Shown: piece by piece, positions 1 to 64,000 of the stretch
Numbering within the stretch: position 1 is the first letter of the stretch
How the letters are laid out: every line of letters starts with the position of its first letter
Assembly (NCBI GenBank): GCA_943736015.1
Contig: OX031071.1
Location: 33,016,619 to 33,080,618 of the forward strand
DNA: 64,000 nt
Direction: 5' to 3'
Origin: Tridacna crocea
Lineage: Eukaryota > Mollusca > Bivalvia > Cardiida > Cardiidae
Position numbers and translations under genes: made by a program
The notes under the pieces: generated by a model
What the model was told of the DNA's origin: nothing
What the model saw: only the letters and a program-made list of their open reading frames with translations
Databases searched by the model: none

Positions 1-357
1 CACTTAAAATATTTCACGAAGTATAGATTAGAAAAAACATTCATAAATGCGCCAGCGGCATTATTCATAAGACCCATTCACAAAATTCCTTGTTACAAAA
101 ATATGTCTTTGTGATAGAATCCAGTACTTATCGTTTAGCACAAAAGTAAAAGTTGAAAAAAGTTCAAGGGGAGATATTTCCGCAACAAATAGCAGCAGGG
201 TCATGAAAAATGTACATGCACGACTTAGTCTACATTGTTCTTACTAAGACTACCCCGACTCTAGCCGAGCCACGATATCACAGTCCACAGCGTAAAATGA
301 CTCAGGAACAGGGCAGACTTCGCAGGTAAACCTGGGTCAATATATTTTGCAGATGCT
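1..357. other. no gene recognised
   Basis: No coding frame, tRNA or clear repeat family was recognised here. It may be intron of a CAND1-like gene, because an exon-like segment follows at 650. Confidence 0.3.
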
Positions 358-359
358 TT

Positions 360-589
360 GACCCTTTACCTAACAATGCCTGAGTTTTACAACCCGGAGA
401 TAGAAGCCTCTTGAAAATATTGTGGGCAAAGGAGAAAATGCTGTTAACCAGCATTTTCTCCTTTTCCCACAATGTTTTCTACTTTTCTGGAAACAAATTT
501 CAGTTTTTGAGTTATGCTTTTTTTTTTGTCCTTTTCAGGTGCTTTCAACTTGGACCAGTCCAAAATTTTGTCGTTTGGTAAAAGGTTAA
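360..589 (-). mobile_element. TTAA-hairpin MITE copy
   Basis: Divergent copy of the family described at 23579-23806. The left end has lost its TTAA (it reads TTGACCCTTTACC). The right end is intact (GGTAAAAGGTTAA). The central hairpin lies around 420-480. Confidence 0.75.
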
Positions 590-649
590 GCCCCTTTTTC
601 ACAGAGCATTGCTGAAATAGTTATAACTTTTTGGATATTTTTGTTTCAG

Positions 650-744
650 TGACCTAAGTGGCCAAGGGGAGATCCAGACTGTGATATTAGATGTGTTCTC
701 GTCACAAAATGAGAAAGCGAAAGCAGCCGCATCTTATGCTTAAG
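650..744 (+). pseudogene. CAND1: CAND1-like exon with in-frame stop
   Basis: The segment follows a good acceptor (TTTTTGTTTCAG) and ends at a donor (AAG|GTATGT). It reads DLSGQGEIQTVILDVFSSQ and on through AAASYA, matching the HEAT-repeat region of CAND1 (cullin-associated NEDD8-dissociated protein 1), where vertebrates read DLSGQLELKSVILEAFSS. CAND1 binds unneddylated cullins and exchanges SCF substrate receptors. Where CAND1 has YALG, this copy has TAA at 741-743 in place of a leucine codon (TTA to TAA), so the exon is probably dead unless this is a sequencing error. In protein order it belongs after the exons at 20311 and 22024, yet it lies 19.6 kb upstream of them on the same strand. That implies a second, partial gene copy or a rearrangement. 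Confidence 0.75.
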
Positions 745-767
745 GTATGTTGAAAAATTGAAACAGA

Positions 768-832
768 ATGATTGGATGATTGATCGATAGATTGGTTGGT
801 CGATTGATGAATGGATCGATTGACTGACAGAC
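768..832. repeat. GATT/GATC-rich simple sequence
   Basis: Degenerate tetranucleotide run (GATTGATCGATAGATTGG and similar). It explains the serine/isoleucine-rich frame on the minus strand, which is not a gene. Confidence 0.6.
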
Positions 833-1081
833 AGGAAAAAGACGAACAAATGAATGCTCTTATTTTGCCACTTTCAAGATTATTTCAGTTGTATCACTGG
901 GACAGCCAACATATTAAAGTATGTCGTGGATCTCACAATTCCTAGTGAAAGGTTCATAATTATATGTCTTGTCCAAAGACACTCTTGCAAAAAGCCCACT
1001 GCTTTCAGTGAGGCTCAAGCCTGAAGACTTTAGTTTCACTCCCTGTCACAGAGCCTCACAGGACAGAAAACGTTTTTATGA

Positions 1082-1285
1082 TTAACTCTTAAAATTTTAG
1101 ACCGGTCCAAATTAAATGGACTTGCAGATGACAAAATAAACATAACTCAAAACTTGAAATTTGTATCCAGCTGGGTAGAAAGCATTGTGGGAAAAGGAGA
1201 AAAAGCTGGTTACCAGTATTTTCTCCTGTTCCTACAATGTTTTCGAAAGGCTTCTATCTAAAGGTCGAAAAATTCAGGGATTGTA
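1082..1285 (+). mobile_element. TTAA-hairpin MITE copy
   Basis: Starts TTAACTCTT. The long arm precedes a hairpin at about 1180-1245 that carries several mismatches. The right terminus is decayed and has no TTAA. Confidence 0.7.
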
Positions 1286-1432
1286 CCTCTACTGTGTTAG
1301 GGAGATGTCTCTTTAGCTCTGTGGTTATGGTATAAGTTTTTTAATCCTCGAAAAATCAGGATATTTGTCTGCCATGGGTTCGAATCCCGCTAGATGCAAA
1401 TCTAATCCTTGAAATCCTCGAATTCCGAGCCC

Positions 1433-1520
1433 AGGTAGCTCAGTCGGTAGTGTGCAGGACTTGAGAACAGGAGGTCGTGAATTTGATCCCTGTCTCGGCC
1501 AATTTCTTTCGGAAGATTAA
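1433..1520 (+). mobile_element. tRNA-derived SINE head (family 1)
   Basis: Pol III A-box-like TAGCTCAGTCGGTAG is followed about 35 bp later by a B-box-like GAATTTGATCCC and then GGCCAATTTCTTTC, as in the fuller copy at 3428. The SINE body runs straight into the 102-bp tandem repeat that follows. Confidence 0.65.
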
Positions 1521-1824
1521 TGATAGTCATTGCGACAGGATTCATTCCTCGAATCCTAGGATATTTGTCTATCGTGGGTTCGAATCTGTCTGGATGCGGT
1601 TTGTATTTCAGCTATTTATTAATGATAGTCATTGCGACAGGATTCATTCCTCGAATCCTAGGATATTTGTCTATCGTGGGTTCGAATCTGTCTGGATGCG
1701 GTTTGTATTTCAGCTATTTATTAATGATAGTCATTGCGACAGGATTCATTCCTCGAATCCCAGGATATTTGTCTACCGTGGGTTCGAATCCCTCTGGATG
1801 TGGTTTGTATTTCAGCTATGTATT
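1519..1824 (+). repeat. 102-bp tandem repeat, three copies
   Basis: Units start at 1519, 1621 and 1723 (AATGATAGTCATTGCGACAG). The first two are almost identical and the third has diverged. The unit contains SINE-tail sequence plus a GGGTTCGAATC box-B-like motif. The period is divisible by three, so two overlapping frames stay open through all copies and mimic repetitive proteins. They have no start context or domain, so I do not call a gene. Confidence 0.85.
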
Positions 1825-2052
1825 TGTTACGAACTTTCATGTTCCGAAGATTGGGGCTCGTCCGGAATTGGGTATTTAGACATTAATCCCTTGTGTTGTC
1901 CAAAAACGGACTTTCTGCCTAATTAGGCTTTGAGTCATCAATAAATCATGACTCCTTCATGCATAGCTTTGTCCTGATTTAAATACAATACCTAACAACA
2001 GTTCTATTGCGTTAGGGAGATGTCTTTTAAAATCAGTGGTTATGGTATTGGT

Positions 2053-2462
2053 CCTCTAAAGGTGGGTATTTAGATTTTTAACACCAAACTAAGAAATATA
2101 TATATATATCACTGAAATATATATTAAAACAATGCAAATCACCAATTATCAAGAATCATGAAATTATAAAAAAAGAAAAACATTTTGGGTGGTATTCCCT
2201 TAACAGGTTACGTAGCCTCTTAATCTATTTTTAGATTTCCCGCCAAAAATGAAAAAAGCATCGTGGGAATGTTGAGTGACTGGCACGTGACAAATGACGC
2301 TTAGATTACATAACATAACAAAAATGTAATTATTTTTCATATCTTCTTCAGACGCTGTGTATGAATCTTTGTCTGTGTATGTAAATGAGCATGTTGCTCA
2401 TGTAAAAATAGACCTTGTTTCCCTTCGGCGTCAATCTCGGCTGTAGTAAATCTCTAATTTCT
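2053..2462. repeat. dispersed repeat R1, copy 1
   Basis: About 410 bp, clearly homologous in direct orientation to 53886-54296. Both begin AAAGGTGGGTATTTAGATTTTT and both contain TAGTAAATCTCTAATT near the end. No coding frame is conserved. Confidence 0.8.
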
Positions 2463-2514
2463 CTCGTTGTCGGATGATTTTCGACTGCTTCAGTCTAAGT
2501 CTGAATGGTCCCAT

Positions 2515-2680
2515 GCTGTTTAAACAGCACACGAAACAATCGATATTGGTCTTTCTTTCACCGGCGTTTGTGTAGCTATTTTGAGTTATGGTCATGTGAC
2601 AAAAATATGACGTAATGACGGTCTACTTTCTGAGCCCACTACAGAGGTGAATGTAATGATCCGTAGTGCAAGAGAGTGAG
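2515..2680 (+). repeat. dispersed repeat R2, copy 1
   Basis: About 165 bp whose reverse complement recurs at 50022-50190. Shared blocks include GAAAGAAAGACCAA (inverted here) and the CACTTCC/TACGGATCATT region. Confidence 0.75.
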
Positions 2681-2737
2681 TTTAGCCATGCATTTGTTGG
2701 GGACTTCCATGTTTGTAAGATTAGTATGAAATCATTT

Positions 2738-3110
2738 AAGGTAGTGGACCCATGATACTTCTAGTGCAACATGGAATAAAATTTCTTGACCGTTGATAAA
2801 GACAGATTTATACGGATATTATTATTTTTGCACAGTTTTAATCGACCAGAAATTCTTTTGATGTCTATCTTGAAATTATTTTGTTGAAACTTTTCGTAAG
2901 TTTTCAGACAAGGGAGATAATTATCATATCTCTTTGTAATGAGAATATAGTGGTTTTAGATTTATAAATGATAATTCTGGGAAGGACAAAAAGGAAAAAG
3001 TGGCTCGCTGAAAGTAGTACAGTAATACTCATTTTTAAAAATAGCAAATTTTGTAGGATAATATTACAGTGGAAATAGTTGATTTCTATTACGGGTCAAC
3101 TACGTTAAAT
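2738..3110 (+). repeat. dispersed repeat R3, copy 1
   Basis: About 370 bp matching 18138-18490 in direct orientation (for example TTTAATCGACCAGAAATT and TCTCTTTGTAATGA). A truncated third copy lies at 27470-27640. Non-coding. Confidence 0.8.
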
Positions 3111-3116
3111 GTCAGT

Positions 3117-3345
3117 TTAACCCTTTCCCAAACGACAAACTTTTGGACAAGACCAAATTGAAAGTATTTGTAGAAAACAATTCAACTCTTGCTGAAAATA
3201 TTATTTCTGTCTATGATAGGGTAGAAAACATTGTGGGAAAAGGAGAAAATGCTGGTTACCAGCATTTTCTCCTTTTCCCACAATATTTTCAAAAGGCTAC
3301 TATTCCAGAGCGGTAAAAACCAGGGATTGTTTAGGAAAGGTTTAA
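3117..3345 (+). mobile_element. TTAA-hairpin MITE copy
   Basis: Full-length copy with termini TTAACCCTTTCCCAAACGAC and GGAAAGGTTTAA. The hairpin at 3222-3291 is nearly perfect. It belongs to the CCCTTTCCCAAAC-ended subfamily. Confidence 0.85.
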
Positions 3346-3427
3346 GAGCTTCTAAGGTCATGTCATGTCGGTCATTGACGCAGCCTTACTTTATGTTTCC
3401 AGGCTTTCTCACACCAGTAGTGCTACC

Positions 3428-3722
3428 GAGCCGCCGTAGCTCAGTCGGTAGTGTACAGGACTTGAGAATAAGGGGTCGTGAGTTCGATCCCGAACACGGC
3501 CAATTTCTTTCCAAAGATTGATGATAGTCATTGCTCTCTCACCACTGATCTATGTTTCGACAATGCTTATACAGGAAAGCAGCCAGTGGCTTGGAAAGAA
3601 TATTGTGTGGAGTACTGGTAACAGAAACTCCAGGAAAGCATTGATTGGTGCACTGGCCGCTGCGATATAACTGAAATAATGTCGAAAAAGTCTTTAAACA
3701 CCATACAATAACTCAGTCAATC
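3428..3722 (+). mobile_element. tRNA-derived SINE, family 1, fullest copy
   Basis: The A-box region (GTAGCTCAGTCGGTAGTG) and B-box region (GAGTTCGATCCC) are spaced as in a tRNA. They are followed by a conserved body (GGAGTACTGGTAACAGAAAC, CTCCAGGAAAGC, TGATTGGTGCACTGG) and an AT-rich tail. Other copies start at 1433, 16975 (5' truncated) and 43731. Confidence 0.8.
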
Positions 3723-3817
3723 AATCACACCAGTACTGACAACATTTTTCTAATTCCTGTCATTGTATGTTGAAAAATATAAATTTTATGGTATAAATCT
3801 GTATATATATATATATA

Positions 3818-4035
3818 CTACTCAAAATTTGCTAGGGATCGCCCTAAAAGATTCACCCTAAATATATATGTGGCAGGTAGCATGTATGGTTTTACAATAT
3901 TTTACATCGCCACACTGATCAATAAAATGACCTGTGGAAATGAATCTTTAAGCTTTTACCTCACAATGCCGACTGTTAAAGACACTGAGAAAGAAGCCTT
4001 TGGAAAACATTGTTGGAAAAGGAGAAAAAGCTGGA
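3818..4035. repeat. nested repeat: unknown element carrying half a MITE
   Basis: It begins CTACTCAAAATTTGCTAGGG and matches 14567-14790 closely. The distal part (from about 3955) is the first half of a TTAA-hairpin MITE cut in the middle of its palindrome. The segment is flanked by a roughly 70-bp direct repeat (3718-3790 and 4036-4112, both containing CACACCAGTACTGACAAC), so it lies inside a local duplication. Confidence 0.75.
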
Positions 4036-4112
4036 TAAGTCAAACAATCACACCAGTACTGACAACATTTTTTTCTAATTCCTGTCATTGTATGTTGAAA
4101 AACATAAATTAT

Positions 4113-5217
4113 GTATGTATATATATTAACAGGAATATCTATATAGGGTCGTTTTTTCTGGTAACTTTCCTTTCTGAATATTGCAACCTCCGATTCGGAG
4201 ATAAAGACCGATGGAAATATAAGACTTCCCGTGAGCAGACGATAGAAATTAACCGACCAAAAAAAAGGGGGGGGTAGGTTCAGACTTAGTAGACTAAATA
4301 AAGTTAAGAAAATTGATTTTAATGCATAAATATCTATAATCTAGCTTTACTACTCTAGATCTTTTGTAATTGGAAAGTTCCGATTACGTTATTTTAAAAC
4401 AATATTAAAGATTTCTCAGATAATTAGAGTCCAGTGTTGTCATTTACATTTCAATCCTCTCCTTTCTGTTGTCTGATCCCAGTCCGGTACGTGGCTGTGT
4501 CCAGTTGTCCTTATCCTAGATCTGTTGTTTAAATGTTAGATAAATAAACTTTTATTGTAGACTCTATAGAGAAAATTCGTTAAACTAAAGAAAAACTAGA
4601 AATTTCGTGGTAGAACTAAAAAGACGGAGTTTTGATGCATTAAGGCCGAAATCCAGAGTGAAAAAGCTAGCGTTCCTTGTGCGCTTTCCCTTTTATAATA
4701 CCGCGCCCTTGAACACTTCAAAACTTCCAAATGCGTACACAGGCATTGGGTGACCAATCACAACATAGGCTCCTACAGAGTCTATATTAAGCTCGTCCAA
4801 TGGTTCCGCTTTCGGAAAAATCCGAAAGATGTGTAAGTCCGCCGAACAAAATCTAGTCCATGTTCGGATAGCAGAATGTTCCTTTCGGATTTTTAAAAGT
4901 TAATAAAACTGGCAGAGCGCTAGACCTCAAGTATTCTAGTCACTCGTAAATACTTAGATAAAGTTATTGTAACATATCTTTTAGTACAAAGGAGGGTAAT
5001 TCTACCTTAAAAGTAAATTTCACAAGAGACAAGTAGTTCCGAAGCACCGGATGGCCTTACGACCAAAAATCTAAATAATTTTTACAAACATGAGCAGGTC
5101 AAATGCCATTGATTGCAAGAAATAATCCATACAAGTAAGTTATCAATTCCTAGAGACAATTGATTGCATAAAATGCATTTCATGCGCTTTTCAGGCGTAT
5201 GGAATGACTGGTATACA
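4113..5217. other. no gene recognised
   Basis: AT-rich non-coding sequence with a short GGGGGGG run near 4270. I see no exon, RNA gene or known repeat family. Confidence 0.3.
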
Positions 5218-5350
5218 GTCATTTCGTACCATAACCATTTCGTACCATATATTGTATTACCATTTCGTACCAAAGAATTACCATTTCGTACCATGCATTG
5301 ACCATTTCGTACCATAATATTACAAGTTCGTACCATAACTTACGAATTCG
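5218..5350 (-). repeat. short-repeat array, left outer arm
   Basis: Seven or so spaced copies of CATTTCGTACCA and variants, at intervals of about 20 bp. The reverse complement (TGGTACGAAATG) forms the array at 14200-14352. The two arrays may therefore be the outer arms of one inverted structure. Confidence 0.8.
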
Positions 5351-5599
5351 TACCAAATCGATAGTTTATTTACCTAACGATTATTAAAATGTATTTTTCG
5401 ATTAATTTTTAGAAAGATGTTGATTTTATAATTGTAAAAATTTTTAATAGTTGCATTTGTTGCATACGTATTTTATATTCGTTAATCAATTAAAGGAAGC
5501 AATCGATGTTTGACACAAATGATATATAATTACATTGTTTGGTTCATGTTTGTTACAAGATGGGTAATTAACAATTTGAAAATAATTTGTTTGGTGTTT

Positions 5600-6230
5600 G
5601 CCTCGGTCCATAGAAATACTGAAACACAGGAAACGCTGAAACGCAAAGTAATGACCGAAACGCACTAACAACATTGGTTTTTTATTGATTACTTTTACCT
5701 GTAGGCAAATGCCGAAACACAGTTATGGAATTGGGTTTCTATTCAAATTCAAACATTGTTTTATTTCTGTATATTATTGAATATTCAGCAATATTATTTT
5801 TATTCTATACACAAGCTTTTGTTGTACTTGTGGAAAAAAGGAAAAAATACTTGAATCTGGTGCAGCAAGCAGGTAACATATTAACCGATTACCAGACAGC
5901 AAAATTTTAAACTTGTCCAAACTGAATGAAGTTGCAGACGACAGGGTAGAAAACGTAGAAATGAAATTAGATACTGAAACGCAGTTTGATCTAGTTGTGT
6001 TTAACAAAATACAATTAACCGAAACGCACTGTAATTAACTTTAGCCTATTGCAAATCGAGCTACTGGAAATGTGTATAATGACCGACAAAATACCGGCAT
6101 GGCAAACAGGTGGACGGAACAAATACTTTATACTTTATTAGACGGATTTCATGATTTATAGATTTAAATACCGAAACACACCTGTACTTGCCCAAGAAAG
6201 AAATGAAATCAAATACTGAAACGCACAACA
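5600..6230 (-). repeat. CCGAAACGCAC motif cluster, left inner arm
   Basis: At least eight copies of (A/T)CYGAAACGCA(C) lie near 5621, 5637, 5654, 5711, 5972, 6018, 6171 and 6214. The 5600-5668 block is a near-exact reverse complement of 13005-13078, and the motif is the inverse of the GTGCGTTTCGGT unit in the 10.8-12.3 kb array. Confidence 0.75.
5879..5960 (+). mobile_element. TTAA-hairpin MITE, half copy
   Basis: TTAACCGATTACCAGACAGC, then the long-arm sequence, then a cut-off before the hairpin. It sits inside the left inner motif cluster. Confidence 0.6.
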
Positions 6231-6616
6231 ATTGGTGTCTATCGGTCTTACTTATATATCTGTTCAGTCCAGGATCGAAAAATTCCGCTTTTAGCAATTT
6301 TTACTAAAATCGGACGTTCAGAAATAAGTTCTTACATATTGAAATACCATTATATTACACATTGAATTGTTTGTTTGCTTATTAATCTGATTGATTGAAA
6401 CAGTGCTCATTGGTATATGACGAAAGTACACAATGTAATGAAAGGTTTTGGTTACATTTACTTTTGATTGTTTGCTTGATTGTTATAATCACGTTTAAAT
6501 AAAAGTTGGTAACTGTTGAATCGTTTTTGGAATTTCATTTTTATTTAACGAGTCAACCTATTCCAAAGACCTTGTTTTAAGCACTTTCTTCCTTTTCAAC
6601 AAGGCTTTTCTTCCAT

Positions 6617-6843
6617 TTAACGCTTTCTCAAACAAGCCCTGGTTTTTACGTGTCTGTAGTACAAGACTATAGAAAACAGAGGGAAAAGGAGAAAATGCTC
6701 GTAACGAGCAATTTCCCCTTTTCCCACACTGTTTTCTACCCTGCTGGAAACAAATTTAAATTTTTGAGTTACATTTATTTTGTCATCTGCAAATGCTTTC
6801 AATTTGGACCAGTCTAAAATTTTGTCGTTTGGTAAAGAGTTAA
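6617..6843 (-). mobile_element. TTAA-hairpin MITE copy
   Basis: TTAA at both ends (6617-6620 and 6840-6843). The hairpin uses the variant loop CTCGTAACGAG and has a few mismatches in the arms. Confidence 0.85.
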
Positions 6844-7113
6844 TGCAATGGAGTCGTAAAAACTTTGTAATATGTGGAAAAGGGTTAAAATTGGGTGATG
6901 GGGGATAATCGAAAGCAAACTATTATTTCTGCATTTTATTCAATTTTATAATAGTTTGAGGGAAATTTAATTGGGAACTTTGATGACCTGGGAATGTGTC
7001 CGAAAAAGGAAGGAAAAAATAACAAAGTATACAACAAGCGATATATAGGAGACTTTCGAGTTACATGTTGGTCCTGAAAAGGACCTTTTTTTACTTCTGG
7101 ACGATGACTGGAC

Positions 7114-7665
7114 TCAGGCACTGAAGAAGAACAGTCGTATCCGAAAGAAATACTTCCGTATACCACATGTTGTACTGGCCTCAATCGGGTAGGAGAGATG
7201 TACTAAGTCTTTATCGTAGTCCCTTGGGCAGTGAATGTCGTTGAACTTGGTTACGTTTAGGCCGTATTTCTCACTAAGTAGTTTATTGACTCTCTTTCTG
7301 TCTCTATCGAATTTGGATTTGGTAAGCCCGGTTGGATTGCTCTTTGAAAAGTCGGCTCTCGGCAAAATCTCAGAGATGAACACTCGGCGTACCCCGGCGT
7401 CTTCAAACTCTGTCACCAACGAGCATATTCGGTCGAATATCTATTCTGGAACCGAGTTGGGACTTATGTCATTACCGCCGATGGACAGGAAGATGATGTC
7501 GGTTTCTGCTGCCTTCATCTCATGTTTCATAGTATCGGTGAGTCTGTCAAGTCGCAAACCACCTTGATGTACAAAGATGGATTCGCCTGGGACACGGATA
7601 TCGCCATTGAAGAATTTGTCGAGTCTCTTGATGTAGGAATCGCCAAAAAGACCAAATCTAGCCAT
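7114..7665 (-). pseudogene. SGNH/GDSL hydrolase-like ORF with one in-frame TAG
   Basis: Read on the minus strand from ATG at 7663-7665, one continuous frame of about 183 codons shows the SGNH-hydrolase signature. Block I is FGDSY (Ser10), block III is SIGGND (Asn65), and block V is DLVH (Asp153, His156). The family hydrolyses esters or similar substrates with a Ser-His-Asp centre. A single TAG at 7441-7443 (codon 75) interrupts the frame, with homologous-looking sequence continuing beyond it, so this is a recent pseudogene or a readthrough case. Such stand-alone SGNH frames occur in several animal retroelements (ORF1 of CR1-type LINEs, some Ngaro-type elements), so a transposon origin is likely. 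No reverse transcriptase or recombinase is seen nearby. The substrate is unknown. Confidence 0.7.
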
Positions 7666-7886
7666 GTTGCTTTATCGAAGATTGAAAATGATATGAAAAA
7701 CATGCTTATAGTAAATAATCAAATCCCGTTAAGATGTACTCTAGTTTTTCGCAAGTCAAACCCTTTTTGTTTTGTTAATTGGCCTATCTCTTTAGTGTCA
7801 GTGTGTCTTTTGTGTCTTTTTTAATTAGTTAGTTTAAAAGTGTTATGTTCTTGTTTGATGTTCTGTTGTACATAAAAGATCAAAAC

Positions 7887-8003
7887 CTTTCACCCTTTCC
7901 CTTGTTTTTACGTATCTGCAATAAAAGTCTTTTGAATACGCTGTGGGAAAAGGAGAAACTGTTCTTTACGAGCATTTTCTCCTTTTCCCACAGTGTTTTT
8001 TCT
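7887..8003 (-). mobile_element. TTAA-hairpin MITE, 5' part joined to hairpin array
   Basis: Starts CACCCTTTCCC and keeps the hairpin (arms near 7940-8000). It then switches into the family-B unit instead of finishing its own right arm. Confidence 0.6.
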
Positions 8004-8335
8004 GGTCACCAGCATTTCCCCCCTCCACAATGTTTCGAGAGGCCTATTTCCATGTAGCAGGAATATATTGCTTATAAATATCAAAATTGTTCAAGAGAAT
8101 AAGACCGAAGGCAAAAGATGAAAATAGATAAAGTTGAAAGCGTTGTGAGAATGGGGGAAGACGCTGGTTACCAGCATCCTCTCCCCTTTCCACAATGTTT
8201 CAAAAGGCCTATTTCCCTGTATGAAGAGTATATTGCTTATACATATCCAAAATTGTTCAAGAAAATAAGACCGACGGCAAAAGATGAAAATTGATAAAGT
8301 TGAAAGCATTGTGAGAATGGGGGAAGATGAAAATA
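8004..8335 (+). repeat. tandem hairpin units (family B), short array
   Basis: One partial, one complete and one truncated unit of the roughly 165-bp repeat described at 9808. The complete one begins at GAAAGCGTTGTGAGAATGGG near 8137. Confidence 0.75.
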
Positions 8336-8353
8336 CATGTATTAAGTTTTATC

Positions 8354-8530
8354 TTAACCCTTTCCCAAACGACAAACTTTTGGAGTAGACTTAATTGAAA
8401 GCATTTGCAGACGACAATTCAGCTCTTGCTGAAAAGATGATTTCTGTCTATCATAGCGTAGGAAACATTGTGGGAAAAGGAGAAAATACTGGTAACCAGC
8501 ATTTTCTCCTTTTCCCACAGTGTTTTCACC
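8354..8530 (+). mobile_element. TTAA-hairpin MITE, right arm lost
   Basis: TTAACCCTTTCCCAAACGAC at the left and an intact hairpin near 8459-8526. The right arm is replaced by unrelated sequence. Confidence 0.75.
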
Positions 8531-8819
8531 CTCGTGATTGTATGGTAGTGGGCTACGGCGCTCATGCAATCGGCATTTCTTTCGACAAAAACTGTCAAAA
8601 ACAAATAACATTATTAATTGCGCTATCCCTAATTAAGTTGGTTATTCTGAAACCGAAATTAAAATCAATTATCATAATAATGAAGAGCTAATATTCCACT
8701 TAAAACAGCGGCTCCTGTGCTAAAAGAAATGAGTTCTTTTGACGGTAAATCTTTGTTTGTCACATGCAATGTCCCCCGTTATCCTATATAAACTTAGGGT
8801 TAGAAATATGTCAGAGTCA

Positions 8820-9118
8820 CCAGCCGATATAGCTCAGTAGGTAGAGCGTAGGACTTGTGGACACAATGTCCTACAGGTTGTGGGTTCGAATCCCCGGCTG
8901 GACAACTAAAAATTACTAATAGTCTTTCGGATGAGACGTTAAACCGAGGTCCCGTGTGACGGTGCTACACACCGAGCACGATAAAGAACCAGGCGGAATT
9001 CTCAGTAGTTTCGTGCTGTATCCTTGCACTATCCCGCGTAACAACTAACCGTCTTCTGGGGGCGTCGCTCAGATGGGCAACCGGTAGCGACGATAAATAA
9101 ACGAAAAAATAATCAAAA
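8820..9118 (+). mobile_element. tRNA-derived SINE, family 3
   Basis: A tRNA-like head with A box TAGCTCAGTAGGTAGAGCG and B box GGGTTCGAATCCCC, with a 20-nt insertion between them. A conserved body follows (TTCGGATGAGACGTTAAACC, GAGGTCCCGTGTGACGG, GTAGCGACGATAAATAAACG). A functional tRNA is unlikely because the acceptor stem does not close. The body looks like a shared SINE core domain, but I do not name it. Confidence 0.75.
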
Positions 9119-9173
9119 AAATATGTCAGAGTCATACGTCTAGAGCTGTTCTTACGTCAGTGCACGCGTCACA

Positions 9174-9296
9174 ATGGCAGGCTTCCCCTGTGGAGTTTGC
9201 AAAAATGAATGTGATAATGATGTGATTCAATGTCATCAAGACAAGACAAATCTTTTATTCTCCCAAGAATACAAATCACCCAAAAAGGGGAAATGA
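9174..9296 (+). pseudogene. truncated PHD-like zinc-finger ORF
   Basis: A 40-codon frame opens MAGFPCGVCKNECDNDVIQC. This looks like the first half of a PHD-type finger (CxxC, then a spaced acidic stretch and Cys). It is then cut off by unrelated lysine-rich sequence and TGA. Animal retroelement ORF1 proteins often start this way, so this may be a remnant of the same class of element as the SGNH frame at 7114-7665. The two lie on opposite strands, however, so they are not one gene as it stands. Confidence 0.35.
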
Positions 9297-9385
9297 CGAA
9301 TACCAAGCAAAGTTAAAACAAGATTTCCGGTATATTCAGTGGTTTTATAACTATCTGACATCTTTTTAGAGTAAACCATTTCCGA

Positions 9386-9614
9386 TTAACCCCTTCCCAA
9401 ACGACAAATTTTGGACCAGACCAAATTGAAAGCACTTTGCAGATGACAAATCAACAGTTGCCAAAAAGATGACCCTTCTATATGATAGGGTAGAAAACAT
9501 TGTGGGGAAAGGAGAAAACGCTGGTTACCAGGATTTTCTCCTTTTTCCACAATGCCTTCGAAAGGCTTCTATACCTGACCCATAAAAACCAGAGATTGTT
9601 CAGGAAAGGGTCAA
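9386..9614 (+). mobile_element. TTAA-hairpin MITE copy
   Basis: Left TTAA at 9386-9389. The right end is mutated to TCAA (GGAAAGGGTCAA). The hairpin near 9492-9556 has three or four mismatches. Confidence 0.8.
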
Positions 9615-9712
9615 ATAGCCCAAATCTCTTTTTGTTGAAGTGCAAGGGTTAGTGGGTGGGGGTCCACACTTTGTGTATTTTGCCAATTATCTGAGCCAAT
9701 CGAAGTTACGTA

Positions 9713-9775
9713 GCCCCTTTCCAAACGACAAAATATTTAGCTAGACCAAATTGTAAGAATCTACAGACGACAGGT
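9713..9775 (+). mobile_element. TTAA-hairpin MITE, left arm fragment
   Basis: CCCCTTTCCAAACGACAAAA and part of the long arm only. It abuts the family-B array that starts at about 9808. Confidence 0.55.
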
Positions 9776-9807
9776 TAAATTGGATGTAAGAAAAACAATC
9801 ATCTCGG

Positions 9808-10795
9808 TCATTGGCAAAGTAGAAAGCATTGTGAGAATGGGCGAAGATGCCGGTCACCAGCATCCTCTCCCATTTCCACAATGCTTAAAAAGGCCAATTT
9901 CCCTGTAGCAAGTGCATATTGCTTATACATATCAAAATAGCTCAAGAAGATAAGACCGAAGGCAAAATAGGAAAATTGATAAACATTGAAAACATTGTGA
10001 GAATGGGCGAAGATGCCGGCTACCAGCATTCTCTCCCCTTTCCACAATGTTTCAAAAGACCTGTTTCCCTGAGGCAAGGATATATTGCTTATATGTACAT
10101 ATCAAAATTGTTCAAGAGAATAAGACCATAGACAAAGTATGAGAGTTGATAAAAGTAGAAAACATATTGTGAGAATGGGCGAAGATGCTAGCTGGTTACC
10201 AACATCCTCTCCCCTTTCCACAATGTTTCAAAAGGCCTATTTCCCTGAAGCAAAAGTATATTGCTTATACATATCAAAATTGCTCAAGAGAATAAGACTG
10301 AAGGCAAAAGATGAAAATAGATAAAGTTGAAAGAATGGGGGAAGACGCTGGTTACCAGCATCCTCTCCCCTTTCCACAATGTTTCAAAAGGCTTATTTCC
10401 CTGTATCAAGAGTATACTGCTTATACATATCAATAAGACCGAAGGCAAAAGATGAAAATTGATAAAGTTGAAAGCATTGTGAGAAAGGGGGAAGACGCTG
10501 GCCACCAGCATACTCTCCCCTATCCACAATGTTTCAAAAGGCTTATTTCCCTGTATCAAGAGTATATTGCTTATACATATCAAAATTGTTCAAGAAAATG
10601 AGACCGAAGGCAAAAGATGAAAATTGATAAATATGAAAGCATTGTGAGAATGGGGGAAGATGCTGGCCACCAGCATCATCTCCCCTTTCCACAATGTTTC
10701 AAAAGGCCTATTTTCTTGTAGCAAGAATAAATTTCTTATACATACCAAAATTGTTCAAGAGAATAAGACCGAAGGCAATAGATGAAAGCTGAGGG
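9808..10795 (+). repeat. tandem array of hairpin units (family B)
   Basis: Six units, with hairpins near 9828, 9993, 10166, 10330, 10474 and 10645 (spacing about 145-173 bp). Each holds ATTGTGAGAATGGG, GAAGATGCTGG, ACCAGCATCCTCTCC and CCTTTCCACAATG, which together form an inverted repeat, followed by a constant AT-rich segment (TATTGCTTATACATATCAAA, AAGACCGAAGGCAAA). The hairpin is a recognisable variant of the palindrome in the TTAA MITE family, so the array probably arose by tandem amplification of a MITE relative. Confidence 0.85.
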
Positions 10796-10805
10796 CACTG
10801 GCGTG

Positions 10806-12345
10806 TCTAAAAGTTTCGAAGTTTGAATATCACTATGCGTTTCAGTTTTCGGGGGTTTAATACATGTATCAACGTGCACTTCAGGTTTTGGTAAAAGTTG
10901 GTATCAACGTGCGTTTCAGTAATCAATATCACCGTGCGTTTCGGTTTTCGTGTGTTTAATACATGTTTCAGTTTTTCGTAAAACTCGGTAACTGTTTGTG
11001 CGTGCGTTTCAAAAATCGATATCACGTGCGTTTCGGTTTTCGGGTGTTCAATACATGTAACAACGTGCGCTTCAGTTTTTGGTAAAAGTCGGTAACTGTT
11101 TGTGCGTGCGTTTCAGTAATCAATATCACCGTGCGTTTCGGTTTTTGTGTGTTTAATACATGTATCAACGTGCGTTTCAGTTTTTCGGGTGTTTAATACA
11201 TGTATCAACGTGCGCTTCAGTTTTTTGTAAAAGTCGGTAACTGTTTGTACGTGCGTTTCAGTAATCAATATCACCGTGCGTTTCGGTTTTCGTTTGTTTA
11301 ATACATGTATCAACGTGCGTTTAGGTTTTCGTGTGTTTAATACATGTATCAACGTCCCCTTCAGTTTTTGGGTGTTTAATACATGTATCAACGTGCGTTT
11401 CAGTTTTTCGGGTGTTCAATACATGTATCAACGTGCGTTTCAGTTTTTCGTAAAACTCGGTAACTGTTTGTGCGTGCGTTTCAGTAATTACTATCACCGT
11501 GCGTTTCGGTTTTCGGGTGTTCAATACATGTATCAACGTGCGCTTCAGTTTTTGGTAAAAGTCGGTAACTGTTTGTGCGTGCATTTCAGCAATCAATATC
11601 ACCAGGCGTTTCGGTTTTCGTGTGTTTAATACATGTATCAACGTGCGTTTCAGTTTTTCGGTTGTTGAATACATGTATCAACGTGCGTTTAGGTTTTCAT
11701 GTGTTTAATACATGTATCAACGTGCGCTTCAGTTTTTCGGTTGTTGAATACATGTATCAACGTGCGTTTAGGTTTTCATGTGTTTAATACATGTATCAAC
11801 GTGCGCTTCAGTTTTTTTTTGTAAAACTCGGTAATTGTTTGTGCGTGCGTTTCAGTAATTACTATCACCGTGCGTTTCGGTTTTCGGGTGTTTAATACAT
11901 GTATCAACGTGCGTTTCAGTTTTTGGTAAAAGTCGGTAACTGTTTGTGCGTGCGTTTCGGTAATCAATATCACCGTGCGTTTCAGTTTTTCGTGTGTTTA
12001 ATACATGTATCAAAGTGCGTTTCAGTTTTTCGTGTGTTTAATACATGTATCAACGTGCGCTTAGGTTTTCGTGTGTTTAATGCATGTATCAACGTGCGCT
12101 TCAGTTTTTGGGTGTTTAATACATGTATCAACGTGCGCTCCAGTTTTTGGTAGAAGTCGGTATCACCGTGCGTTTCGGTTCTCGTGTGTTTAAGTATTCA
12201 ATATCACCGCGCGTTTCGATGTTCGGGTGTTTAATACATGTATCAACGTGCGTTTTAGTTTTTTGTAAAAGTCAGTATCATCGTGCGTTTCGGTTTTTAT
12301 GGGTTTAATATATGTATCAACGTGCGTTTCAGTTTTTGGTTTCTG
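10806..12345 (+). repeat. 1.5-kb minisatellite of GTGCGTTTC units
   Basis: Dozens of units mixing three blocks: GTTTAATACATGTATCAAC, GTGCGTTTCAGTTTTTCG, and GGTAACTGTTTGTGCGTGCG with a following ATCAATATCACC block. Units of about 40-100 bp are shuffled into higher-order patterns. Few stop codons occur on either strand, so long repetitive frames appear in several registers, but none has a credible start or protein domain. I treat the array as non-coding. Confidence 0.9.
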
Positions 12346-13004
12346 ATTTGAATTTGTCAATCACACCCACACACAAACTAAATGAAATAAGTAAACAAAA
12401 GTAAGTTATCCGAAAAGAAAGAATTAAAGCTTTGGATCAGTAAACCTCGGCGAATCTAATAACTTTTGGTGGGTTTTGTACAATGTCCCCGTGCGTTTCG
12501 GTTTTCGTCTGCTTAGGTATACGTGCGTTTCGGTTTTTGTTTTATAATTTAAAAACGCTGATCACAAAAATATATTAATAATTAAAAACTTAAACATTTA
12601 TATTGGATGGTCACGAAAGGTTCGAATCTTTGTCGCTTTTGCTAAGATTATCCTTTAACCCATTACCACTTGTACTATCCCTTGTTTTGAGCCGCAGAAC
12701 AATACTATTACATAGAACATTAACAAGCAATTTATTCCTTTTTCACAATATTTTCTTTACCATTAGATACGTGTTTTTCTTATTAAAGGCGCTTTGAAAT
12801 GTCGTCTGCTACTTCTTTCAATTTGACTGTGACCTATCTAACATTTCAAAGTCGTCTGGTAAGTGTTTCATGGTTGGTCATCCGAACAACAACAACAATG
12901 GTGAAAAAGAACATATGATACAGATCATAACATTTAATTAAAGTTAAATCAAAATACACAAGCTTTTTCTGCATTTATACGGTATGCTATTAACTGATTA
13001 CTTT
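12346..13004. other. no gene recognised
   Basis: AT-rich. Two stray GTGCGTTTCGGTTTT units near 12490-12535 mark decayed edges of the minisatellite. Confidence 0.4.
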
Positions 13005-13078
13005 TTGCGTGCATTTCGGTAATTACTTTGCGTTTCAGCGTTTCCTGCGTTTCGGTATTTCTATGGACCCGTGTTTGC
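13005..13078 (+). repeat. inverted partner of 5600-5668
   Basis: Contains TGCGTTTCAGCG, TTTCCTGCGTTTCGG and ATTTCTATGGACCC. Read in reverse complement it matches the left inner cluster almost base for base over about 70 bp. Confidence 0.8.
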
Positions 13079-13464
13079 CTTTAATTATAGAATGTCGAGT
13101 GATATCTGATCATCCATGTTTGCTAATTGAGTTAATCATGACATAATTTTCAAAGTGTACAACCGTCGAATTGTTTCCGAAACATCACAAAAATCATGTC
13201 TTCGTATATCAAATGCTCTAAAGTTATAACGGCACGTCGCCAAGCCGTCACATGTACTCGCTGTCTTGGTCACAACATCTTACTTGTGATACAGGCAATG
13301 AAGTAATTTAAATTTGAAATTAAGGAATAAACAAGCAAGCCATCAACCTCGGCCCATACATACTAGTCCCACTTCTGAAAGAAGAAGCCTACCTACTCCC
13401 CCTACAGAATAAGCTGCATGGTATCCGAAGGGAAGGGGTGATTTCATATTTAAAAAAATGATTT

Positions 13465-13690
13465 ATGAACATCATAGCTATTGTACAGATCATTGGTGGT
13501 GTCCGTGGTCGTGAGGTAGAGCGTCGGCCTCATAACCTAAGGGTCCTGAGTTCGATACCTGGGAGCGGGTGTCAACTTTGGGATTTTTCATTGGCCCACA
13601 CATTCGGCGCGAGTACTGGTGTAGTTCCCAGGAAGCAGAATCGAGAGAGATTAGTATAAGTTGTAAGAACTTGTTTCTCAATCGATGTAA
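13465..13690 (+). mobile_element. tRNA-derived SINE, family 2
   Basis: Head with GAGGTAGAGCGTCGGCC and GAGTTCGATACCTGGG, then a body ending in CGAGTACTGGTGTAGTTCCC and CAGGAAGCAGAA. Related copies lie at 18615 and 48540. Confidence 0.7.
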
Positions 13691-13751
13691 AATAAATATG
13701 TTTAAACTATAGCTATTGTAAGTACTACATGCTAAATATTCTTGTTGTGTT

Positions 13752-13900
13752 TAGCTCTACTGGTCGAAGGCTAGAATAGCTTATGCAATAGCGTGTTTCT
13801 CTATGACCATGCGTCCGTCTGTTAACTTTCCTTGTTAACGGGAGTCCACAGTTTTTCTTTGATTCACTTCAAAAGAAAGCCAGTAGGGCGTCTTGGGGCT
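13752..13900. repeat. mollusc-type dispersed repeat (TAGCTCTACTGG)
   Basis: TTTAGCTCTACTGGTCGAAG followed by ATGCGTCCGTCTG. The same arrangement recurs at 22380-22500, where it runs into a CTGT microsatellite. Confidence 0.6.
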
Positions 13901-14199
13901 TCTTGTTTTATGGATGAACGGTGTTGTTGTTCAATAATGCCCATGATTCCGCTTTATTTATGTTTTATCAAATTTAATTTTGTTACAAAATATTGAAATA
14001 GAAATGTCAAATGCAAAAGCGAAAACAATCAACATGGCATCATTCATCCATGTATACATTCATCCATTATGTTTCGTTTATATCTATTATAATCTTGTCT
14101 TATATTGGGAGTATTTTTAACCAAATAAACTTTTTTTTTACAATTAAGTTCGACTGTTATTTTCTATCATTCAAATAGATTTCCTCCGTGAAATCATGA

Positions 14200-14352
14200 T
14201 ACAAAATGACCACACATATGGTACGAAATGGTAATATCATGGTACGAAATGACCAATCCTATGGTACGAAATGGTAATTTCATGGTACGATATGATCAAT
14301 CCTATAGTACGAAATGACTGGTACAAAATGGTTATGGTACGAAATGTCCATA
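14200..14352 (+). repeat. short-repeat array, right outer arm
   Basis: Seven or eight copies of TGGTACGAAATG and variants at about 20-bp spacing. It is the reverse-complement counterpart of 5218-5350. Confidence 0.8.
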
Positions 14353-14566
14353 ATTCGAATGACTTATGTGCAATTGTAATGGGTTTCCATGACCTGTCAA
14401 ATCTGAAGTTAACAATGCGAGTCCCTCCAATGACCAACTTTAAACAAGGTAAAAGAATAAGTTATCGACTTCTAATGGTTATGTATCTTCAGAGAAACAT
14501 GTATATGGTGATCATAGAATCTTTATACATGTTTTCTGACTAGCAGTGGTCATCTCACATTACACT

Positions 14567-14706
14567 ACTACTCAAAATTTGCTAGGGATCGCCCTGAAAG
14601 ATTCACCCTAAATATATAGGTGGCAGGTAGCATGTATGGTTTTACAATATGTTACATCACCACACTGATCAATAAAGATTTTTAAATGACCAGTGGAAAT
14701 TGATCT
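14567..14706. repeat. unknown repeat shared with 3818
   Basis: Same sequence as the proximal part of 3818-4035, including GCTAGGGATCGCCCT and GGCAGGTAGCATGTATGG. Here the attached MITE is complete. Confidence 0.75.
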
Positions 14707-14931
14707 TTAAGCTTTTACCTCACAATGCCGACTGTTAAAGACACTGAGAAAGAAGCCTTTGGAAAACATTGTTGGAAAAGGAGAAAATGCTGGATAATTG
14801 CATTATCTCCTTTTCCAACGATGTTTTCTACCCTAAGACAGACAGCATAGTGCACATTGCATATCATTTTGGGTCAGCAAATGCTTTCAACTAGGATAAA
14901 TCTAGAATTTTACAGTATGGTAAAGAGTTAA
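14707..14931 (-). mobile_element. TTAA-hairpin MITE copy
   Basis: TTAA at both ends. The left terminus is degenerate (GCTTTTACCTCACAATGCC) and the hairpin loop reads GCTGGATAATTGCAT, with mismatches. Confidence 0.75.
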
Positions 14932-16312
14932 TTCAAAACTGTTGTAACATATAAACCCATACAGAAATATGTAAGTGATCCCTATCAAAGTTCAGTGTTG
15001 CATCCAGGCTGCGCGATTGCGGGATTCACGCTTTATTTTTTGCCGTCACGCAATTCCGTGAATGTAATGGGGAAGCAATTGCGCAATATCGGTGTAACTT
15101 CCGCGAAAAGAAGACACAGCTGCGTGCATAAAAGAGAGATTAAAAAAGTCGGGTCAATAAAATAATCAGAAGTCCGACAATGCTTCCTTACATGTATGTA
15201 GACAGTTCCAGGTGGTTTCTGATTTCGTAGTGAAGTCTCTATTGAAGTGGGGAAACAGTATATCTACGCATGCCCATTGAATGTTTACTTTCATAATGCT
15301 GACCATTATCTCCCGCTAGATGGCATTCTATAAATACTCATCTATCTGATATGGGCATCCTGGGTACAGAGCTGAACCACTTTCCTACGTGACAACCGTT
15401 ACTTTGAATTTAAAACAAAAAAACGGTTTACCCAATAAAACGCTACCACGTGCAATTCACTCAAATATGATCACCAGTTTAGAGAAATCTGTTGCTAAAG
15501 CAAGTCTCATTTCTCCTCAAACGTATTGATACGTAAAAGCTTTTTTCAACATTGCTACTTTATAGAGCGTAATATTACAGTCAGCCCGCTTTCGGGGCTA
15601 GTAGTGATGCGTCATATAAGACAGTCGAATCTTCGAAGAACATGACATGCGCAGACAACGTAATGCTGACGAATTGAAGAACCCGGCGATTTTAAACTTG
15701 CGAATTGTCATGTATTCCGCCAAAAGGAAACATGTCAAAGACTTTCATTGGTTCTGTTGGCGACGCCGATGGTTCATACGATGATATTATGGAAAGAATT
15801 GATTGAAAACAGCGGGGAATAAACTTAAGTTTGTTCGGCCCCAGATTCTGACTTACTACCGAGGATGTATCGTAATCATGAACAGAAATTGATGTGTACA
15901 TCTATAGATGCACATTATCAATCAGGAATGAGAATCTATAATGTTTTGTGTTAGAAATAAGGTAAGATCAACCTAATAGGCATCAACCCTCCCCTGTGGG
16001 CCGTAAAATATAGATCTAGCAAATATCCTGTCAGCCCTTGAGAGACAGTATTTATTTCCATTCAGGAAATTTACCAGATAAATATATATTTTGTGTATAC
16101 TTAATTTTCTTTCACCCACCCCCGAAAATTTTTACTCCCCCCATTTTGAAAATCCATGGGGGATCTCCCCCTCTTGGCAGAATTCCTGGATGCAACACTG
16201 AAGTTTGAATAGTATACATGTATTTCCGTTTTAACAGATCTCCATTGAAAGTGGATCTTCAGCCAATACTGGTGAGTAGCCAGTTGGGATTTAGTACTTC
16301 AAAATAGACTAG
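14932..16312. other. no gene recognised
   Basis: Mostly unique-looking sequence. There is a short frame at 15734-15811 (MSKTFIGSVGDADGSYDD...) in reasonable start context, but nothing supports it as a gene. A C/A-rich tract lies near 16110-16180. Confidence 0.3.
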
Positions 16313-16965
16313 TGAACTCTGTACCAAACGACAAAATTGTGGACAGGTCCAAATTGAGAGCATTAAAATTTTGCAGACGACAAAATAGATATGACTGTAA
16401 AGTTGAAATTTGGTTTGTGGATGGTAGAAAACATTGTGGTTAGCAGCATTTTCTCCTTTTCCGACAATGTTTTCAAAGGGCTTCTTTCTCGGGGTCGTTA
16501 AAAAGAGGGATTGTTTGGTAAAAAATTAAGATCTACATAATGAACTCTTTACAAAACAATCCCTACTTCAACTTTTTACCAAGCGACAAAATTAAAGACT
16601 TGTCCAAATTGAAAGCATTTGCAGACAACAAAATGGATGTGGCTCAAAGATTGAAGACTGTTTTGGGAAGGGTAGAAAACATTGTGGGAAAAGGAGAAAA
16701 TGCTGGTTACCAGCATTTTCTCCTTTTCCCACAATGTTTTCAGAAGGCTTTTGTCCAAGAATCGTTAAAAGTCGGTAAAAGTGTGGTAAAGGGTTAAGCG
16801 ACCCTTTGGAAGAAGGCATTTGGAAGAAAGAGGGCATTGGGAAACTTTGAGATAGAAGGAGAAAATGCTGGTAACCAACATTTTCTCCTTCTCCCACAAT
16901 ATTTTCCACTGTCTCTTAAAAACAAACAAACAAAAAAATCTTTTGTGTAACATATGATTTGTCTT
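16313..16965. mobile_element. cluster of three TTAA-hairpin MITEs
   Basis: Copy 1, 16313-16529 (+), has a hairpin shortened by loss of its left arm. Copy 2, 16538-16796 (+), has an intact 69-nt palindrome at 16672-16741 and ends GGTAAAGGGTTAA. Copy 3, 16800-16965 (-), has the hairpin with its outer arm shortened. The first two are separated by only about 10 bp. Confidence 0.8.
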
Positions 16966-16974
16966 TTGCAAAGG

Positions 16975-17235
16975 CTGTTGGTTCGGAGTTTGATCCCCGG
17001 ATCAGCCAATTTGTTTCCGAGGATTGATGGTGTTCATTGCTGCAGGATTGAGTGTACTCTCATGGCTGATCCTTCTTTCCATGATGGTTATGTGAGAAAG
17101 TAGCCTTTGCCTTAGAAAGAATATTGTGGGGAGTACTGGTTGAAAGAAACTCCAGGAACATATGGATAGGTCCACTGGCAGCCCTGACATAACCGAAATA
17201 AAATTGAAAACTATGTTAAACAACATAAAAACAAT
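16975..17235 (+). mobile_element. SINE family 1, 5' truncated
   Basis: Begins at the B-box region (GGAGTTTGATCCCCGG). The body matches 3428-3722, including GGGGAGTACTGGTTG, AACTCCAGGAACA and GGTCCACTGGCAGC. Confidence 0.7.
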
Positions 17236-17251
17236 CACTCTGCTTACTTTT

Positions 17252-17436
17252 GGTGATCCCCTTTCAGAAGAAGGCATTTGAAAGAAAGAGGACATTGGAA
17301 AACATTTTGAGAGGAGGAGAAAATGCTGGTAACCAGCACTTTCTCCTTTTCCCACAATGCCTTCCACTCTCGTAAGAAGCAAACAATTATGATGTGTGTT
17401 ACATTTGATTTGTCGTCTTTCAATTTAGACAAGTCT
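17252..17436 (-). mobile_element. TTAA-hairpin MITE, divergent
   Basis: The hairpin at 17310-17365 has several mismatches. The left end resembles copy 3 of the preceding cluster (AGAAGAAGGCATTTG), so the two share a recent common source. Confidence 0.7.
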
Positions 17437-17439
17437 TAA

Positions 17440-17743
17440 AGAGGCAATAATACTCATTTTAAGCCAGTTTTAACTCATTTTGTTTTTATTTTATCAAAAT
17501 ATAGTCATTCTTGTAAATCTATGCCAAATATTGCGCCTGACGGTTGCAAGGTTGCTTAGGTTACGCCTGATAGAAAATGCATTTCGCGGACTTGCGGCCT
17601 GCAATGTAAACAGACTGGTCGTTTCCGGATTTTGAATCGCAGATTTTCGATATCCGTTATACACTCGGGGTAGATTCGTATGATGATCATGCATACTGTA
17701 ACGTGACTATGTTTGACCTTGGCCTTGATGCGGTATATAAAGG
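17440..17743 (+). repeat. dispersed repeat R4, copy 1
   Basis: About 300 bp starting TTAAAGAGGCAATAATACTC. It is present in reverse complement at 63166-63470, where it ends TTATTGCCTCTTTAAA. It includes ATTTTATCAAAATATA and ATTTGACC-like ends. Confidence 0.8.
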
Positions 17744-17799
17744 AAAATGGATGGTTCTCTGTTGCAGCCTCTATTTTTAGACGGAGATCGAGGCCTATA

Positions 17800-17990
17800 T
17801 GTAAGTTACACCGTATCCGACTCTAGGCGGAAACCAACGATAAATTTCCGTGAGTCACCGCCATTGTTTACAGCTTCGATCGTCAGCCAGTTTTCTTCTG
17901 GCCAATTTTCGGTTTTTCACACAAACCCCCGTGTTTCTTTTTTCATTTACACGATATATGTCAGTAATTTATCCTTGTGTACACAAAGGA
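17800..17990 (+). repeat. dispersed repeat R5, copy 1
   Basis: About 190 bp matching 55140-55336 in reverse complement (CGTATCCGACTCTAGGCGG, AGCCAGTTTTC). Both copies keep an open frame containing SDSRRKPT and IVSQFS. It could be a fragment of a transposon coding region, but no family is recognised. Confidence 0.7.
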
Positions 17991-18137
17991 CAGATTTCTG
18001 TGCCATTCTATTTTTCTTTTTGAAATTTAACAGCGTTTCTGCTCACCGGCTGTTGACAGGCATCTGTAATATTTGTGGTTTCATAAAGATATAAACCCTC
18101 ATTTGGAATCGGGCCTTTGGCACTCCAAGTCCCAGAT

Positions 18138-18490
18138 ATAAGGTAGTAGACCCCTAATACCTCTAGTGCTGCATTGCATAAAGTTTTCTTGATAGTTGAT
18201 AAATACAGATTTATACAGGTATAATACCTTTGCACATTTTTAATCGACCAGAAATTTCTTTATGTCTATCTTGAAATTATTTGAAGATACTTTTGTTAGT
18301 TTCTAGAAAAGGGAGGTAATTACTATCTCTCTTTGTAATGAAGATATAGTGGTTTTCGATATATATAAATGATAATTCTAGAAAAGACAAAAAGCAGTAC
18401 AATAACACTCTTTTTTTCAATCATAGCAAATTCTGTAGGACAATATTATTGTTGAAATAGCTTTTTTCTATTAGTGGTCGAGTACGTTTA
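18138..18490 (+). repeat. dispersed repeat R3, copy 2
   Basis: Direct-orientation match to 2738-3110, with about 20 percent divergence by eye. Confidence 0.8.
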
Positions 18491-18614
18491 GCCAATTCAT
18501 CTGAAACTCTGATGGGTGGAGTAGAACAGGAGTTGTCTTTTGAATTTTCTCCTACATTTATTGATGAGGATATTTTTCAGCCTACAACATTTTTAATTTG
18601 AAATTAATTATAAA

Positions 18615-18790
18615 ACAGGGCCTGGCTGGGTAGCTGAGTAGTCACTGTATCTGCATGTATGTCCTATGACCTGAAGGTTGTGGGTTTGATATCTGTATTG
18701 AACTTCTTTCTTTCGATTTTTCGCCTCTCACATCTGATGCATGTAAGAACAGCTGTCATTGGCTTTGGAAAGAAAGTTATGCATCCTGTA
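18615..18790 (+). mobile_element. SINE family 2, decayed head
   Basis: GGTAGCTGAGTAGTC and GGTTGTGGGTTTGATATC stand where the A and B boxes would be. The body TTTTCGCCTCTCAC and GGCTTTGGAAAGAAAGTT is shared with 48540-48800. Confidence 0.6.
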
Positions 18791-18796
18791 ACACGC

Positions 18797-19017
18797 GAAA
18801 ATGGGCATTCAGACATATACGTAAAATGTCGTTTAGGATCAGCATGCGCAGTCCGCACAGTTGAATCTGAAACGACACTTTTTCTGTTTATGTAATTTTT
18901 GGTTTTGCACAAGTCTACTGTAGCACAAATCTTATATAATCATAAAGTGCCATCTTGGATAGGCCTGCTCAGGATGATACGAGACGACACTTTACGTAAA
19001 TGTCTGAATGCCCCTTT
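18797..19017. mobile_element. foldback MITE (family D)
   Basis: Begins GGGCATTCAGACAT and ends ATGTCTGAATGCCCC, with inverted ends of several tens of bases containing CGACACTTT-type blocks. Related copies lie at 26735-26970 and 50570-50815. Confidence 0.75.
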
Positions 19018-20310
19018 TTGTGTGTCGCAAGCCATATCAGAACTGGTGTGAGAATGTTAGGAAACACATGGGTCTGTCACTGACAACCATAATATGACCT
19101 AAGCTGACAAAATGGTGTTAAACTCCAATACAAACAAAATACAAATGTGTAATATGTTCCCTATAATTATTACCTTGATAACTTGCTATGGTTGTCTCTT
19201 AGAAACCCAGTAAGTTTTGGTTCAGGAGAGATAAGCCTAATCAGGGTTTTCCCTAGGCTTTAAAAATTGGGGGCTATTGTGACCCCCTTCCTCATCTTCA
19301 TTTTAGGGGGTCAAGATAAAACTGGATCTCTTCGTCATCAAGCACGACTTACAATGTATTTCACCTCTAAACTCCAAGAAAAAAAGTCTGTAAGTCATTT
19401 CTGATGGAAAGGTCAATTTCACTTTTTGAAAGACGAAACATTTTTGTCTAAATTGCTCCTTGACATGGCTTGATCGGCTGTTGAAGGAAGCAGACGATAG
19501 AAAAATGCTAAAGTTTTCTTCGTCCTGTCATTAATTTCCATGAACAGCAAAGACTGGTAATGCATAATTTTATATACCGGAAGTAGTGTGAAATAAGCTG
19601 TGAAATACAGAGAACCAAAAACAAGACATCGACTGGGCACATATTTACGACACAATGTCATGTCCAATATACTTTCGGCAAAAATGCGTAAACCGGTCTA
19701 ATTCTATAAATTTAATTCCTGGAAAACCACTTTTATCTAAAATAAACCTTGTGGTTAAAAAAAAAGAATGCTGTTCATCTGATATTGAAGGAGGAACAGA
19801 CTTGGACTTATGACGTTTTATTAAAGTTTGTATGTGATTTAGATTTTGGAAAGTTGCATCACTGATGACACACTGTCGTTTATTTTAGGGGTCATTTGAA
19901 TTAAAATTGCATCTATGACACCAGGTTTGTGTGTCATGGAAAACCATGAGCTTAATGACAAAAAAAAGAAACATCACTGTCAGAGCTTCAGGTAGAGGAA
20001 GTTATCTAGATTTCAAAATTGAAAATATTAATTATTCTCCACTAAACCCTATGGTATGGATACAGATAAGAACTGTCTCATCGAGACGATTCTAATGAGT
20101 ACCCACAACATAGGGTTTGGAAGAGAAATAAAAGATTTAGAATACCATTAGGCATTACTCCCTCTTATCTGGACATCTGACCATGTTTACGATTTCATGT
20201 GTTGCCCATGCTTCTAACAGCTATAAAGCAATGATATGTTTCTAATTTTAGAATAAAGGAATACACAATAAAATGTTTCTAATTTTAGAACGAGGGAATA
20301 CCTATTTTAG
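19018..20310 (+). other. putative CAND1 intron
   Basis: No coding signal before the acceptor at 20309-20310. Duplicated AT-rich blocks (TTCTAATTTTAGAA) lie near 20240-20290. Confidence 0.4.
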
Positions 20311-20474
20311 CCTCATTCCTGAGAAAGAACCAGCGGGCGCTCAAATTGAGCACCCGGGCTTGTTTAGACGTGATGGTACAGAACTACGGTCAGGCGTTGA
20401 CGGCGGGGATGATTAATGATATCATGAAGGAAATGCCGTTATTGATCAACGAAAATGATCTACACGTATCTCAG
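20311..20474 (+). CDS. CAND1: CAND1 exon (middle HEAT repeats)
   Basis: Bounded by CCTATTTTAG| and CTCAG|GTACGT. After a 2-nt split codon the exon reads SFLRKNQRALKLSTRACLDV, then about 34 further residues ending NENDLHVSQ. Vertebrate CAND1 has SFLRKNQRALK at the equivalent place and SDMHVSQ at the end, so identity is strong. CAND1 is a HEAT-repeat protein of about 1,200 residues. It wraps around cullin-RBX1 and promotes exchange of F-box adaptors in ubiquitin ligases, in nucleus and cytosol. The exon has 164 nt, no stop and ends on a complete codon, in phase with the exon at 22024. The remaining exons are not found in order in this window. Confidence 0.9.
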
Positions 20475-20504
20475 GTACGTAGCTAAACTCTAAATCATAC
20501 ACCA

Positions 20505-20711
20505 AAAATGTAGACTTGTCCAAATTGAAAGTACTTACAGAGGACAATTTAAATGTTGCCAAAATGATTAAATTAGTCTCTGGTACATTAGAAAAGATTG
20601 TTGGAAAAGGAGAAAATGCTGGTTAGTAGCATTTTCTCCTTTTCCCACAATGTTTTCAGAGGTCTCTCTCTTTAGGTCATTAAAAGTCGGGATTGTTTTG
20701 TAAAGGTTTAA
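20505..20711 (+). mobile_element. TTAA-hairpin MITE in CAND1 intron
   Basis: Left terminus lost. The hairpin near 20590-20653 has the variant loop GCTGGTTAGTAGC. The right end is GTAAAGGTTTAA. Confidence 0.75.
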
Positions 20712-20844
20712 GTGGTTAGAATAGCTTTTTTGTTTAACAAATATTTTGGCAGGTTGCTGGTATTAGATTTAAGAGAGCTATACTCGGACAGAAGGGGATC
20801 AAAAGTATTTCAGTTATACATCATACCAAGAGAGTTTACATATA

Positions 20845-21300
20845 ATTATACCCCCACAGCAAAGTTTGGGGGGGGTATACTGGAATCGCCATGGCTGCCT
20901 GTCTGTTCATCCGTCTGTCAGTCTGTGTGTCTGTAGACACACATTTGTCTGGAGCAATACTACAACAGTTTTTCACATACTGAACTCGAATTTACACACA
21001 GGGTACCTATATATATGAAGTGGTACATGCGCAATTTTCATGTTCCTGTTGCAATTTGTTGTGGAATTATCTCACCTTGAACTTTTTTAACTCTAACTTT
21101 TGTACTAAACCATTCCGTATTCTGTGACAAAGACCTAATTTTGTGACAAGGAGCTGTTTTTGGGTATAAGCACGTTTAGTGATAGCTCTAGTTGACTCAG
21201 TAATGTTACTTTTTCAATGATAATTTTCACCGAAACTCAAGCACCTGAAAATCATTCAGCATTGACACTGACATGCGGTGCTCTTGTTTAAGTTTGAAAT
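20845..21300 (+). repeat. mollusc-type dispersed repeat (GGGGGTATACTGG)
   Basis: CCCCCACAGCAAAGTTTGGG with GGGGGTATACTGGAATC, a GTCTGTNNGTCTGT-rich stretch and GTAGACACACATTTGTCTGG. The distal part (GTGACAAGGAGCTG, GATAGCTCTAGTTGA) resembles the end of the 27650-28520 region. Confidence 0.65.
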
Positions 21301-21326
21301 TTGAATGAAAATGTGCGTAGCTTCCT

Positions 21327-21958
21327 TAACCCTTCACCAGAGGACAATATTTTAGCCTTGTCCAAATTGAAAGCATTTGCAGACAACAATTTAAAGGTGG
21401 CTCAACCCTTTACCACACAATCCTGACTTTTAACGACCCTGAGAAAGAAGACATTTGAAAACATTGTGGGAAAAGGAGAAAATGCTGGTAACCAGCATTT
21501 TCTCCTTTTCCTACAATATTTTCTACACTGCTGGAAACAAATTTCTTTTTTTGAGTTATGTTGAATTTGTCATCTGCAAGTACTTTCAATTTGGACCAGT
21601 CTAAAATTTTGTTGTTTGGTAAAGAGTTTAAAAGTCTTTACCAAATGCATTTGCAGACGACAAAATAAAAGTGACTGAAAATTTGAAAATGTTTTGTGAG
21701 GAGTAGAAAACATTATTGGAAAAGGAGAAAATGATGGTTACCAGCATTTTTCCCTTTTTCCACAATTTCTCTCTCAGGTAAGTAGGGATTGCGTGGTAAT
21801 GGGTTGAATGGTGCAATTTTTCTTTGTTATGGTAGAAGGAATTATGAAAAAAGTATAACATACTAGTAACCAGCATTTTTTCCTGTTCTCCTTAGTGTTT
21901 TAAAAAGGATTCTTTCCCATGAATTTTAAAAGTCTTGCATGGTGTGGTAATGGGTTAA
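21327..21958. mobile_element. cluster of four TTAA-hairpin MITE copies
   Basis: 21327-21408 (+) is a left half interrupted by the next insertion. 21406-21631 (-) is full length with a good hairpin and ends AAAGAGTTTAA. 21636-21807 (+) has a mismatched hairpin and ends GGTAATGGGTTGAA. 21830-21958 (+) is a right half ending GGTAATGGGTTAA. The family has repeatedly inserted into itself. Confidence 0.75.
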
Positions 21959-22023
21959 AGAAAAATTCTTTAGAAAATACCGAGTAGAAAAAATTTAGGC
22001 ATGGTTTTTCTTCTGAATTTCAG

Positions 22024-22218
22024 CTGACCCTAAATCTTCTGACGTCCATATCTAAAATCCACAAGGCATCTATGGTCAACGTTCCTAACGAGATTTTACC
22101 CCAGATCCTCGTGTTGATACAGTCTCCATTACTACAAGGTGGCGCTTTACAAGCACTCTTAGAGTTTTTCCAAGCCGTCGTTGGTCTACCAAAGTTGGGA
22201 TTTAAAGAACTGTTACAG
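22024..22218 (+). CDS. CAND1: CAND1 exon (next in order)
   Basis: Acceptor GAATTTCAG| and donor TTACAG|GTGAGT. The exon has 65 complete codons and reads LTLNLLTSISKIHKASMVNV, later SPLLQGGALQALLEFFQAVV, and ends LGFKELLQ. Vertebrate CAND1 has RSPLLQGGALSAMLDFFQAL, so this is the next HEAT-repeat stretch after the exon at 20311. The intron between them (1,549 bp) carries at least five MITE insertions. No later CAND1 exon was recognised downstream to 64000, so the gene is interrupted, its later introns are very long, or this is a partial copy. Confidence 0.9.
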
Positions 22219-22264
22219 GTGAGTTTTATAAACTTTTAGCTATGAAGCGTGACTTGCTGACGTT

Positions 22265-22345
22265 TTGCGGACAGTGTAGATCAAGATCAGACTGCACAGA
22301 ATGTGTATTCTGATCTTGGATCTGCACTGTCCGATAAGGAGATAT
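22265..22345. repeat. short palindrome (GATCAAGATCAGACTGCAC family)
   Basis: CGGACAGTGTAGATCAAGAT at the left pairs with ATCTTGGATCTGCACTGTCC at the right. Other members lie near 23905, 49075, 52340, 52620, 53230 and 53405. It is a small foldback MITE. Confidence 0.8.
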
Positions 22346-22379
22346 TATTTCCCCTATAAATAACTTTGAAATAGCCATT

Positions 22380-22450
22380 TTTAGCTCTACTGGCTGAAAG
22401 CCAGCAGAGCTTATGTCATGGCGTGGTTTCCGTCGTCCATCTGTCCGTCC

Positions 22451-22488
<38 letters not shown>

Positions 22489-22500
22489 CTTCTGTTGTTC
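22380..22500. repeat. TAGCTCTACTGG repeat with CTGT microsatellite
   Basis: TAGCTCTACTGGCTGAAAGC runs into about 12 CTGT/CCGT units at 22437-22490. Confidence 0.75.
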
Positions 22501-22706
22501 ATTTGTTTGATTGGGTATACATTTTATTGTTGAATGTGAGGGTTTTGTGCGTATATGTAAGTTTAATTTTAAGTATGCATTTATAATGTAAACGTGACTT
22601 TTTTTTCTATGTGTAATTTGTTTGTAATCTTCAACTATGGAGGAAATAAAGAATTAAATACATAATCTGTCAAGTGTATTTATGTAATCTTTCCCCAGCG
22701 GACATG

Positions 22707-22945
22707 AACTCTTCACCAACTGTCAACATTTTTACCAGTCCAAGTTGAAAGCATTTACAGATACTGATAACAAATAAAATGCAGCTTGAACGGTTCGATT
22801 TCTCTTCGAAGGGGTAGACAACATTGTGGGAAAAAGGAAAAAGAAAATGCTGGTTACCAGCAATTGATTCTTTTTCCCACCATGTTTTTGTAGGCCCACT
22901 CTTCTAGATTCTTTAAACTTGGGGATTGTGTGATAGAGGGTTGGG
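22707..22945 (+). mobile_element. TTAA-hairpin MITE, divergent
   Basis: Left end GAACTCTTCACCAACTG, right end GTGATAGAGGGTTG. The hairpin near 22815-22887 is interrupted by an AAAAAG insertion. Confidence 0.65.
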
Positions 22946-23168
22946 GGTGTTAATGAGCACACTCTTTCAAAAATCACTTTACTTTTTAACAAACAAAAAA
23001 CAAAAAATGTAATTTTTTTTCTAATCCAAAAAGATTGCCACAGAACATATGAACTTTTGTTTGAATGATGGCATCTGTCTTTAAAGAGACAGAAAATATT
23101 GTGGGAAAAGGAGAAAATATTGATTAACACACTTTGATATCGTTATGACGGTCAGTAAACTTTAAAAT

Positions 23169-23397
23169 TTAACCCTTTACCAAACATCCCAAGTTTTGAT
23201 AACCCTGAGTACGAAGACTTTTGAAAACATCGTAGGAAAAAGAGAAAATGCTGGTAACCAGAATTTTCTCCTTTTTCGACTATATTTTCTTCCCTTTCAA
23301 AGTCAGATATCATCATACTAGTCACACATAAAATCTTTACCTTAAAATGTTTTGAATTTTGTCCAGTCCAGAAATTTATTGTTTGCAAAAGGCTAAT
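23169..23397 (-). mobile_element. TTAA-hairpin MITE copy
   Basis: TTAACCCTTTACCAAACATC at the left. The right end is eroded (GCAAAAGGCTAA). The hairpin near 23224-23287 has mismatches. Confidence 0.75.
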
Positions 23398-23451
23398 ACG
23401 CATTTTGTACCTTTAGTAAAAGAGAGTCTTAGAGTAAGTGCCTCACAATAT

Positions 23452-23521
23452 AAAGGGGGGGGGGGGTTTGGACTGGTTACCGCCCTGGTATACAACGGTG
23501 GCCAGTTCGGGGGGGGGGGGT
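23452..23521 (+). repeat. paired poly-G tracts
   Basis: Two runs of about 11 G (23455-23467 and 23510-23520) separated by about 45 bp. They could support a G-quadruplex, or they could be assembly-prone homopolymers. Confidence 0.5.
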
Positions 23522-23578
23522 GACTGTCTAAGTGTCTCAAGGGTCAATTTACCACCCAAATCTAAAATACTTATCCTG

Positions 23579-23806
23579 TTAACCCTTTACCGAACGACAA
23601 CGTTTAGTCTGGTTCAAATTGAAAGCACTTGCAGACGACAAAATAAAGGTTAGTCAAAAATTGAAATTTGTTTCCAGCAGGGTAGAAAACATTGTGGGAA
23701 AAGGAGAAAATGCTGGTTACCAGCATTTTCTCCTTTTCCCACAATGTTTTCTGAAGGCATCTATCTCAGGGTCGTAAAAACCAGGGGTTGAGTGGTAAAG
23801 GGTTAA
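23579..23806 (+). mobile_element. TTAA-hairpin MITE, type copy
   Basis: Best-preserved member, used here to define the family. It is flanked by TTAA on both sides (23579-23582 and 23803-23806). The terminal inverted repeats are CCCTTTACCgAACGACAA and GTGGTAAAGGG. The centre, 23684-23752, is a 69-nt palindrome with perfect 34-nt arms around a single T. About 100 bp of long arm (TGAAAGCACTTGCAGACGAC) precedes it and about 50 bp of short arm (CTATCTCAGGGTCGTAAAAA) follows. TTAA target sites and CCCTTT-type ends are what piggyBac-superfamily transposons leave, so a non-autonomous piggyBac-like origin is inferred. No transposase is in the window. Strand + means the long arm lies left of the hairpin. 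Confidence 0.9.
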
Positions 23807-23984
23807 ACAATTTACATTATACCTTCAAACCAATTCCAAAGCCCCAAATGTTTGTTTTTTTTATAAATTATTGTTCGAGGAAAATATAAACTTCTTATAT
23901 AATAGCACAGATCTAAGATCAGACTGCACGTTCTGTGTAGACTGGTCATGATGTATACTGTTCACAATAGCTGTTTGTGTGAGG

Positions 23985-24214
23985 TTAACCCTTTCCCAAA
24001 CGACAAATTTTGGATCAGACCAAATTTAAAACACTTTGCAGGTGACAAATTAACAGTTGCTAAAAATGATAATTTTTTCTATATGACAGGGTAGAAAAGA
24101 TTGTGGGAAAAAAGAAAATGCTGGTTACCAGCATTTTCTCCTTTTCCCACAATGTTTTCAAAAGGTTTCTACTCCTGGCCCGTAAAAAACGGATATTGTT
24201 TGGGAAAGAGTTAA
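23985..24214 (+). mobile_element. TTAA-hairpin MITE copy
   Basis: TTAACCCTTTCCCAAACGAC to GGGAAAGAGTTAA. The hairpin near 24096-24165 has one missing GG in the left arm. Confidence 0.85.
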
Positions 24215-24817
24215 GGGTAAAGGGTGTAAATAGTGTGGGATCCATGTGGCTGATATCCCGCATATTTATATTGGATCTCTTTACATGTGTACTTCTATCG
24301 ATTTTTATAACATTTCACTATCAATAGCGCTCCCTCGTTCCTAGCCTGGCATTCAGGCCCTGCATTTAAGTCATTCTGATAAACAAGGTACACAACTACA
24401 TCAACTCACAGAAATATGTGTTGTTACTTGCCCTTCTTCTGAAATACAGGGCCTGGTGAAAAGCGATGAGAGGCGACCAATATACAGGTCGCTAAGATAA
24501 GGTCAGAACAGGTTAAAATTCCTTAGATTACCTAGATTAGATAATCTGACCTCTGGCTGAAGTTCACAGCATGATACAATGTGTAATAGCTGAAAAGTGA
24601 GAACTTTATGGTTCAGCTAATTCTCAGCAATCCCTAATCCTCAATACTATTTAAACTTTAGCAGTTGCAGGTTCTTTTTGTATGTCCAAACGCATTTGAT
24701 TTGTGTTGATAAGCAGTCCATCTTGAACACATAAAAAGAACCATTGTTCATGTGGCAATTTTACTTGGAATGAGCAAACTGAAATATGAGAGAAAGTCAA
24801 AAAGATGTTGTGAATGT
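24215..24817. other. no gene recognised
   Basis: Non-coding in all frames examined. It may be intronic to the CAND1-like gene. Confidence 0.3.
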
Positions 24818-24972
24818 ATAACTCTTTACCACACAATTGAAAGCATTTGCAGACAACAAAATAAATCTGACTGAAAAACAGAAATTTGTTCTGGGAAGGG
24901 TAGAAAACACTTTGGGAAAAGGAGAAAATGCTGGTTACCATCATATATAGGGATTGTGTGTTAATGGGTTAA
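24818..24972 (+). mobile_element. TTAA-hairpin MITE, hairpin half deleted
   Basis: Ends TAACTCTTTACC and TTAATGGGTTAA. An internal deletion removed the right half of the palindrome after GCTGGTTACC. Confidence 0.75.
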
Positions 24973-25206
24973 ATGAATGGAAAAGTTTTTTTTTTTCTTC
25001 TGTTCACTAACAGTCAGTGAAAAATCCTTTATATTTGAAATTTTGCCCTTTTATTTAGTTTTTGTACCTAAAGTTATGACAGTGATGCCTTGCTAGCATC
25101 ACTTCATCAGTGATTGTTCTTTTGCTGCTTGTGTCTTAGATGAGAACTTGTGTGCAAAAACTGAAGTCACTGGGATTGAAAGATGCTGATTTGACTGATG
25201 TGACTT

Positions 25207-25340
25207 ATAGAAAAAAATGCTGAAATTCCAATGGCCGATTCGGGGACAATTTTGATAAATTGGCCTGTAGAGAGAAAAAAAATGCTGAAATTCCAATGGC
25301 GGATTTGGAGACAACTTTGATATCTTGGCCTGTTAGGCCT
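25207..25340 (+). repeat. short tandem duplication
   Basis: Two copies of an approximately 65-bp unit starting AAATGCTGAAATTCCAATGG. A TTAG|ATGAGAACTTG exon-like segment just before it (25139) is probably chance. Confidence 0.6.
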
Positions 25341-25461
25341 AGTCCAGACTATATATTAGGTGATCGTTGGAGCATAGTTAAAGCCCAATCGGAGAAAAAA
25401 ATATTGAGAGCCATATTGGTTAATGTAGCTTTTGTTAAGAATATTAATTTTCCTCCACAAA

Positions 25462-25512
25462 TAATATATAGATATATATATATATTTTTTTTTTTGGGGG
25501 GGGGGGGGGGGT
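25462..25512 (+). repeat. (TA)n-T(n)-G(n) microsatellite
   Basis: TA dinucleotides, then about 10 T, then about 16 G. Confidence 0.8.
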
Positions 25513-25839
25513 TAACTGCAGTCTGGTTATCATCTTCACAGGAGTTGCAGCCATGTTTATTTATTGGGAATAATTACAAATATACAGCATTTTTGTACAT
25601 GGGTCAATATTCAACTACGTAAAATTTCAAATTGGAGACCCAGCTTTTTAAAGTAACGTTGAAAACTCATAATTTGACGAATATTTATCTCGGAAAGATG
25701 GAGAAATAAGCCTTGTTTAATAAGTGATCTACATTGGCCATGTTTGCTTCCATGGCAACATTTGATGATCCGTAAAAAAAATCATATCCTGTCACATGGC
25801 ACCAGTTACAATTTTGAGTAAAATCATGTAGGGTTTGAT

Positions 25840-26660
25840 TAAGCTGAAGACATCAGTTTTAATGGTGTAAAACACATGAGTGTAAGTGACCTACTTTTTA
25901 CCCAGAGTGACTCATTTTTAAACTTGTCCAAGATAACAACAATGGAAGCATTCTGACCAAGTTTCAATAGTATTAGACTGAAAATGTGACCTCTACAATG
26001 CACAATGGTTTTTTTTTTCCAAAGTTTTTACCCCATATTTAATTCTGGCAAAATTTCATGAGTATTAGGCTGAAAATGTGGCCTTTACAGTGCACACAAG
26101 GCTTTTCTAAGATTTAGTTAGTTGGCCTACCTTTTGATCCAACATGATCCAATATGTCCAAAATATCAACAAGACAAAAGTTCTCAGCTAGTTTTAAGAG
26201 TGTCTGGCTGAAAATGTGCTCTCTAAAGTGCACACGTGTTTTTTTTTCTATGATTTGGTCCTGTGACATACTCTTCCCGACATGACCAAATTTCATACTT
26301 GTCCCAGATATCAAGACCTGATTTTATGAGTATCAGGTTGAAAACAGCTCCCAAAGCATGCACAAGGTTTTCTCTAAGATTTGGTCCAGTGACCCACTTT
26401 TTGACTCGACATAATTCAATTTCAAATTTAAGTGAGACAACAGCAATCAAAATATTCTGACCAAAATTCAAGAGTGTCAGGTTGTAAATGTGGCCACCAG
26501 CTTGCACTTAAGGTTTTTCTAAGATATGGCTCTTTGACCTACTTTTGACCCAGCATGACCCAATTTTGAACTTATTTGAGACAACATCCTGGCCTGGGTT
26601 CATGACTATCAGAATTTATATATGATTTTGCCGAATGACCTACCTATTGAGCCACCATTA
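25840..26660 (+). repeat. degenerate tandem repeat, about 140-bp unit
   Basis: Five or six units built on GACCTACTTTTTGACCC, AGCATGACCCAATTT, GGCTGAAAATGTG and TGCACACAAGG. Another fragment lies at 61003-61065. Non-coding. Confidence 0.8.
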
Positions 26661-26734
26661 CCCAAAAATGAAAAAAAAAAAATAGAAAATAAAACATGGT
26701 TCTTATTAGGCTTACAACATGCAAAAATGCCTTC

Positions 26735-26970
26735 AGACAAATGCATAAAGTTCAATCCTGCATCAGCCTACACAGCCTAATCAGGCTAATCCAGGACGGT
26801 ACTTTTTGACTACATTAGACTTTAACCTGTAGTAGACTTGCCAGGAACAGGAAATCACATAAGAACGAAAAGAGTCATCTCAAATTAGTCTTTTCGGATG
26901 GCATAGGCGTGTTTGGGACGATACACTTTCAAAATTGTCCAATGGCTCATTTTTGCGTAATGCAGGCTAC
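26735..26970. mobile_element. foldback MITE (family D), diverged
   Basis: AATGCATAAAGTTCAATCC on the left and TTTTGCGTAATGCAGG on the right, with internal AGGCTAATCCAGGACGGTAC. A decayed relative of 50570-50815. Confidence 0.6.
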
Positions 26971-27469
26971 ATGATAAGATTCATTAGTTTAACAGAAAAT
27001 ACAAAATTGCGTTTTATTGGTATTTTTGTCTTTTCCTTAAGATTTTTTAAAAAATTTTAATTTGGAAACACAACATTAATTTGAAAGGTTGAATGGTCTA
27101 ACCATCAATGACGGAGAGCATTTATTAAGAGAGTAACTTCAGATGCTCAGCACAGCACTGGTGACCTCAAGGAAATGCACGAATAGGTGAACGCCACTGC
27201 CGTATGCTTGAAAAAGCAGCATTAAAACACTTATCAATCTCCTTTTCCCACAATATTTATCGAAAACAAATATGTTTCCTTGTGTCATCTTTTCCTCAAA
27301 CAGATGAGAAAACACGATTAGAAACTTGCCAAACAACACTCGTATTGACCATAAAAGAGATATCTTCCTTTTCTCACAATATTAATGGCTGCTTTAAGCC
27401 ATATAAAGCGACAGTTGATAATAAATGGCATACCGTTACAATTATGAATGGAATCGGCAGTAACAGTAT

Positions 27470-27640
27470 GGATATTTTCAGATAAATTGGAAATCATTGT
27501 TTTAGATTTATAAGTGATAATTCAAAAAAGGAAAAAATGAAAAGTACTTCAATAATACTCAATTTTTAATTATAGCTAATTTTGCAGGATGATATTTTAG
27601 TGGAAATAGCTGTTTTCCATTCCAAACCTAGTAACTTTAA
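27470..27640 (+). repeat. dispersed repeat R3, truncated copy
   Basis: Matches only the distal part of 2738-3110 (GTTTTAGATTTATAAGTGA, TAGCTAATTTTGCAGGA). Confidence 0.65.
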
Positions 27641-27649
27641 ACTTCATAA

Positions 27650-28520
27650 TACAGACAGACCACATTAATGAAAAGTGCAGTGAACAAATCCATAATTCAA
27701 TTCCCACTTTATTTGGAATTATTGTCCTTTGTAAATTCAAACTTTGGATTTTTATCTGGGGCATAACTTGCGGAGTACAAAAGCTAGTAAATTAAAACTC
27801 CATGTACAACCAGATGCTATTAACTAAATTCTTCATTGTGCAAGAACATAATTCTATACCCAGTATTTATGGGTTATTACCTTTTAAATTTTTACTATGG
27901 ATTTTTGTCTTGAGCATAACTTCCAATGTATAAAACCTAGTGACTTCAAACTTCATACACAGACCACAATTACAAGAAGTGCTGAATATTTTTCCTTTGT
28001 TGAAAAGCAAATTTCACACACAGATAGAACACATTAATAGGAAGCACTGTGTACACAGACCATAACTCTATTCTCACTGTATTTAGAGTTATTGCCCTTT
28101 GTAAATTTGAACTTTGAATCTTTACCTGGTGCATTACTTGCAAAGAACAAAAGCTAGTAACTTCAAACTTTATTTAAAATTAGATCACATTAATTAAAGC
28201 AAAGTGCCCTGCGCAAAACCTATAACTCCATTCCCACTTTTTCATAGTTTTTCCCCTTTGTAAATACATATTAATAGTGGATATTTGTCTATTATAAAAC
28301 CTAGTGACTTCAAACTTCATACATGTATAGACTACAATTACAAGAGGTGCAGTATGCAAGAAACATAACTCTATTCCCACTAGTTTTAGGGTTATTGCAC
28401 TTAATGAATTTTAAATTTTGATTAGTGAATTTTAAATTTTGATTTTTGTTTGGAGCGTAAATCATAAAATGAAACCTGATCTGTGACAAGGCGATGTTTT
28501 GGGTATGCGGCACTTTTGTG
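27650..28520 (+). repeat. degenerate tandem repeat region
   Basis: Three or four diverged units of about 170-240 bp containing CATAACTCNATTCCCACTTT, TTATTGCCCTTTGTAAATT and TTCAAACTTCATACACAGAC. Non-coding. Confidence 0.7.
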
Positions 28521-29143
28521 ACAGTTTTAGTTTATCCTTAGATAAATAGATTTTCAATCCAGAGAACATTAGGGGTTCAGACCTTTTACAGTTATGCTTA
28601 GTTACATGATTATATAAAACTACGTACAAAAAGAGAGGAAAATGGCAGAGAACCTAACTTAAAAACATGTATCATGCATAGGATTATTACAAGTAATACT
28701 TTTAAGTGTTGTTATTGTGAGTTTTTCAAACATATATTCCATGGAAAGAAAATTACCTATAGTTTTGTTTATCTGTTTTCCCAGATAATAAATTTGTTAA
28801 TATGCTTCTATCACTAAACATTATCATGAATCATTTAAATTCATTCTGAGAAGATTCCTTGATTTTAATTTTAATTTGTAAAAATTTGGTGAATATAGAT
28901 AAATCAGTATTGTACAACAGCGATAAATTCTCAGCCTCCAGAATTCATGGCTACACAGATAAACAATATCTATAAATGAATTACACACAGCAACTGACCA
29001 CTTAATGGTCAAGCTTGTTATTTATGGCAACAGAGATAGGAATCTGATTTTTCACAGACCATTAGCATGATTTTGGGGAGGGGGCTAAATTCTTTCTGCT
29101 GTGCAGAACCGTTAGGCAAATTTCACGCTCGAAGGCTTTTCCC
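28521..29143. other. no gene recognised
   Basis: AT-rich, with stops in all frames. It lies upstream of the candidate promoter region. Confidence 0.3.
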
Positions 29144-29247
29144 CAGTCCGTTAAATCGGACATCAGAACATTGAGAACTCAGAGATTTCGTTTTGCAGTT
29201 TTACTTGATGATTTTGTTTTAATGAAAAGGCTCTATTTAACGGACTG
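29144..29247. repeat. 13-bp inverted repeat pair
   Basis: CAGTCCGTTAAAT at 29144-29156 is the exact reverse complement of 29235-29247. A second 11-bp pair (AATTCTTGGTA at 29283 and TACCAAGAATT at 29350) follows. Both could form hairpins beside the retrotransposon target. Confidence 0.8.
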
Positions 29248-29294
29248 ACACCAGTCTACCTCGTTCCCAATAGTCGAGGTTAATTCTTGGTAGA

Positions 29295-29458
29295 GCTGAC
29301 CAATGAGAATGTGGAATATTACCAAAAATGTACCATGAAATGACAGACCTACCAAGAATTGACCAATCAGCGTACAAGCTACTACCAAAAAATCAACCAA
29401 TCAAAACTGACCAAAGCAATCAAAATTGAGCGGCCATATTTGATTTTGTTTTTGTTGA
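29295..29458 (+). promoter_or_regulatory. candidate host promoter with three CCAAT boxes
   Basis: CCAAT at 29301, 29363 (in GACCAATCAG, a good NF-Y match) and 29397, followed by GAGCGGCCATATTTG. Without the retrotransposon, the sequence would continue directly into 40642-40662 and a GTAAAG donor at 40663. That resembles a TATA-less promoter plus a short first exon. No downstream coding exon could be assigned, so this is inference from motif spacing. Confidence 0.35.
29455..29458. repeat. target-site duplication TTGA (left)
   Basis: The same four bases occur at 40638-40641 immediately after the 3' LTR. The boundary can slide by up to 3 bp, because 235 bp are shared. Confidence 0.75.
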
Positions 29459-29690
29459 TGTTGTGGAATTCCCCAAACTTCTAAAAATACCCCTAGTACC
29501 CCTGGCCCCTGAATCGCTAAGGAGAACCCCTGTTCCCGCGCGATAAGAGAGAATTCATTCAACACGAGACGTTCAAGAAGTGCAGTAGCAAAATACCAAC
29601 AAACGTCTGACTACACTATAATTAACGAAGACGCCGTTTGGAATCGCCAACAGTAAGTCCTTTGTGATAATTATAGTAATTTAGACAATA
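29459..29690 (+). repeat. 5' LTR
   Basis: 232 bp, starting TGTTGTGG and ending TTTAGACAATA, so the termini TGTTGT/ACAATA are an imperfect inverted repeat. It is identical to 40406-40637 by eye. It contains a TATAATTA-like box near 29615 and a strong splice-donor core GTAAGT at 29653. Confidence 0.95.
29651..29660 (+). promoter_or_regulatory. candidate 5' splice site in LTR
   Basis: ACA|GTAAGTCC, with the GT at 29653-29654. It would supply a donor for spliced leader RNAs. Candidate acceptors lie at 30804-30806 (TTAGTTACAG, upstream of gag) and 37070-37071 (upstream of ORF3). Confidence 0.5.
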
Positions 29691-29691
29691 T

Positions 29692-29704
29692 TGGCGTTGT
29701 CGGC
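29692..29704 (+). other. primer-binding site
   Basis: TGGCGTTGTCGGC starts 1 nt after the LTR. It begins TGG, as needed to pair with a tRNA CCA end. The complement resembles the 3' end of a serine tRNA, but the tRNA was not verified. Confidence 0.65.
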
Positions 29705-31114
29705 TTTTTGAACCATTGAATCATCGCAAAAACTTGGGAACTTCCAAAGCTTTTTTGGTGTCGCCAGCTGTCGAACAGTCGGAGTTAGTCCCTTCGAGGC
29801 TGGAAACATTGACAGGTTTTGATAGATCCTAAATCGTCCTTTGTATTAATATTCTGCCTACGCGTCTTATACACGCGTTGCGGCTTGAATTAGCGGTAGA
29901 AGGTTGATGTAAAGGATTGTTAAGGGTCGAAGATCTTATCGATTTAGTAGGGCAGTGATACGATCTCGCTACGCTTCATTATTTCGATAACGGTTTTCAT
30001 CGGTTTTGCTCGCGATTTCGCTTGATTTACTGAATTGTGATTCGGGTGATATCGTTCGCTTGGATTCGGAAACGTTTTTACCGACTTTCGATTAACGGAT
30101 CGCGATTTTGAAATTTTTTGTCAATATCTCCAAAATTCTCAACAAGTCAAAATTCGCCATTTTGGATAGAAATTTATTTCCGGCATCGTCGCAGAAACTT
30201 GCGCAGACGCATTTTCCCGCGCGTTAATTCACGAGACCGGAAACGGCTAACAAACACGGAAGTACACAGACTTTGCCTGAATCGAAACGATTTCTTGTCA
30301 CTGTCACTGTTTTTTCCAAACTTTTAAGACTTTTGGCAATTGAAAATTAATTTATTTGACTAGCCCTTCAGTATTGTATTTAGATTTGTGGTCAAACACT
30401 TTAGTTTCGCTTGTATTATTAAATTTAGCTGAGATAAATCATTGAGAAATTGACAACCACAGGTCACTTTATTAAATAATAAAGTCAATAATAAATAAAT
30501 AATAAATAGATAAGCTCATTTCCCTGGGGCTATATTTCAGACAAATTAATACTTAACACTTTGGAGTTAGTGACTGGCAGTTCCATAACTTAGTACTTAT
30601 TCATCCACTTAGTAACTTTTAAAAATTAATAAAAATAAATAAGAAATAAATCATTTAATAAAATCTTTCAAACACTTCGACATTAGCTTCCCTGATAACT
30701 TGAGCAATTGTGGTAGGTTAATTCCATTCACCTTTCCTTACTAGATCTATTTAATCAGTGTTTGACCATAGATTGTTGTGCATTTTAATTAAAATACTTA
30801 GTTACAGGCTGGCAGCAGAGACCATAACTTCAAGTTACTTGTGTCTCTTGATGTGAAGCATCAATATTAGAGCCAAGAGACCACAAACAAAAAAGTTTGC
30901 TGTGTTTCTCGGTTTCTATATATACACCGGACACGACATACAACCTTATAACCCAGTAATTACTTAGGCTGGAAATATCTGTTTGTACAAAAGTACCACA
31001 CCCGATTGATAAGACCTCAAATTCCAAATTTGTAGAGTCTTTCAGTTTTAATAGAAAACTTTAACTTAATACTTCTCGCTTAAGCGTTCACACGCCTCTA
31101 ATTATAAGTGAACA
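29705..31114 (+). other. retrotransposon leader
   Basis: A 1.4-kb untranslated region with no convincing ORF. It contains a CG-rich stretch (TCGCGATTTCG and similar) at 29940-30300 and a possible acceptor at 30806. The packaging signal would be expected here but is not recognisable. Confidence 0.6.
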
Positions 31115-32728
31115 ATGGAGCTGATAAAAATCAATTGTTGTTCAGCACGGGATCTGGAGCTAATCCCGGGTGTAGGAACCAAAATTGCTGAGAAAATACT
31201 GGCAATAAGAGACTCGTACGGAAATATAACACCTGAAAAATTCTCGACTCTGGGAATAAGGGATTTGCCTCTAGCCATGAGCAGAGTAGACTTTCAACCC
31301 TATGTTCCCACACATTCACAAACCTGGTCCAGTTCTACTCAAACACAAGCGGATTTTACACATGACTTAGATAGAACTCAAGAGTTCATGGATAACACAT
31401 TGAAGGTTATTCATGAAAGGCAATCACAGGCTAATGTGTCACAGGCAGGTGACCGATTGGACCGTATCTATCGCCCTGAACCACAGATAGAGCTACCTGG
31501 ATCCATGAACAGACAGGTGCAGTCCCCTCCGTACAGTTATACGACCAGGCAGGGCACATATTCAGACAGTCGAAATGATTGGCGCCAAGATCAGAGGGGA
31601 GATTATAGGAAAATAATGCAGGATCATAGGTATGGACTTGCATATGGGCAGCATCCAGGGACCCAAATCAATGAATTTGTGCGTCCGAGTGGGTCATTCC
31701 CATCTCACAGTGTCGGACCACAGGCATTTGACCAAGTGCGTTCACCAATGAAGTTGGAATTGAGGGATCCTTATGTATTTGGGAATCTTAGAACCAAATC
31801 CGTCAATATCCCAAAGTCAATTACATATGATGGAAAATCAGATTGGCGTGCATTCATAACAAAGTTTGCCACTTATGCGGACAGGGAGGGCTGGAATTCC
31901 ACAATAAGACGTGATGTGTTGTCATGGATTTTGGAGGGGAAGGCCAGTGAATTTTATTCTCGTCTGGTGGAAAGAGACCCATATATTGATTATTTCGAAG
32001 TGGTGAATAGACTGGCCAAGAGATTTGATATTAAAGACCTGCCAGAAACAATTCAAATGCATTTCACATATGCTACCCAACATCAAAAAGAAAGCTTGGT
32101 TGAATGGAGTGACCGGGTAGTAAACATGGCAATGCAGGCATATCCTGACCTGACTGACAATCAGATTTACAAGCAGGCTGTTTTAAGATTCTGCCAAGGC
32201 TGTTTGGATAAAGAGGCAGGGCTTTACGCTATCAACCAAAGGCCCCAATCTATCGAGGAAGCTATTGATCGTGTTAGATGGTTTCAACACACCAGCCAGG
32301 CAGTATACGGTAGATCGAGAAAAGAAATAAGAAGCATTTATGAGCCAGATCTCGATCAAGAGATCCGAGCAGCAAGGCCATCTCCAAACTCTGAAAGAGA
32401 ATCCAAAAAACAGGTTCATTTTCAGGAGCCTGTGGGACAAACGATATCCGAGTCCCGATTAAGTCAAAGAATGGACGAATTGGAACAGAAAATGACTCAA
32501 TTAACTGAATCAGTGGCTACTCTGACGATGGCTGTGAAAAGGAGAGCACGTTCACCGATAAGGAATAAAACATGTTTCAATTGCGGTAAAGAAGGTCACT
32601 GGAAAGCAGACTGTAAAGCCGAAATTAAAAATGAGGCCAAGAAAGTGTCGGCAGTGTATGACCCACTCCTTGACGAAGAGAGTGATGAGTCAGAGGAGGC
32701 TTTAAACGAAGATGGGTCGGAGCAATAG
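31115..32728 (+). CDS. gag: Gag with N-terminal helix-hairpin-helix
   Basis: 537 residues. Residues 5-57 form a ComEA-type helix-hairpin-helix: INCCSARDLELIPGVGTKIA, then KILAIRDSYGNIT. This motif normally binds DNA non-specifically and is unexpected on a Gag. Residues about 230-410 are the capsid-like helical region (YDGKSDWRAFITKFATYADR, later VEWSDRVVNMA). A coiled coil lies around 455-475 (MDELEQKMTQLTESVATL). The nucleocapsid CCHC knuckle C-x2-C-x4-H-x4-C is at 487-500 (CFNCGKEGHWKADC). The acidic tail EESDESEEALNEDGSEQ encodes the frameshift site. The start ATG follows a long leader. Gag would form the particle and package RNA. The HhH might help bind cDNA or chromatin (inference). Confidence 0.92.
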   Translation: MELIKINCCSARDLELIPGVGTKIAEKILAIRDSYGNITPEKFSTLGIRDLPLAMSRVDFQPYVPTHSQTWSSSTQTQADFTHDLDRTQEFMDNTLKVIHERQSQANVSQAGDRLDRIYRPEPQIELPGSMNRQVQSPPYSYTTRQGTYSDSRNDWRQDQRGDYRKIMQDHRYGLAYGQHPGTQINEFVRPSGSFPSHSVGPQAFDQVRSPMKLELRDPYVFGNLRTKSVNIPKSITYDGKSDWRAFITKFATYADREGWNSTIRRDVLSWILEGKASEFYSRLVERDPYIDYFEVVNRLAKRFDIKDLPETIQMHFTYATQHQKESLVEWSDRVVNMAMQAYPDLTDNQIYKQAVLRFCQGCLDKEAGLYAINQRPQSIEEAIDRVRWFQHTSQAVYGRSRKEIRSIYEPDLDQEIRAARPSPNSERESKKQVHFQEPVGQTISESRLSQRMDELEQKMTQLTESVATLTMAVKRRARSPIRNKTCFNCGKEGHWKADCKAEIKNEAKKVSAVYDPLLDEESDESEEALNEDGSEQ

Positions 32729-35697
32729 GCCTTCCCCCGACCCAGAATGATCGTTACACTGGCCTATATCAACTCGAAGAATTTAAGCCTGTGGACAATC
32801 AAGGGGTAGCCAATGCAGAGCAATTAAACGAAGAGACCAGGGTAGATACAAATCAAGATGATTACACGAATTATCACGATACAGGAAAGTGGAGTCAATC
32901 CTTATCTCAAATGACCCCGCCTGCTCAAGAAATTAAACCGTGTGTCCTTGAATCTACCATCACAGCTGGTGAAGATAAAGGCAAAGAGGTGTCTCATAGG
33001 GATACCCAGGTCTTATCTGCAGAGGAGATAGACATCCAAAAAGAAGAAACTGGGGAAGAAGAACCAGTTGTATTACAGTTGCGTTCTGGTCCAACATACA
33101 CAATTCCTGTTATAGTGAATAAGGTAAAGGTGTCAGCTGTTGTCGATACTGCAGCTCAAGTCACCCTGATTTCAGACAAGGTGTTGGAACTTCTGGATCC
33201 CCAACCTATTAAGATTAAAGATATAAGTCTCCAAACAGCTGGTCGAGAAATGAAAATGAAAGGTCATGTAGTGGGACCTGTTGAAATACATTTAGGGAAC
33301 AAAATCTGCAGTGAAAATGTGTATGTAGCACCCATTCAAGATGAAATGTTATTGGGGTTAGACCTGCTCAAAAAACACTGTGACCAGATAGAGTTGGTTA
33401 GCAACACACTATTTATAAATGGTAAATCCATAAAGATGGAAATGACAGATTCAAAGGCGGATGCCCAAATGGTTGTAATACGTCGTACGATAATACCCCC
33501 GAACTCTGTAAAGTTGGTGCCGTGTGAAACAAAGGCCAAGGCAGAAAATTTCATGTTTCAACCAAAAGATAATTTGCCAGTATTAATTCCCAGATCTGTG
33601 CATACTAAGGACCAGCCGATCATGATATGTGCGGTTAATGTGTCCAACAGTAATGTCACCTTGCAAGCTAAGCAATCAGTGGGAAGGACAGAGAATGTGG
33701 CTATCGTGAATCAGCAGTTAGACTTAGAACCTGCTATAGATACAACCAAGGCAGCAGAAGTTATACCAAATAAAGAAGAGCAACCTGTTCCAGAACATCT
33801 GAAAGAAATGTTGCAGAACTCAAAAGAACATCTGACAAAAGCTCAACAAGCTCAATTAACAAAAGTAGTGATTGAGTATCAAGATGTGTTTGCCAAAGAC
33901 GACTTTGACTTGGGAAATTTCACCGCCATAGAACATTCAATAGACACGGGGGATGCCCGACCTGTTAAACAGAGAATGAGGCGTACTCCAGTATGTTTTG
34001 TGGATGAAGAGAAGGCAAACTTGGATAAAATGTTGAATGCCAAGGTAGTTGAGCCATCGACATCCGAATGGGCTTCAGCCCCAGTGTTGATAAGGAAACG
34101 TGACGGCCAAGTACGTTGGTGTGTTGACTACCGGGCATTAAATGCCGTCACCGTGAAGGATGTCTATCCACTACCCTTGCTGGACGAGTGCATGGATACT
34201 CTTGCCGGAAGTACGTGTTTTTCAAAATTAGATGCAAACTCGGCATACTGGCAAGTTCCGATCAAGAACTCAGATAGAAAAAAGACGGCATTCATAACCA
34301 AGTATGGTTTGTTCCAGTTTGTTCGGATGGGTTTCGGACTCTGTAATGCTCCAGCCACCTACAGCCGAATAATGAATTTAGTGCTTCGCGGACTTAATTG
34401 GAACACAGTGCTCGCTTTCCTGGATGATATCATCGTGATGGGGAAAAACTTTGACGACCACCTAGTTAATCTAGAAGATGTGTTGAAAAAGTTCAGAGAT
34501 TATGGCCTTAAACTGAAACCAAGAAAGTGTGAGCTGTGTAAGCCAAAGGTGAAATTTCTAGGGCGATGGGTAGGTGAAGAAGGCCTTCAACTTGATGAGC
34601 AAAACATCAAAGATGTTAAAAATTGGCCTCAGCCAACAACAACTAAACATGTTGAACAATTTTTAGGGCTACTGAACTACCATCGAAGTTTTATTAAAGA
34701 CTATGCACGGCTAGCAGTTCCTCTATACGAAATCACAGGAAAGCAAAGATTCAGATGGAACAAAGAACAGGAAAGAGCATTCCAACAGATCAAGAAAGCC
34801 CTTACCGAAGCTCCTGTTCTGGCTTGGCCCAACCGACATGATACATTCATTTTGGACACAGATGCTTCCGATGTGGCCATAGGTGCGGTAGTGTCACAAT
34901 TACAGAATGGTCAAGAACGGGTCATAGCTTATGCTAGTTTTGGACTCTCTCCTGAGCAAAGGAGATATTGTACCACTCGAAAAGAATTGTTAGCAGTGAT
35001 TCGATTTACCAGACAGTTCAGACATTATCTGTTGGGGCGCCCATTTGTAGTCCGTACTGACCACAGTAGCTTAACCTGGTTGCTTAATTTCAAGGAGCCA
35101 CAAGGACAGATAGCACGATGGTTAGAAGAATTGAGTCAGTATGACATGATCGTGACACATCGTCCAGGAAAGAAGCATTTGAATGCTGATTGTATGTCCC
35201 GGAGACCTCATCCTGAAATGGGTTGCAGAGATTTCAAATTGGGAGTGAAGCTAGAGGACCTGCCCTGCAAGGGATGCCATTATTGTGCAAAAGCTCATGA
35301 AGATTGGGATGAGTTTGTCACAAAAGTGGATGATGTGGTACCTCTGGCACAAAGTGCTCGAAGTAAAAGGGAGATGAGGCAGCTACGAAAAATAGTGTTG
35401 ACAGACCAGACTCCGGAATGCTCAGAAATCAGTGTCAGTAGCATTGAACTTGTGACCAAAAGTGATGGTTGTGAGTTTTTTATTCCAAGCGTGAATGAAA
35501 TTACTGAGGTGAAGGAGACCGATATGGTTGATTGGGCAAAGGAACAGAGGGATGACCGAGACCTCACAATCATATTGAAGTATTTTCAAAATGGTAAGGA
35601 ACCCACTGAAGCAGAACTTTTTCTTGAAAGCCCAAGTTCTAAGTACATGTGGATAGATAAAGAGAACTTTTGTCTCCAACAAGGTGTACTCTATTGA
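32689..35697 (+). CDS. pol: Pol part 1: protease, reverse transcriptase, RNase H
   Basis: Open from 32689 in the -1 frame, so translation should enter by frameshift and no start codon is needed. Numbering is from the GTG at 32791. The retropepsin-like protease has VVDTAAQVTLIS (Asp119) and MLLGLDLL. In the reverse transcriptase, Asp481 lies in FSKLDANSAYW and the catalytic FLDD is at 543-546 (AFLDDIIVMG), with typical Gypsy blocks VDYRALNAVT and GLCNAPATYSRIM. RNase H starts at LDTDASD (Asp691) and continues through RKELLAVI, TDHSSLTWLL and HRPGKKHLNADCMSR. A CKGCHYC cluster follows, then a linker. The frame ends in TGA at 35695-35697, before the integrase core. The same frame continues openly after it, so this is one interrupted polyprotein, not two genes. 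Confidence 0.93.
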   Translation, partial: VRGGFKRRWVGAIGLPPTQNDRYTGLYQLEEFKPVDNQGVANAEQLNEETRVDTNQDDYTNYHDTGKWSQSLSQMTPPAQEIKPCVLESTITAGEDKGKEVSHRDTQVLSAEEIDIQKEETGEEEPVVLQLRSGPTYTIPVIVNKVKVSAVVDTAAQVTLISDKVLELLDPQPIKIKDISLQTAGREMKMKGHVVGPVEIHLGNKICSENVYVAPIQDEMLLGLDLLKKHCDQIELVSNTLFINGKSIKMEMTDSKADAQMVVIRRTIIPPNSVKLVPCETKAKAENFMFQPKDNLPVLIPRSVHTKDQPIMICAVNVSNSNVTLQAKQSVGRTENVAIVNQQLDLEPAIDTTKAAEVIPNKEEQPVPEHLKEMLQNSKEHLTKAQQAQLTKVVIEYQDVFAKDDFDLGNFTAIEHSIDTGDARPVKQRMRRTPVCFVDEEKANLDKMLNAKVVEPSTSEWASAPVLIRKRDGQVRWCVDYRALNAVTVKDVYPLPLLDECMDTLAGSTCFSKLDANSAYWQVPIKNSDRKKTAFITKYGLFQFVRMGFGLCNAPATYSRIMNLVLRGLNWNTVLAFLDDIIVMGKNFDDHLVNLEDVLKKFRDYGLKLKPRKCELCKPKVKFLGRWVGEEGLQLDEQNIKDVKNWPQPTTTKHVEQFLGLLNYHRSFIKDYARLAVPLYEITGKQRFRWNKEQERAFQQIKKALTEAPVLAWPNRHDTFILDTDASDVAIGAVVSQLQNGQERVIAYASFGLSPEQRRYCTTRKELLAVIRFTRQFRHYLLGRPFVVRTDHSSLTWLLNFKEPQGQIARWLEELSQYDMIVTHRPGKKHLNADCMSRRPHPEMGCRDFKLGVKLEDLPCKGCHYCAKAHEDWDEFVTKVDDVVPLAQSARSKREMRQLRKIVLTDQTPECSEISVSSIELVTKSDGCEFFIPSVNEITEVKETDMVDWAKEQRDDRDLTIILKYFQNGKEPTEAELFLESPSSKYMWIDKENFCLQQGVLY
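32701..32767 (+). promoter_or_regulatory. -1 programmed frameshift signal
   Basis: Slippery heptamer T TTA AAC at 32701-32707, exactly in the gag reading phase, 18 nt before the gag stop TAG (32726-32728). After a 5-nt spacer comes stem 1, TGGGTCGG (32713-32720) with CCGACCCA (32737-32744), 8 bp and perfect. Its loop segment ATAGGCC (32725-32731) is perfectly complementary to GGCCTAT (32761-32767), giving a 7-bp stem 2 and hence an H-type pseudoknot. The open pol frame begins at 32689, so the shift joins gag to pol. Confidence 0.88.
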
Positions 35698-37056
35698 AAG
35701 AAGAAAGACGGAGGTTTTCAGAGAGTAGTGCCCCAATCTTTGAAACAAAAGATTTTGGAGGTACATCACGATCTTCCATCTGCGGGACATCAAGGCCCTG
35801 AAAGAACTAAGCTTAAGATAATTGACAAGTTCTGGTGGCGTTCAGTAAACAAGGATGTAAAACGGTACATTGCTGCTTGCAGTATATGTAACAGAAATAA
35901 AAAACCAAACAGACATGCAAAAGCCCCAATGACCAACTACCAGGCAGGTGCCCCCATGGAACGAGTTCATTTAGATTTTCTGGGCCCACTACCGAAGACC
36001 CCACAAGGGAATGAGTATGTTCTCATGATGGTTGACCAGTTTACCAAATGGGTGGAATGCATACCTTTGCCCTCTCAGACTGCTGAAGTTACAGCACATG
36101 CGGCAGTCATGGAATTTTTTAGTCGTTTTGGATGCCCTTTCCAAATTCACACGGATCAAGGACGAAATTTCGAGAGTAACCTCTTTCAAGCGGTTTGCAA
36201 GCTCTTGAAGATCCACAAATCAAGGACCACACCGTACCGACCATCCGCTAATGGACAGGTCGAACGGTATAACCGTACTTTGATGGATGCGGTGCGTTGC
36301 TTTGTGTCCTCCCAGAATTCATGGGACAAATTTTTACCACAACTAGCTGGAGCCCTTAGATCTTGTGTGAATCGACAAACTGGTTTTACAGCAAATAAGC
36401 TGATGCTCGGGAGAGAAACCAATCAACCTGTGGATTTGCTGTATCCAGATCCAATCAGACTACAAAAGTATGGCAGCCCGGAGCAATATGTTGCAGATTT
36501 ACAAAGATCCATAGAATACGCACATAAAGTTGCTAGGGAAAAACTGGGCGCGGCTCAAAAAATCATGAAACGGGATTACGACACTAAGATCCTGGTGAAG
36601 ACATTCCAAGTAGGCGATGCGGTGTACATTCTGGACACTGCAACGATAAAAGGAAAGAGCAGCAAACTTAAAGCTCCTTGGAAAGGACCAGGCATTATTG
36701 TGGAAAAATTTTCGAATGCGCTGTTTAGAATCCTGGTAAAAGAAAAAGACTTTGTGGTGAATCACGACCGAATCAAATTGTGCACTGACAGATCGCTTCC
36801 ACAGTGGATAAAAAGACTAAAAAATGATCCCAAACTAATTGAGTCCCTGCTAGAACAAAAAAGAAACTCTGGCGGTGCAGAACAAAGGTATTGTTTATGC
36901 AGACAACCAGATAGTGGCGAGTTCATGATTCAATGTGACTTTTGTTTAGAGTGGTACCATGGTCCCTGTGTAAACATTACCCCCGAAATAGGAAATAAGC
37001 TTGATAAGTATGCGTGTCCGGTGTGTGAGAAAGATCTTAATTCCGGACCGAAATAA
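35698..37056 (+). CDS. pol: Pol part 2: integrase with C-terminal PHD finger
   Basis: Same frame as part 1, separated only by the TGA. The first ATG-independent codons encode the HHCC zinc-binding region (His13/14, His21, then CSIC, Cys51/54, numbering from 35728). The catalytic core is DD35E: Asp83 (HLDFLGP), Asp143 (IHTDQG), Glu179 (NGQVERYN), with 35 residues between the last two. The GPY/F-type module WKGPGIIVEKFSNALFRIL follows. Residues 388-436 form a C4HC3 PHD finger: CLCRQPDSGEFMIQCDFC, EWYHGPC, CPVC. PHD fingers of this type often read histone H3 K4 methylation. Here it takes the place where chromoviruses carry a chromodomain, so it may guide insertion. The stop is TAA at 37054. Confidence 0.93.
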   Translation, partial: KKKDGGFQRVVPQSLKQKILEVHHDLPSAGHQGPERTKLKIIDKFWWRSVNKDVKRYIAACSICNRNKKPNRHAKAPMTNYQAGAPMERVHLDFLGPLPKTPQGNEYVLMMVDQFTKWVECIPLPSQTAEVTAHAAVMEFFSRFGCPFQIHTDQGRNFESNLFQAVCKLLKIHKSRTTPYRPSANGQVERYNRTLMDAVRCFVSSQNSWDKFLPQLAGALRSCVNRQTGFTANKLMLGRETNQPVDLLYPDPIRLQKYGSPEQYVADLQRSIEYAHKVAREKLGAAQKIMKRDYDTKILVKTFQVGDAVYILDTATIKGKSSKLKAPWKGPGIIVEKFSNALFRILVKEKDFVVNHDRIKLCTDRSLPQWIKRLKNDPKLIESLLEQKRNSGGAEQRYCLCRQPDSGEFMIQCDFCLEWYHGPCVNITPEIGNKLDKYACPVCEKDLNSGPK

Positions 37057-37057
37057 T

Positions 37058-37073
37058 TATTTTTATTTCAGCA
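37058..37073 (+). promoter_or_regulatory. splice acceptor just before ORF3
   Basis: TTATTTTTATTTCAG| with a strong pyrimidine tract and CAG at 37069-37071, then CA and the ORF3 ATG at 37074. This placement strongly suggests ORF3 is made from a spliced subgenomic RNA, as env genes are in retroviruses. Confidence 0.65.
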
Positions 37074-40000
37074 ATGAGTCACCAATCATATAGGAGAGGA
37101 GTCCGGGATCCCAGGCAGCTGGTATATGAGATCCTGTCGACCCCCCAGAGATTGGACACACAGGGGTTCTTAGCACTTGTCAGGGGCCAATATGAAGATG
37201 CCATTGAAAGGAGGGACCAGAACTATATCCGGGATTTACAACGGGAGTGTGCCGGAGTAGCCATGTCAGAGGAAGAGGTTCTGCGTTTCCTTCCAAACCC
37301 TTATGGCAGGAATTTTAGGTCTGCGCCCAGGAGACGGCCATTATCGGACCACAGTGGAGAAACACAGGTCATGTGTCAGGATATCCGTCTGCAAGACAAT
37401 CCTGACCTACCTGTAATCAGGAGAGATGCAGCAGGAGGTGCCCCGGGTACAGCGGGAACTGTGACCGACACCCTTGTTGCTGGATCAGAAAAGAGAAGTG
37501 TTGAGGGCTCAGCGTGTCGAACCCAATCGACCGGAGCTCCAGTGCTACCAATACCTGCCGAACAAGTAAGAGACTTCCCGTGTCAACAATCTTTGACCGG
37601 AGTCCAAACGCTACCAATATTGACAACTGAGTATCATCGTAGTGAACCGGGAGCCCAAATTAGGTCAAGACCTGAATATCGGGGGAGCCAGAGACCTAAT
37701 TCTAGGAGTTCCGGACACTACCGTAGTAGACATCAAGCGCCATCCCGAACAACAGACCGGGATAGGTCAGACGGACGATCTTCAGTTGAGAGAATTTCAT
37801 CCATGATTTTCTACAATCGGCGCTCTCAGTTGGATAGATCTCACAGCCCTGACCGATCCGAGTACCCTAGACGTCCATACCAATCCGCCCAGAACGTCCA
37901 AGACGGGAAAGAAACGAGACGTTTTAGAGGCCCCCAGATCCACACAGGGAGAAACAAGTCTGTGCCCGATATAGCTATCACAATAGCTGGAAATCAAAGA
38001 GTGGTAGGTGGCGAACGAGGGGTAAAGAGAACCAGAGAAGAATCACCTCATCAAAGAAGTCGGCCATCAAAGAGGAAGGTCTGTCCAGTTAGAGGATGTG
38101 GAGCGCCTGTCGGAAAACTAAAGCAACACTTACAGCAGGTCCACATCCCAGGACTCTTTCACGACGGAGAGACCCCCGCTGAACTGGCTAACTCCCAGTT
38201 CCAATCCCTGAGACGACATGCTTTGGAGATGATGTCAAGGTTCCTGTTCGGAAGAGAGGGCACAGTGAATGATCTCATGGACCTGGTGAATGAGGAATCA
38301 GATATCACGGATGCGAACATTACATCTGAGACCCAGCAAGCCATGGAAGCACTAGCTTGGGAGTCCAGGTGGAGAAGGCCCAGAACATTTTCTCTGGAAC
38401 CAGTCAACTCGCCCGCTGCCCTTATTCATTGGCGTCCATTGAGCTTTATTATAAGTCTTCTGTCGACGGCTCAGAGGGAAGAGATTTTCAAACTATTTGG
38501 CGAACGGTGGACAGTACCTATCGCAGAGGAACAAAAAGATAAAAAATCTCGTAGATACTGCAGGCCAAACCCTTCAAGGAGGAGGAGGAGAAGAAGAGCA
38601 AGAGAAGAGGAGAAGGAAGAAAGAAGGCAACATGGTAGTCAAATGGAGGATGATGCTTCTCAGACCATCCACAGGAGACAGGAGATAACCATGGTGCCTA
38701 GAAGAGAAAAAAGCCCATCTACGAGAGACAAAGAAGACACACAAAAAGATAAACCACTGGGGAGCCTTACATTCAGTAGAAGACTTTCACCAATTCCAGA
38801 AGAAGATCCAACTAGTCAAACAGACCGAACCCAACCAAAAGACAATAAATCTCTATCAAAAGTGGGTGCACGAGTCTGCTTAAAACAAGGATCCAAAGAA
38901 GTCGGCACAAGTCAATTATCGATGCAGAAGTTTAACTTGACCACAGAGATGATGCTGACCCTGGAAAAGGACAATAGTCCAGAGTTGGATTATGAAGGTA
39001 CCCCAAGTCCACAAAAGTCCACCATATCAAGTCCATTGGATGAAGAGTCATTATTGAAGTCTCCATCATCGACTCAAATGGAAGTGGTGGATAAGGTAAA
39101 TGAGGACCCAGCTTCCGTAGAAAGTTCAGGTATGTCCTCAAACCAGATAGAAGAGAGTTCAGCTGTACAGCCAATGGCAGAAATGGAAAAGAGCCATACT
39201 GAGGAAAAAACCACAGTAGAAAGTGACTCTTCCTACGCTGAAGTCTTAAGAACCAACCTACCAACTAAAGAGCAACTTGGGACCACGGCCCTGACTTATG
39301 CAGAGGTTTGTGCGTCCAAGCCAAAAACTAGTTCACCAGTTGGGGTGGTAAAACCCAGGACTTTGAGAGATACCAGAAACGACCAGAACAAAGCCTTTGA
39401 TAGCCATTTCCACTGGGACCGCCTTTGCTGGAATCTAAACTATGCTGAATTGGAAGAATCAGCCATTTATCGCCATGCAGAGGTTTCCCCAAGAGTTCCA
39501 GTAGAGTTATCGGGGGGTGTTATGATATTTTGCGATCCGGCTGGATACAAACATGTACCTAACAGGACGGATCCCAAATGGAGAATATCTGTAGGTGTTC
39601 ATCCGAAGAAACTTAAAGACTTGACACCTCCTAGGCTTCAACATCTGCAAAGTTTATTGCTCCAACCTAGGGTAGTGGCTTTTGGAGAAATTGGTCTCGA
39701 TTATAGTGAAAGTGACACTGACCGGGAACGACAAAGGGCCAAACTTGAGGAGCTTCTTTCCCTGTGTTCTCCCAGACACGTGTTAGTGTTGCATATCAGA
39801 GGAAACAAGAAGGAACATATGTCGGAACAAGCCTTTAAAGATTGTTTTGAATCTGTAAAAAAACACGTTCCAAGGGACCAGCGGATCCACCTCCACTGTT
39901 TCTCGGGAGGCCTTAATCAAGTAACAAAATGGAGTGAAGCCTTTCCAAATTGTCACTTTGGATATACCGGAAAAGTAGCCCGCTTCATAAAATCCCAAAG

Positions 40001-40220
40001 GGAAGCTGTTCGTCGGGTGCCGATCGAGCGTCTTTTGATAGAGACGGACTCCCCTTATCTACCAGTGCATGCCGGGCAGAAAATTAATACCCCCGTGTAC
40101 CTAGGGGACGTGGCGAATTTGGTCGCTTCCATCAGACAGGAGCCAGTAACCCAAATTTTGCATCACACAGAGCGTAACGGCCGGATACTGTATCCACCAT
40201 ATATGGAAGGGCAAAGTTGA
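37074..40220 (+). CDS. ORF3: zinc finger plus TatD-type nuclease
   Basis: 1,048 residues in the -1 frame relative to pol, 17 nt after its stop. Residues 1-90 are a helical basic region. About 90-330 is arginine/serine/proline-rich. A C2H2-like finger lies at Cys337, Cys342, His352, His357 (KVCPVRGCGAP, KLKQHLQQVH). A helical segment follows (about 365-505), then a polybasic stretch (PSRRRRRRRAREEEKEERR, about 510) and a long acidic/Ser-rich tract with two TYAEV-like motifs. Residues 774-1040 are a TatD-family TIM-barrel hydrolase: SHFHWDRL (His778, His780), VGVHPKKL, FGEIGLDYS (Glu872, Asp876), VLHIRG (His907), HLHCFSGG (His941), IETDSPYLP (Asp992). All expected metal ligands are present. TatD enzymes are metal-dependent nucleases. 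Animal TATDN2 also has a long disordered N-terminus, so capture of a host TATDN-like gene is likely. No signal peptide or membrane segment is seen, so it is not an envelope. Confidence 0.92.
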   Translation: MSHQSYRRGVRDPRQLVYEILSTPQRLDTQGFLALVRGQYEDAIERRDQNYIRDLQRECAGVAMSEEEVLRFLPNPYGRNFRSAPRRRPLSDHSGETQVMCQDIRLQDNPDLPVIRRDAAGGAPGTAGTVTDTLVAGSEKRSVEGSACRTQSTGAPVLPIPAEQVRDFPCQQSLTGVQTLPILTTEYHRSEPGAQIRSRPEYRGSQRPNSRSSGHYRSRHQAPSRTTDRDRSDGRSSVERISSMIFYNRRSQLDRSHSPDRSEYPRRPYQSAQNVQDGKETRRFRGPQIHTGRNKSVPDIAITIAGNQRVVGGERGVKRTREESPHQRSRPSKRKVCPVRGCGAPVGKLKQHLQQVHIPGLFHDGETPAELANSQFQSLRRHALEMMSRFLFGREGTVNDLMDLVNEESDITDANITSETQQAMEALAWESRWRRPRTFSLEPVNSPAALIHWRPLSFIISLLSTAQREEIFKLFGERWTVPIAEEQKDKKSRRYCRPNPSRRRRRRRAREEEKEERRQHGSQMEDDASQTIHRRQEITMVPRREKSPSTRDKEDTQKDKPLGSLTFSRRLSPIPEEDPTSQTDRTQPKDNKSLSKVGARVCLKQGSKEVGTSQLSMQKFNLTTEMMLTLEKDNSPELDYEGTPSPQKSTISSPLDEESLLKSPSSTQMEVVDKVNEDPASVESSGMSSNQIEESSAVQPMAEMEKSHTEEKTTVESDSSYAEVLRTNLPTKEQLGTTALTYAEVCASKPKTSSPVGVVKPRTLRDTRNDQNKAFDSHFHWDRLCWNLNYAELEESAIYRHAEVSPRVPVELSGGVMIFCDPAGYKHVPNRTDPKWRISVGVHPKKLKDLTPPRLQHLQSLLLQPRVVAFGEIGLDYSESDTDRERQRAKLEELLSLCSPRHVLVLHIRGNKKEHMSEQAFKDCFESVKKHVPRDQRIHLHCFSGGLNQVTKWSEAFPNCHFGYTGKVARFIKSQREAVRRVPIERLLIETDSPYLPVHAGQKINTPVYLGDVANLVASIRQEPVTQILHHTERNGRILYPPYMEGQS

Positions 40221-40405
40221 AGCCTGGTTCGTACTTGGACCGCCGACTTCCCTTGTGTGATTAAAGAAACGGTAACTTGCATTCTTCATATGCAAATCTG
40301 AGATTGTGTCCCATCCAGGACCACCAGATTATACTAGGTGATGAGTCTATTGAATAAGATCGGATTCAGCTAGCAGACCACCGGATTCTATAAAATGGGG
40401 GGGAG
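40221..40405 (+). other. retrotransposon 3' untranslated region and polypurine tract
   Basis: A short non-coding stretch ending in the polypurine tract AAAATGGGGGGGAG (40392-40405), directly before the 3' LTR, as required for plus-strand priming. Confidence 0.85.
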
Positions 40406-40637
40406 TGTTGTGGAATTCCCCAAACTTCTAAAAATACCCCTAGTACCCCTGGCCCCTGAATCGCTAAGGAGAACCCCTGTTCCCGCGCGATAAGAGAGAA
40501 TTCATTCAACACGAGACGTTCAAGAAGTGCAGTAGCAAAATACCAACAAACGTCTGACTACACTATAATTAACGAAGACGCCGTTTGGAATCGCCAACAG
40601 TAAGTCCTTTGTGATAATTATAGTAATTTAGACAATA
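40406..40637 (+). repeat. 3' LTR
   Basis: Identical to 29459-29690 over all 232 bases by eye. It has no AATAAA, so the polyadenylation signal is not obvious. Confidence 0.95.
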
Positions 40638-41607
40638 TTGACAACGAAGGGACTCGAAACAGGTAAAGTGTTTGATTTTTGTTTTGATGTTGTTTTAATG
40701 TTGCATCTAAGATACGATCGTATAGTCTGTTAGAAACTGACCCAAACTAACAATATTTCACAGGTAGATTTGTTTTTCTGGTTCTCTTTCCAATAGTTTT
40801 TTTAGCGCTTCAAGGCCGATCTGACCTAGTTTCAGTGTTGTTAATTTTGTTAATTCTCACTTAAATTGCGTACATAGAGCGAAGTTTTTTGGCTTGTCTG
40901 TGATTTTTATAACTTCTATTATCATTTTACTACTTGGAAGTTAGTCAATATCAGACTATATTTGTTGAAAGATCATTGTTTAGTCTGAATTAGAATGTAC
41001 ATGTAGGTACATGTAAGGTGGGTGAGAAAGTGCAGTTTCTCATTTTTCTGTGACATAAATGTGATAGGCTCAAATCTGCTGTTGATATTTAAAGCAGGCG
41101 ACAAAAACAAAGAATGAAGAAAGAGTGCATGTATACAGACACATCAGTCTCCACTGTGAAGCATGCATTTCAAACATTCGGTGAAGTATAAGATTAGACT
41201 GCTGAAGTAAATCAAAGGAAAAAAGTTTGCCTGACTCGAAACCACAACCGCCCTGAACGCTAGTACTGCAGCTCTACGGACGAAGTTAGCCGCGAGCATC
41301 TGGTCATAAGTCTACCAATATCAATTTCACCATTGCTCAGGACATTTCGATAAATTATATCTGTACTACTGGCCTAAATTAGATCCAGTTGCATAATTAA
41401 ATGTATCTTAAGTGATTAGACTTTATCTCTCAGGGACAGTAGCCAAAAAGGTGTGAAATTGTAAAATTTAATCATTATCATATTATTTAGAATTACTGTC
41501 AATATTGTGTAGATGATAATCTTTTATCGTGTCTTCCGTGCAAGGGTTAGTGCTTGCAGAAAAATGAATTCCAGAATCAGTCAAAAATAAAGGATGACTT
41601 GGCCATT
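40638..41607. other. flank of insertion, possible end of interrupted first exon
   Basis: Right TTGA duplication at 40638-40641, then CAACGAAGGGACTCGAAACAG|GTAAAG (donor GT at 40663). The rest is AT-rich without a recognised exon. Confidence 0.35.
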
Positions 41608-42060
41608 TTAACCCCTTTACCACAAAATCCCTACTTTTAACGACCCTGAGAAAGAGAACTTTGGAAAACATCATGGGAGAAGGAGGAATTCGTGATAACC
41701 AGCATTTTCTCCTTTACCAATAATGTTTTCTAACCTTTCAAAGATGAATTTCAATTTTTGAGTCACATTTATGTTGTTGTCTGTGAACGTTTTTCAATTT
41801 GGACAAGTCTAAAATTTTGTTGTGTGCTAGAGTTAACCCATTACCAAACAACAATATTTTAGACTGGTCCAAATTGAAAGCATTTGCAGACGACAAAATA
41901 AAAGTGATTGAAAATTTGAAATTTGTTTAGTGAAGGGTAGAAAACATTGTGGGAAAAGGAGAAAATGCTAGTTACCATTATTTCTCCTTTTCCCACAATG
42001 TTTTCTAAAGGCTTCTTTCTCAGGGTCATCAAAAGTAGGGATTGTGTGGTAATGGGTTAA
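41608..42060. mobile_element. two TTAA-hairpin MITEs sharing one TTAA
   Basis: 41608-41836 (-) and 41833-42060 (+) abut head to head and share TTAA at 41833-41836. The second has a good hairpin lacking a few loop bases. It ends TGGTAATGGGTTAA. Confidence 0.85.
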
Positions 42061-42446
42061 CATGGCATTGAAACCCCTGGATGATCTCAGTCTACCGACT
42101 CCATTTTTAGCACAATTTGGTTTTTACGGTTAAGATATGGAACCCTAACTCAGTTGTCCAGACTTTTACAGACAGAACTGAGCAGACGACCCTGAAATAG
42201 AACAAGCTTGCATATCTTCAAACAACAATTGTAGATCGGGGAGGGGCAGAGGAAAAAAGGAATATACAAAAAAGTAAGAATGAATCAAAACAAAGGTATG
42301 TCTAGATGAATAGTATTAGGTCTAGATGAGAAAAAAGATCATTTTAGACATTTATTGGAAAACGCAATTCAGGCCATTGGTTTGTGTTTGATTCAGAGGA
42401 AAGTGACATGTTTTCTTTGTTGACAGCTTATAAAATGAAGGATCTG

Positions 42447-43174
42447 TTAACTCTTTACCAAAGAAGAGAAATTTAGACTTGTCCAAATTCACAGCATTTG
42501 CAGATGAAAAAATACATGTGAATGCTGGTCTGATGAAATGAAATTTGTTCTGGGAACTTGGAAGGTTAGAAAACATTGTCAAAAATGGATGAAATGCTAG
42601 TTACCAGCATTTTTCTCCTTGTCCTGCAATATTTTGAAAAGTTTCCTTATTCAGGATCATTAAAAGTCCTGTTTGGGTGATGAAGAGTTAACTCTTTACC
42701 AAATGACAAAATTTAAGATTCCTCCAAATTGAAAGTGTTTACAGACAACAAGATAAAAGTGACTAAAAATTTGAAATTTGTTTTATGAAGGATAGAAAAT
42801 ATTGTAAGAAAAGGAGAAAATGCTGGCTTTTAGCATATTCTCCTTTTCCCAAATTTTTTTCAAAAGGCCTCTATCTCAGTCATAAAAACCAGGGATTTTT
42901 TGGTAACAGGGTAAAGGATCTGTTTAGTTTTACCAAAATGATTTTTATCCTTTTAACTCTTTACCAAACAACAAAATTTTAGACTTGTTCCACATGAAAG
43001 CATTTGCAGACAACAAAATAAATATAACTTGAAACTTGTTTTTAGTAGAGTAGGAAACATTGTGGGAAAAGGAGAAAATGCTGGTTACCAGGATTTTCTC
43101 CTTTTTCAACAATGTTTTCAAAAGGCTTTTTTCTCAGAGTCGAAAAAAAAAGCAGTGATTGTTTGGTAAAGAGT
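42447..43174 (+). mobile_element. three tandem TTAA-hairpin MITEs
   Basis: 42447-42691, 42688-42917 and 42953-43174, all in the same orientation. The first two share TTAA at 42688-42691. Hairpins of the first two are eroded and that of the third is nearly intact. The family appears to reuse the TTAA created by its own insertions. Confidence 0.8.
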
Positions 43175-43225
43175 TGCGGTATACTGGAATTGTCACTATA
43201 TGATTGCAATGGCTGCTTTCCAGTC

Positions 43226-43577
43226 TGACGAAACACCGAAATACCACCAAAATACCCAAAATTTTTTGCCATTGAGTTCAGATTACTGATAAAAGTCAGA
43301 ATTAAATGTCTTTTTTTGTGATATTTGACACAAAATTTAAGCCTTGACAGAACTGAACACATTTGCAGACGACAATTTCAGTGTGCTACAAAAGAGTCAA
43401 TTTCTCTATGATAGGATAGAAAATATTGAGGAAAAAGGAGAAAATACTGGTTACCAACAATAGTTCACTCAAATATCAGGAAAGAAGACAAATATTTCAT
43501 ACTGTTATCAGTTATCGAAACTCGACAGAAAAAATTGGGGTATTTCGGTGTTTCGTTGGTATTTCGGTGATTTGTCG
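43226..43577. repeat. foldback with CGAAACACCGAAATACC arms
   Basis: GACGAAACACCGAAATACCA at the left pairs with GGTATTTCGGTG and GTATTTCGGTGTTTCG at the right. A truncated TTAA-hairpin MITE (43325-43460) sits between. The motif resembles the 5.6-kb and 13-kb clusters. Confidence 0.6.
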
Positions 43578-43730
43578 AACCCCTGCTTTCAATCCAGAAA
43601 AGGAATCTGGCAAGACAGCCCTGTACGCTATCAGGCTTGACTGGTACAGTTTAAGTTTCTTGTTATAGATATCAAGTCAATTTATGCACAACTCCTTCTT
43701 TGGTGAAAAACTTAAAGTTAGTATCTTTTA

Positions 43731-44035
43731 GAGTCAGCAGTAGCACAGTTGGTATGATACAGGACTCAAGAACAGGGTCTCTGGTTTGATACCCGGCTCA
43801 GCAAATTTCTTTTAAAGGATTGATGACAGTCTCTGTGACAGGATTCATTTCTCTTTCACTGTTCATCAGTATTTAAGTGACGGTAATGTGAGAAAGCAGC
43901 AGCAAGTGGCTCGGAAGAAATATTTTGCCGAACACTGGTAAAAGAAACTCCAGGAAGGCAGGGATAGGTGCACTGGCTGTCATGTTATAACGGAAATAAA
44001 TTTGTAAATAATATTTAACACCTTGCAAACAATCA
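43731..44035 (+). mobile_element. SINE family 1 copy
   Basis: AGCACAGTTGGTATGATACA and GGTTTGATACCCGG as diverged A and B boxes. The body matches 3428-3722 (AACACTGGTAAAAGAAACTC, GGATAGGTGCACTGG). Confidence 0.75.
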
Positions 44036-44329
44036 GTGGTGTTTCAGATTAAACTTCATGAAACCAGTGTAGAAAAATGTAAAAAAGACAGCCTCTGACA
44101 AGCTGAATTATAATTCAACCCTTTACCACACAATCCGCAACAAACCTCCTACAATGATGATCACTTGACGGTTGAGTATAAAAGTAAAATTGATGTCAGG
44201 AATGTTTCAGAAATAGCGGCAAGTCTGACATTGCTATAACATGACAATCTTGAAATGGAAGCAACGTAGCTGCGAATATTGTGACAATGGCATTCTTGGT
44301 TTTTGCTGTTTTGATATTCAGTAAGGTGT

Positions 44330-45140
44330 CATGGAAAAAGGGGGCTTCATGTATATTTTAGTTAGGGATCAATATCTTTTTGACTCAAAATCCTACACAA
44401 AATTTATGAAAATTCATGCCTGTGTTCCTTATGATAGTCTGCCATTATCATTATTTTACCTTTCTTCATTAAATGTCGTGTAATGGAAAAAGGGAGTTTG
44501 ACATATATTTTCATTATGAACCAATATCTCTTAAACTCTTTAAGTACTACAAAATCCCAAGTTTTGACAGCCTTGAAGAAAATGCCTTTTAAAAGCATTG
44601 TGGGAAAAGGAGAAAATGCTGGTAAGCAGCATTTCCTCCTTTTTATCACAACATTGTCTACCTTTCCCATAACAAATTTCATTTTTTTCAGCAATGTTTA
44701 TTTTGTGGTCTGCAAATGCATTGAATTTGGACCAATCTGAAATTTTGTTTGGTAAAAAGTTAACTACAGGACAAAATGTTATGAAACTTCATTTATATGT
44801 TGTTTATCAAAAGCCGCAGACAATATTAACTTGTTTCTTTTTTCTCATGAGATGCCATATCAAAAAAAGGGGGACTAAATGTGTAATTCCATTATCTATG
44901 GATAGTCTGTTGATTTAATTTCTCTCTCTCTCTCTCTATTTAATATATAAACAATGTGTCATAGAAAAAGGGGGTTTGATGTATATTTTCTTTATTTGTT
45001 ATGTTTTTATTTAATGAAATGTCATGTTCTAGGAAAAGGGGACTTAATGTATAATCTTGTTATGGACCTCTTTAGTCTTATATATCTTTTTATGTAATGA
45101 AATGCTGTGTGCCATGGAAAAAGGGAGCTTAATGGATACT
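44330..45140 (+). repeat. degenerate tandem repeat, about 100-bp unit
   Basis: Six or so units with GTCATGGAAAAAGGGGG, TTNATGTATATTTTC and GGACCAATATC. They are interrupted by the MITE at 44531-44763 and a TCTC microsatellite at 44921-44938. Confidence 0.75.
44531..44763 (-). mobile_element. TTAA-hairpin MITE copy
   Basis: TTAAACTCTTTAAGTACTAC at the left (44531) and TTAA at 44760-44763. The hairpin loop GCTGGTAAGCAGC has a few mismatches. Confidence 0.8.
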
Positions 45141-45582
45141 TTCATCCTGGACCAATAACAAAAAGGCCACATGTACATGCAAAACACAACACCTCTAATA
45201 TGTTTGTATCAAAAAAGGTCTTTTTGGCAGGGATATCATTTTAACAAAATTGCTTGTTCAGACTAGAAATTGATACCTTTTTCACAAAACTCAAAGACGG
45301 AAGCCCAGTCAGGCTTACAGTTTAAGAAACAAACACAGAGAGAAAAGGAGGGCTGCAGCATGGAATCCTGCTGTTCTTAGACAGGAGGCTGCAGATACAT
45401 GTAAGTGAGAAAATCCAAATTAAAAATTCACCTTATCGGCTGTTGTAAGCTTCAGTTTGTCAATTTAGGTTAGCATCATTGACCTGTGACTTTTATTTTG
45501 AGAAAGATAAATATATAAACAATTATAACTTTTTGTCAGCTAATAGTCAGCTGTTTTTACTGTTTATCATACTGTTTATTTG

Positions 45583-45765
45583 TACACTTGCCCAAACTGA
45601 TGACATTTTAAGTGTGGCTCAAATGATGGAGTTTGTCTGTTATATGGCAAAAAATATTTTCGCAAAAAAAAAGGGAATATGCATTTTGTCGATTCACTCA
45701 GTAACTCCAAGAGCCCTCTTTCTCAGAATTAGTTAAGCTCCTGATGATGTGGTAAAGGGTTAAGG
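45583..45765 (+). mobile_element. TTAA-hairpin MITE, strongly diverged
   Basis: Only the right end (GTGGTAAAGGGTTAA) and parts of the long arm are recognisable. The palindrome is gone. More decayed relatives probably lie at 46080-46270 and 46465-46625. Confidence 0.5.
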
Positions 45766-47029
45766 CTTTATTTATTTCCTTCATTTGTGCTATTACTACA
45801 TGAAGCCTAAAAAACCTACATTCAACATTACCTCTATGTGAACAATTAGTGTCTAGGGATGAGGAGGGCTTCACAGTTTTGTTAAGTATTAAAATTACTA
45901 GTATTATTTCAAACTTAAGTTAGTCCCTTTTTTGTGGTTCTGGCCTTTGGCAAAGTACTGCAAAGCCTAAGCCCATGGCTGGTGATACCCAGCAGAAGTG
46001 TGAATTAGTGAGTTGCTACAGCAATAATAATAATAATCTGCTGTATGATAATTACTTCTCATTAAATGCTGAAAGTGGCTTTATCTTTTCCAAAACAACA
46101 AAATGTTGAACATCTGCAAACAACAAATGTGAAACTGGTATAAATGAGCTGAAATTTTGTAAAAGAAAACAATATTGAAAAATGATTTTGAGCAAGGAAT
46201 TTCTCCTTTTCCCTAATAATGTCTTTGACAGATTTTTTTTTTTTATTCAAAATTTTATTGGTAAATGGTGAAATCATCATCTGAATATTTTTCATGACAT
46301 TATGTGGGTCTTTGAAATACAAGAGGACAAACCAGCAAAGTTCTATCACAAAATCCAGGTAATTCTTTTTATTGTTTATGATCTTGAATCACAGATAAAT
46401 TCTATGCATACATTTTTTTTCAAAATGTTTTGTATGAATGACTTTTTTAACTTTGAAAATTCTAACTCTTTTCCAGATGACAAGGTTATAAGCTGGTCCT
46501 TATTGAAAGCACTTGGAACATAGTGAACATATTGGTAGAAACTTGCAAATATTTCTCATTGTTTGGACTTTTATTTGAAAGGTTAGACTAGAAAACATTG
46601 CTTAATACAAGCATTTTTTCCTTTTCCCTCCTTGTTTTAAGTTCAGCTTGCTAAGGGTAGTTCCACTTTCAGTAACATTCCAACACTTGAAGATTTGGCA
46701 TTATAGTCATTTCAACAGGATTTATATTCTGTCTCCAGGCTGAAATTCTTTGATAATGTATGTGGGAAAAGCAGCCTGTGAAAGGGAGTTTTTGGAAAAT
46801 GCATGTGAAAGAAATTCAAGGAATGTTTAAATCAGTTAATCTCGATTACAGGTATAGAGTGAAATAATTATGGAACTGGTCTTCAACACTGGGAGAACAC
46901 AATCAAGTCCAGTTTTTGTCATAGTAGATGATAAGAAGACTTGACATTTCTAACTTTTGGAGTTGTTCATATTAAATGCAGTTTTAAGACAGTTCAAATG
47001 TAGGTGGATTTATAAAATTTGGCTTTGAA
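45766..47029. other. no gene recognised
   Basis: Decayed MITE pieces and a possible SINE tail (46700-46870, CAGGATTTATATTCTG, AAAGAAATTCAAGGAATG). No coding exon accepted. Confidence 0.3.
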
Positions 47030-47196
47030 AGGGTAGAGTACATTGTGGGAAAAAGAGAAAATCCTGGTAGCCACAGCTTTGAAAAAGTAGAAAGCATTGA
47101 TGGAAATAGAGAAAATGATAGTTACCAACATTTTATCCTTCTCCCACAATGTTTTCAATAGGCTTTTTCCTCAGAGTAGTTTGGTAAACGGTTAAA
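47030..47196 (+). mobile_element. TTAA-hairpin MITE with rearranged centre
   Basis: The left half of the hairpin is present twice (GTGGGAAAAAGAGAAAATCC and GAAATAGAGAAAATGATAG) before a single right half. It ends GGTAAACGGTTAA. Confidence 0.6.
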
Positions 47197-47256
47197 AATG
47201 GCTTTTTGATTGTACTTGTCCTTGAAAGGGTACAAAAATTGTGGTTAAGGGCAAAA

Positions 47257-47620
47257 ATGCAGGTCAAATTGTGCATATTAATTATCACATCATTGTATCA
47301 AATATAATATCTAGTATAGTTAAACCCAGTAACTTATTACTGAGTTACTTTTTACTAAAAGTGCCCTCAGTTACAAGAATTACCAGATAAGTGATACCAG
47401 AGTTTCTTTATTGTGAATATTTGGAGGACATAAAAAAAATGCTGGTCAAATTGTGCAAATTAATTATCATATCATTGTATCAAGTATAATATCTAGTATA
47501 GTTAAACCCAGTAACTTATTACTGAGTTACTTTTTACTAAAAGTGCCCTCAGTTACAAGAATTACCAGATAAGTGATACCAGAGTTTCTTTATTGTGAAT
47601 ATTTGGAGGACATAAAAACA
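47257..47620 (+). repeat. 182-bp tandem duplication
   Basis: Two nearly identical units starting at about 47257 and 47439 (GGTCAAATTGTGCA at 47262 and 47444). The near identity suggests a recent event. Confidence 0.9.
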
Positions 47621-47845
47621 CAGACTGCTAAGTTTTTAATGCTACACGGTACAATGCTTACTTAAGTGTATTGTATACTGCTAACTTAATCTGCTATTGT
47701 ATACCTACTTTTAGCAAGAGCTGTAATCCTACACTGCAAAACAAAAATTGACAGGAAACAGTGATTTTCAACAGTATGTAAAACACTGGAAAAGTGCAGT
47801 AATTGCATGCCCTAAGAAATTACTTTTTTCACCCCAAATGGTTTC

Positions 47846-48066
47846 TTAACTCTACCAAAGGACAATATTTTAGGCTTGTCCAAATCTAAAGCATTTGCAG
47901 ACGACAAAATAAAAGTGACCGAAAATTTAAAATTTATTTTGTGAAGAGTACAAAACATTGTGTGAAAAGGAGAAAATGCTGGTTCTGCTTTTCCTACAAT
48001 GTTTTCTGAAGGCTTCTTTCTCAGAGTCATCAAAAGTAGGGATTTTGTGGTGTGGTAATGGGTTAA
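47846..48066 (+). mobile_element. TTAA-hairpin MITE, shortened hairpin
   Basis: TTAACTCTACCAAAGGAC to GGTAATGGGTTAA. Part of the right hairpin arm is deleted after GCTGGTT. Confidence 0.8.
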
Positions 48067-48539
48067 TCTGTCAACTAAAGAGGTAAAAACCAGTGTATTT
48101 GTCAAGTAACTACTTATGACAAAGAATACCAATAGAAGTTTCCAATCCAAGCCCTTACAGAAACAGAAGTAAATTTAATTAGAAAATTGCTGTTTTCTAA
48201 GTACAACTTTAAAACTTCCATGTTGTAAATGGTAAACATATTCACTCAAGCAGTGAAAGATCCAGGTTCAAATCCTGGTGGAAGTAAGAGTTGGAAAAGA
48301 TTCCAGTTATTCCAGAAATTAAATAAGGATAAAAGATAAAATTGTACATATTTTCTTATTAAAATTGGCTTATTTTATGATATAAGTTTCCTTTTCTTAA
48401 TTACACAGCTTTTTTTAGCTGAAAAACAGCACAAAAACACAATTTTCATGAAAAAAAAGGCACTTTCAGGTTTTCTTTTACAGAGGTCAATGGGTGCAAA
48501 TTCTTGGTTAATTCTTGGTAGCGTAACAGAGACTAACAG

Positions 48540-48800
48540 GTACCAGCCTTGGCTCAGTGGTGAGCGTGTCGGACTCATAACCTGGTGGTTGTAAGTTCGA
48601 TACCCGGTTCAGGTGAACTTTCTTTCCGGCATATTTTCGCCTCTCACTTATGCTGAAACATGTGAGAAAAGTAGTCGGTGGCTTTGGAAAGAAAGTTGTG
48701 TTAGTACTGGTGTGAGAAGCCAGGAAATACACGTGCGCCATCGACCGCCATGATATGACTTTAGCTGTTAAAGTGTCTTTGAACCCAAATACAACCAACC
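48540..48800 (+). mobile_element. tRNA-derived SINE, family 2, fullest copy
   Basis: Head GCCTTGGCTCAGTGGTGAGC with TAAGTTCGATACCCGG, a body TTTTCGCCTCTCACTTATG and GAAAGAAAGTTGTG, and the end AATACAACCAACCAACC. Confidence 0.75.
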
Positions 48801-49074
48801 AACCTTACCAGCACATTACATTTCACAGTTATTTAAAATTAGACATTCAACATGTAAAATCGAAAACCTTTAGCCCTGTCCAGAATGAGAGCGTCTGTAG
48901 ACTGTGGCACATTTGGTTGGGTCTATTCTTCAAGTGTAGAAGACGACTCGTCACTTTGAAAATGTCTATTCTAAAATATCTTGACAAAAAGGTCAATGAA
49001 ACTTTTCAAACCCGAAGTAAAAACCCAAATTCTGCTCTTTAAACGGGATGTCTTGTGTGAAAGTATTTCTTCAG

Positions 49075-49150
49075 GGGACAGTGTATATCAAAGATCAGAC
49101 TGCGTTTTTTGCAGTCAAATCTTGATCTAAGTGTTTTCAAAACGTCCCTT
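49075..49150. repeat. short palindrome (GATCAAGATCAGACTGCAC family)
   Basis: GGACAGTGTATATCAAAGAT pairs with AATCTTGATCTAAGTG. Confidence 0.7.
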
Positions 49151-50021
49151 AGACGCTCTTAACGGCTTATAGGTTAGTAGTATAGTGCCACTTTGCTGAA
49201 ATACATAAAATAACTACTACTTGTTAACTTGGGGCCGCAATCACTCAGTTGAAAATATTGCTACGTGACTCTGCAGATGAACTGAATACGTCATTTTCGT
49301 GTTATAAAAGATATTAGATGCTGGGGTAAATCAAATCAAGCATTAATCGCCATACATGTACTTGCAAATAGACAAGCAATGGCCTGTCGAGTAGATATGA
49401 GCATAATTATTTTAACCAATCCTAAATTACAATCCAGTCATTGAGCTTTATCAATACAAAGAAAAACATAAAATGCCGAGACAATCAGTTACACCTAAAA
49501 ATAAAGTGAATTAGATATGAGCTACTACGTCAGCACAAAAAGGACGTTTGAAGGTTTTTACATGCCTGTAGGTTGTTACATTTCAGTAAAGAAGTGCCAT
49601 AGTAGATTTAAAATCACCTCGATTTTCATGTTTTGTACCGTGAAACATCAGCGGGCAAGAGTCAGTAATTCACTTTAAATGTCTAAGATAGAGCCAAACT
49701 ATACACAAAGGATAAAACTCTATTTACGTTTTTGAAATGCGAGATTGCTCGGTATATCTATAATAAATGCTAATTAGAGAACATCTCTGACATAGAATAT
49801 TGGTAAAGTTAAGGCGAACACTTTCATTTACAAAGAAAGTTTGGCGGCTTTATTAAATATATTGTAAAAATAATCTATAAAGCATCTTTGCTCTTTAACC
49901 AGAGACAAACATCATTCAAAATTTAGAGATCACGGTTATGACGTCATTGTTTCCAAGCTTCTCGGCGACCAAGGCCTAGTCTCAATACCAGAATGCTTTG
50001 ACTTGTTACAAATATAGTACC
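49151..50021. other. no gene recognised
   Basis: AT-rich. No exon or repeat family seen. Confidence 0.3.
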
Positions 50022-50190
50022 ACTCCCTTGTACTACGGATCATTCCCATTCGCCTCTGTGGTTGGTTAAGAAAGTAGTCCGTCATCACGTGATATTTTCG
50101 TCACATGACTATAACTCAAAATAGCGACATAAACGCCAGTGAAAGAAAGACCAACCGATTGTTTTGTGTGCTATTCAAACAGCATACGGC
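50022..50190 (-). repeat. dispersed repeat R2, copy 2
   Basis: Reverse complement of 2515-2680. It includes ACTACGGATCATTCCCATTC and GACCAACCGATTG. Confidence 0.75.
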
Positions 50191-50569
50191 CAATCACATT
50201 TAGTGTCAGATTTAGTTCCTTTCCGAAGTCCTAGATATACCAATAATAAAATTGTCATCGTTCATGAGTGCAGCCATTTTATTTACAATTGGTGTAAGAT
50301 TCTTATCAGGAAATAAGCTTGAAAAATAGTTCCATTTTATACAGGAAAATTCATCAGTTTGAGTGCACCTATAATGTATCCGGAATCATATTTCCTATGT
50401 CTAATTTATTATGTTACACATGAAACAGTTAAACAGTAACAAAACATTTTTCCTCGGTTTGGCAAGATTCTTGTCATTTAGCTCATTGCAGAGATGTATG
50501 GTGAGAGTAACGAACGACAACTCCGCTCGTACGGGTTATGATAGACAATAATTGGCTTGCTGTATGCGA

Positions 50570-50815
50570 TAAAGGGCATTCAGACATCTGTGTAAAGTGT
50601 CATCTCGGATTAGCCTGCTAAGTCCACACAAGCTCATCTGATACGGCACTTTACGACGACAAAAGACTTTGTTCTTCAGTAGACTTGCTCAGAACAGAAA
50701 ATAACATATAAAAGTGTAGAGTGCCCTGAGAGTGTCCGCACGGACTGGACAGGCTGATCCGAGACGACACTTTACGCAAATGTCCGAATACTCCTTTTCG
50801 AGTGTTGCCAACTAC
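50570..50815. mobile_element. foldback MITE (family D), best copy
   Basis: AAGGGCATTCAGACATCTGT and AAGTGTCATCTCGGATTAGC at the left are mirrored by CTGATCCGAGACGACACTTT and ACGCAAATGTCCGAATACTC at the right. The terminal inverted repeats are about 60 bp. Confidence 0.8.
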
Positions 50816-51216
50816 ATGTATATCTAGTGTGGTTAGGTAATCAATATCTGTTATTCAAGGTGATCGACTAATTGACTTCGTCCTCTACCTGTAAAATTTT
50901 AGCTTGTTTATACAAAAATATGAACTTAAAAAACTGTAGATAATAATACATATCTTCCTTGATATCTGTTTGGTATTGCATTAATTGATATATGTAACAA
51001 AGGCTCAGGCTGTAGTTTTGAAAGTTAAAACACTACATGGAGGACACCTAGCTATATTTCCTACAGATTTTTGTGTTAAGTAAGTAAAGTTAAGTATTGG
51101 ATCTGTAAAATGAATCCTGACATAAAAGTTCCCAAAAATATTTAATCTGAACATCCAGTATCAAGTATCGAGTCGTATCTAGTAAGGAACAGGTAGATCT
51201 TTCTGATCTTGTTTGG

Positions 51217-51546
51217 AAGGGTAGAAATCATTGTGGGAAAAGGAAAGAATACTGGTTACAGGCATTTTCTCCTTTTCCCACAATGTTTTCTAAAGTGTTC
51301 ATTCTCATGGTCGTCAAAAATAGGGGTTCTGTGGTAATGGGAAAACTTTAGACCAGTCCAAATAGAAAGCATTTGCAGACAACAAAATAAAAGTGAGTAA
51401 AAAATTGAATTTTGGTCTAGGAAAGATAGAAAACACTGTGAGAAAAGGAGAAAATGCTGGTAACCAGCATTTTCTTCTTTTCCCACGTTTTCTAAACGCT
51501 TCTTTCTCACGGTTGTCAAAAATATGGATTTTGTGGTAGTGGGTTA
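51217..51546 (+). mobile_element. two overlapping TTAA-hairpin MITE remnants
   Basis: 51217-51345 is a right half (hairpin plus short arm). 51340-51546 is nearly complete but lacks its left TTAA and ends GTAGTGGGTTACAGG. Confidence 0.7.
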
Positions 51547-51717
51547 CAGGTTGATATCGTTATATGTTAAAATTTGTTTTTCTAAGTTTTCTTTATCACT
51601 ACTACCCTTTGTTTTTTTTAGAGTTTTTAGAGATCTTTAATATCTTGTAGACTAGAACAAAACCTTAGTGAAGGTAGCTGAGAGAGTAGTCCCATTTCAA
51701 ATCTTCTAATTACGCTT

Positions 51718-51945
51718 ATAACTCTTTCTGAAACAACAAAACTTTGGACTAGTCCAGATTCAAAGCTTTTCACGACAAATTAAATGTGGCTCAAAAGGAG
51801 CACATCGTTTTTGAAAGAAAGGGAATAAATTGTAGAGCAAGGAGAAAATACTTGTTACCTGCATTTTTTCTTCTTTTCACACAATGTTTTCAAAGGCATT
51901 CTTCCGAATGGGTCCTTAAAACTTGAGATTTTGTGTGAAGGGTAA
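51718..51945 (+). mobile_element. TTAA-hairpin MITE, diverged
   Basis: TAACTCTTTCTGAAACAAC to GTGAAGGGTAAAG. The hairpin near 51825-51885 has many mismatches. Confidence 0.65.
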
Positions 51946-52617
51946 AGAAATGATTTGATAGGTTTTAACTTGTAGACTTCTAAATAGACGACATGTACAC
52001 TTTAGACATCATTAAACAGGGATCATACATTGTAACTTCAAACATTTGTCAAAATATCTTCAGTAGACATTGTAAATCAGAGATCAGCCTACATATTTGT
52101 TGTAGTCTTATGTTAGTCTACAATGTCTAGAAAAGTGTTGTAATTCGGGCTTTGCAGCAGAAAGGTTGAATCTTTTGTACCAATTGTTCCCCAAATAGCT
52201 AAATAGCTCATTGTCTCTTTTGTTTTAAAATACAAAAGTCCACAGTTGAATGTATAACAACGACTTAAAACGTATCGGTTGGTGATATTGTACAAAAGAA
52301 AACCTTTACCGTAGGAATTAGAACTTTAAGTTTGTCGTGCTGAGAGAGCAGATCAAGATCGGACTGTAAGACATATCTTTACAACCAGATAGAGAAAAAA
52401 CCCTGTTAAAACTTGATAGTATGTATTAAGTCGGCTGTGTAAATATACATAAATTATAAGTCTATAACGTGTTGGGATATAGAAGTTAAATGGATTTGTC
52501 TTCCATTGAACACTTTTCCTGGTAAATAAATGATATTAAAATTTTAAGCCGATATAAAAAACCCAAATAGACTCTATTGCTTTTTTAAAGTTATTTCGGT
52601 GTGAAAATATGTCCTTA
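51946..52617. other. no gene recognised
   Basis: AT-rich. A fragment of the GATCAAGATC palindrome family lies near 52348. Confidence 0.3.
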
Positions 52618-52690
52618 TCGGACAGTGTAGATCCAAGATCAGACTGCACGTTCTGTGCAGTCTGATCTTGATCTACATTGTCCTCCAAAG
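52618..52690. repeat. short palindrome, best copy
   Basis: TCGGACAGTGTAGATCCAAG with GATCAGACTGCACG is followed by TGTGCAGTCTGATCTTGATC and TACATTGTCC, giving a near-perfect hairpin of about 30-nt arms. Confidence 0.85.
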
Positions 52691-52942
52691 GTCAGTGAGT
52701 CGGGCTTAGCAGTTTAAAGGTTAAACTCAGAAATAAGTAAAGTGATGTATTGGATTGCCTAGAACATGAAATGCAATTTCTATCCGTCTTAACCTGTGCA
52801 ACTTTGCAACTAGCGGGGGCAACATTTGACTGGGAGATACAAAAAGGATTATAGTTTCATAAAATAAAGATAAAATTGGTTGAAATGTATTTTCAAAGGA
52901 AGGACAGTCTATTGTTAAGTCTCTGCCAATTTGTGAATTGTA

Positions 52943-53173
52943 TTAAGCCTTTACAAAACAATCCCTCGTTGTTACGACCCTGCGACAGAAGGTTTCTGAA
53001 AATATTGTGGGAAAAGGAGAAAGGATGGTAACCAGCCGCTTTTTCACCCTTTCCCACAATATTTTCTACCTTTCTGCCCAAGGCAAATTTCAATTTTTAA
53101 GTCACATTCATTATGTTGTCTGCAAATGCTTTCAATTTGGGCGAGTTAAATTGCAATATGCAAACCGTTTAAT
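52943..53173 (-). mobile_element. TTAA-hairpin MITE, diverged
   Basis: TTAAGCCTTTACAAAACAATC at the left. The hairpin near 52998-53065 has a length-variable loop (GATGGTAACCAGCC). The right end is eroded (GCAAACCGTTTAA). Confidence 0.7.
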
Positions 53174-53229
53174 TCATCTTTTCTGAGGGATTGCATATCA
53201 AATTTAAAAAAAAAAGTGGCTTTTTTTTT

Positions 53230-53475
53230 CAGGAAGTGTAGATCAAGATCAGGCTGCACAGAAGTTTTATTTCATCTCTAGCAGGATAAAGGTTATTTTT
53301 TTTATCTTACTAAATAAATAAAATGTAATTTTTAAGCCGACAATAAAAAAATACTTTTTTATTTTACTTCAAAGGTATTCTTTTATTAAAATATCTCCGT
53401 ATGGAACGTTGTAGGTCGAAGATCCTACCTCACGTGCTTTACAGTCTGATCTTGATCTACACTGTTCGCGCAGGG
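53230..53475. repeat. two further GATCAAGATC palindrome members
   Basis: A half copy at 53230-53262 and a complete but diverged one at 53400-53475 (GTAGGTCGAAGATCC with TGATCTTGATCTACACTG). Confidence 0.65.
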
Positions 53476-53885
53476 CCTTTAGGTCGCCTTAAGCAGGCTA
53501 AGGGTTGGGTATTTTGACATTCGTTGTAGGAGAGGACATATTTTCACAGTAAGGGGCATTATTATAAAAAAACCATTGAACGATCCTCTCTTTTCAAATG
53601 AGGTTTTTTGAAACAAACTAATTATAGCTGATAAAAATCTGTCTTAATGAAAAGGTTTTTGTGTGGTTGTCGATCAAGACGAACATTACAATTATGGAAT
53701 ACGTAATGGGATATCTATGTGGAGGGCGATTTCTTTTCATACAGATGGCGCCAGACACCATTTATATTATTTAAGGTTAGATTACCATCTCACGAAGCGG
53801 CATTGAAATTGTTTAACTTTTGAGTCAGCAAATTATTGCAGTTGTACTTTATCTAGTAAAAATTCTTCCTTTGCTCTTGATCTTA

Positions 53886-54296
53886 AAGGTGGGTATTTAG
53901 ATTTTTCACATCTCACCAAATTAGAAAATAAATATATCACTGAAATTTATATGAAAAAAAAAGACAATACAAATTGTCAATAGTTAAGAATCATAGAATT
54001 ACAAAAGAAAATGCTGGTGTTCCCTTAAATGGCTACGTAGTCTCCTGAAGTATTTTTAGATTCACGCCAGAAATCATAAAAAGCTTTGTGAGAATTTCAA
54101 GTTACTGGCAAATGACTAATGACACTTAAATTCCACAACATAACAAACATGTAATTATTTTCCATAATGTCTTCTTCGGATACTATGTTCGAAGCTTCTT
54201 CTGTGTATTTCTGGTATGTAAATGATCAAGTTGCTCATAGAAATATAGACCGTCTTTCCCGTCGGTGTCGACCTGGGCCGTAGTAAATCTCTAATT
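53886..54296. repeat. dispersed repeat R1, copy 2
   Basis: Direct match to 2053-2462 with scattered indels. Confidence 0.8.
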
Positions 54297-54507
54297 GTGG
54301 CGCCGCATGATCGGCGGCTTTATATTTTTATTCGCTTTTGTAAAGTGCCTATGGAGGCAGCCATATTGAACTGGTTCCATGCTTTGTTTTAACATCTGTC
54401 TATGTCTACTGTACTTTGATTACCAGATCCGGGTCCATATTAACTTTTTTATTTATTTGTGGGATTGATTTTTTTAAATATATAATATATTGTACTTTCA
54501 TTGTTAG

Positions 54508-54651
54508 ATGGATAAAAACCCGGATCGTAGACATATCAACATTTTCCTTTCGAAAAATAATGAAGATGCATTTCGAAAAATAAGTCATGTGATAAAAAAT
54601 TATCCGTCACAAATTTTCGAAGCCACCATTTTAAATATCTTACCCTGGAAA
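54508..54651 (+). CDS. possible host exon, unknown protein
   Basis: An open stretch follows an acceptor-like TCATTGTTAG and can end at a donor-like AAAG|GTTAAG. It begins MDKNPDRRHINIFLSKNNED and later reads ISHVIKNYPSQIFEATI. The composition is protein-like and not repeat-derived, but no family is recognised and no partner exon is seen. Confidence 0.25.
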
Positions 54652-54732
54652 AGGTTAAGAGGTATTTTCAAGCTCTTTGACCCTAGAGCACCCTTTGTGG
54701 TACTTGTGACCCAAGTTATATTTTTGTTCTAG

Positions 54733-55139
54733 TATTGTATGGATTGTAGAAATATTGTTTTCATTTCGCGATCGTGTTTTTAAGACCAGCTAACTGTAAC
54801 TAAGTCAATGTTGGAGCGTCTGACATGACTGGTATCATACAACTCCTCTAGTCTATATAGATATAATAAGGTCTTCATTCAAGTCTTTATTATATCTATA
54901 AAGAGGGATTGTAAGATACCAGACATATGTTTTAGAGTGTCAGATTTAGCACAATCCGATAATAGACTTTTTCTTTCGTTAATGTATGGTAATTCATTGC
55001 CGACAAATGTTTGTGTTTGTAGAGAAAATCTTACAAGGGCGATGATTTTCTCGACATATGCAAATATTGGATGTTAAAGATGCATGGCTACAGCCGCTAA
55101 GCAAAAATGCTGTTAAAATTTCATTTATTTAAAAATGGT
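54733..55139. other. no gene recognised
   Basis: AT-rich. An imperfect TATATCTATA hairpin lies near 54850-54905. Confidence 0.3.
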
Positions 55140-55336
55140 AAATAAATCGGTCCTTTGAGTAAACATGGATAAATTACTGACATATGTCAGGTCATTGAAA
55201 AAAAGAAACACGGAGAATCATATTAGAAACCGAAAATTGGTCAAAAGAAAACTGGCTGACGATAGCAGGGGTAAACAATAGCGATGCGTCACGGAAAATC
55301 GTCGTTGGTTTCCGCCTAGAGTCGGATACGATGTAA
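55140..55336 (-). repeat. dispersed repeat R5, copy 2
   Basis: Reverse complement of 17800-17990. It keeps the same short open frame (SDSRRKPT, IVSQFS). Confidence 0.7.
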
Positions 55337-55378
55337 TTTGCATACGCTACTACCACCTGAAGAAATTCGACAGAGAAA

Positions 55379-55396
55379 ATGGCGTCTTCGTCTACG
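55379..55396 (+). CDS. possible first coding exon (MASSST)
   Basis: GAAAATGG start context and six codons, then a consensus donor ACG|GTAAGTAT. Such a short 5' exon is plausible. The exon candidate at 56619 is out of phase with direct splicing, so at least one more exon would be needed. Confidence 0.25.
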
Positions 55397-55860
55397 GTAA
55401 GTATCATACATGTAGCTTTGTCATTTTACTGTTTTTTCGCGATTATGATAAATTTTTATGTAAGATACGCGTCTTCGAATAAGTTTTTACTGATTTTTAA
55501 ACTATTCAACTGAAAAGTTGATTAATATTTGCAAAATCATGAATGTCGAGCGAGTTCTGGTGAGCGTGACCTACTTTGACTGTTTGGATTATTAATTTTA
55601 CATTTGAGGCCTTCATTGTAACGTACTTTGAGCTATATTTCTGTATTCTAACCAGACTGAAAACGTTGATTGAAAAATCCGTTGCATGACACGTCAGTCA
55701 TATGTCGAATAGAACCGGGTTATTTGTGACTTACCCCGTTACCGATGCAGAACTTTCACTAAGCCAAACTTGTCAACAATGGGACGTTTGCGCTGAGCTG
55801 CTTTCAATATTTACTATTATTTAGACATTTAATATGAACCGGAGGCGACCCCATCGTTTA

Positions 55861-56086
55861 AAGTCTATACCAAACTGCATAATTTTACACTTGTCCAAAT
55901 GGGAAGGATTTTCAGACGACTAATGTGACTCAAAAACTGATAACTATTTTAGGAGGCAAGAAAACATTGTGGGAAAAGGAGAAAATTCTAGTTACCTGCA
56001 TTTTCTTCTTTACCCATATTGTTTTTTCTTCAAAAGGCCACTTTCTCAGGGATGTGAAACCCAGGGATTGTTTGGAAAAGTGTTAA
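55861..56086 (+). mobile_element. TTAA-hairpin MITE copy
   Basis: Left TTAA lost (AAGTCTATACCAAACTGC). Right end TTTGGAAAAGTGTTAA. The hairpin near 55957-56025 has mismatches. Confidence 0.7.
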
Positions 56087-56618
56087 ACAATGTGTTGAGG
56101 CTACAAGTTACATGTTGTAAGAAGAGGATATGGTTCAACTTTCTTTCCATGTCTAGCTTCAAAACCCATTGGCCCTCTTACTATATAGTCCTGTGTTTAA
56201 GTAACTTTGAAGAAAAAAAATGCTTTTGAAAACAATTGGAAAAAGCTTATAATTATGTTGGTGACTACTTTTTCCTAACCCTATCTCTTGTAATTATTAT
56301 TCATTTTCACCATAAAATATTTTCCATTGTTGCAAAGAAATATTGCTGTGTATAACTTTTCTGTAAAAGGAAATGAGAAAGCATGCCAAACTAGTCAAAA
56401 TTACAAGGTAACTTTTTGACATAGAAGTTTTATACCATCTGTCAATTTATGCATATGAAAGGACCATGTAAACAAATTAGTTGGTTACTTGTAAGGCAAA
56501 GTCAATTTTATGGGTCTCATATTATGTGGTTACTTGCTTGGTACAATGCATCACAGAGGTGCATTTAGCCACATTTTGCCAGAGCATGGTTGATGTTTAT
56601 GCATTTTTCTTTTTCCAG
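56087..56618. other. no gene recognised
   Basis: AT-rich. It ends in a long pyrimidine tract, CATTTTTCTTTTTCCAG. Confidence 0.3.
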
Positions 56619-56725
56619 TGATTCGAAACACTTATATTAGACTAGGGAGTTCTGGCCATGGGCAGGCTTTTCAGGCGCGACATTCTGGTTTTCCTAGACG
56701 AGGACCTGGGGGAGGATGGAGATGA
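56619..56725 (+). CDS. possible terminal exon with polyA signal
   Basis: A strong acceptor (TTTTTCTTTTTCCAG) leads into an open frame reading RNTYIRLGSSGHGQAFQ, then GFPRRGPGGGWR and TGA at 56723-56725. AATAAA follows at 56730-56735. The Gly/Arg-rich tail is typical of RNA-binding proteins. A second frame in the same segment encodes RRDILVFLDEDLGEDGDD but is closed upstream. No family assigned. Confidence 0.35.
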
Positions 56726-56885
56726 CTGAAATAAAGCCAACTGATTTTATGCATATACCCAGTTCACTCTTTGGATGCATGGGCCTCTTGGAACTTCAAA
56801 TCATGTCCCGATTCCATCATGTTGAGTGTGGCAGAAAAGGGACAAAATCCTATGGTCAATATATTGGGTTCATACCTGCAAGGGT

Positions 56886-57104
56886 TTAACCCATTACCAC
56901 ACAATTCCGACTTTTGAAAGAAAGAAGCCTTTGTAAACATTGTGGGAAAAGGAGAAAATGCTAGTAACCAGCATTTTTTCATTTTCCCACAATATTTTCT
57001 ACCCTTCCATAATCAGAAATCAGTTTTTTATTCACATTTATTGTCCTTTGTAAATGCTTTCAGTTTGGACTAGTCCAACATTTTGTCGTTTGGTAAAGAG
57101 TTAA
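56886..57104 (-). mobile_element. TTAA-hairpin MITE copy
   Basis: TTAACCCATTACCACACAAT to GGTAAAGAGTTAA, with TTAA on both sides. The hairpin has a single mismatch near the loop (GCTAGTAACCAGC). Confidence 0.85.
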
Positions 57105-57315
57105 GCGTTTACAAGTAAGCCTTTCATACTCGAAGGAAAAATACTAATTGAAATGCTGTCGAAAAAAATGAGAAAATACTGACATTTAAGAAATTTTTAT
57201 ATGTACATAAATTTCATGCAAGTCAAGCAGGTTCAACAAAACAAAACGTATAATGATCATGTGACTTTCTTTTTCAATTTTTGTCTGTAATTGTGAAATA
57301 AAACAATCATACGAG

Positions 57316-57548
57316 TTAACTCTTGACCACACAACAAAATTTTAGACTGGTCCAAAGTGAAAGCACTTGCAGATGCCAGATAAGCATAACCCAATAATTG
57401 AATTTGTTGACAGCAGGGTAGTAAACATTACAGAAAAAAGAGAAAATGCTGGTTACGAGCTTTTTCTTCTTTTCCGGCAATGTTTTCAAAAGGTTTCTAC
57501 ATGTATCTTGGTGTCGTAAAAACCAGGGATTGTTGGGTAAAGGGTTAA
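57316..57548 (+). mobile_element. TTAA-hairpin MITE copy
   Basis: TTAACTCTTGACCACACAAC to GGGTAAAGGGTTAA. The hairpin near 57415-57488 is weakened by five or more mismatches. Confidence 0.8.
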
Positions 57549-58208
57549 AAGGTACAGATAAAAGGAAGTATTTGATATGAGAAATCCATTTATGCAATAA
57601 TTTTACTTTGGTCTTCAGTGGCTGCCCTTTTTTAAAATTCATTTTGTATCTAAAGAAATGCTGAACTAAAATTATGTTTTCTGAGACTATGCAGATCAAT
57701 ACCAGCCAATCAAATATTGGACTGTGTTAATGCCATAAAAATGCCATATACATGTAAGGGACTAGGTGAAAATGTTTCTTTTATTTGTTTACAATATGTA
57801 CAGTAAATTGATGGGCTTTGATAGAATTATAACCAGCAGCATGCAGAAGTGAGCCCCAAGGCAACTTAAAATATTGAGACAAATGAGTTTGTGTAAAACT
57901 GAAAGGCAGACTTTTGTCAAAGTGATATGCTTTGAAAAGTTTATCTTTCTATTCTACCTCACATCAGAATCATCCTGCAACACAAGCAAGGATAGGGTGG
58001 AATGTTCCTGTACAGTGATGCCTAGAGGCACTTATTTGCATGTATATTGTTGTTCGTACAATTCAGTAAGTCTGCTTCTGCTAACCACACACTTAATTGT
58101 TTTTCATAAAAATGCATCCCTAACAAACAAACAAAAAATGCTATAAATGTATATATATAATCAAAATGTATATGAAGTATGGGTATAACTTACTTCTGTA
58201 CAGTAAAA
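57549..58208. other. no gene recognised
   Basis: No supported exon. Confidence 0.3.
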
Positions 58209-58893
58209 TTAAGCCTTTACCATACCATCCCTGATTTTCATCAGTCTGTGAAAAAAGCCCTTTTTAAAACATTGTGGAAAAGGTGAAAATGCTGGTTATT
58301 AGCATTTTCTCCTTTTCTCACAATGTATTTTACAATTCCTAAAATAAATCTTAAATGTTCAGTGACAATTATTTTCTTGTCTGCAAATGCTTAAAATTTG
58401 GATGAGCCTAAACTGTTGGTGTATGGTAAAGACTTGAATTTCAGTTTTTATCACAGTCACATGGTGGGCTTTTATTAGGCATTTAAAACAAGATGAACTT
58501 AGGAAAAAGCTTTGGAAAAATAGCCCATAGCAAATGATCTTCCAAGTTTTATGTCATGTCACAAAGAACCTTACTGGAACAAATATTAGAAAAACCTCGA
58601 GTCCACTCTATATGCACCCTATTCAGTCCGATAATTGTGGAATTAATTATTTTGTTCTTAGCCCATTACCACACAATCCCTTCTTTTGATGCCCATGAGA
58701 AAGAAGCCTTTAAAAAACATTGTAAGAAAAGGAGAAAATGTAGTTAACCAGCATTTTTTTCCTTTTCCCACAACATTTTCTATCCTTCACAAAACAGGTT
58801 TCAAATTTTCAGTCACTTTTATTTTGTCATCTGCAAATGCTTTCAATTTGGACAAATCTAAGATTTTGTTGTTTGCTATTGGTAATGAGTTAA
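58209..58893 (-). mobile_element. two TTAA-hairpin MITE copies
   Basis: 58209-58435 (TTAAGCCTTTACCATACC, right end eroded to GTAAAGACTTGAA) and 58659-58893 (AGCCCATTACCACACAATCC to GGTAATGAGTTAA). About 220 bp without recognised content separates them. Confidence 0.75.
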
Positions 58894-59189
58894 TGATATT
58901 TTTCAGAAGTTTTAAATGAGCTACAGAGTACATGTATGTCAATTGAAAAATCTGTGAAAACCATGTTCAATCTAAAAGTCACATTTTTGGCCCTAACAGA
59001 ATCCATTACATTTTACTTTGGTGAGCACTTCAGGGCCATGGGCCACTTTTGTAAATACATGTATAATTGTGTTGTTGTTACAAAAATAATTGTCTTGAAA
59101 ATAAAAGAATAAAGTTTATTTAATGAAGATTTCAAGTTCATTACTGTGGCTATGGCCCCTTTTTCATCATAAAACCTTCCAGATGAATC

Positions 59190-59360
59190 TTGTTATAGAC
59201 TTAACCAGATTGAAAATATCTGCAGTACAGTTTTCCTGTGGCTCAAACTGGAAAATGGTACAAAATTGTTGTGAAAAAGGAAGAAAATACTGATAACCAG
59301 AATTTTCTCCTTTTTTTCCACATAACTTTCTCTAAAGGTATCTCTGTCAAAGTTGTTAAC
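59190..59360 (+). mobile_element. TTAA-hairpin MITE, diverged
   Basis: The recognisable hairpin core (AAATACTGATAACCAGAATT) and short arm remain. The termini are unclear. Confidence 0.5.
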
Positions 59361-59469
59361 AGAGACTGTCGGATACAGAACTATGTATTCCTGGAACAAG
59401 TTGACAAGAAATTTACCTCTATGCAAAGAATAATAGTCTGAATACATTAATTCTGACCTCAGCATTTTT

Positions 59470-59696
59470 TTAACCCTTTCCCAAACAAGCGCTGGTTTTT
59501 ACGTGTCTGCAGTAAAAGTCTTTTGAAACCACTGTGGGAAAAGTAAAAATTGCTCGTAAAGAGCCATTTCTCCTTTTCCCACAGTGTTTTCTACCCTTTT
59601 TGAGAACTTTCTGCCATTTTCTCAAAATCTAAAATTGTCGTCTGCAAACTCTTTCAGTTTGGAAGAGTCCAAAATTTGTCGTTTGGGAAAGGGTTA
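59470..59696 (-). mobile_element. TTAA-hairpin MITE copy
   Basis: TTAACCCTTTCCCAAACAAG to GGGAAAGGGTTAA, with TTAA at both ends. It has the CTCGTAAAGAG loop variant, as at 6617. Confidence 0.85.
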
Positions 59697-59740
59697 AAGG
59701 TCTGATAGAGGTAACTGCAATACATTTCATCCCACTCCTA

Positions 59741-59968
59741 CAAACTCTTTACCACACGAGAAAATTTTAGACTGGTCCAAATTGAAAGCATTTGCAGACG
59801 ACAAAATAAAGATGACTAAAAAATAGAAATTTATTCTGAGAAGAGTAGAAAACACTGTGGGAAAAGGAGAAAATGCTGGTTACCAGCATTTTCTCCTTTT
59901 CCCACAATGTTTTCTAAAGGCTTCTTTCTCAGGGTGTCAAAAGTAGGGATTGTGTGGTAATGGGTTAA
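59741..59968 (+). mobile_element. TTAA-hairpin MITE copy
   Basis: AACTCTTTACCACACGAG to GGTAATGGGTTAA. The palindrome near 59846-59914 is nearly perfect (a C for T in the left arm). Confidence 0.85.
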
Positions 59969-60486
59969 CATCGCTTTGAAGATGTTTGAGAGGGAAAGCA
60001 ACCAGTGGCTGTTGTAGAATGTTGTACAAAATACTTATAAAAGGAAAACCCAAGGCATTGATTAGTGCACGAGCCAAAAAAAGCAAATGAAAAAAATGAA
60101 GAGATGATGTGGAACACTGACTAACCAATACAAATTTTGATAGCTTTGTCTTTATGTATTTTACCTGAAATTCAGATACTTGGGTATCTGATTAAAAAGT
60201 CTCTCGTAAAATACAATTTTGGCGAGGTCTTTTAGGGTGGATGCATGTTTTACTGGATGGAGCCAATTCTCTCCTGATCTTGAAGGGGTCCATGAAGACA
60301 GTGGTTCTTGGTGTAATCCCCATGGCCTAAAACCCATTCATGCTTGTTGACTAATGTGGTGCATTATACCTGTCCCAATAGCCTGCAAATATAATGAGTT
60401 GAAAATAATTCAACTTTATGGGTAGTTCATTTTTTTATGCTTTATTACACAATCATTACTTTAAATGGCCCTGTGAAAGAAGCCTT
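59969..60486. other. no gene; possible SINE tail remnant
   Basis: AAGCAACCAGTGGCTG and TTGATTAGTGCACGAGCC recall the body of SINE family 1. The rest is unassigned. Confidence 0.35.
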
Positions 60487-60887
60487 TTAACCCATGACCA
60501 CACAATCCCTACTTTTGATGCCCATGAGAAAGTAGCCTTTAGAAAACATTTTGAGAAAAGGAGAAAATGGTGGTAACCAGCATTTTCTCCTTTTCCCACA
60601 ATGTTTTCTACCCTTCACAAAACAAATTTTGAATTTTCAGTCACTTTTATTTTGTTGTCTGCAAATGCTTTTGATTTGAACCAGTCTAAAAATATTGTGG
60701 TTTGGTAATGGGTTAAAACCATTGAGGGAAAAGGAGAAAATGCTCTTAACCAGCATTTACTCCTTTTCCCGTAATGTTTTCTTCCCTTCCTAGAACCAAA
60801 TTTCAATTTTTTGGTGATTTATTTTGTCGTCTGCCAATACTCTAAATTTGGGCCAGTCTACAATTTTGTCGTCTGGCAAAGAGTTAA
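60487..60887 (-). mobile_element. two TTAA-hairpin MITEs, abutting
   Basis: 60487-60716 is full length (TTAACCCATGACCACACAAT to GGTAATGGGTTAA). 60713-60887 starts at the same TTAA but lacks its left arm and begins almost at the hairpin. It ends GGCAAAGAGTTAA. Confidence 0.8.
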
Positions 60888-61002
60888 GCCTATTTGGCTC
60901 CACTAGAAGAAATATGAAAGTACTCGAAATTGAAGCACTGACTTTAAGTTGTTTACTTTTTCACATGCAAGAAAAAAAACTTGGTTTTGGTGACATAAAA
61001 GA

Positions 61003-61065
61003 CCCTTTTTGACCCAACATGACCTAGTTTCAAACTTGTCCAAGGTATCAAGACAAATGTTTTAA
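61003..61065 (+). repeat. fragment of the 25.8-26.7 kb tandem repeat
   Basis: TTTGACCCAACATGACCTAG and CAAACTTGTCCAAGGTATC match one unit of that array. Confidence 0.7.
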
Positions 61066-61102
61066 TTTAACATACTCAGTTGTCTATGTGTCTCTGCAGC
61101 AT

Positions 61103-61330
61103 TTAACTCATTACCAGACGACAAAATTTTAGACTTGTCCAAATTCAAAGCATTTGCAGACAACAAAATAAAAGTGACTGAAAATTAGAAATTTGTTTTG
61201 TGAAGGGTAGAAAACATTGAGGGAAAAGGAGAAAATGCTGGTTACCAGCATTTTCTCCTTTACTCACAATGTTTTCTAAAAGCTTCTTTCTCAGGGGCGT
61301 CAAAGTAGGGATTGTGTGGTAATGGGTTAA
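61103..61330 (+). mobile_element. TTAA-hairpin MITE copy
   Basis: TTAA on both sides. ACTCATTACCAGACGAC to GGTAATGGGTTAA. The hairpin differs at two positions only. Confidence 0.88.
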
Positions 61331-61384
61331 TATGATAAAAATAAGTTTGATTCCTGCAGCATAAGTCAATCAACTTATTCCTAT

Positions 61385-61612
61385 TTAACTCTTTACCAAA
61401 CAACAAAATTTCATACTTGCCCAAACTGAAAGCTTTTGCAGACGACAAATTAAATGTGAATCAAATGATGAAATTGTTTGTGACAGGGTAGAAAACATTG
61501 TGGAAAAAGGAGAAAATGCTGGTTACCAGCATTTTCTCCTTTTCCCACAATGTTTTCAAAAGCTTTCTACACTAGGGTCGTTAAAAGTCGGGACTGTGTG
61601 GGAAAGAGTTAA
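61385..61612 (+). mobile_element. TTAA-hairpin MITE copy
   Basis: TTAACTCTTTACCAAACAAC to GGGAAAGAGTTAA, TTAA on both sides, with one arm mismatch (GTGGAAAAAGG). Confidence 0.88.
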
Positions 61613-61805
61613 CTGTATGCATATGGGTGCAGTCTTTTTTTAACTATACATGAATATACTTACCACAAATTGTTTTTCAGTCTCTGCCATTTTACACACA
61701 AACCAGAAGTGATTGACAATGTCTTTTGTCCAAGGCATCAAAACACCAATTCCTTTTTTCATTGCTACCTGAAAATCAGAGTAGTGGCCTTTATGAAAAA
61801 ATTTC

Positions 61806-62033
61806 AACAGTTCCACAAAATCCCGACTTTTATTTAACGACCCTGAGAAAGAAAACCTTTGAAAACATTGTGGAAAAGGAAGAAAATGCTGGCAACCAGC
61901 ATTTTCTCCTTTTCCTATAATGATTTCTACCCTTTCCAGATCAAATTTCTATTTCTGATTCATATTTATTTTGTCCTTTGCAAATACTTTCAGTTTGGAC
62001 TAATCCAAATTTTGTTGTTTGGTAAAGAGTTAA
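61806..62033 (-). mobile_element. TTAA-hairpin MITE copy
   Basis: The left end is eroded (AGTTCCACAAAATCCC). Right GGTAAAGAGTTAA with TTAA at 62030-62033. Confidence 0.8.
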
Positions 62034-62082
62034 TGCAGCTCAGAGATAGTGATCATTTACAAGGTAATTAACATCATCGGAA

Positions 62083-62190
62083 TATGGAAAATGCTAGTAA
62101 CAGGGATTTTTTCTTATACCATTAATGTTTTCAAAAAGCTCCTTTCTCAGGGCTGTTAAAATTTTGTATTGTGTAGAAAAGGCTTTAAAC
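62083..62190 (+). mobile_element. TTAA-hairpin MITE, right half
   Basis: Starts in the hairpin (AAATGCTAGTAACAGGG) and ends GAAAAGGCTTTAA. It lies inside the minus-strand exon candidate that follows and would supply its last codons. Confidence 0.6.
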
Positions 62191-62393
62191 AATGGTTTAT
62201 GACACATTTCCTGCTCTGTGGCAGTACTGGTTGTTTCACCTTCACTAATACCACTCAATGTCGAGGTAAACTTTGTCATCCTTCTGTATGGCGTGGAGGT
62301 AGATGTTGACGGTTCATCTGTTCTTTTCTCATATTCTGCCCTGGAATACGTGTACATGATATAGAAAAAGATCAAATATATCCACAGTATTTC
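62094..62393 (-). CDS. possible last exon of a membrane protein
   Basis: On the minus strand, after an acceptor-like ATGAATTAATCAG, the frame reads EILWIYLIFFYIMYTYSR, a hydrophobic stretch that could be a transmembrane helix. A hydrophilic Ser/Thr-rich tail follows (EYEKRTDEPSTSTSTPYRRM, TLSGISEGETTSTATEQE). An alternative acceptor (GTATTCCAG) would start it at AEYEKR. From about 62190 onward the frame runs through half a MITE and stops at 62094, so the C-terminus would be transposon-derived. No family recognised. Confidence 0.35.
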   Translation of the reverse strand, partial: EILWIYLIFFYIMYTYSRAEYEKRTDEPSTSTSTPYRRMTKFTSTLSGISEGETTSTATEQEMCHKPLFKAFSTQYKILTALRKELFENINGIRKNPCY

Positions 62394-62399
62394 CTGATT

Positions 62400-62946
62400 A
62401 ATTCATAAATCTGTCTTTAAATTAAATGCAAAATATGCAATGAAAAGAAACTGTCCTTAAAACCATTTGTTCTTCAAATATTTCATTTAAATTATTTGAT
62501 TTGTTTTCTGCAAATGCCTTCAGTATAAATCAATAAGGAAAATAAGGTTATGGCATAACAAGACTGAATTGCTGCCACATTGGTCCTAAACTCCTAATCA
62601 GTTTGGAAGAGTCCAAACGGAGTCCTGACGGAGTCAGGACTCAGTCTCCTTCGAGAGATAGAGCACACATGACAGAGGCACAGGGACAATTTTAAAATTT
62701 ACAGCTACAGGAAGACCGAGGGAATTATGGAGAGACAAACGAGATACAGGAAATTTGCCAGACAAGCAGCTCGTAGAATAGATAATATAGTTACTGTACA
62801 GTAGATTTAAAATATTTCATGTATTTACCTGGATGCACGTTGAAACACTACAGCACAGATCAGTCGCAAATTATATAGGAAGACTAAAAGGTTTACTAAA
62901 ATGAAACGAGCTGAGAGAAATTTGTTTTCGTAAAGAAACAAGTGAC
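62400..62946. other. no gene recognised
   Basis: A 13-bp inverted motif, AGTCCTGACGGAGTCAGGACT, lies near 62621. Otherwise unassigned. Confidence 0.3.
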
Positions 62947-63209
62947 CTACTTTATTTCACGCTCGGCCAAGTCCAGAAGATAGTGTGCTACCTCCGTATT
63001 GCCTTCAAAGCCTTTAAAATTAGCGCTTTCAGTTCGTTCCAGCGATCGATGGCTGATCCTATAAAAACTTTCGCTCTGCTAGTTTTCCTTCCGTGTTCCA
63101 ATTTTCGTCTCTTTTTTTTTTCCGACTCGGACAAGTCGTGCACGTTTTCTAGCCTCCATCTTCCTTTGTTTACCTTATTAGACGCAGGGCGAAGGTCAAA
63201 TAGAGTCAC
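62947..63209 (-). pseudogene. small basic ORF with one frameshift
   Basis: From ATG at 63207-63209 the frame reads MTLFDLRPASNKVNKGRW, a lysine/arginine-rich stretch (SESEKKKRRKLEHGRK), then RAKVFIGSAIDRWNELKA. Near 63000 the homologous-looking continuation (EVAHYLLDLAEREIK, ending in TAG at 62947) is in the next frame, so a 1-nt indel is likely. The xVxIGxAxxRWxxLK followed by EVAxxLLD pattern recurs in many short animal proteins near transposons. Function unknown. Confidence 0.45.
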
Positions 63210-63470
63210 GTGACAGTATGCATATTTATGATACGAATCTACCCGAGCGTAATAACGGATATACGGAATATCTTCGATTCAAAACCCGGTAACGACGAGT
63301 CTGTTTACATTACTGGCAGCATCCCTTCGAAATGCATTTTCTATCGACCGTAATCTAAGCAACCTTACAACCGTCAGGCGCAATATTTGGCATGAAGATA
63401 TAAAAATGATTATATTTTGATAAAATAAAGACAAAACGAGTTAAAAATGGCTGAAAATGAGTGTTATTGC
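63166..63470 (-). repeat. dispersed repeat R4, copy 2
   Basis: Reverse complement of 17440-17743. It overlaps the start of the small ORF, so the ORF start codon lies within repeated DNA. Confidence 0.8.
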
Positions 63471-63589
63471 CTCTTTAAACGTGACAAAATTAGTCACGTG
63501 ATCAACAATGTGATTCCTACTTAGCTGTCAAACGGTAACGTGATTTTCATAAACGGTTTAACTCAGCCCAATGCATTGTGCCCTGTTAA

Positions 63590-64000
63590 GCGGTGTCCAC
63601 ACGTGCAAGATTTACCGTAGGCTTACTTCCACATACAAGTTTGTGCAAGTGAGCCCGTAAGTGTGGACGGGAAGCCTGTATACCGTGCAAGTCGATAAGC
63701 ACGGCCTGCAAAACCGTCGACATGTCAAAGATTATAGCGTGTAAACTTTACCGTACGGCGAAGCTTGCGCCGTGTGGACAGGCGTCGTGCCGTGTCTTCA
63801 GCCCGCTAGCAGAAGTCAGCAGCGCAAGATGTCGGATACACGCTCTTACTCAAAGCAATTCATCACAGAGTTTATTGAACTATACCAGTCGTCACCACCA
63901 AAATCTAAACAGGAACTGAAGTTTGCACATGCTTACTTGAAACGTGTGAACACGCATTCTATTTTATTCTAATTGCACAACTTATACCGCGCAAGTAAGC
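63590..64000 (+). mobile_element. probable PIF/Harbinger-type element, cut by window end
   Basis: Sequence rich in GTGTCCACACG, TGAGCCCGTAAGTGTGGACG and GCCGTGTGGACAGGCG motifs, as often found in the ends of Harbinger-type transposons. It leads into the ORF at 63829. Left boundary approximate. Confidence 0.45.
63829..63972 (+). pseudogene. truncated MADF-like DNA-binding ORF
   Basis: AAG-ATG start at 63829. 47 codons: MSDTRSYSKQFITEFIELYQ, then SSPPKSKQELKFAHAYLKR, and TAA. FITEFIELYQSSP resembles the first helix of MADF/Myb-like domains found in PIF/Harbinger accessory proteins. The usual tryptophan-containing continuation is missing, so the ORF is disrupted after about 25 residues. Confidence 0.4.

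Follow-up and report, generated by a model that had tools for sequence, protein, structure and literature searches.

A recent Ty3/Gypsy-type insertion in the bivalve Tridacna crocea carries a TatD nuclease domain in its third open reading frame

Third genes of Gypsy elements are mainly known as env-like, and the locus described here raises the question of what a TatD nuclease domain is doing in that position. The window that we analyzed is a stretch of 64,000 nucleotides from chromosome C16 of Tridacna crocea (positions 33016619 to 33080618 of a 1.05-Gb genome). A preliminary description made from these letters had proposed a young LTR retrotransposon at positions 29459 to 40637, with a third open reading frame (ORF3) that occupies the env position without membrane signals, ends in a TatD domain, and is maintained by selection. 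We found a Ty3/Gypsy-type LTR retrotransposon on the plus strand of this interval, in which gag is followed by protease (PR), reverse transcriptase (RT), RNase H (RH), integrase (IN), and a PHD finger and then by the TatD-bearing ORF3 (Table 1). Its LTRs are identical at 232 of 232 bases (0 differences), and a TTGA duplication flanks it. We are nearly certain that the element is a recent insertion and that its clade is marked by the integrase-PHD combination together with an ORF3 made up of a helical domain, a zinc-finger-like domain, an arginine run, and a TatD nuclease.

Table 1. Features of the TatD-bearing retrotransposon, in positions of the window
Feature	Positions	Strand	Remarks
Left target-site duplication TTGA	29455-29458	+	Matches right duplication
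5' LTR, 232 bp	29459-29690	+	Identical to 3' LTR; end defined by other copies
Primer binding site TGGCGTTGTCGGC	29692-29704	+	13/13 complementary to 3' end of host tRNA-Ser(AGA) plus CCA
gag ORF, 537 aa	31115-32728	+	Helix-hairpin-helix start, CCHC zinc knuckle
TTTAAAC heptamer (T TTA AAC), -1 frameshift phase	32701-32707	+	Within gag/pol overlap
pol part 1: protease, reverse transcriptase, RNase H	32791-35697	+	Stops at in-frame TGA
pol part 2, same frame as part 1: integrase (H2C2, rve) and C-terminal PHD finger	35728-37056	+	
PHD finger	36892-37026	+	Pfam match; best PDB matches are PHD proteins
ORF3, 1,048 aa	37074-40220	+	Frame open from 37041
ORF3 N-terminal helical domain, residues 10-80	37101-37313	+	AlphaFold2, block pLDDT 86-95
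ORF3 middle domain, residues 332-478: zinc-finger-like plus helices	38067-38507	+	AlphaFold2, alignment
ORF3 seven-arginine run, residues 502-508	38577-38597	+	
ORF3 TatD nuclease domain, residues 773-1040	39390-40193	+	Pfam, ligands, AlphaFold2, Foldseek
Polypurine tract GGGGGGGAG	40397-40405	+	
3' LTR, 232 bp	40406-40637	+	Identical to 5' LTR
Right target-site duplication TTGA	40638-40641	+	

We placed the LTR end at 29690 because in two other copies the 3' LTR matches bases 1 to 232 of this LTR and no more. A direct repeat of 235 bases was also considered as the LTR length and was rejected, as it consists of the 232-bp LTR plus three chance bases. The primer site TGGCGTTGTCGGC starts one base past the 5' LTR, and tRNA-Ser priming is a trait of the Mag clade. 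The match of the gag product to Retrotrans_gag falls under Pfam's cut-off. The gag and pol frames differ and overlap, with the TTTAAAC heptamer in the correct phase for a -1 shift, and the ATG of ORF3 lies 18 bases downstream of the pol stop. LTRs, a short target-site duplication, a tRNA-Ser primer site, a polypurine tract, gag, a -1 frameshift signal, and the PR-RT-RH-IN order are all present, as in Ty3/Gypsy elements (Metaviridae), from which the window element differs by the PHD finger at the end of its integrase and by the TatD-bearing ORF3. As a side observation, TTTAAAC also occurs within the gag/pol overlap of members of two other families described below (L012 and L020), where presence of the heptamer was scored, phase having been read in the window copy.

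The preliminary description would have been undercut by an ORF3 confined to a single copy, and this is not what the genome contains. Sibling copies with ORF3 between their LTRs lie on C4 (L019) and C1 (L022), flanked by 4-bp duplications (GATG and AAAG, respectively), and five parts from protease to 3' LTR (gag outside the comparison) are 99.6 to 100% identical between these siblings and the window copy. A TatD profile search of the genome returned at least 74 matches, some of which are host exons or fragments; all counts from genome searches given here are lower bounds. We examined 20 loci, the 20 best-scoring of the 73 non-window TatD matches and not a random sample. The zinc-finger-like domain and TatD are present in 20 of 20, a PHD match in 19, an integrase match in 18 (one of them just 42 aa), and RT in 16; one locus, L011, has nothing upstream of ORF3. 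These loci fall into six families: that of the window (with L019 and L022); L009 to L011; L012 to L016 plus L023; L017, L018, and L024 to L027; L020 and L021; and L028. In all five of the other families, an LTR pair of 98.7 to 100% identity surrounds the genes (one copy each), and the gene order is the same; their target duplications were read by eye, that of L017 (AAGA) being the least clear. The RTs of members of these five families are 64 to 71% identical to that of the window element. In a seventh family (L038), 9 copies retain a complete TatD without stops.

The 1,048-codon frame of ORF3 is open in the window copy. AlphaFold2 returned three confident domains (about residues 10 to 80, 332 to 478, and about 773 to 1040), with mostly low-confidence linkers between them. 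Pfam TatD_DNase matches residues 832 to 1040 (E = 7.7e-36; 124.2 bits versus a cut-off of 27), the model is confident from about residue 773, and Foldseek matches it to solved TatD enzymes; the predicted fold of the C-terminal domain is the TatD barrel. All six metal ligands listed in the preliminary description are present (H778, H780, E872, H907, H941, and D992, in the pattern HxH, E, H, H, D). Across 50 aligned rows, H778, H780, E872, and H941 are found in 50/50, H907 in 48 (the other 2 have Tyr), and D992 in 48 (the other 2 are gaps). In the middle domain, C337, C342, H352, and H357 are invariant in 44 of 44 aligned rows, and a search for a fold match to residues 332 to 478 gave no clear one. 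The seven-arginine run may be a nuclear-localization or nucleic-acid-binding patch.

Env-bearing Gypsy elements (errantiviruses, Cer, and Tas) likewise have a third ORF downstream of pol, and one account states env-like third ORFs for several Gypsy lineages (PMC5962544). The window ORF3 differs from these in having a nuclease-type domain in the env place and no membrane-type hydrophobic segment, its best 19-residue hydropathy being 1.24, as the preliminary description had held. Among 44 other ORF3 relatives, 11 contain a 19-residue stretch with a hydropathy of at least 1.6, and the positions of these stretches suggest that they belong to folded domains. We found no description of a TatD-bearing LTR element in the literature searched, which comprised titles and the starts of abstracts, with Repbase and subscription journals outside its scope. 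A mollusc survey of 21 Gypsy clades has no mention of TatD or PHD in its main text (PMC6238403), and the PHD-finger passage in another paper concerns a host gene near an insertion (PMC3286476).

Two facts qualify the first reading of this locus: the ORF3-deleted form described below for one family and an in-frame TGA (35695 to 35697) that interrupts pol in the window copy. Neither sibling has a TGA at the matching position. In the C4 copy, pol is open through the region (1,455 codons covered), and in the C1 copy it is open at the TGA region (1,412 codons), but an IN-PHD length difference closes the frame before the PHD finger is complete. The best PDB matches of the PHD finger are PHF2, CXXC1, PHF8, DIDO1, and BPTF, with Spp1 lower down (best E = 1.4e-12), all of which we take to be H3K4me3 readers. 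By sequence the finger of the element resembles such readers, and binding to H3K4me3 is predicted. PF00628 was present on 93 of the best 120 of 1,576 integrase relatives, so the IN-PHD arrangement is wider than the T. crocea genome; named relatives with PHD among these best 120 include Mytilus, Pecten, Mercenaria, Plakobranchus, Anneissia, and Procambarus. The same genome also contains a more distant Gypsy family (L039; RT identity, 54%); it has an integrase, and the 5.5 kb examined gave no PHD, middle-domain, or TatD match.

Relatives of ORF3 also occur in other animals. A search with its TatD region returned 50 proteins, of which P0004 to P0047 were aligned as ORF3 relatives; those with names come from Dreissena, Mytilus, Saccostrea, Ruditapes, Pinctada, Pecten, and the sea urchin Lytechinus, and a domain search (best 120 of 7,547) added Ostrea and Mizuhopecten. 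These eight named bivalve genera and the sea urchins are represented by proteins alone. One record, P0024 from Mytilus edulis, combines TatD with a retroviral-type protease in a single protein.

We placed the TatD domains in a 48-row, midpoint-rooted tree of rows that we chose (19 of the 44 proteins P0004 to P0047, 3 later matches, 7 T. crocea rows, 14 bacterial rows, 4 other rows, and 1 host row consisting of partial exons). The ORF3 TatDs form one side of a branch with support of 100/99. Host TatD genes had been named in the preliminary description as the comparison to make, and this tree provides it in part: the ORF3s stand apart from the one host row, and no verified TATDN2 reference is included. 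The host gene (L040) has introns, and its covered exons look alike; a smaller tree of 8 rows joins the host row to ORF3_L012 with weak support (78/73). Sea-urchin rows nest within a bivalve-containing clade of the 48-row tree, and the association of ORF3 with the element is therefore either old or has moved between phyla. The scallop protein P0072 has the database name TATDN2, a name that we read as wrong because in the same tree, with its lack of a verified TATDN2 reference, P0072 sits inside the ORF3 clade.

Two motifs bear on the source of the domain. The motif [FY][CS][DE]P is present in 29/29 ORF3 rows, 0/14 bacterial rows, 3/4 other rows, and 0/1 host rows, the exons of the last not covering the motif region. 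P0076 and P0078, which belong to the other rows with the motif and combine a zinc knuckle with TatD, read FCDP; we take both proteins to be TATDN2-like and FCDP to be a TATDN2 trait. The second motif, HCF..W..FPN, is found in 23 of the 29 ORF3 rows and in the host row and is absent from P0076 and P0078. With TATDN2, an animal R-loop nuclease, ORF3 shares the TatD domain and the FCDP-type motif of P0076 and P0078, and it differs in its limited identity to P0078 (31%), its other N-terminal domains, its single open frame, and its location in a retrotransposon. The first motif, the midpoint-rooted tree, and the partial host exons point to a possible descent of the ORF3 TatD from an animal TATDN2-type ancestor, a pattern that the second motif does not share.

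The preliminary description had taken the intact frame as a sign of selection, which is a weak argument in a young copy; the claim itself fares better in dN/dS tests, which rest on few changes. Within families, dN/dS of TatD was below 1 in 12/12 comparisons (range, 0.12 to 0.67), which share a reference copy and contain few changes; one TatD stop is present in each of L010 and L011. A pooled test with one pair per family (three families) gave p values from 1.2e-5, the most favorable of 50 choices of pairs, to 0.063, with a median of 0.003 and p < 0.05 in 47 of the 50. The TatD domains of ORF3 look to be under purifying selection. For the part of ORF3 upstream of TatD, two pairs were compared: dN/dS was 0.45 in the one with 5 changes and 0.40 in the one with 17. 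L020 groups with L038, and L009 with L028, in the IN tree and the TatD tree alike, as expected if ORF3 travelled with pol, at moderate supports and with the remaining forks open; this agreement supports co-inheritance of ORF3 with pol.

One family also contains a form from which ORF3 has been deleted. A query for the deletion matched whole-length (at least 92%) at 25 places and across the junction at 31, whereas copies with full TatD matched it solely as separate pieces; in the same family, a full TatD free of stops is found at 9 places, versus the 25 whole-length deleted ones. Two deleted copies (L036 and L037) were read directly. Among 150 listed RT matches, 62 have at least 60% identity: 33 of these have a downstream TatD match (some of them fragments), 22 share one ORF3-deletion pattern, and 7 have neither. 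The TatD remnant of the deleted form corresponds to about residues 136 to 240 of a 277-residue TatD piece and is without the HxH and Glu regions. Between deleted and intact forms, dS is 0.05 to 0.08 for integrase-PHD and far higher, 0.27 to 0.29, for the TatD remnant, so the 3' part of the deleted form has a separate, older history, which most simply would have arisen by recombination. Because its dN/dS relative to the intact form is 0.44 to 0.45 (p = 0.025 and 0.039), a value that covers the periods both before and after ORF3 was lost, the remnant cannot be called neutral.

In this family the deleted form outnumbers the TatD-bearing copies, and ORF3 is therefore dispensable in cis; an essential cis role is unsupported, given that the deleted derivative is more numerous than its TatD-bearing siblings. 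Env-less endogenous retroviruses, which reportedly spread widely, offer a parallel in that the third gene was lost in the lineage with more copies; here, by contrast, it is a nuclease gene that was lost, and complementation in trans is possible.

The explanation that we consider best, at a probability of roughly 0.5, is that ORF3 derives from a TATDN2-like ancestor and acts in trans as a nuclear RNA/DNA nuclease, encoded beside a PHD-bearing integrase. We infer the substrate, place, and timing of its action as follows. Derived from a TATDN2-type animal enzyme, ORF3 would be translated by reinitiation or from a message of its own, and the protein would enter the nucleus, where its zinc-finger-like domain would bind nucleic acid and the nuclease would digest the RNA of RNA:DNA hybrids or 3' ends, acting in trans for every copy of the family. 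Through its PHD finger, integrase would reach H3K4me3-marked promoter chromatin. R-loops are common at such chromatin, and hybrids on the incoming DNA or at the target site may be what the nuclease removes. The specific role as a nuclear RNA:DNA-hybrid or 3'-end nuclease in trans is a tentative proposal, which we put somewhat below even odds. The broader picture is doubtful: an old animal retroelement clade would couple an H3K4me3-reading integrase to an R-loop nuclease of its own, which would remove RNA:DNA hybrids before promoter integration, and nuclease-less lineages would use the protein of intact siblings.

The chief rival, possible and less probable than the nuclear nuclease that we favor, is an accessory or counter-defense gene whose product would degrade host nucleic acids (small-RNA precursors or sensed hybrids) or blunt silencing and which would be of benefit while a family is invading and could be lost once it is established. 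An accessory gene would be expected to be conserved across families and yet lost in a single amplified lineage, as ORF3 is, and the lack of a membrane-type segment in the window ORF3 fits an intracellular role. Counter-defense sits less well with a TatD dN/dS that never exceeds 1 in the 12 comparisons, although the upstream part of ORF3, at 0.45 and 0.40 over 5 and 17 changes, leaves room for it. We regard as unlikely a core replication enzyme for cDNA-end trimming or primer-RNA removal, with the deleted copies as parasites complemented in trans. The conserved metal ligands and the siblings with a full, stop-free TatD in the same genome are compatible with such an enzyme, but the deleted form outnumbers the intact one, the distant Gypsy family L039 manages without a TatD match in the 5.5 kb examined, and primers are normally removed by RNase H. 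The host genome does have an intron-bearing TatD gene, but a chimera or assembly join of such a gene beside a retrotransposon is refuted: the gene order recurs between paired LTRs flanked by 4-bp duplications, on several chromosomes and in several families, and the 48-row tree separates the ORF3 TatDs from the host row.

The presence of TatD-bearing and ORF3-deleted siblings in one genome makes the role of ORF3 directly testable. Our results also suggest that retroelements encode several of the mollusc proteins annotated as TatD, along with some of the TatD proteins in symbiont MAGs. A conserved nuclease in the third-gene place that also has bivalve and sea-urchin relatives would imply that a genome-maintenance type of host enzyme was recruited by animal LTR elements and has been kept by them under selection.

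The form of one TatD-bearing family that lacks most of ORF3 is present in at least 25 places in the genome, as found by a search with the deletion junction as query (loci L036 and L037 are among the deleted copies). The pol and the 3' part of this derivative differ in age, which points to recombination. In the TatD-bearing copy of another family (L012 and L031), ∼1.5 kb of the downstream flank of the 3' LTR is repeated upstream of the 5' LTR at 99% identity, and the flank of L027, a copy of a further family, is ∼84% like part of this repeated flank. Three matches resembling the last TatD exon lie ∼10 kb apart on one strand of contig C5 (the first is tabulated; the others are at C5:475145 and C5:485324) and are perhaps tandem host genes.

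Features of the element, the window and contig C5
Feature	Position	Details
Helix-hairpin-helix motif, gag start	window 31121-31228	PF12836 match just above cut-off
PHD finger, integrase C-terminal end	window 36892-37026	sequence likeness to known PHD proteins
Large tandem-repeat array	window 11020-12338	units ∼39-40 bases; 145- and 368-base periods
Inverted repeat	window 41686-41984	108-base arms, 76% complementary
tRNA-Leu gene, anticodon AAG	window 48214-48286	
First C5 TatD last-exon-like match	G000:C5:464631	within L041

The inverted repeat sits ∼1 kb behind the element. To our knowledge, the helix-hairpin-helix motif is uncommon in gag. Judged by sequence, the integrase-terminal PHD finger is like H3K4me3 readers. 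Among the matches listed for the integrase-PHD region (best 120 of 1,576), three Mytilus proteins are named "COMPASS component SPP1" and look like retroelement genes. Seven relatives among the matches listed (P0005, P0006, P0009, P0058, P0244, P0248, and P0255), named TatD hydrolase or integrase, have bacterial MAGs (Sedimenticola and Thiodiazotropha) as their source records; they are probably retroelement sequences of the animal host.
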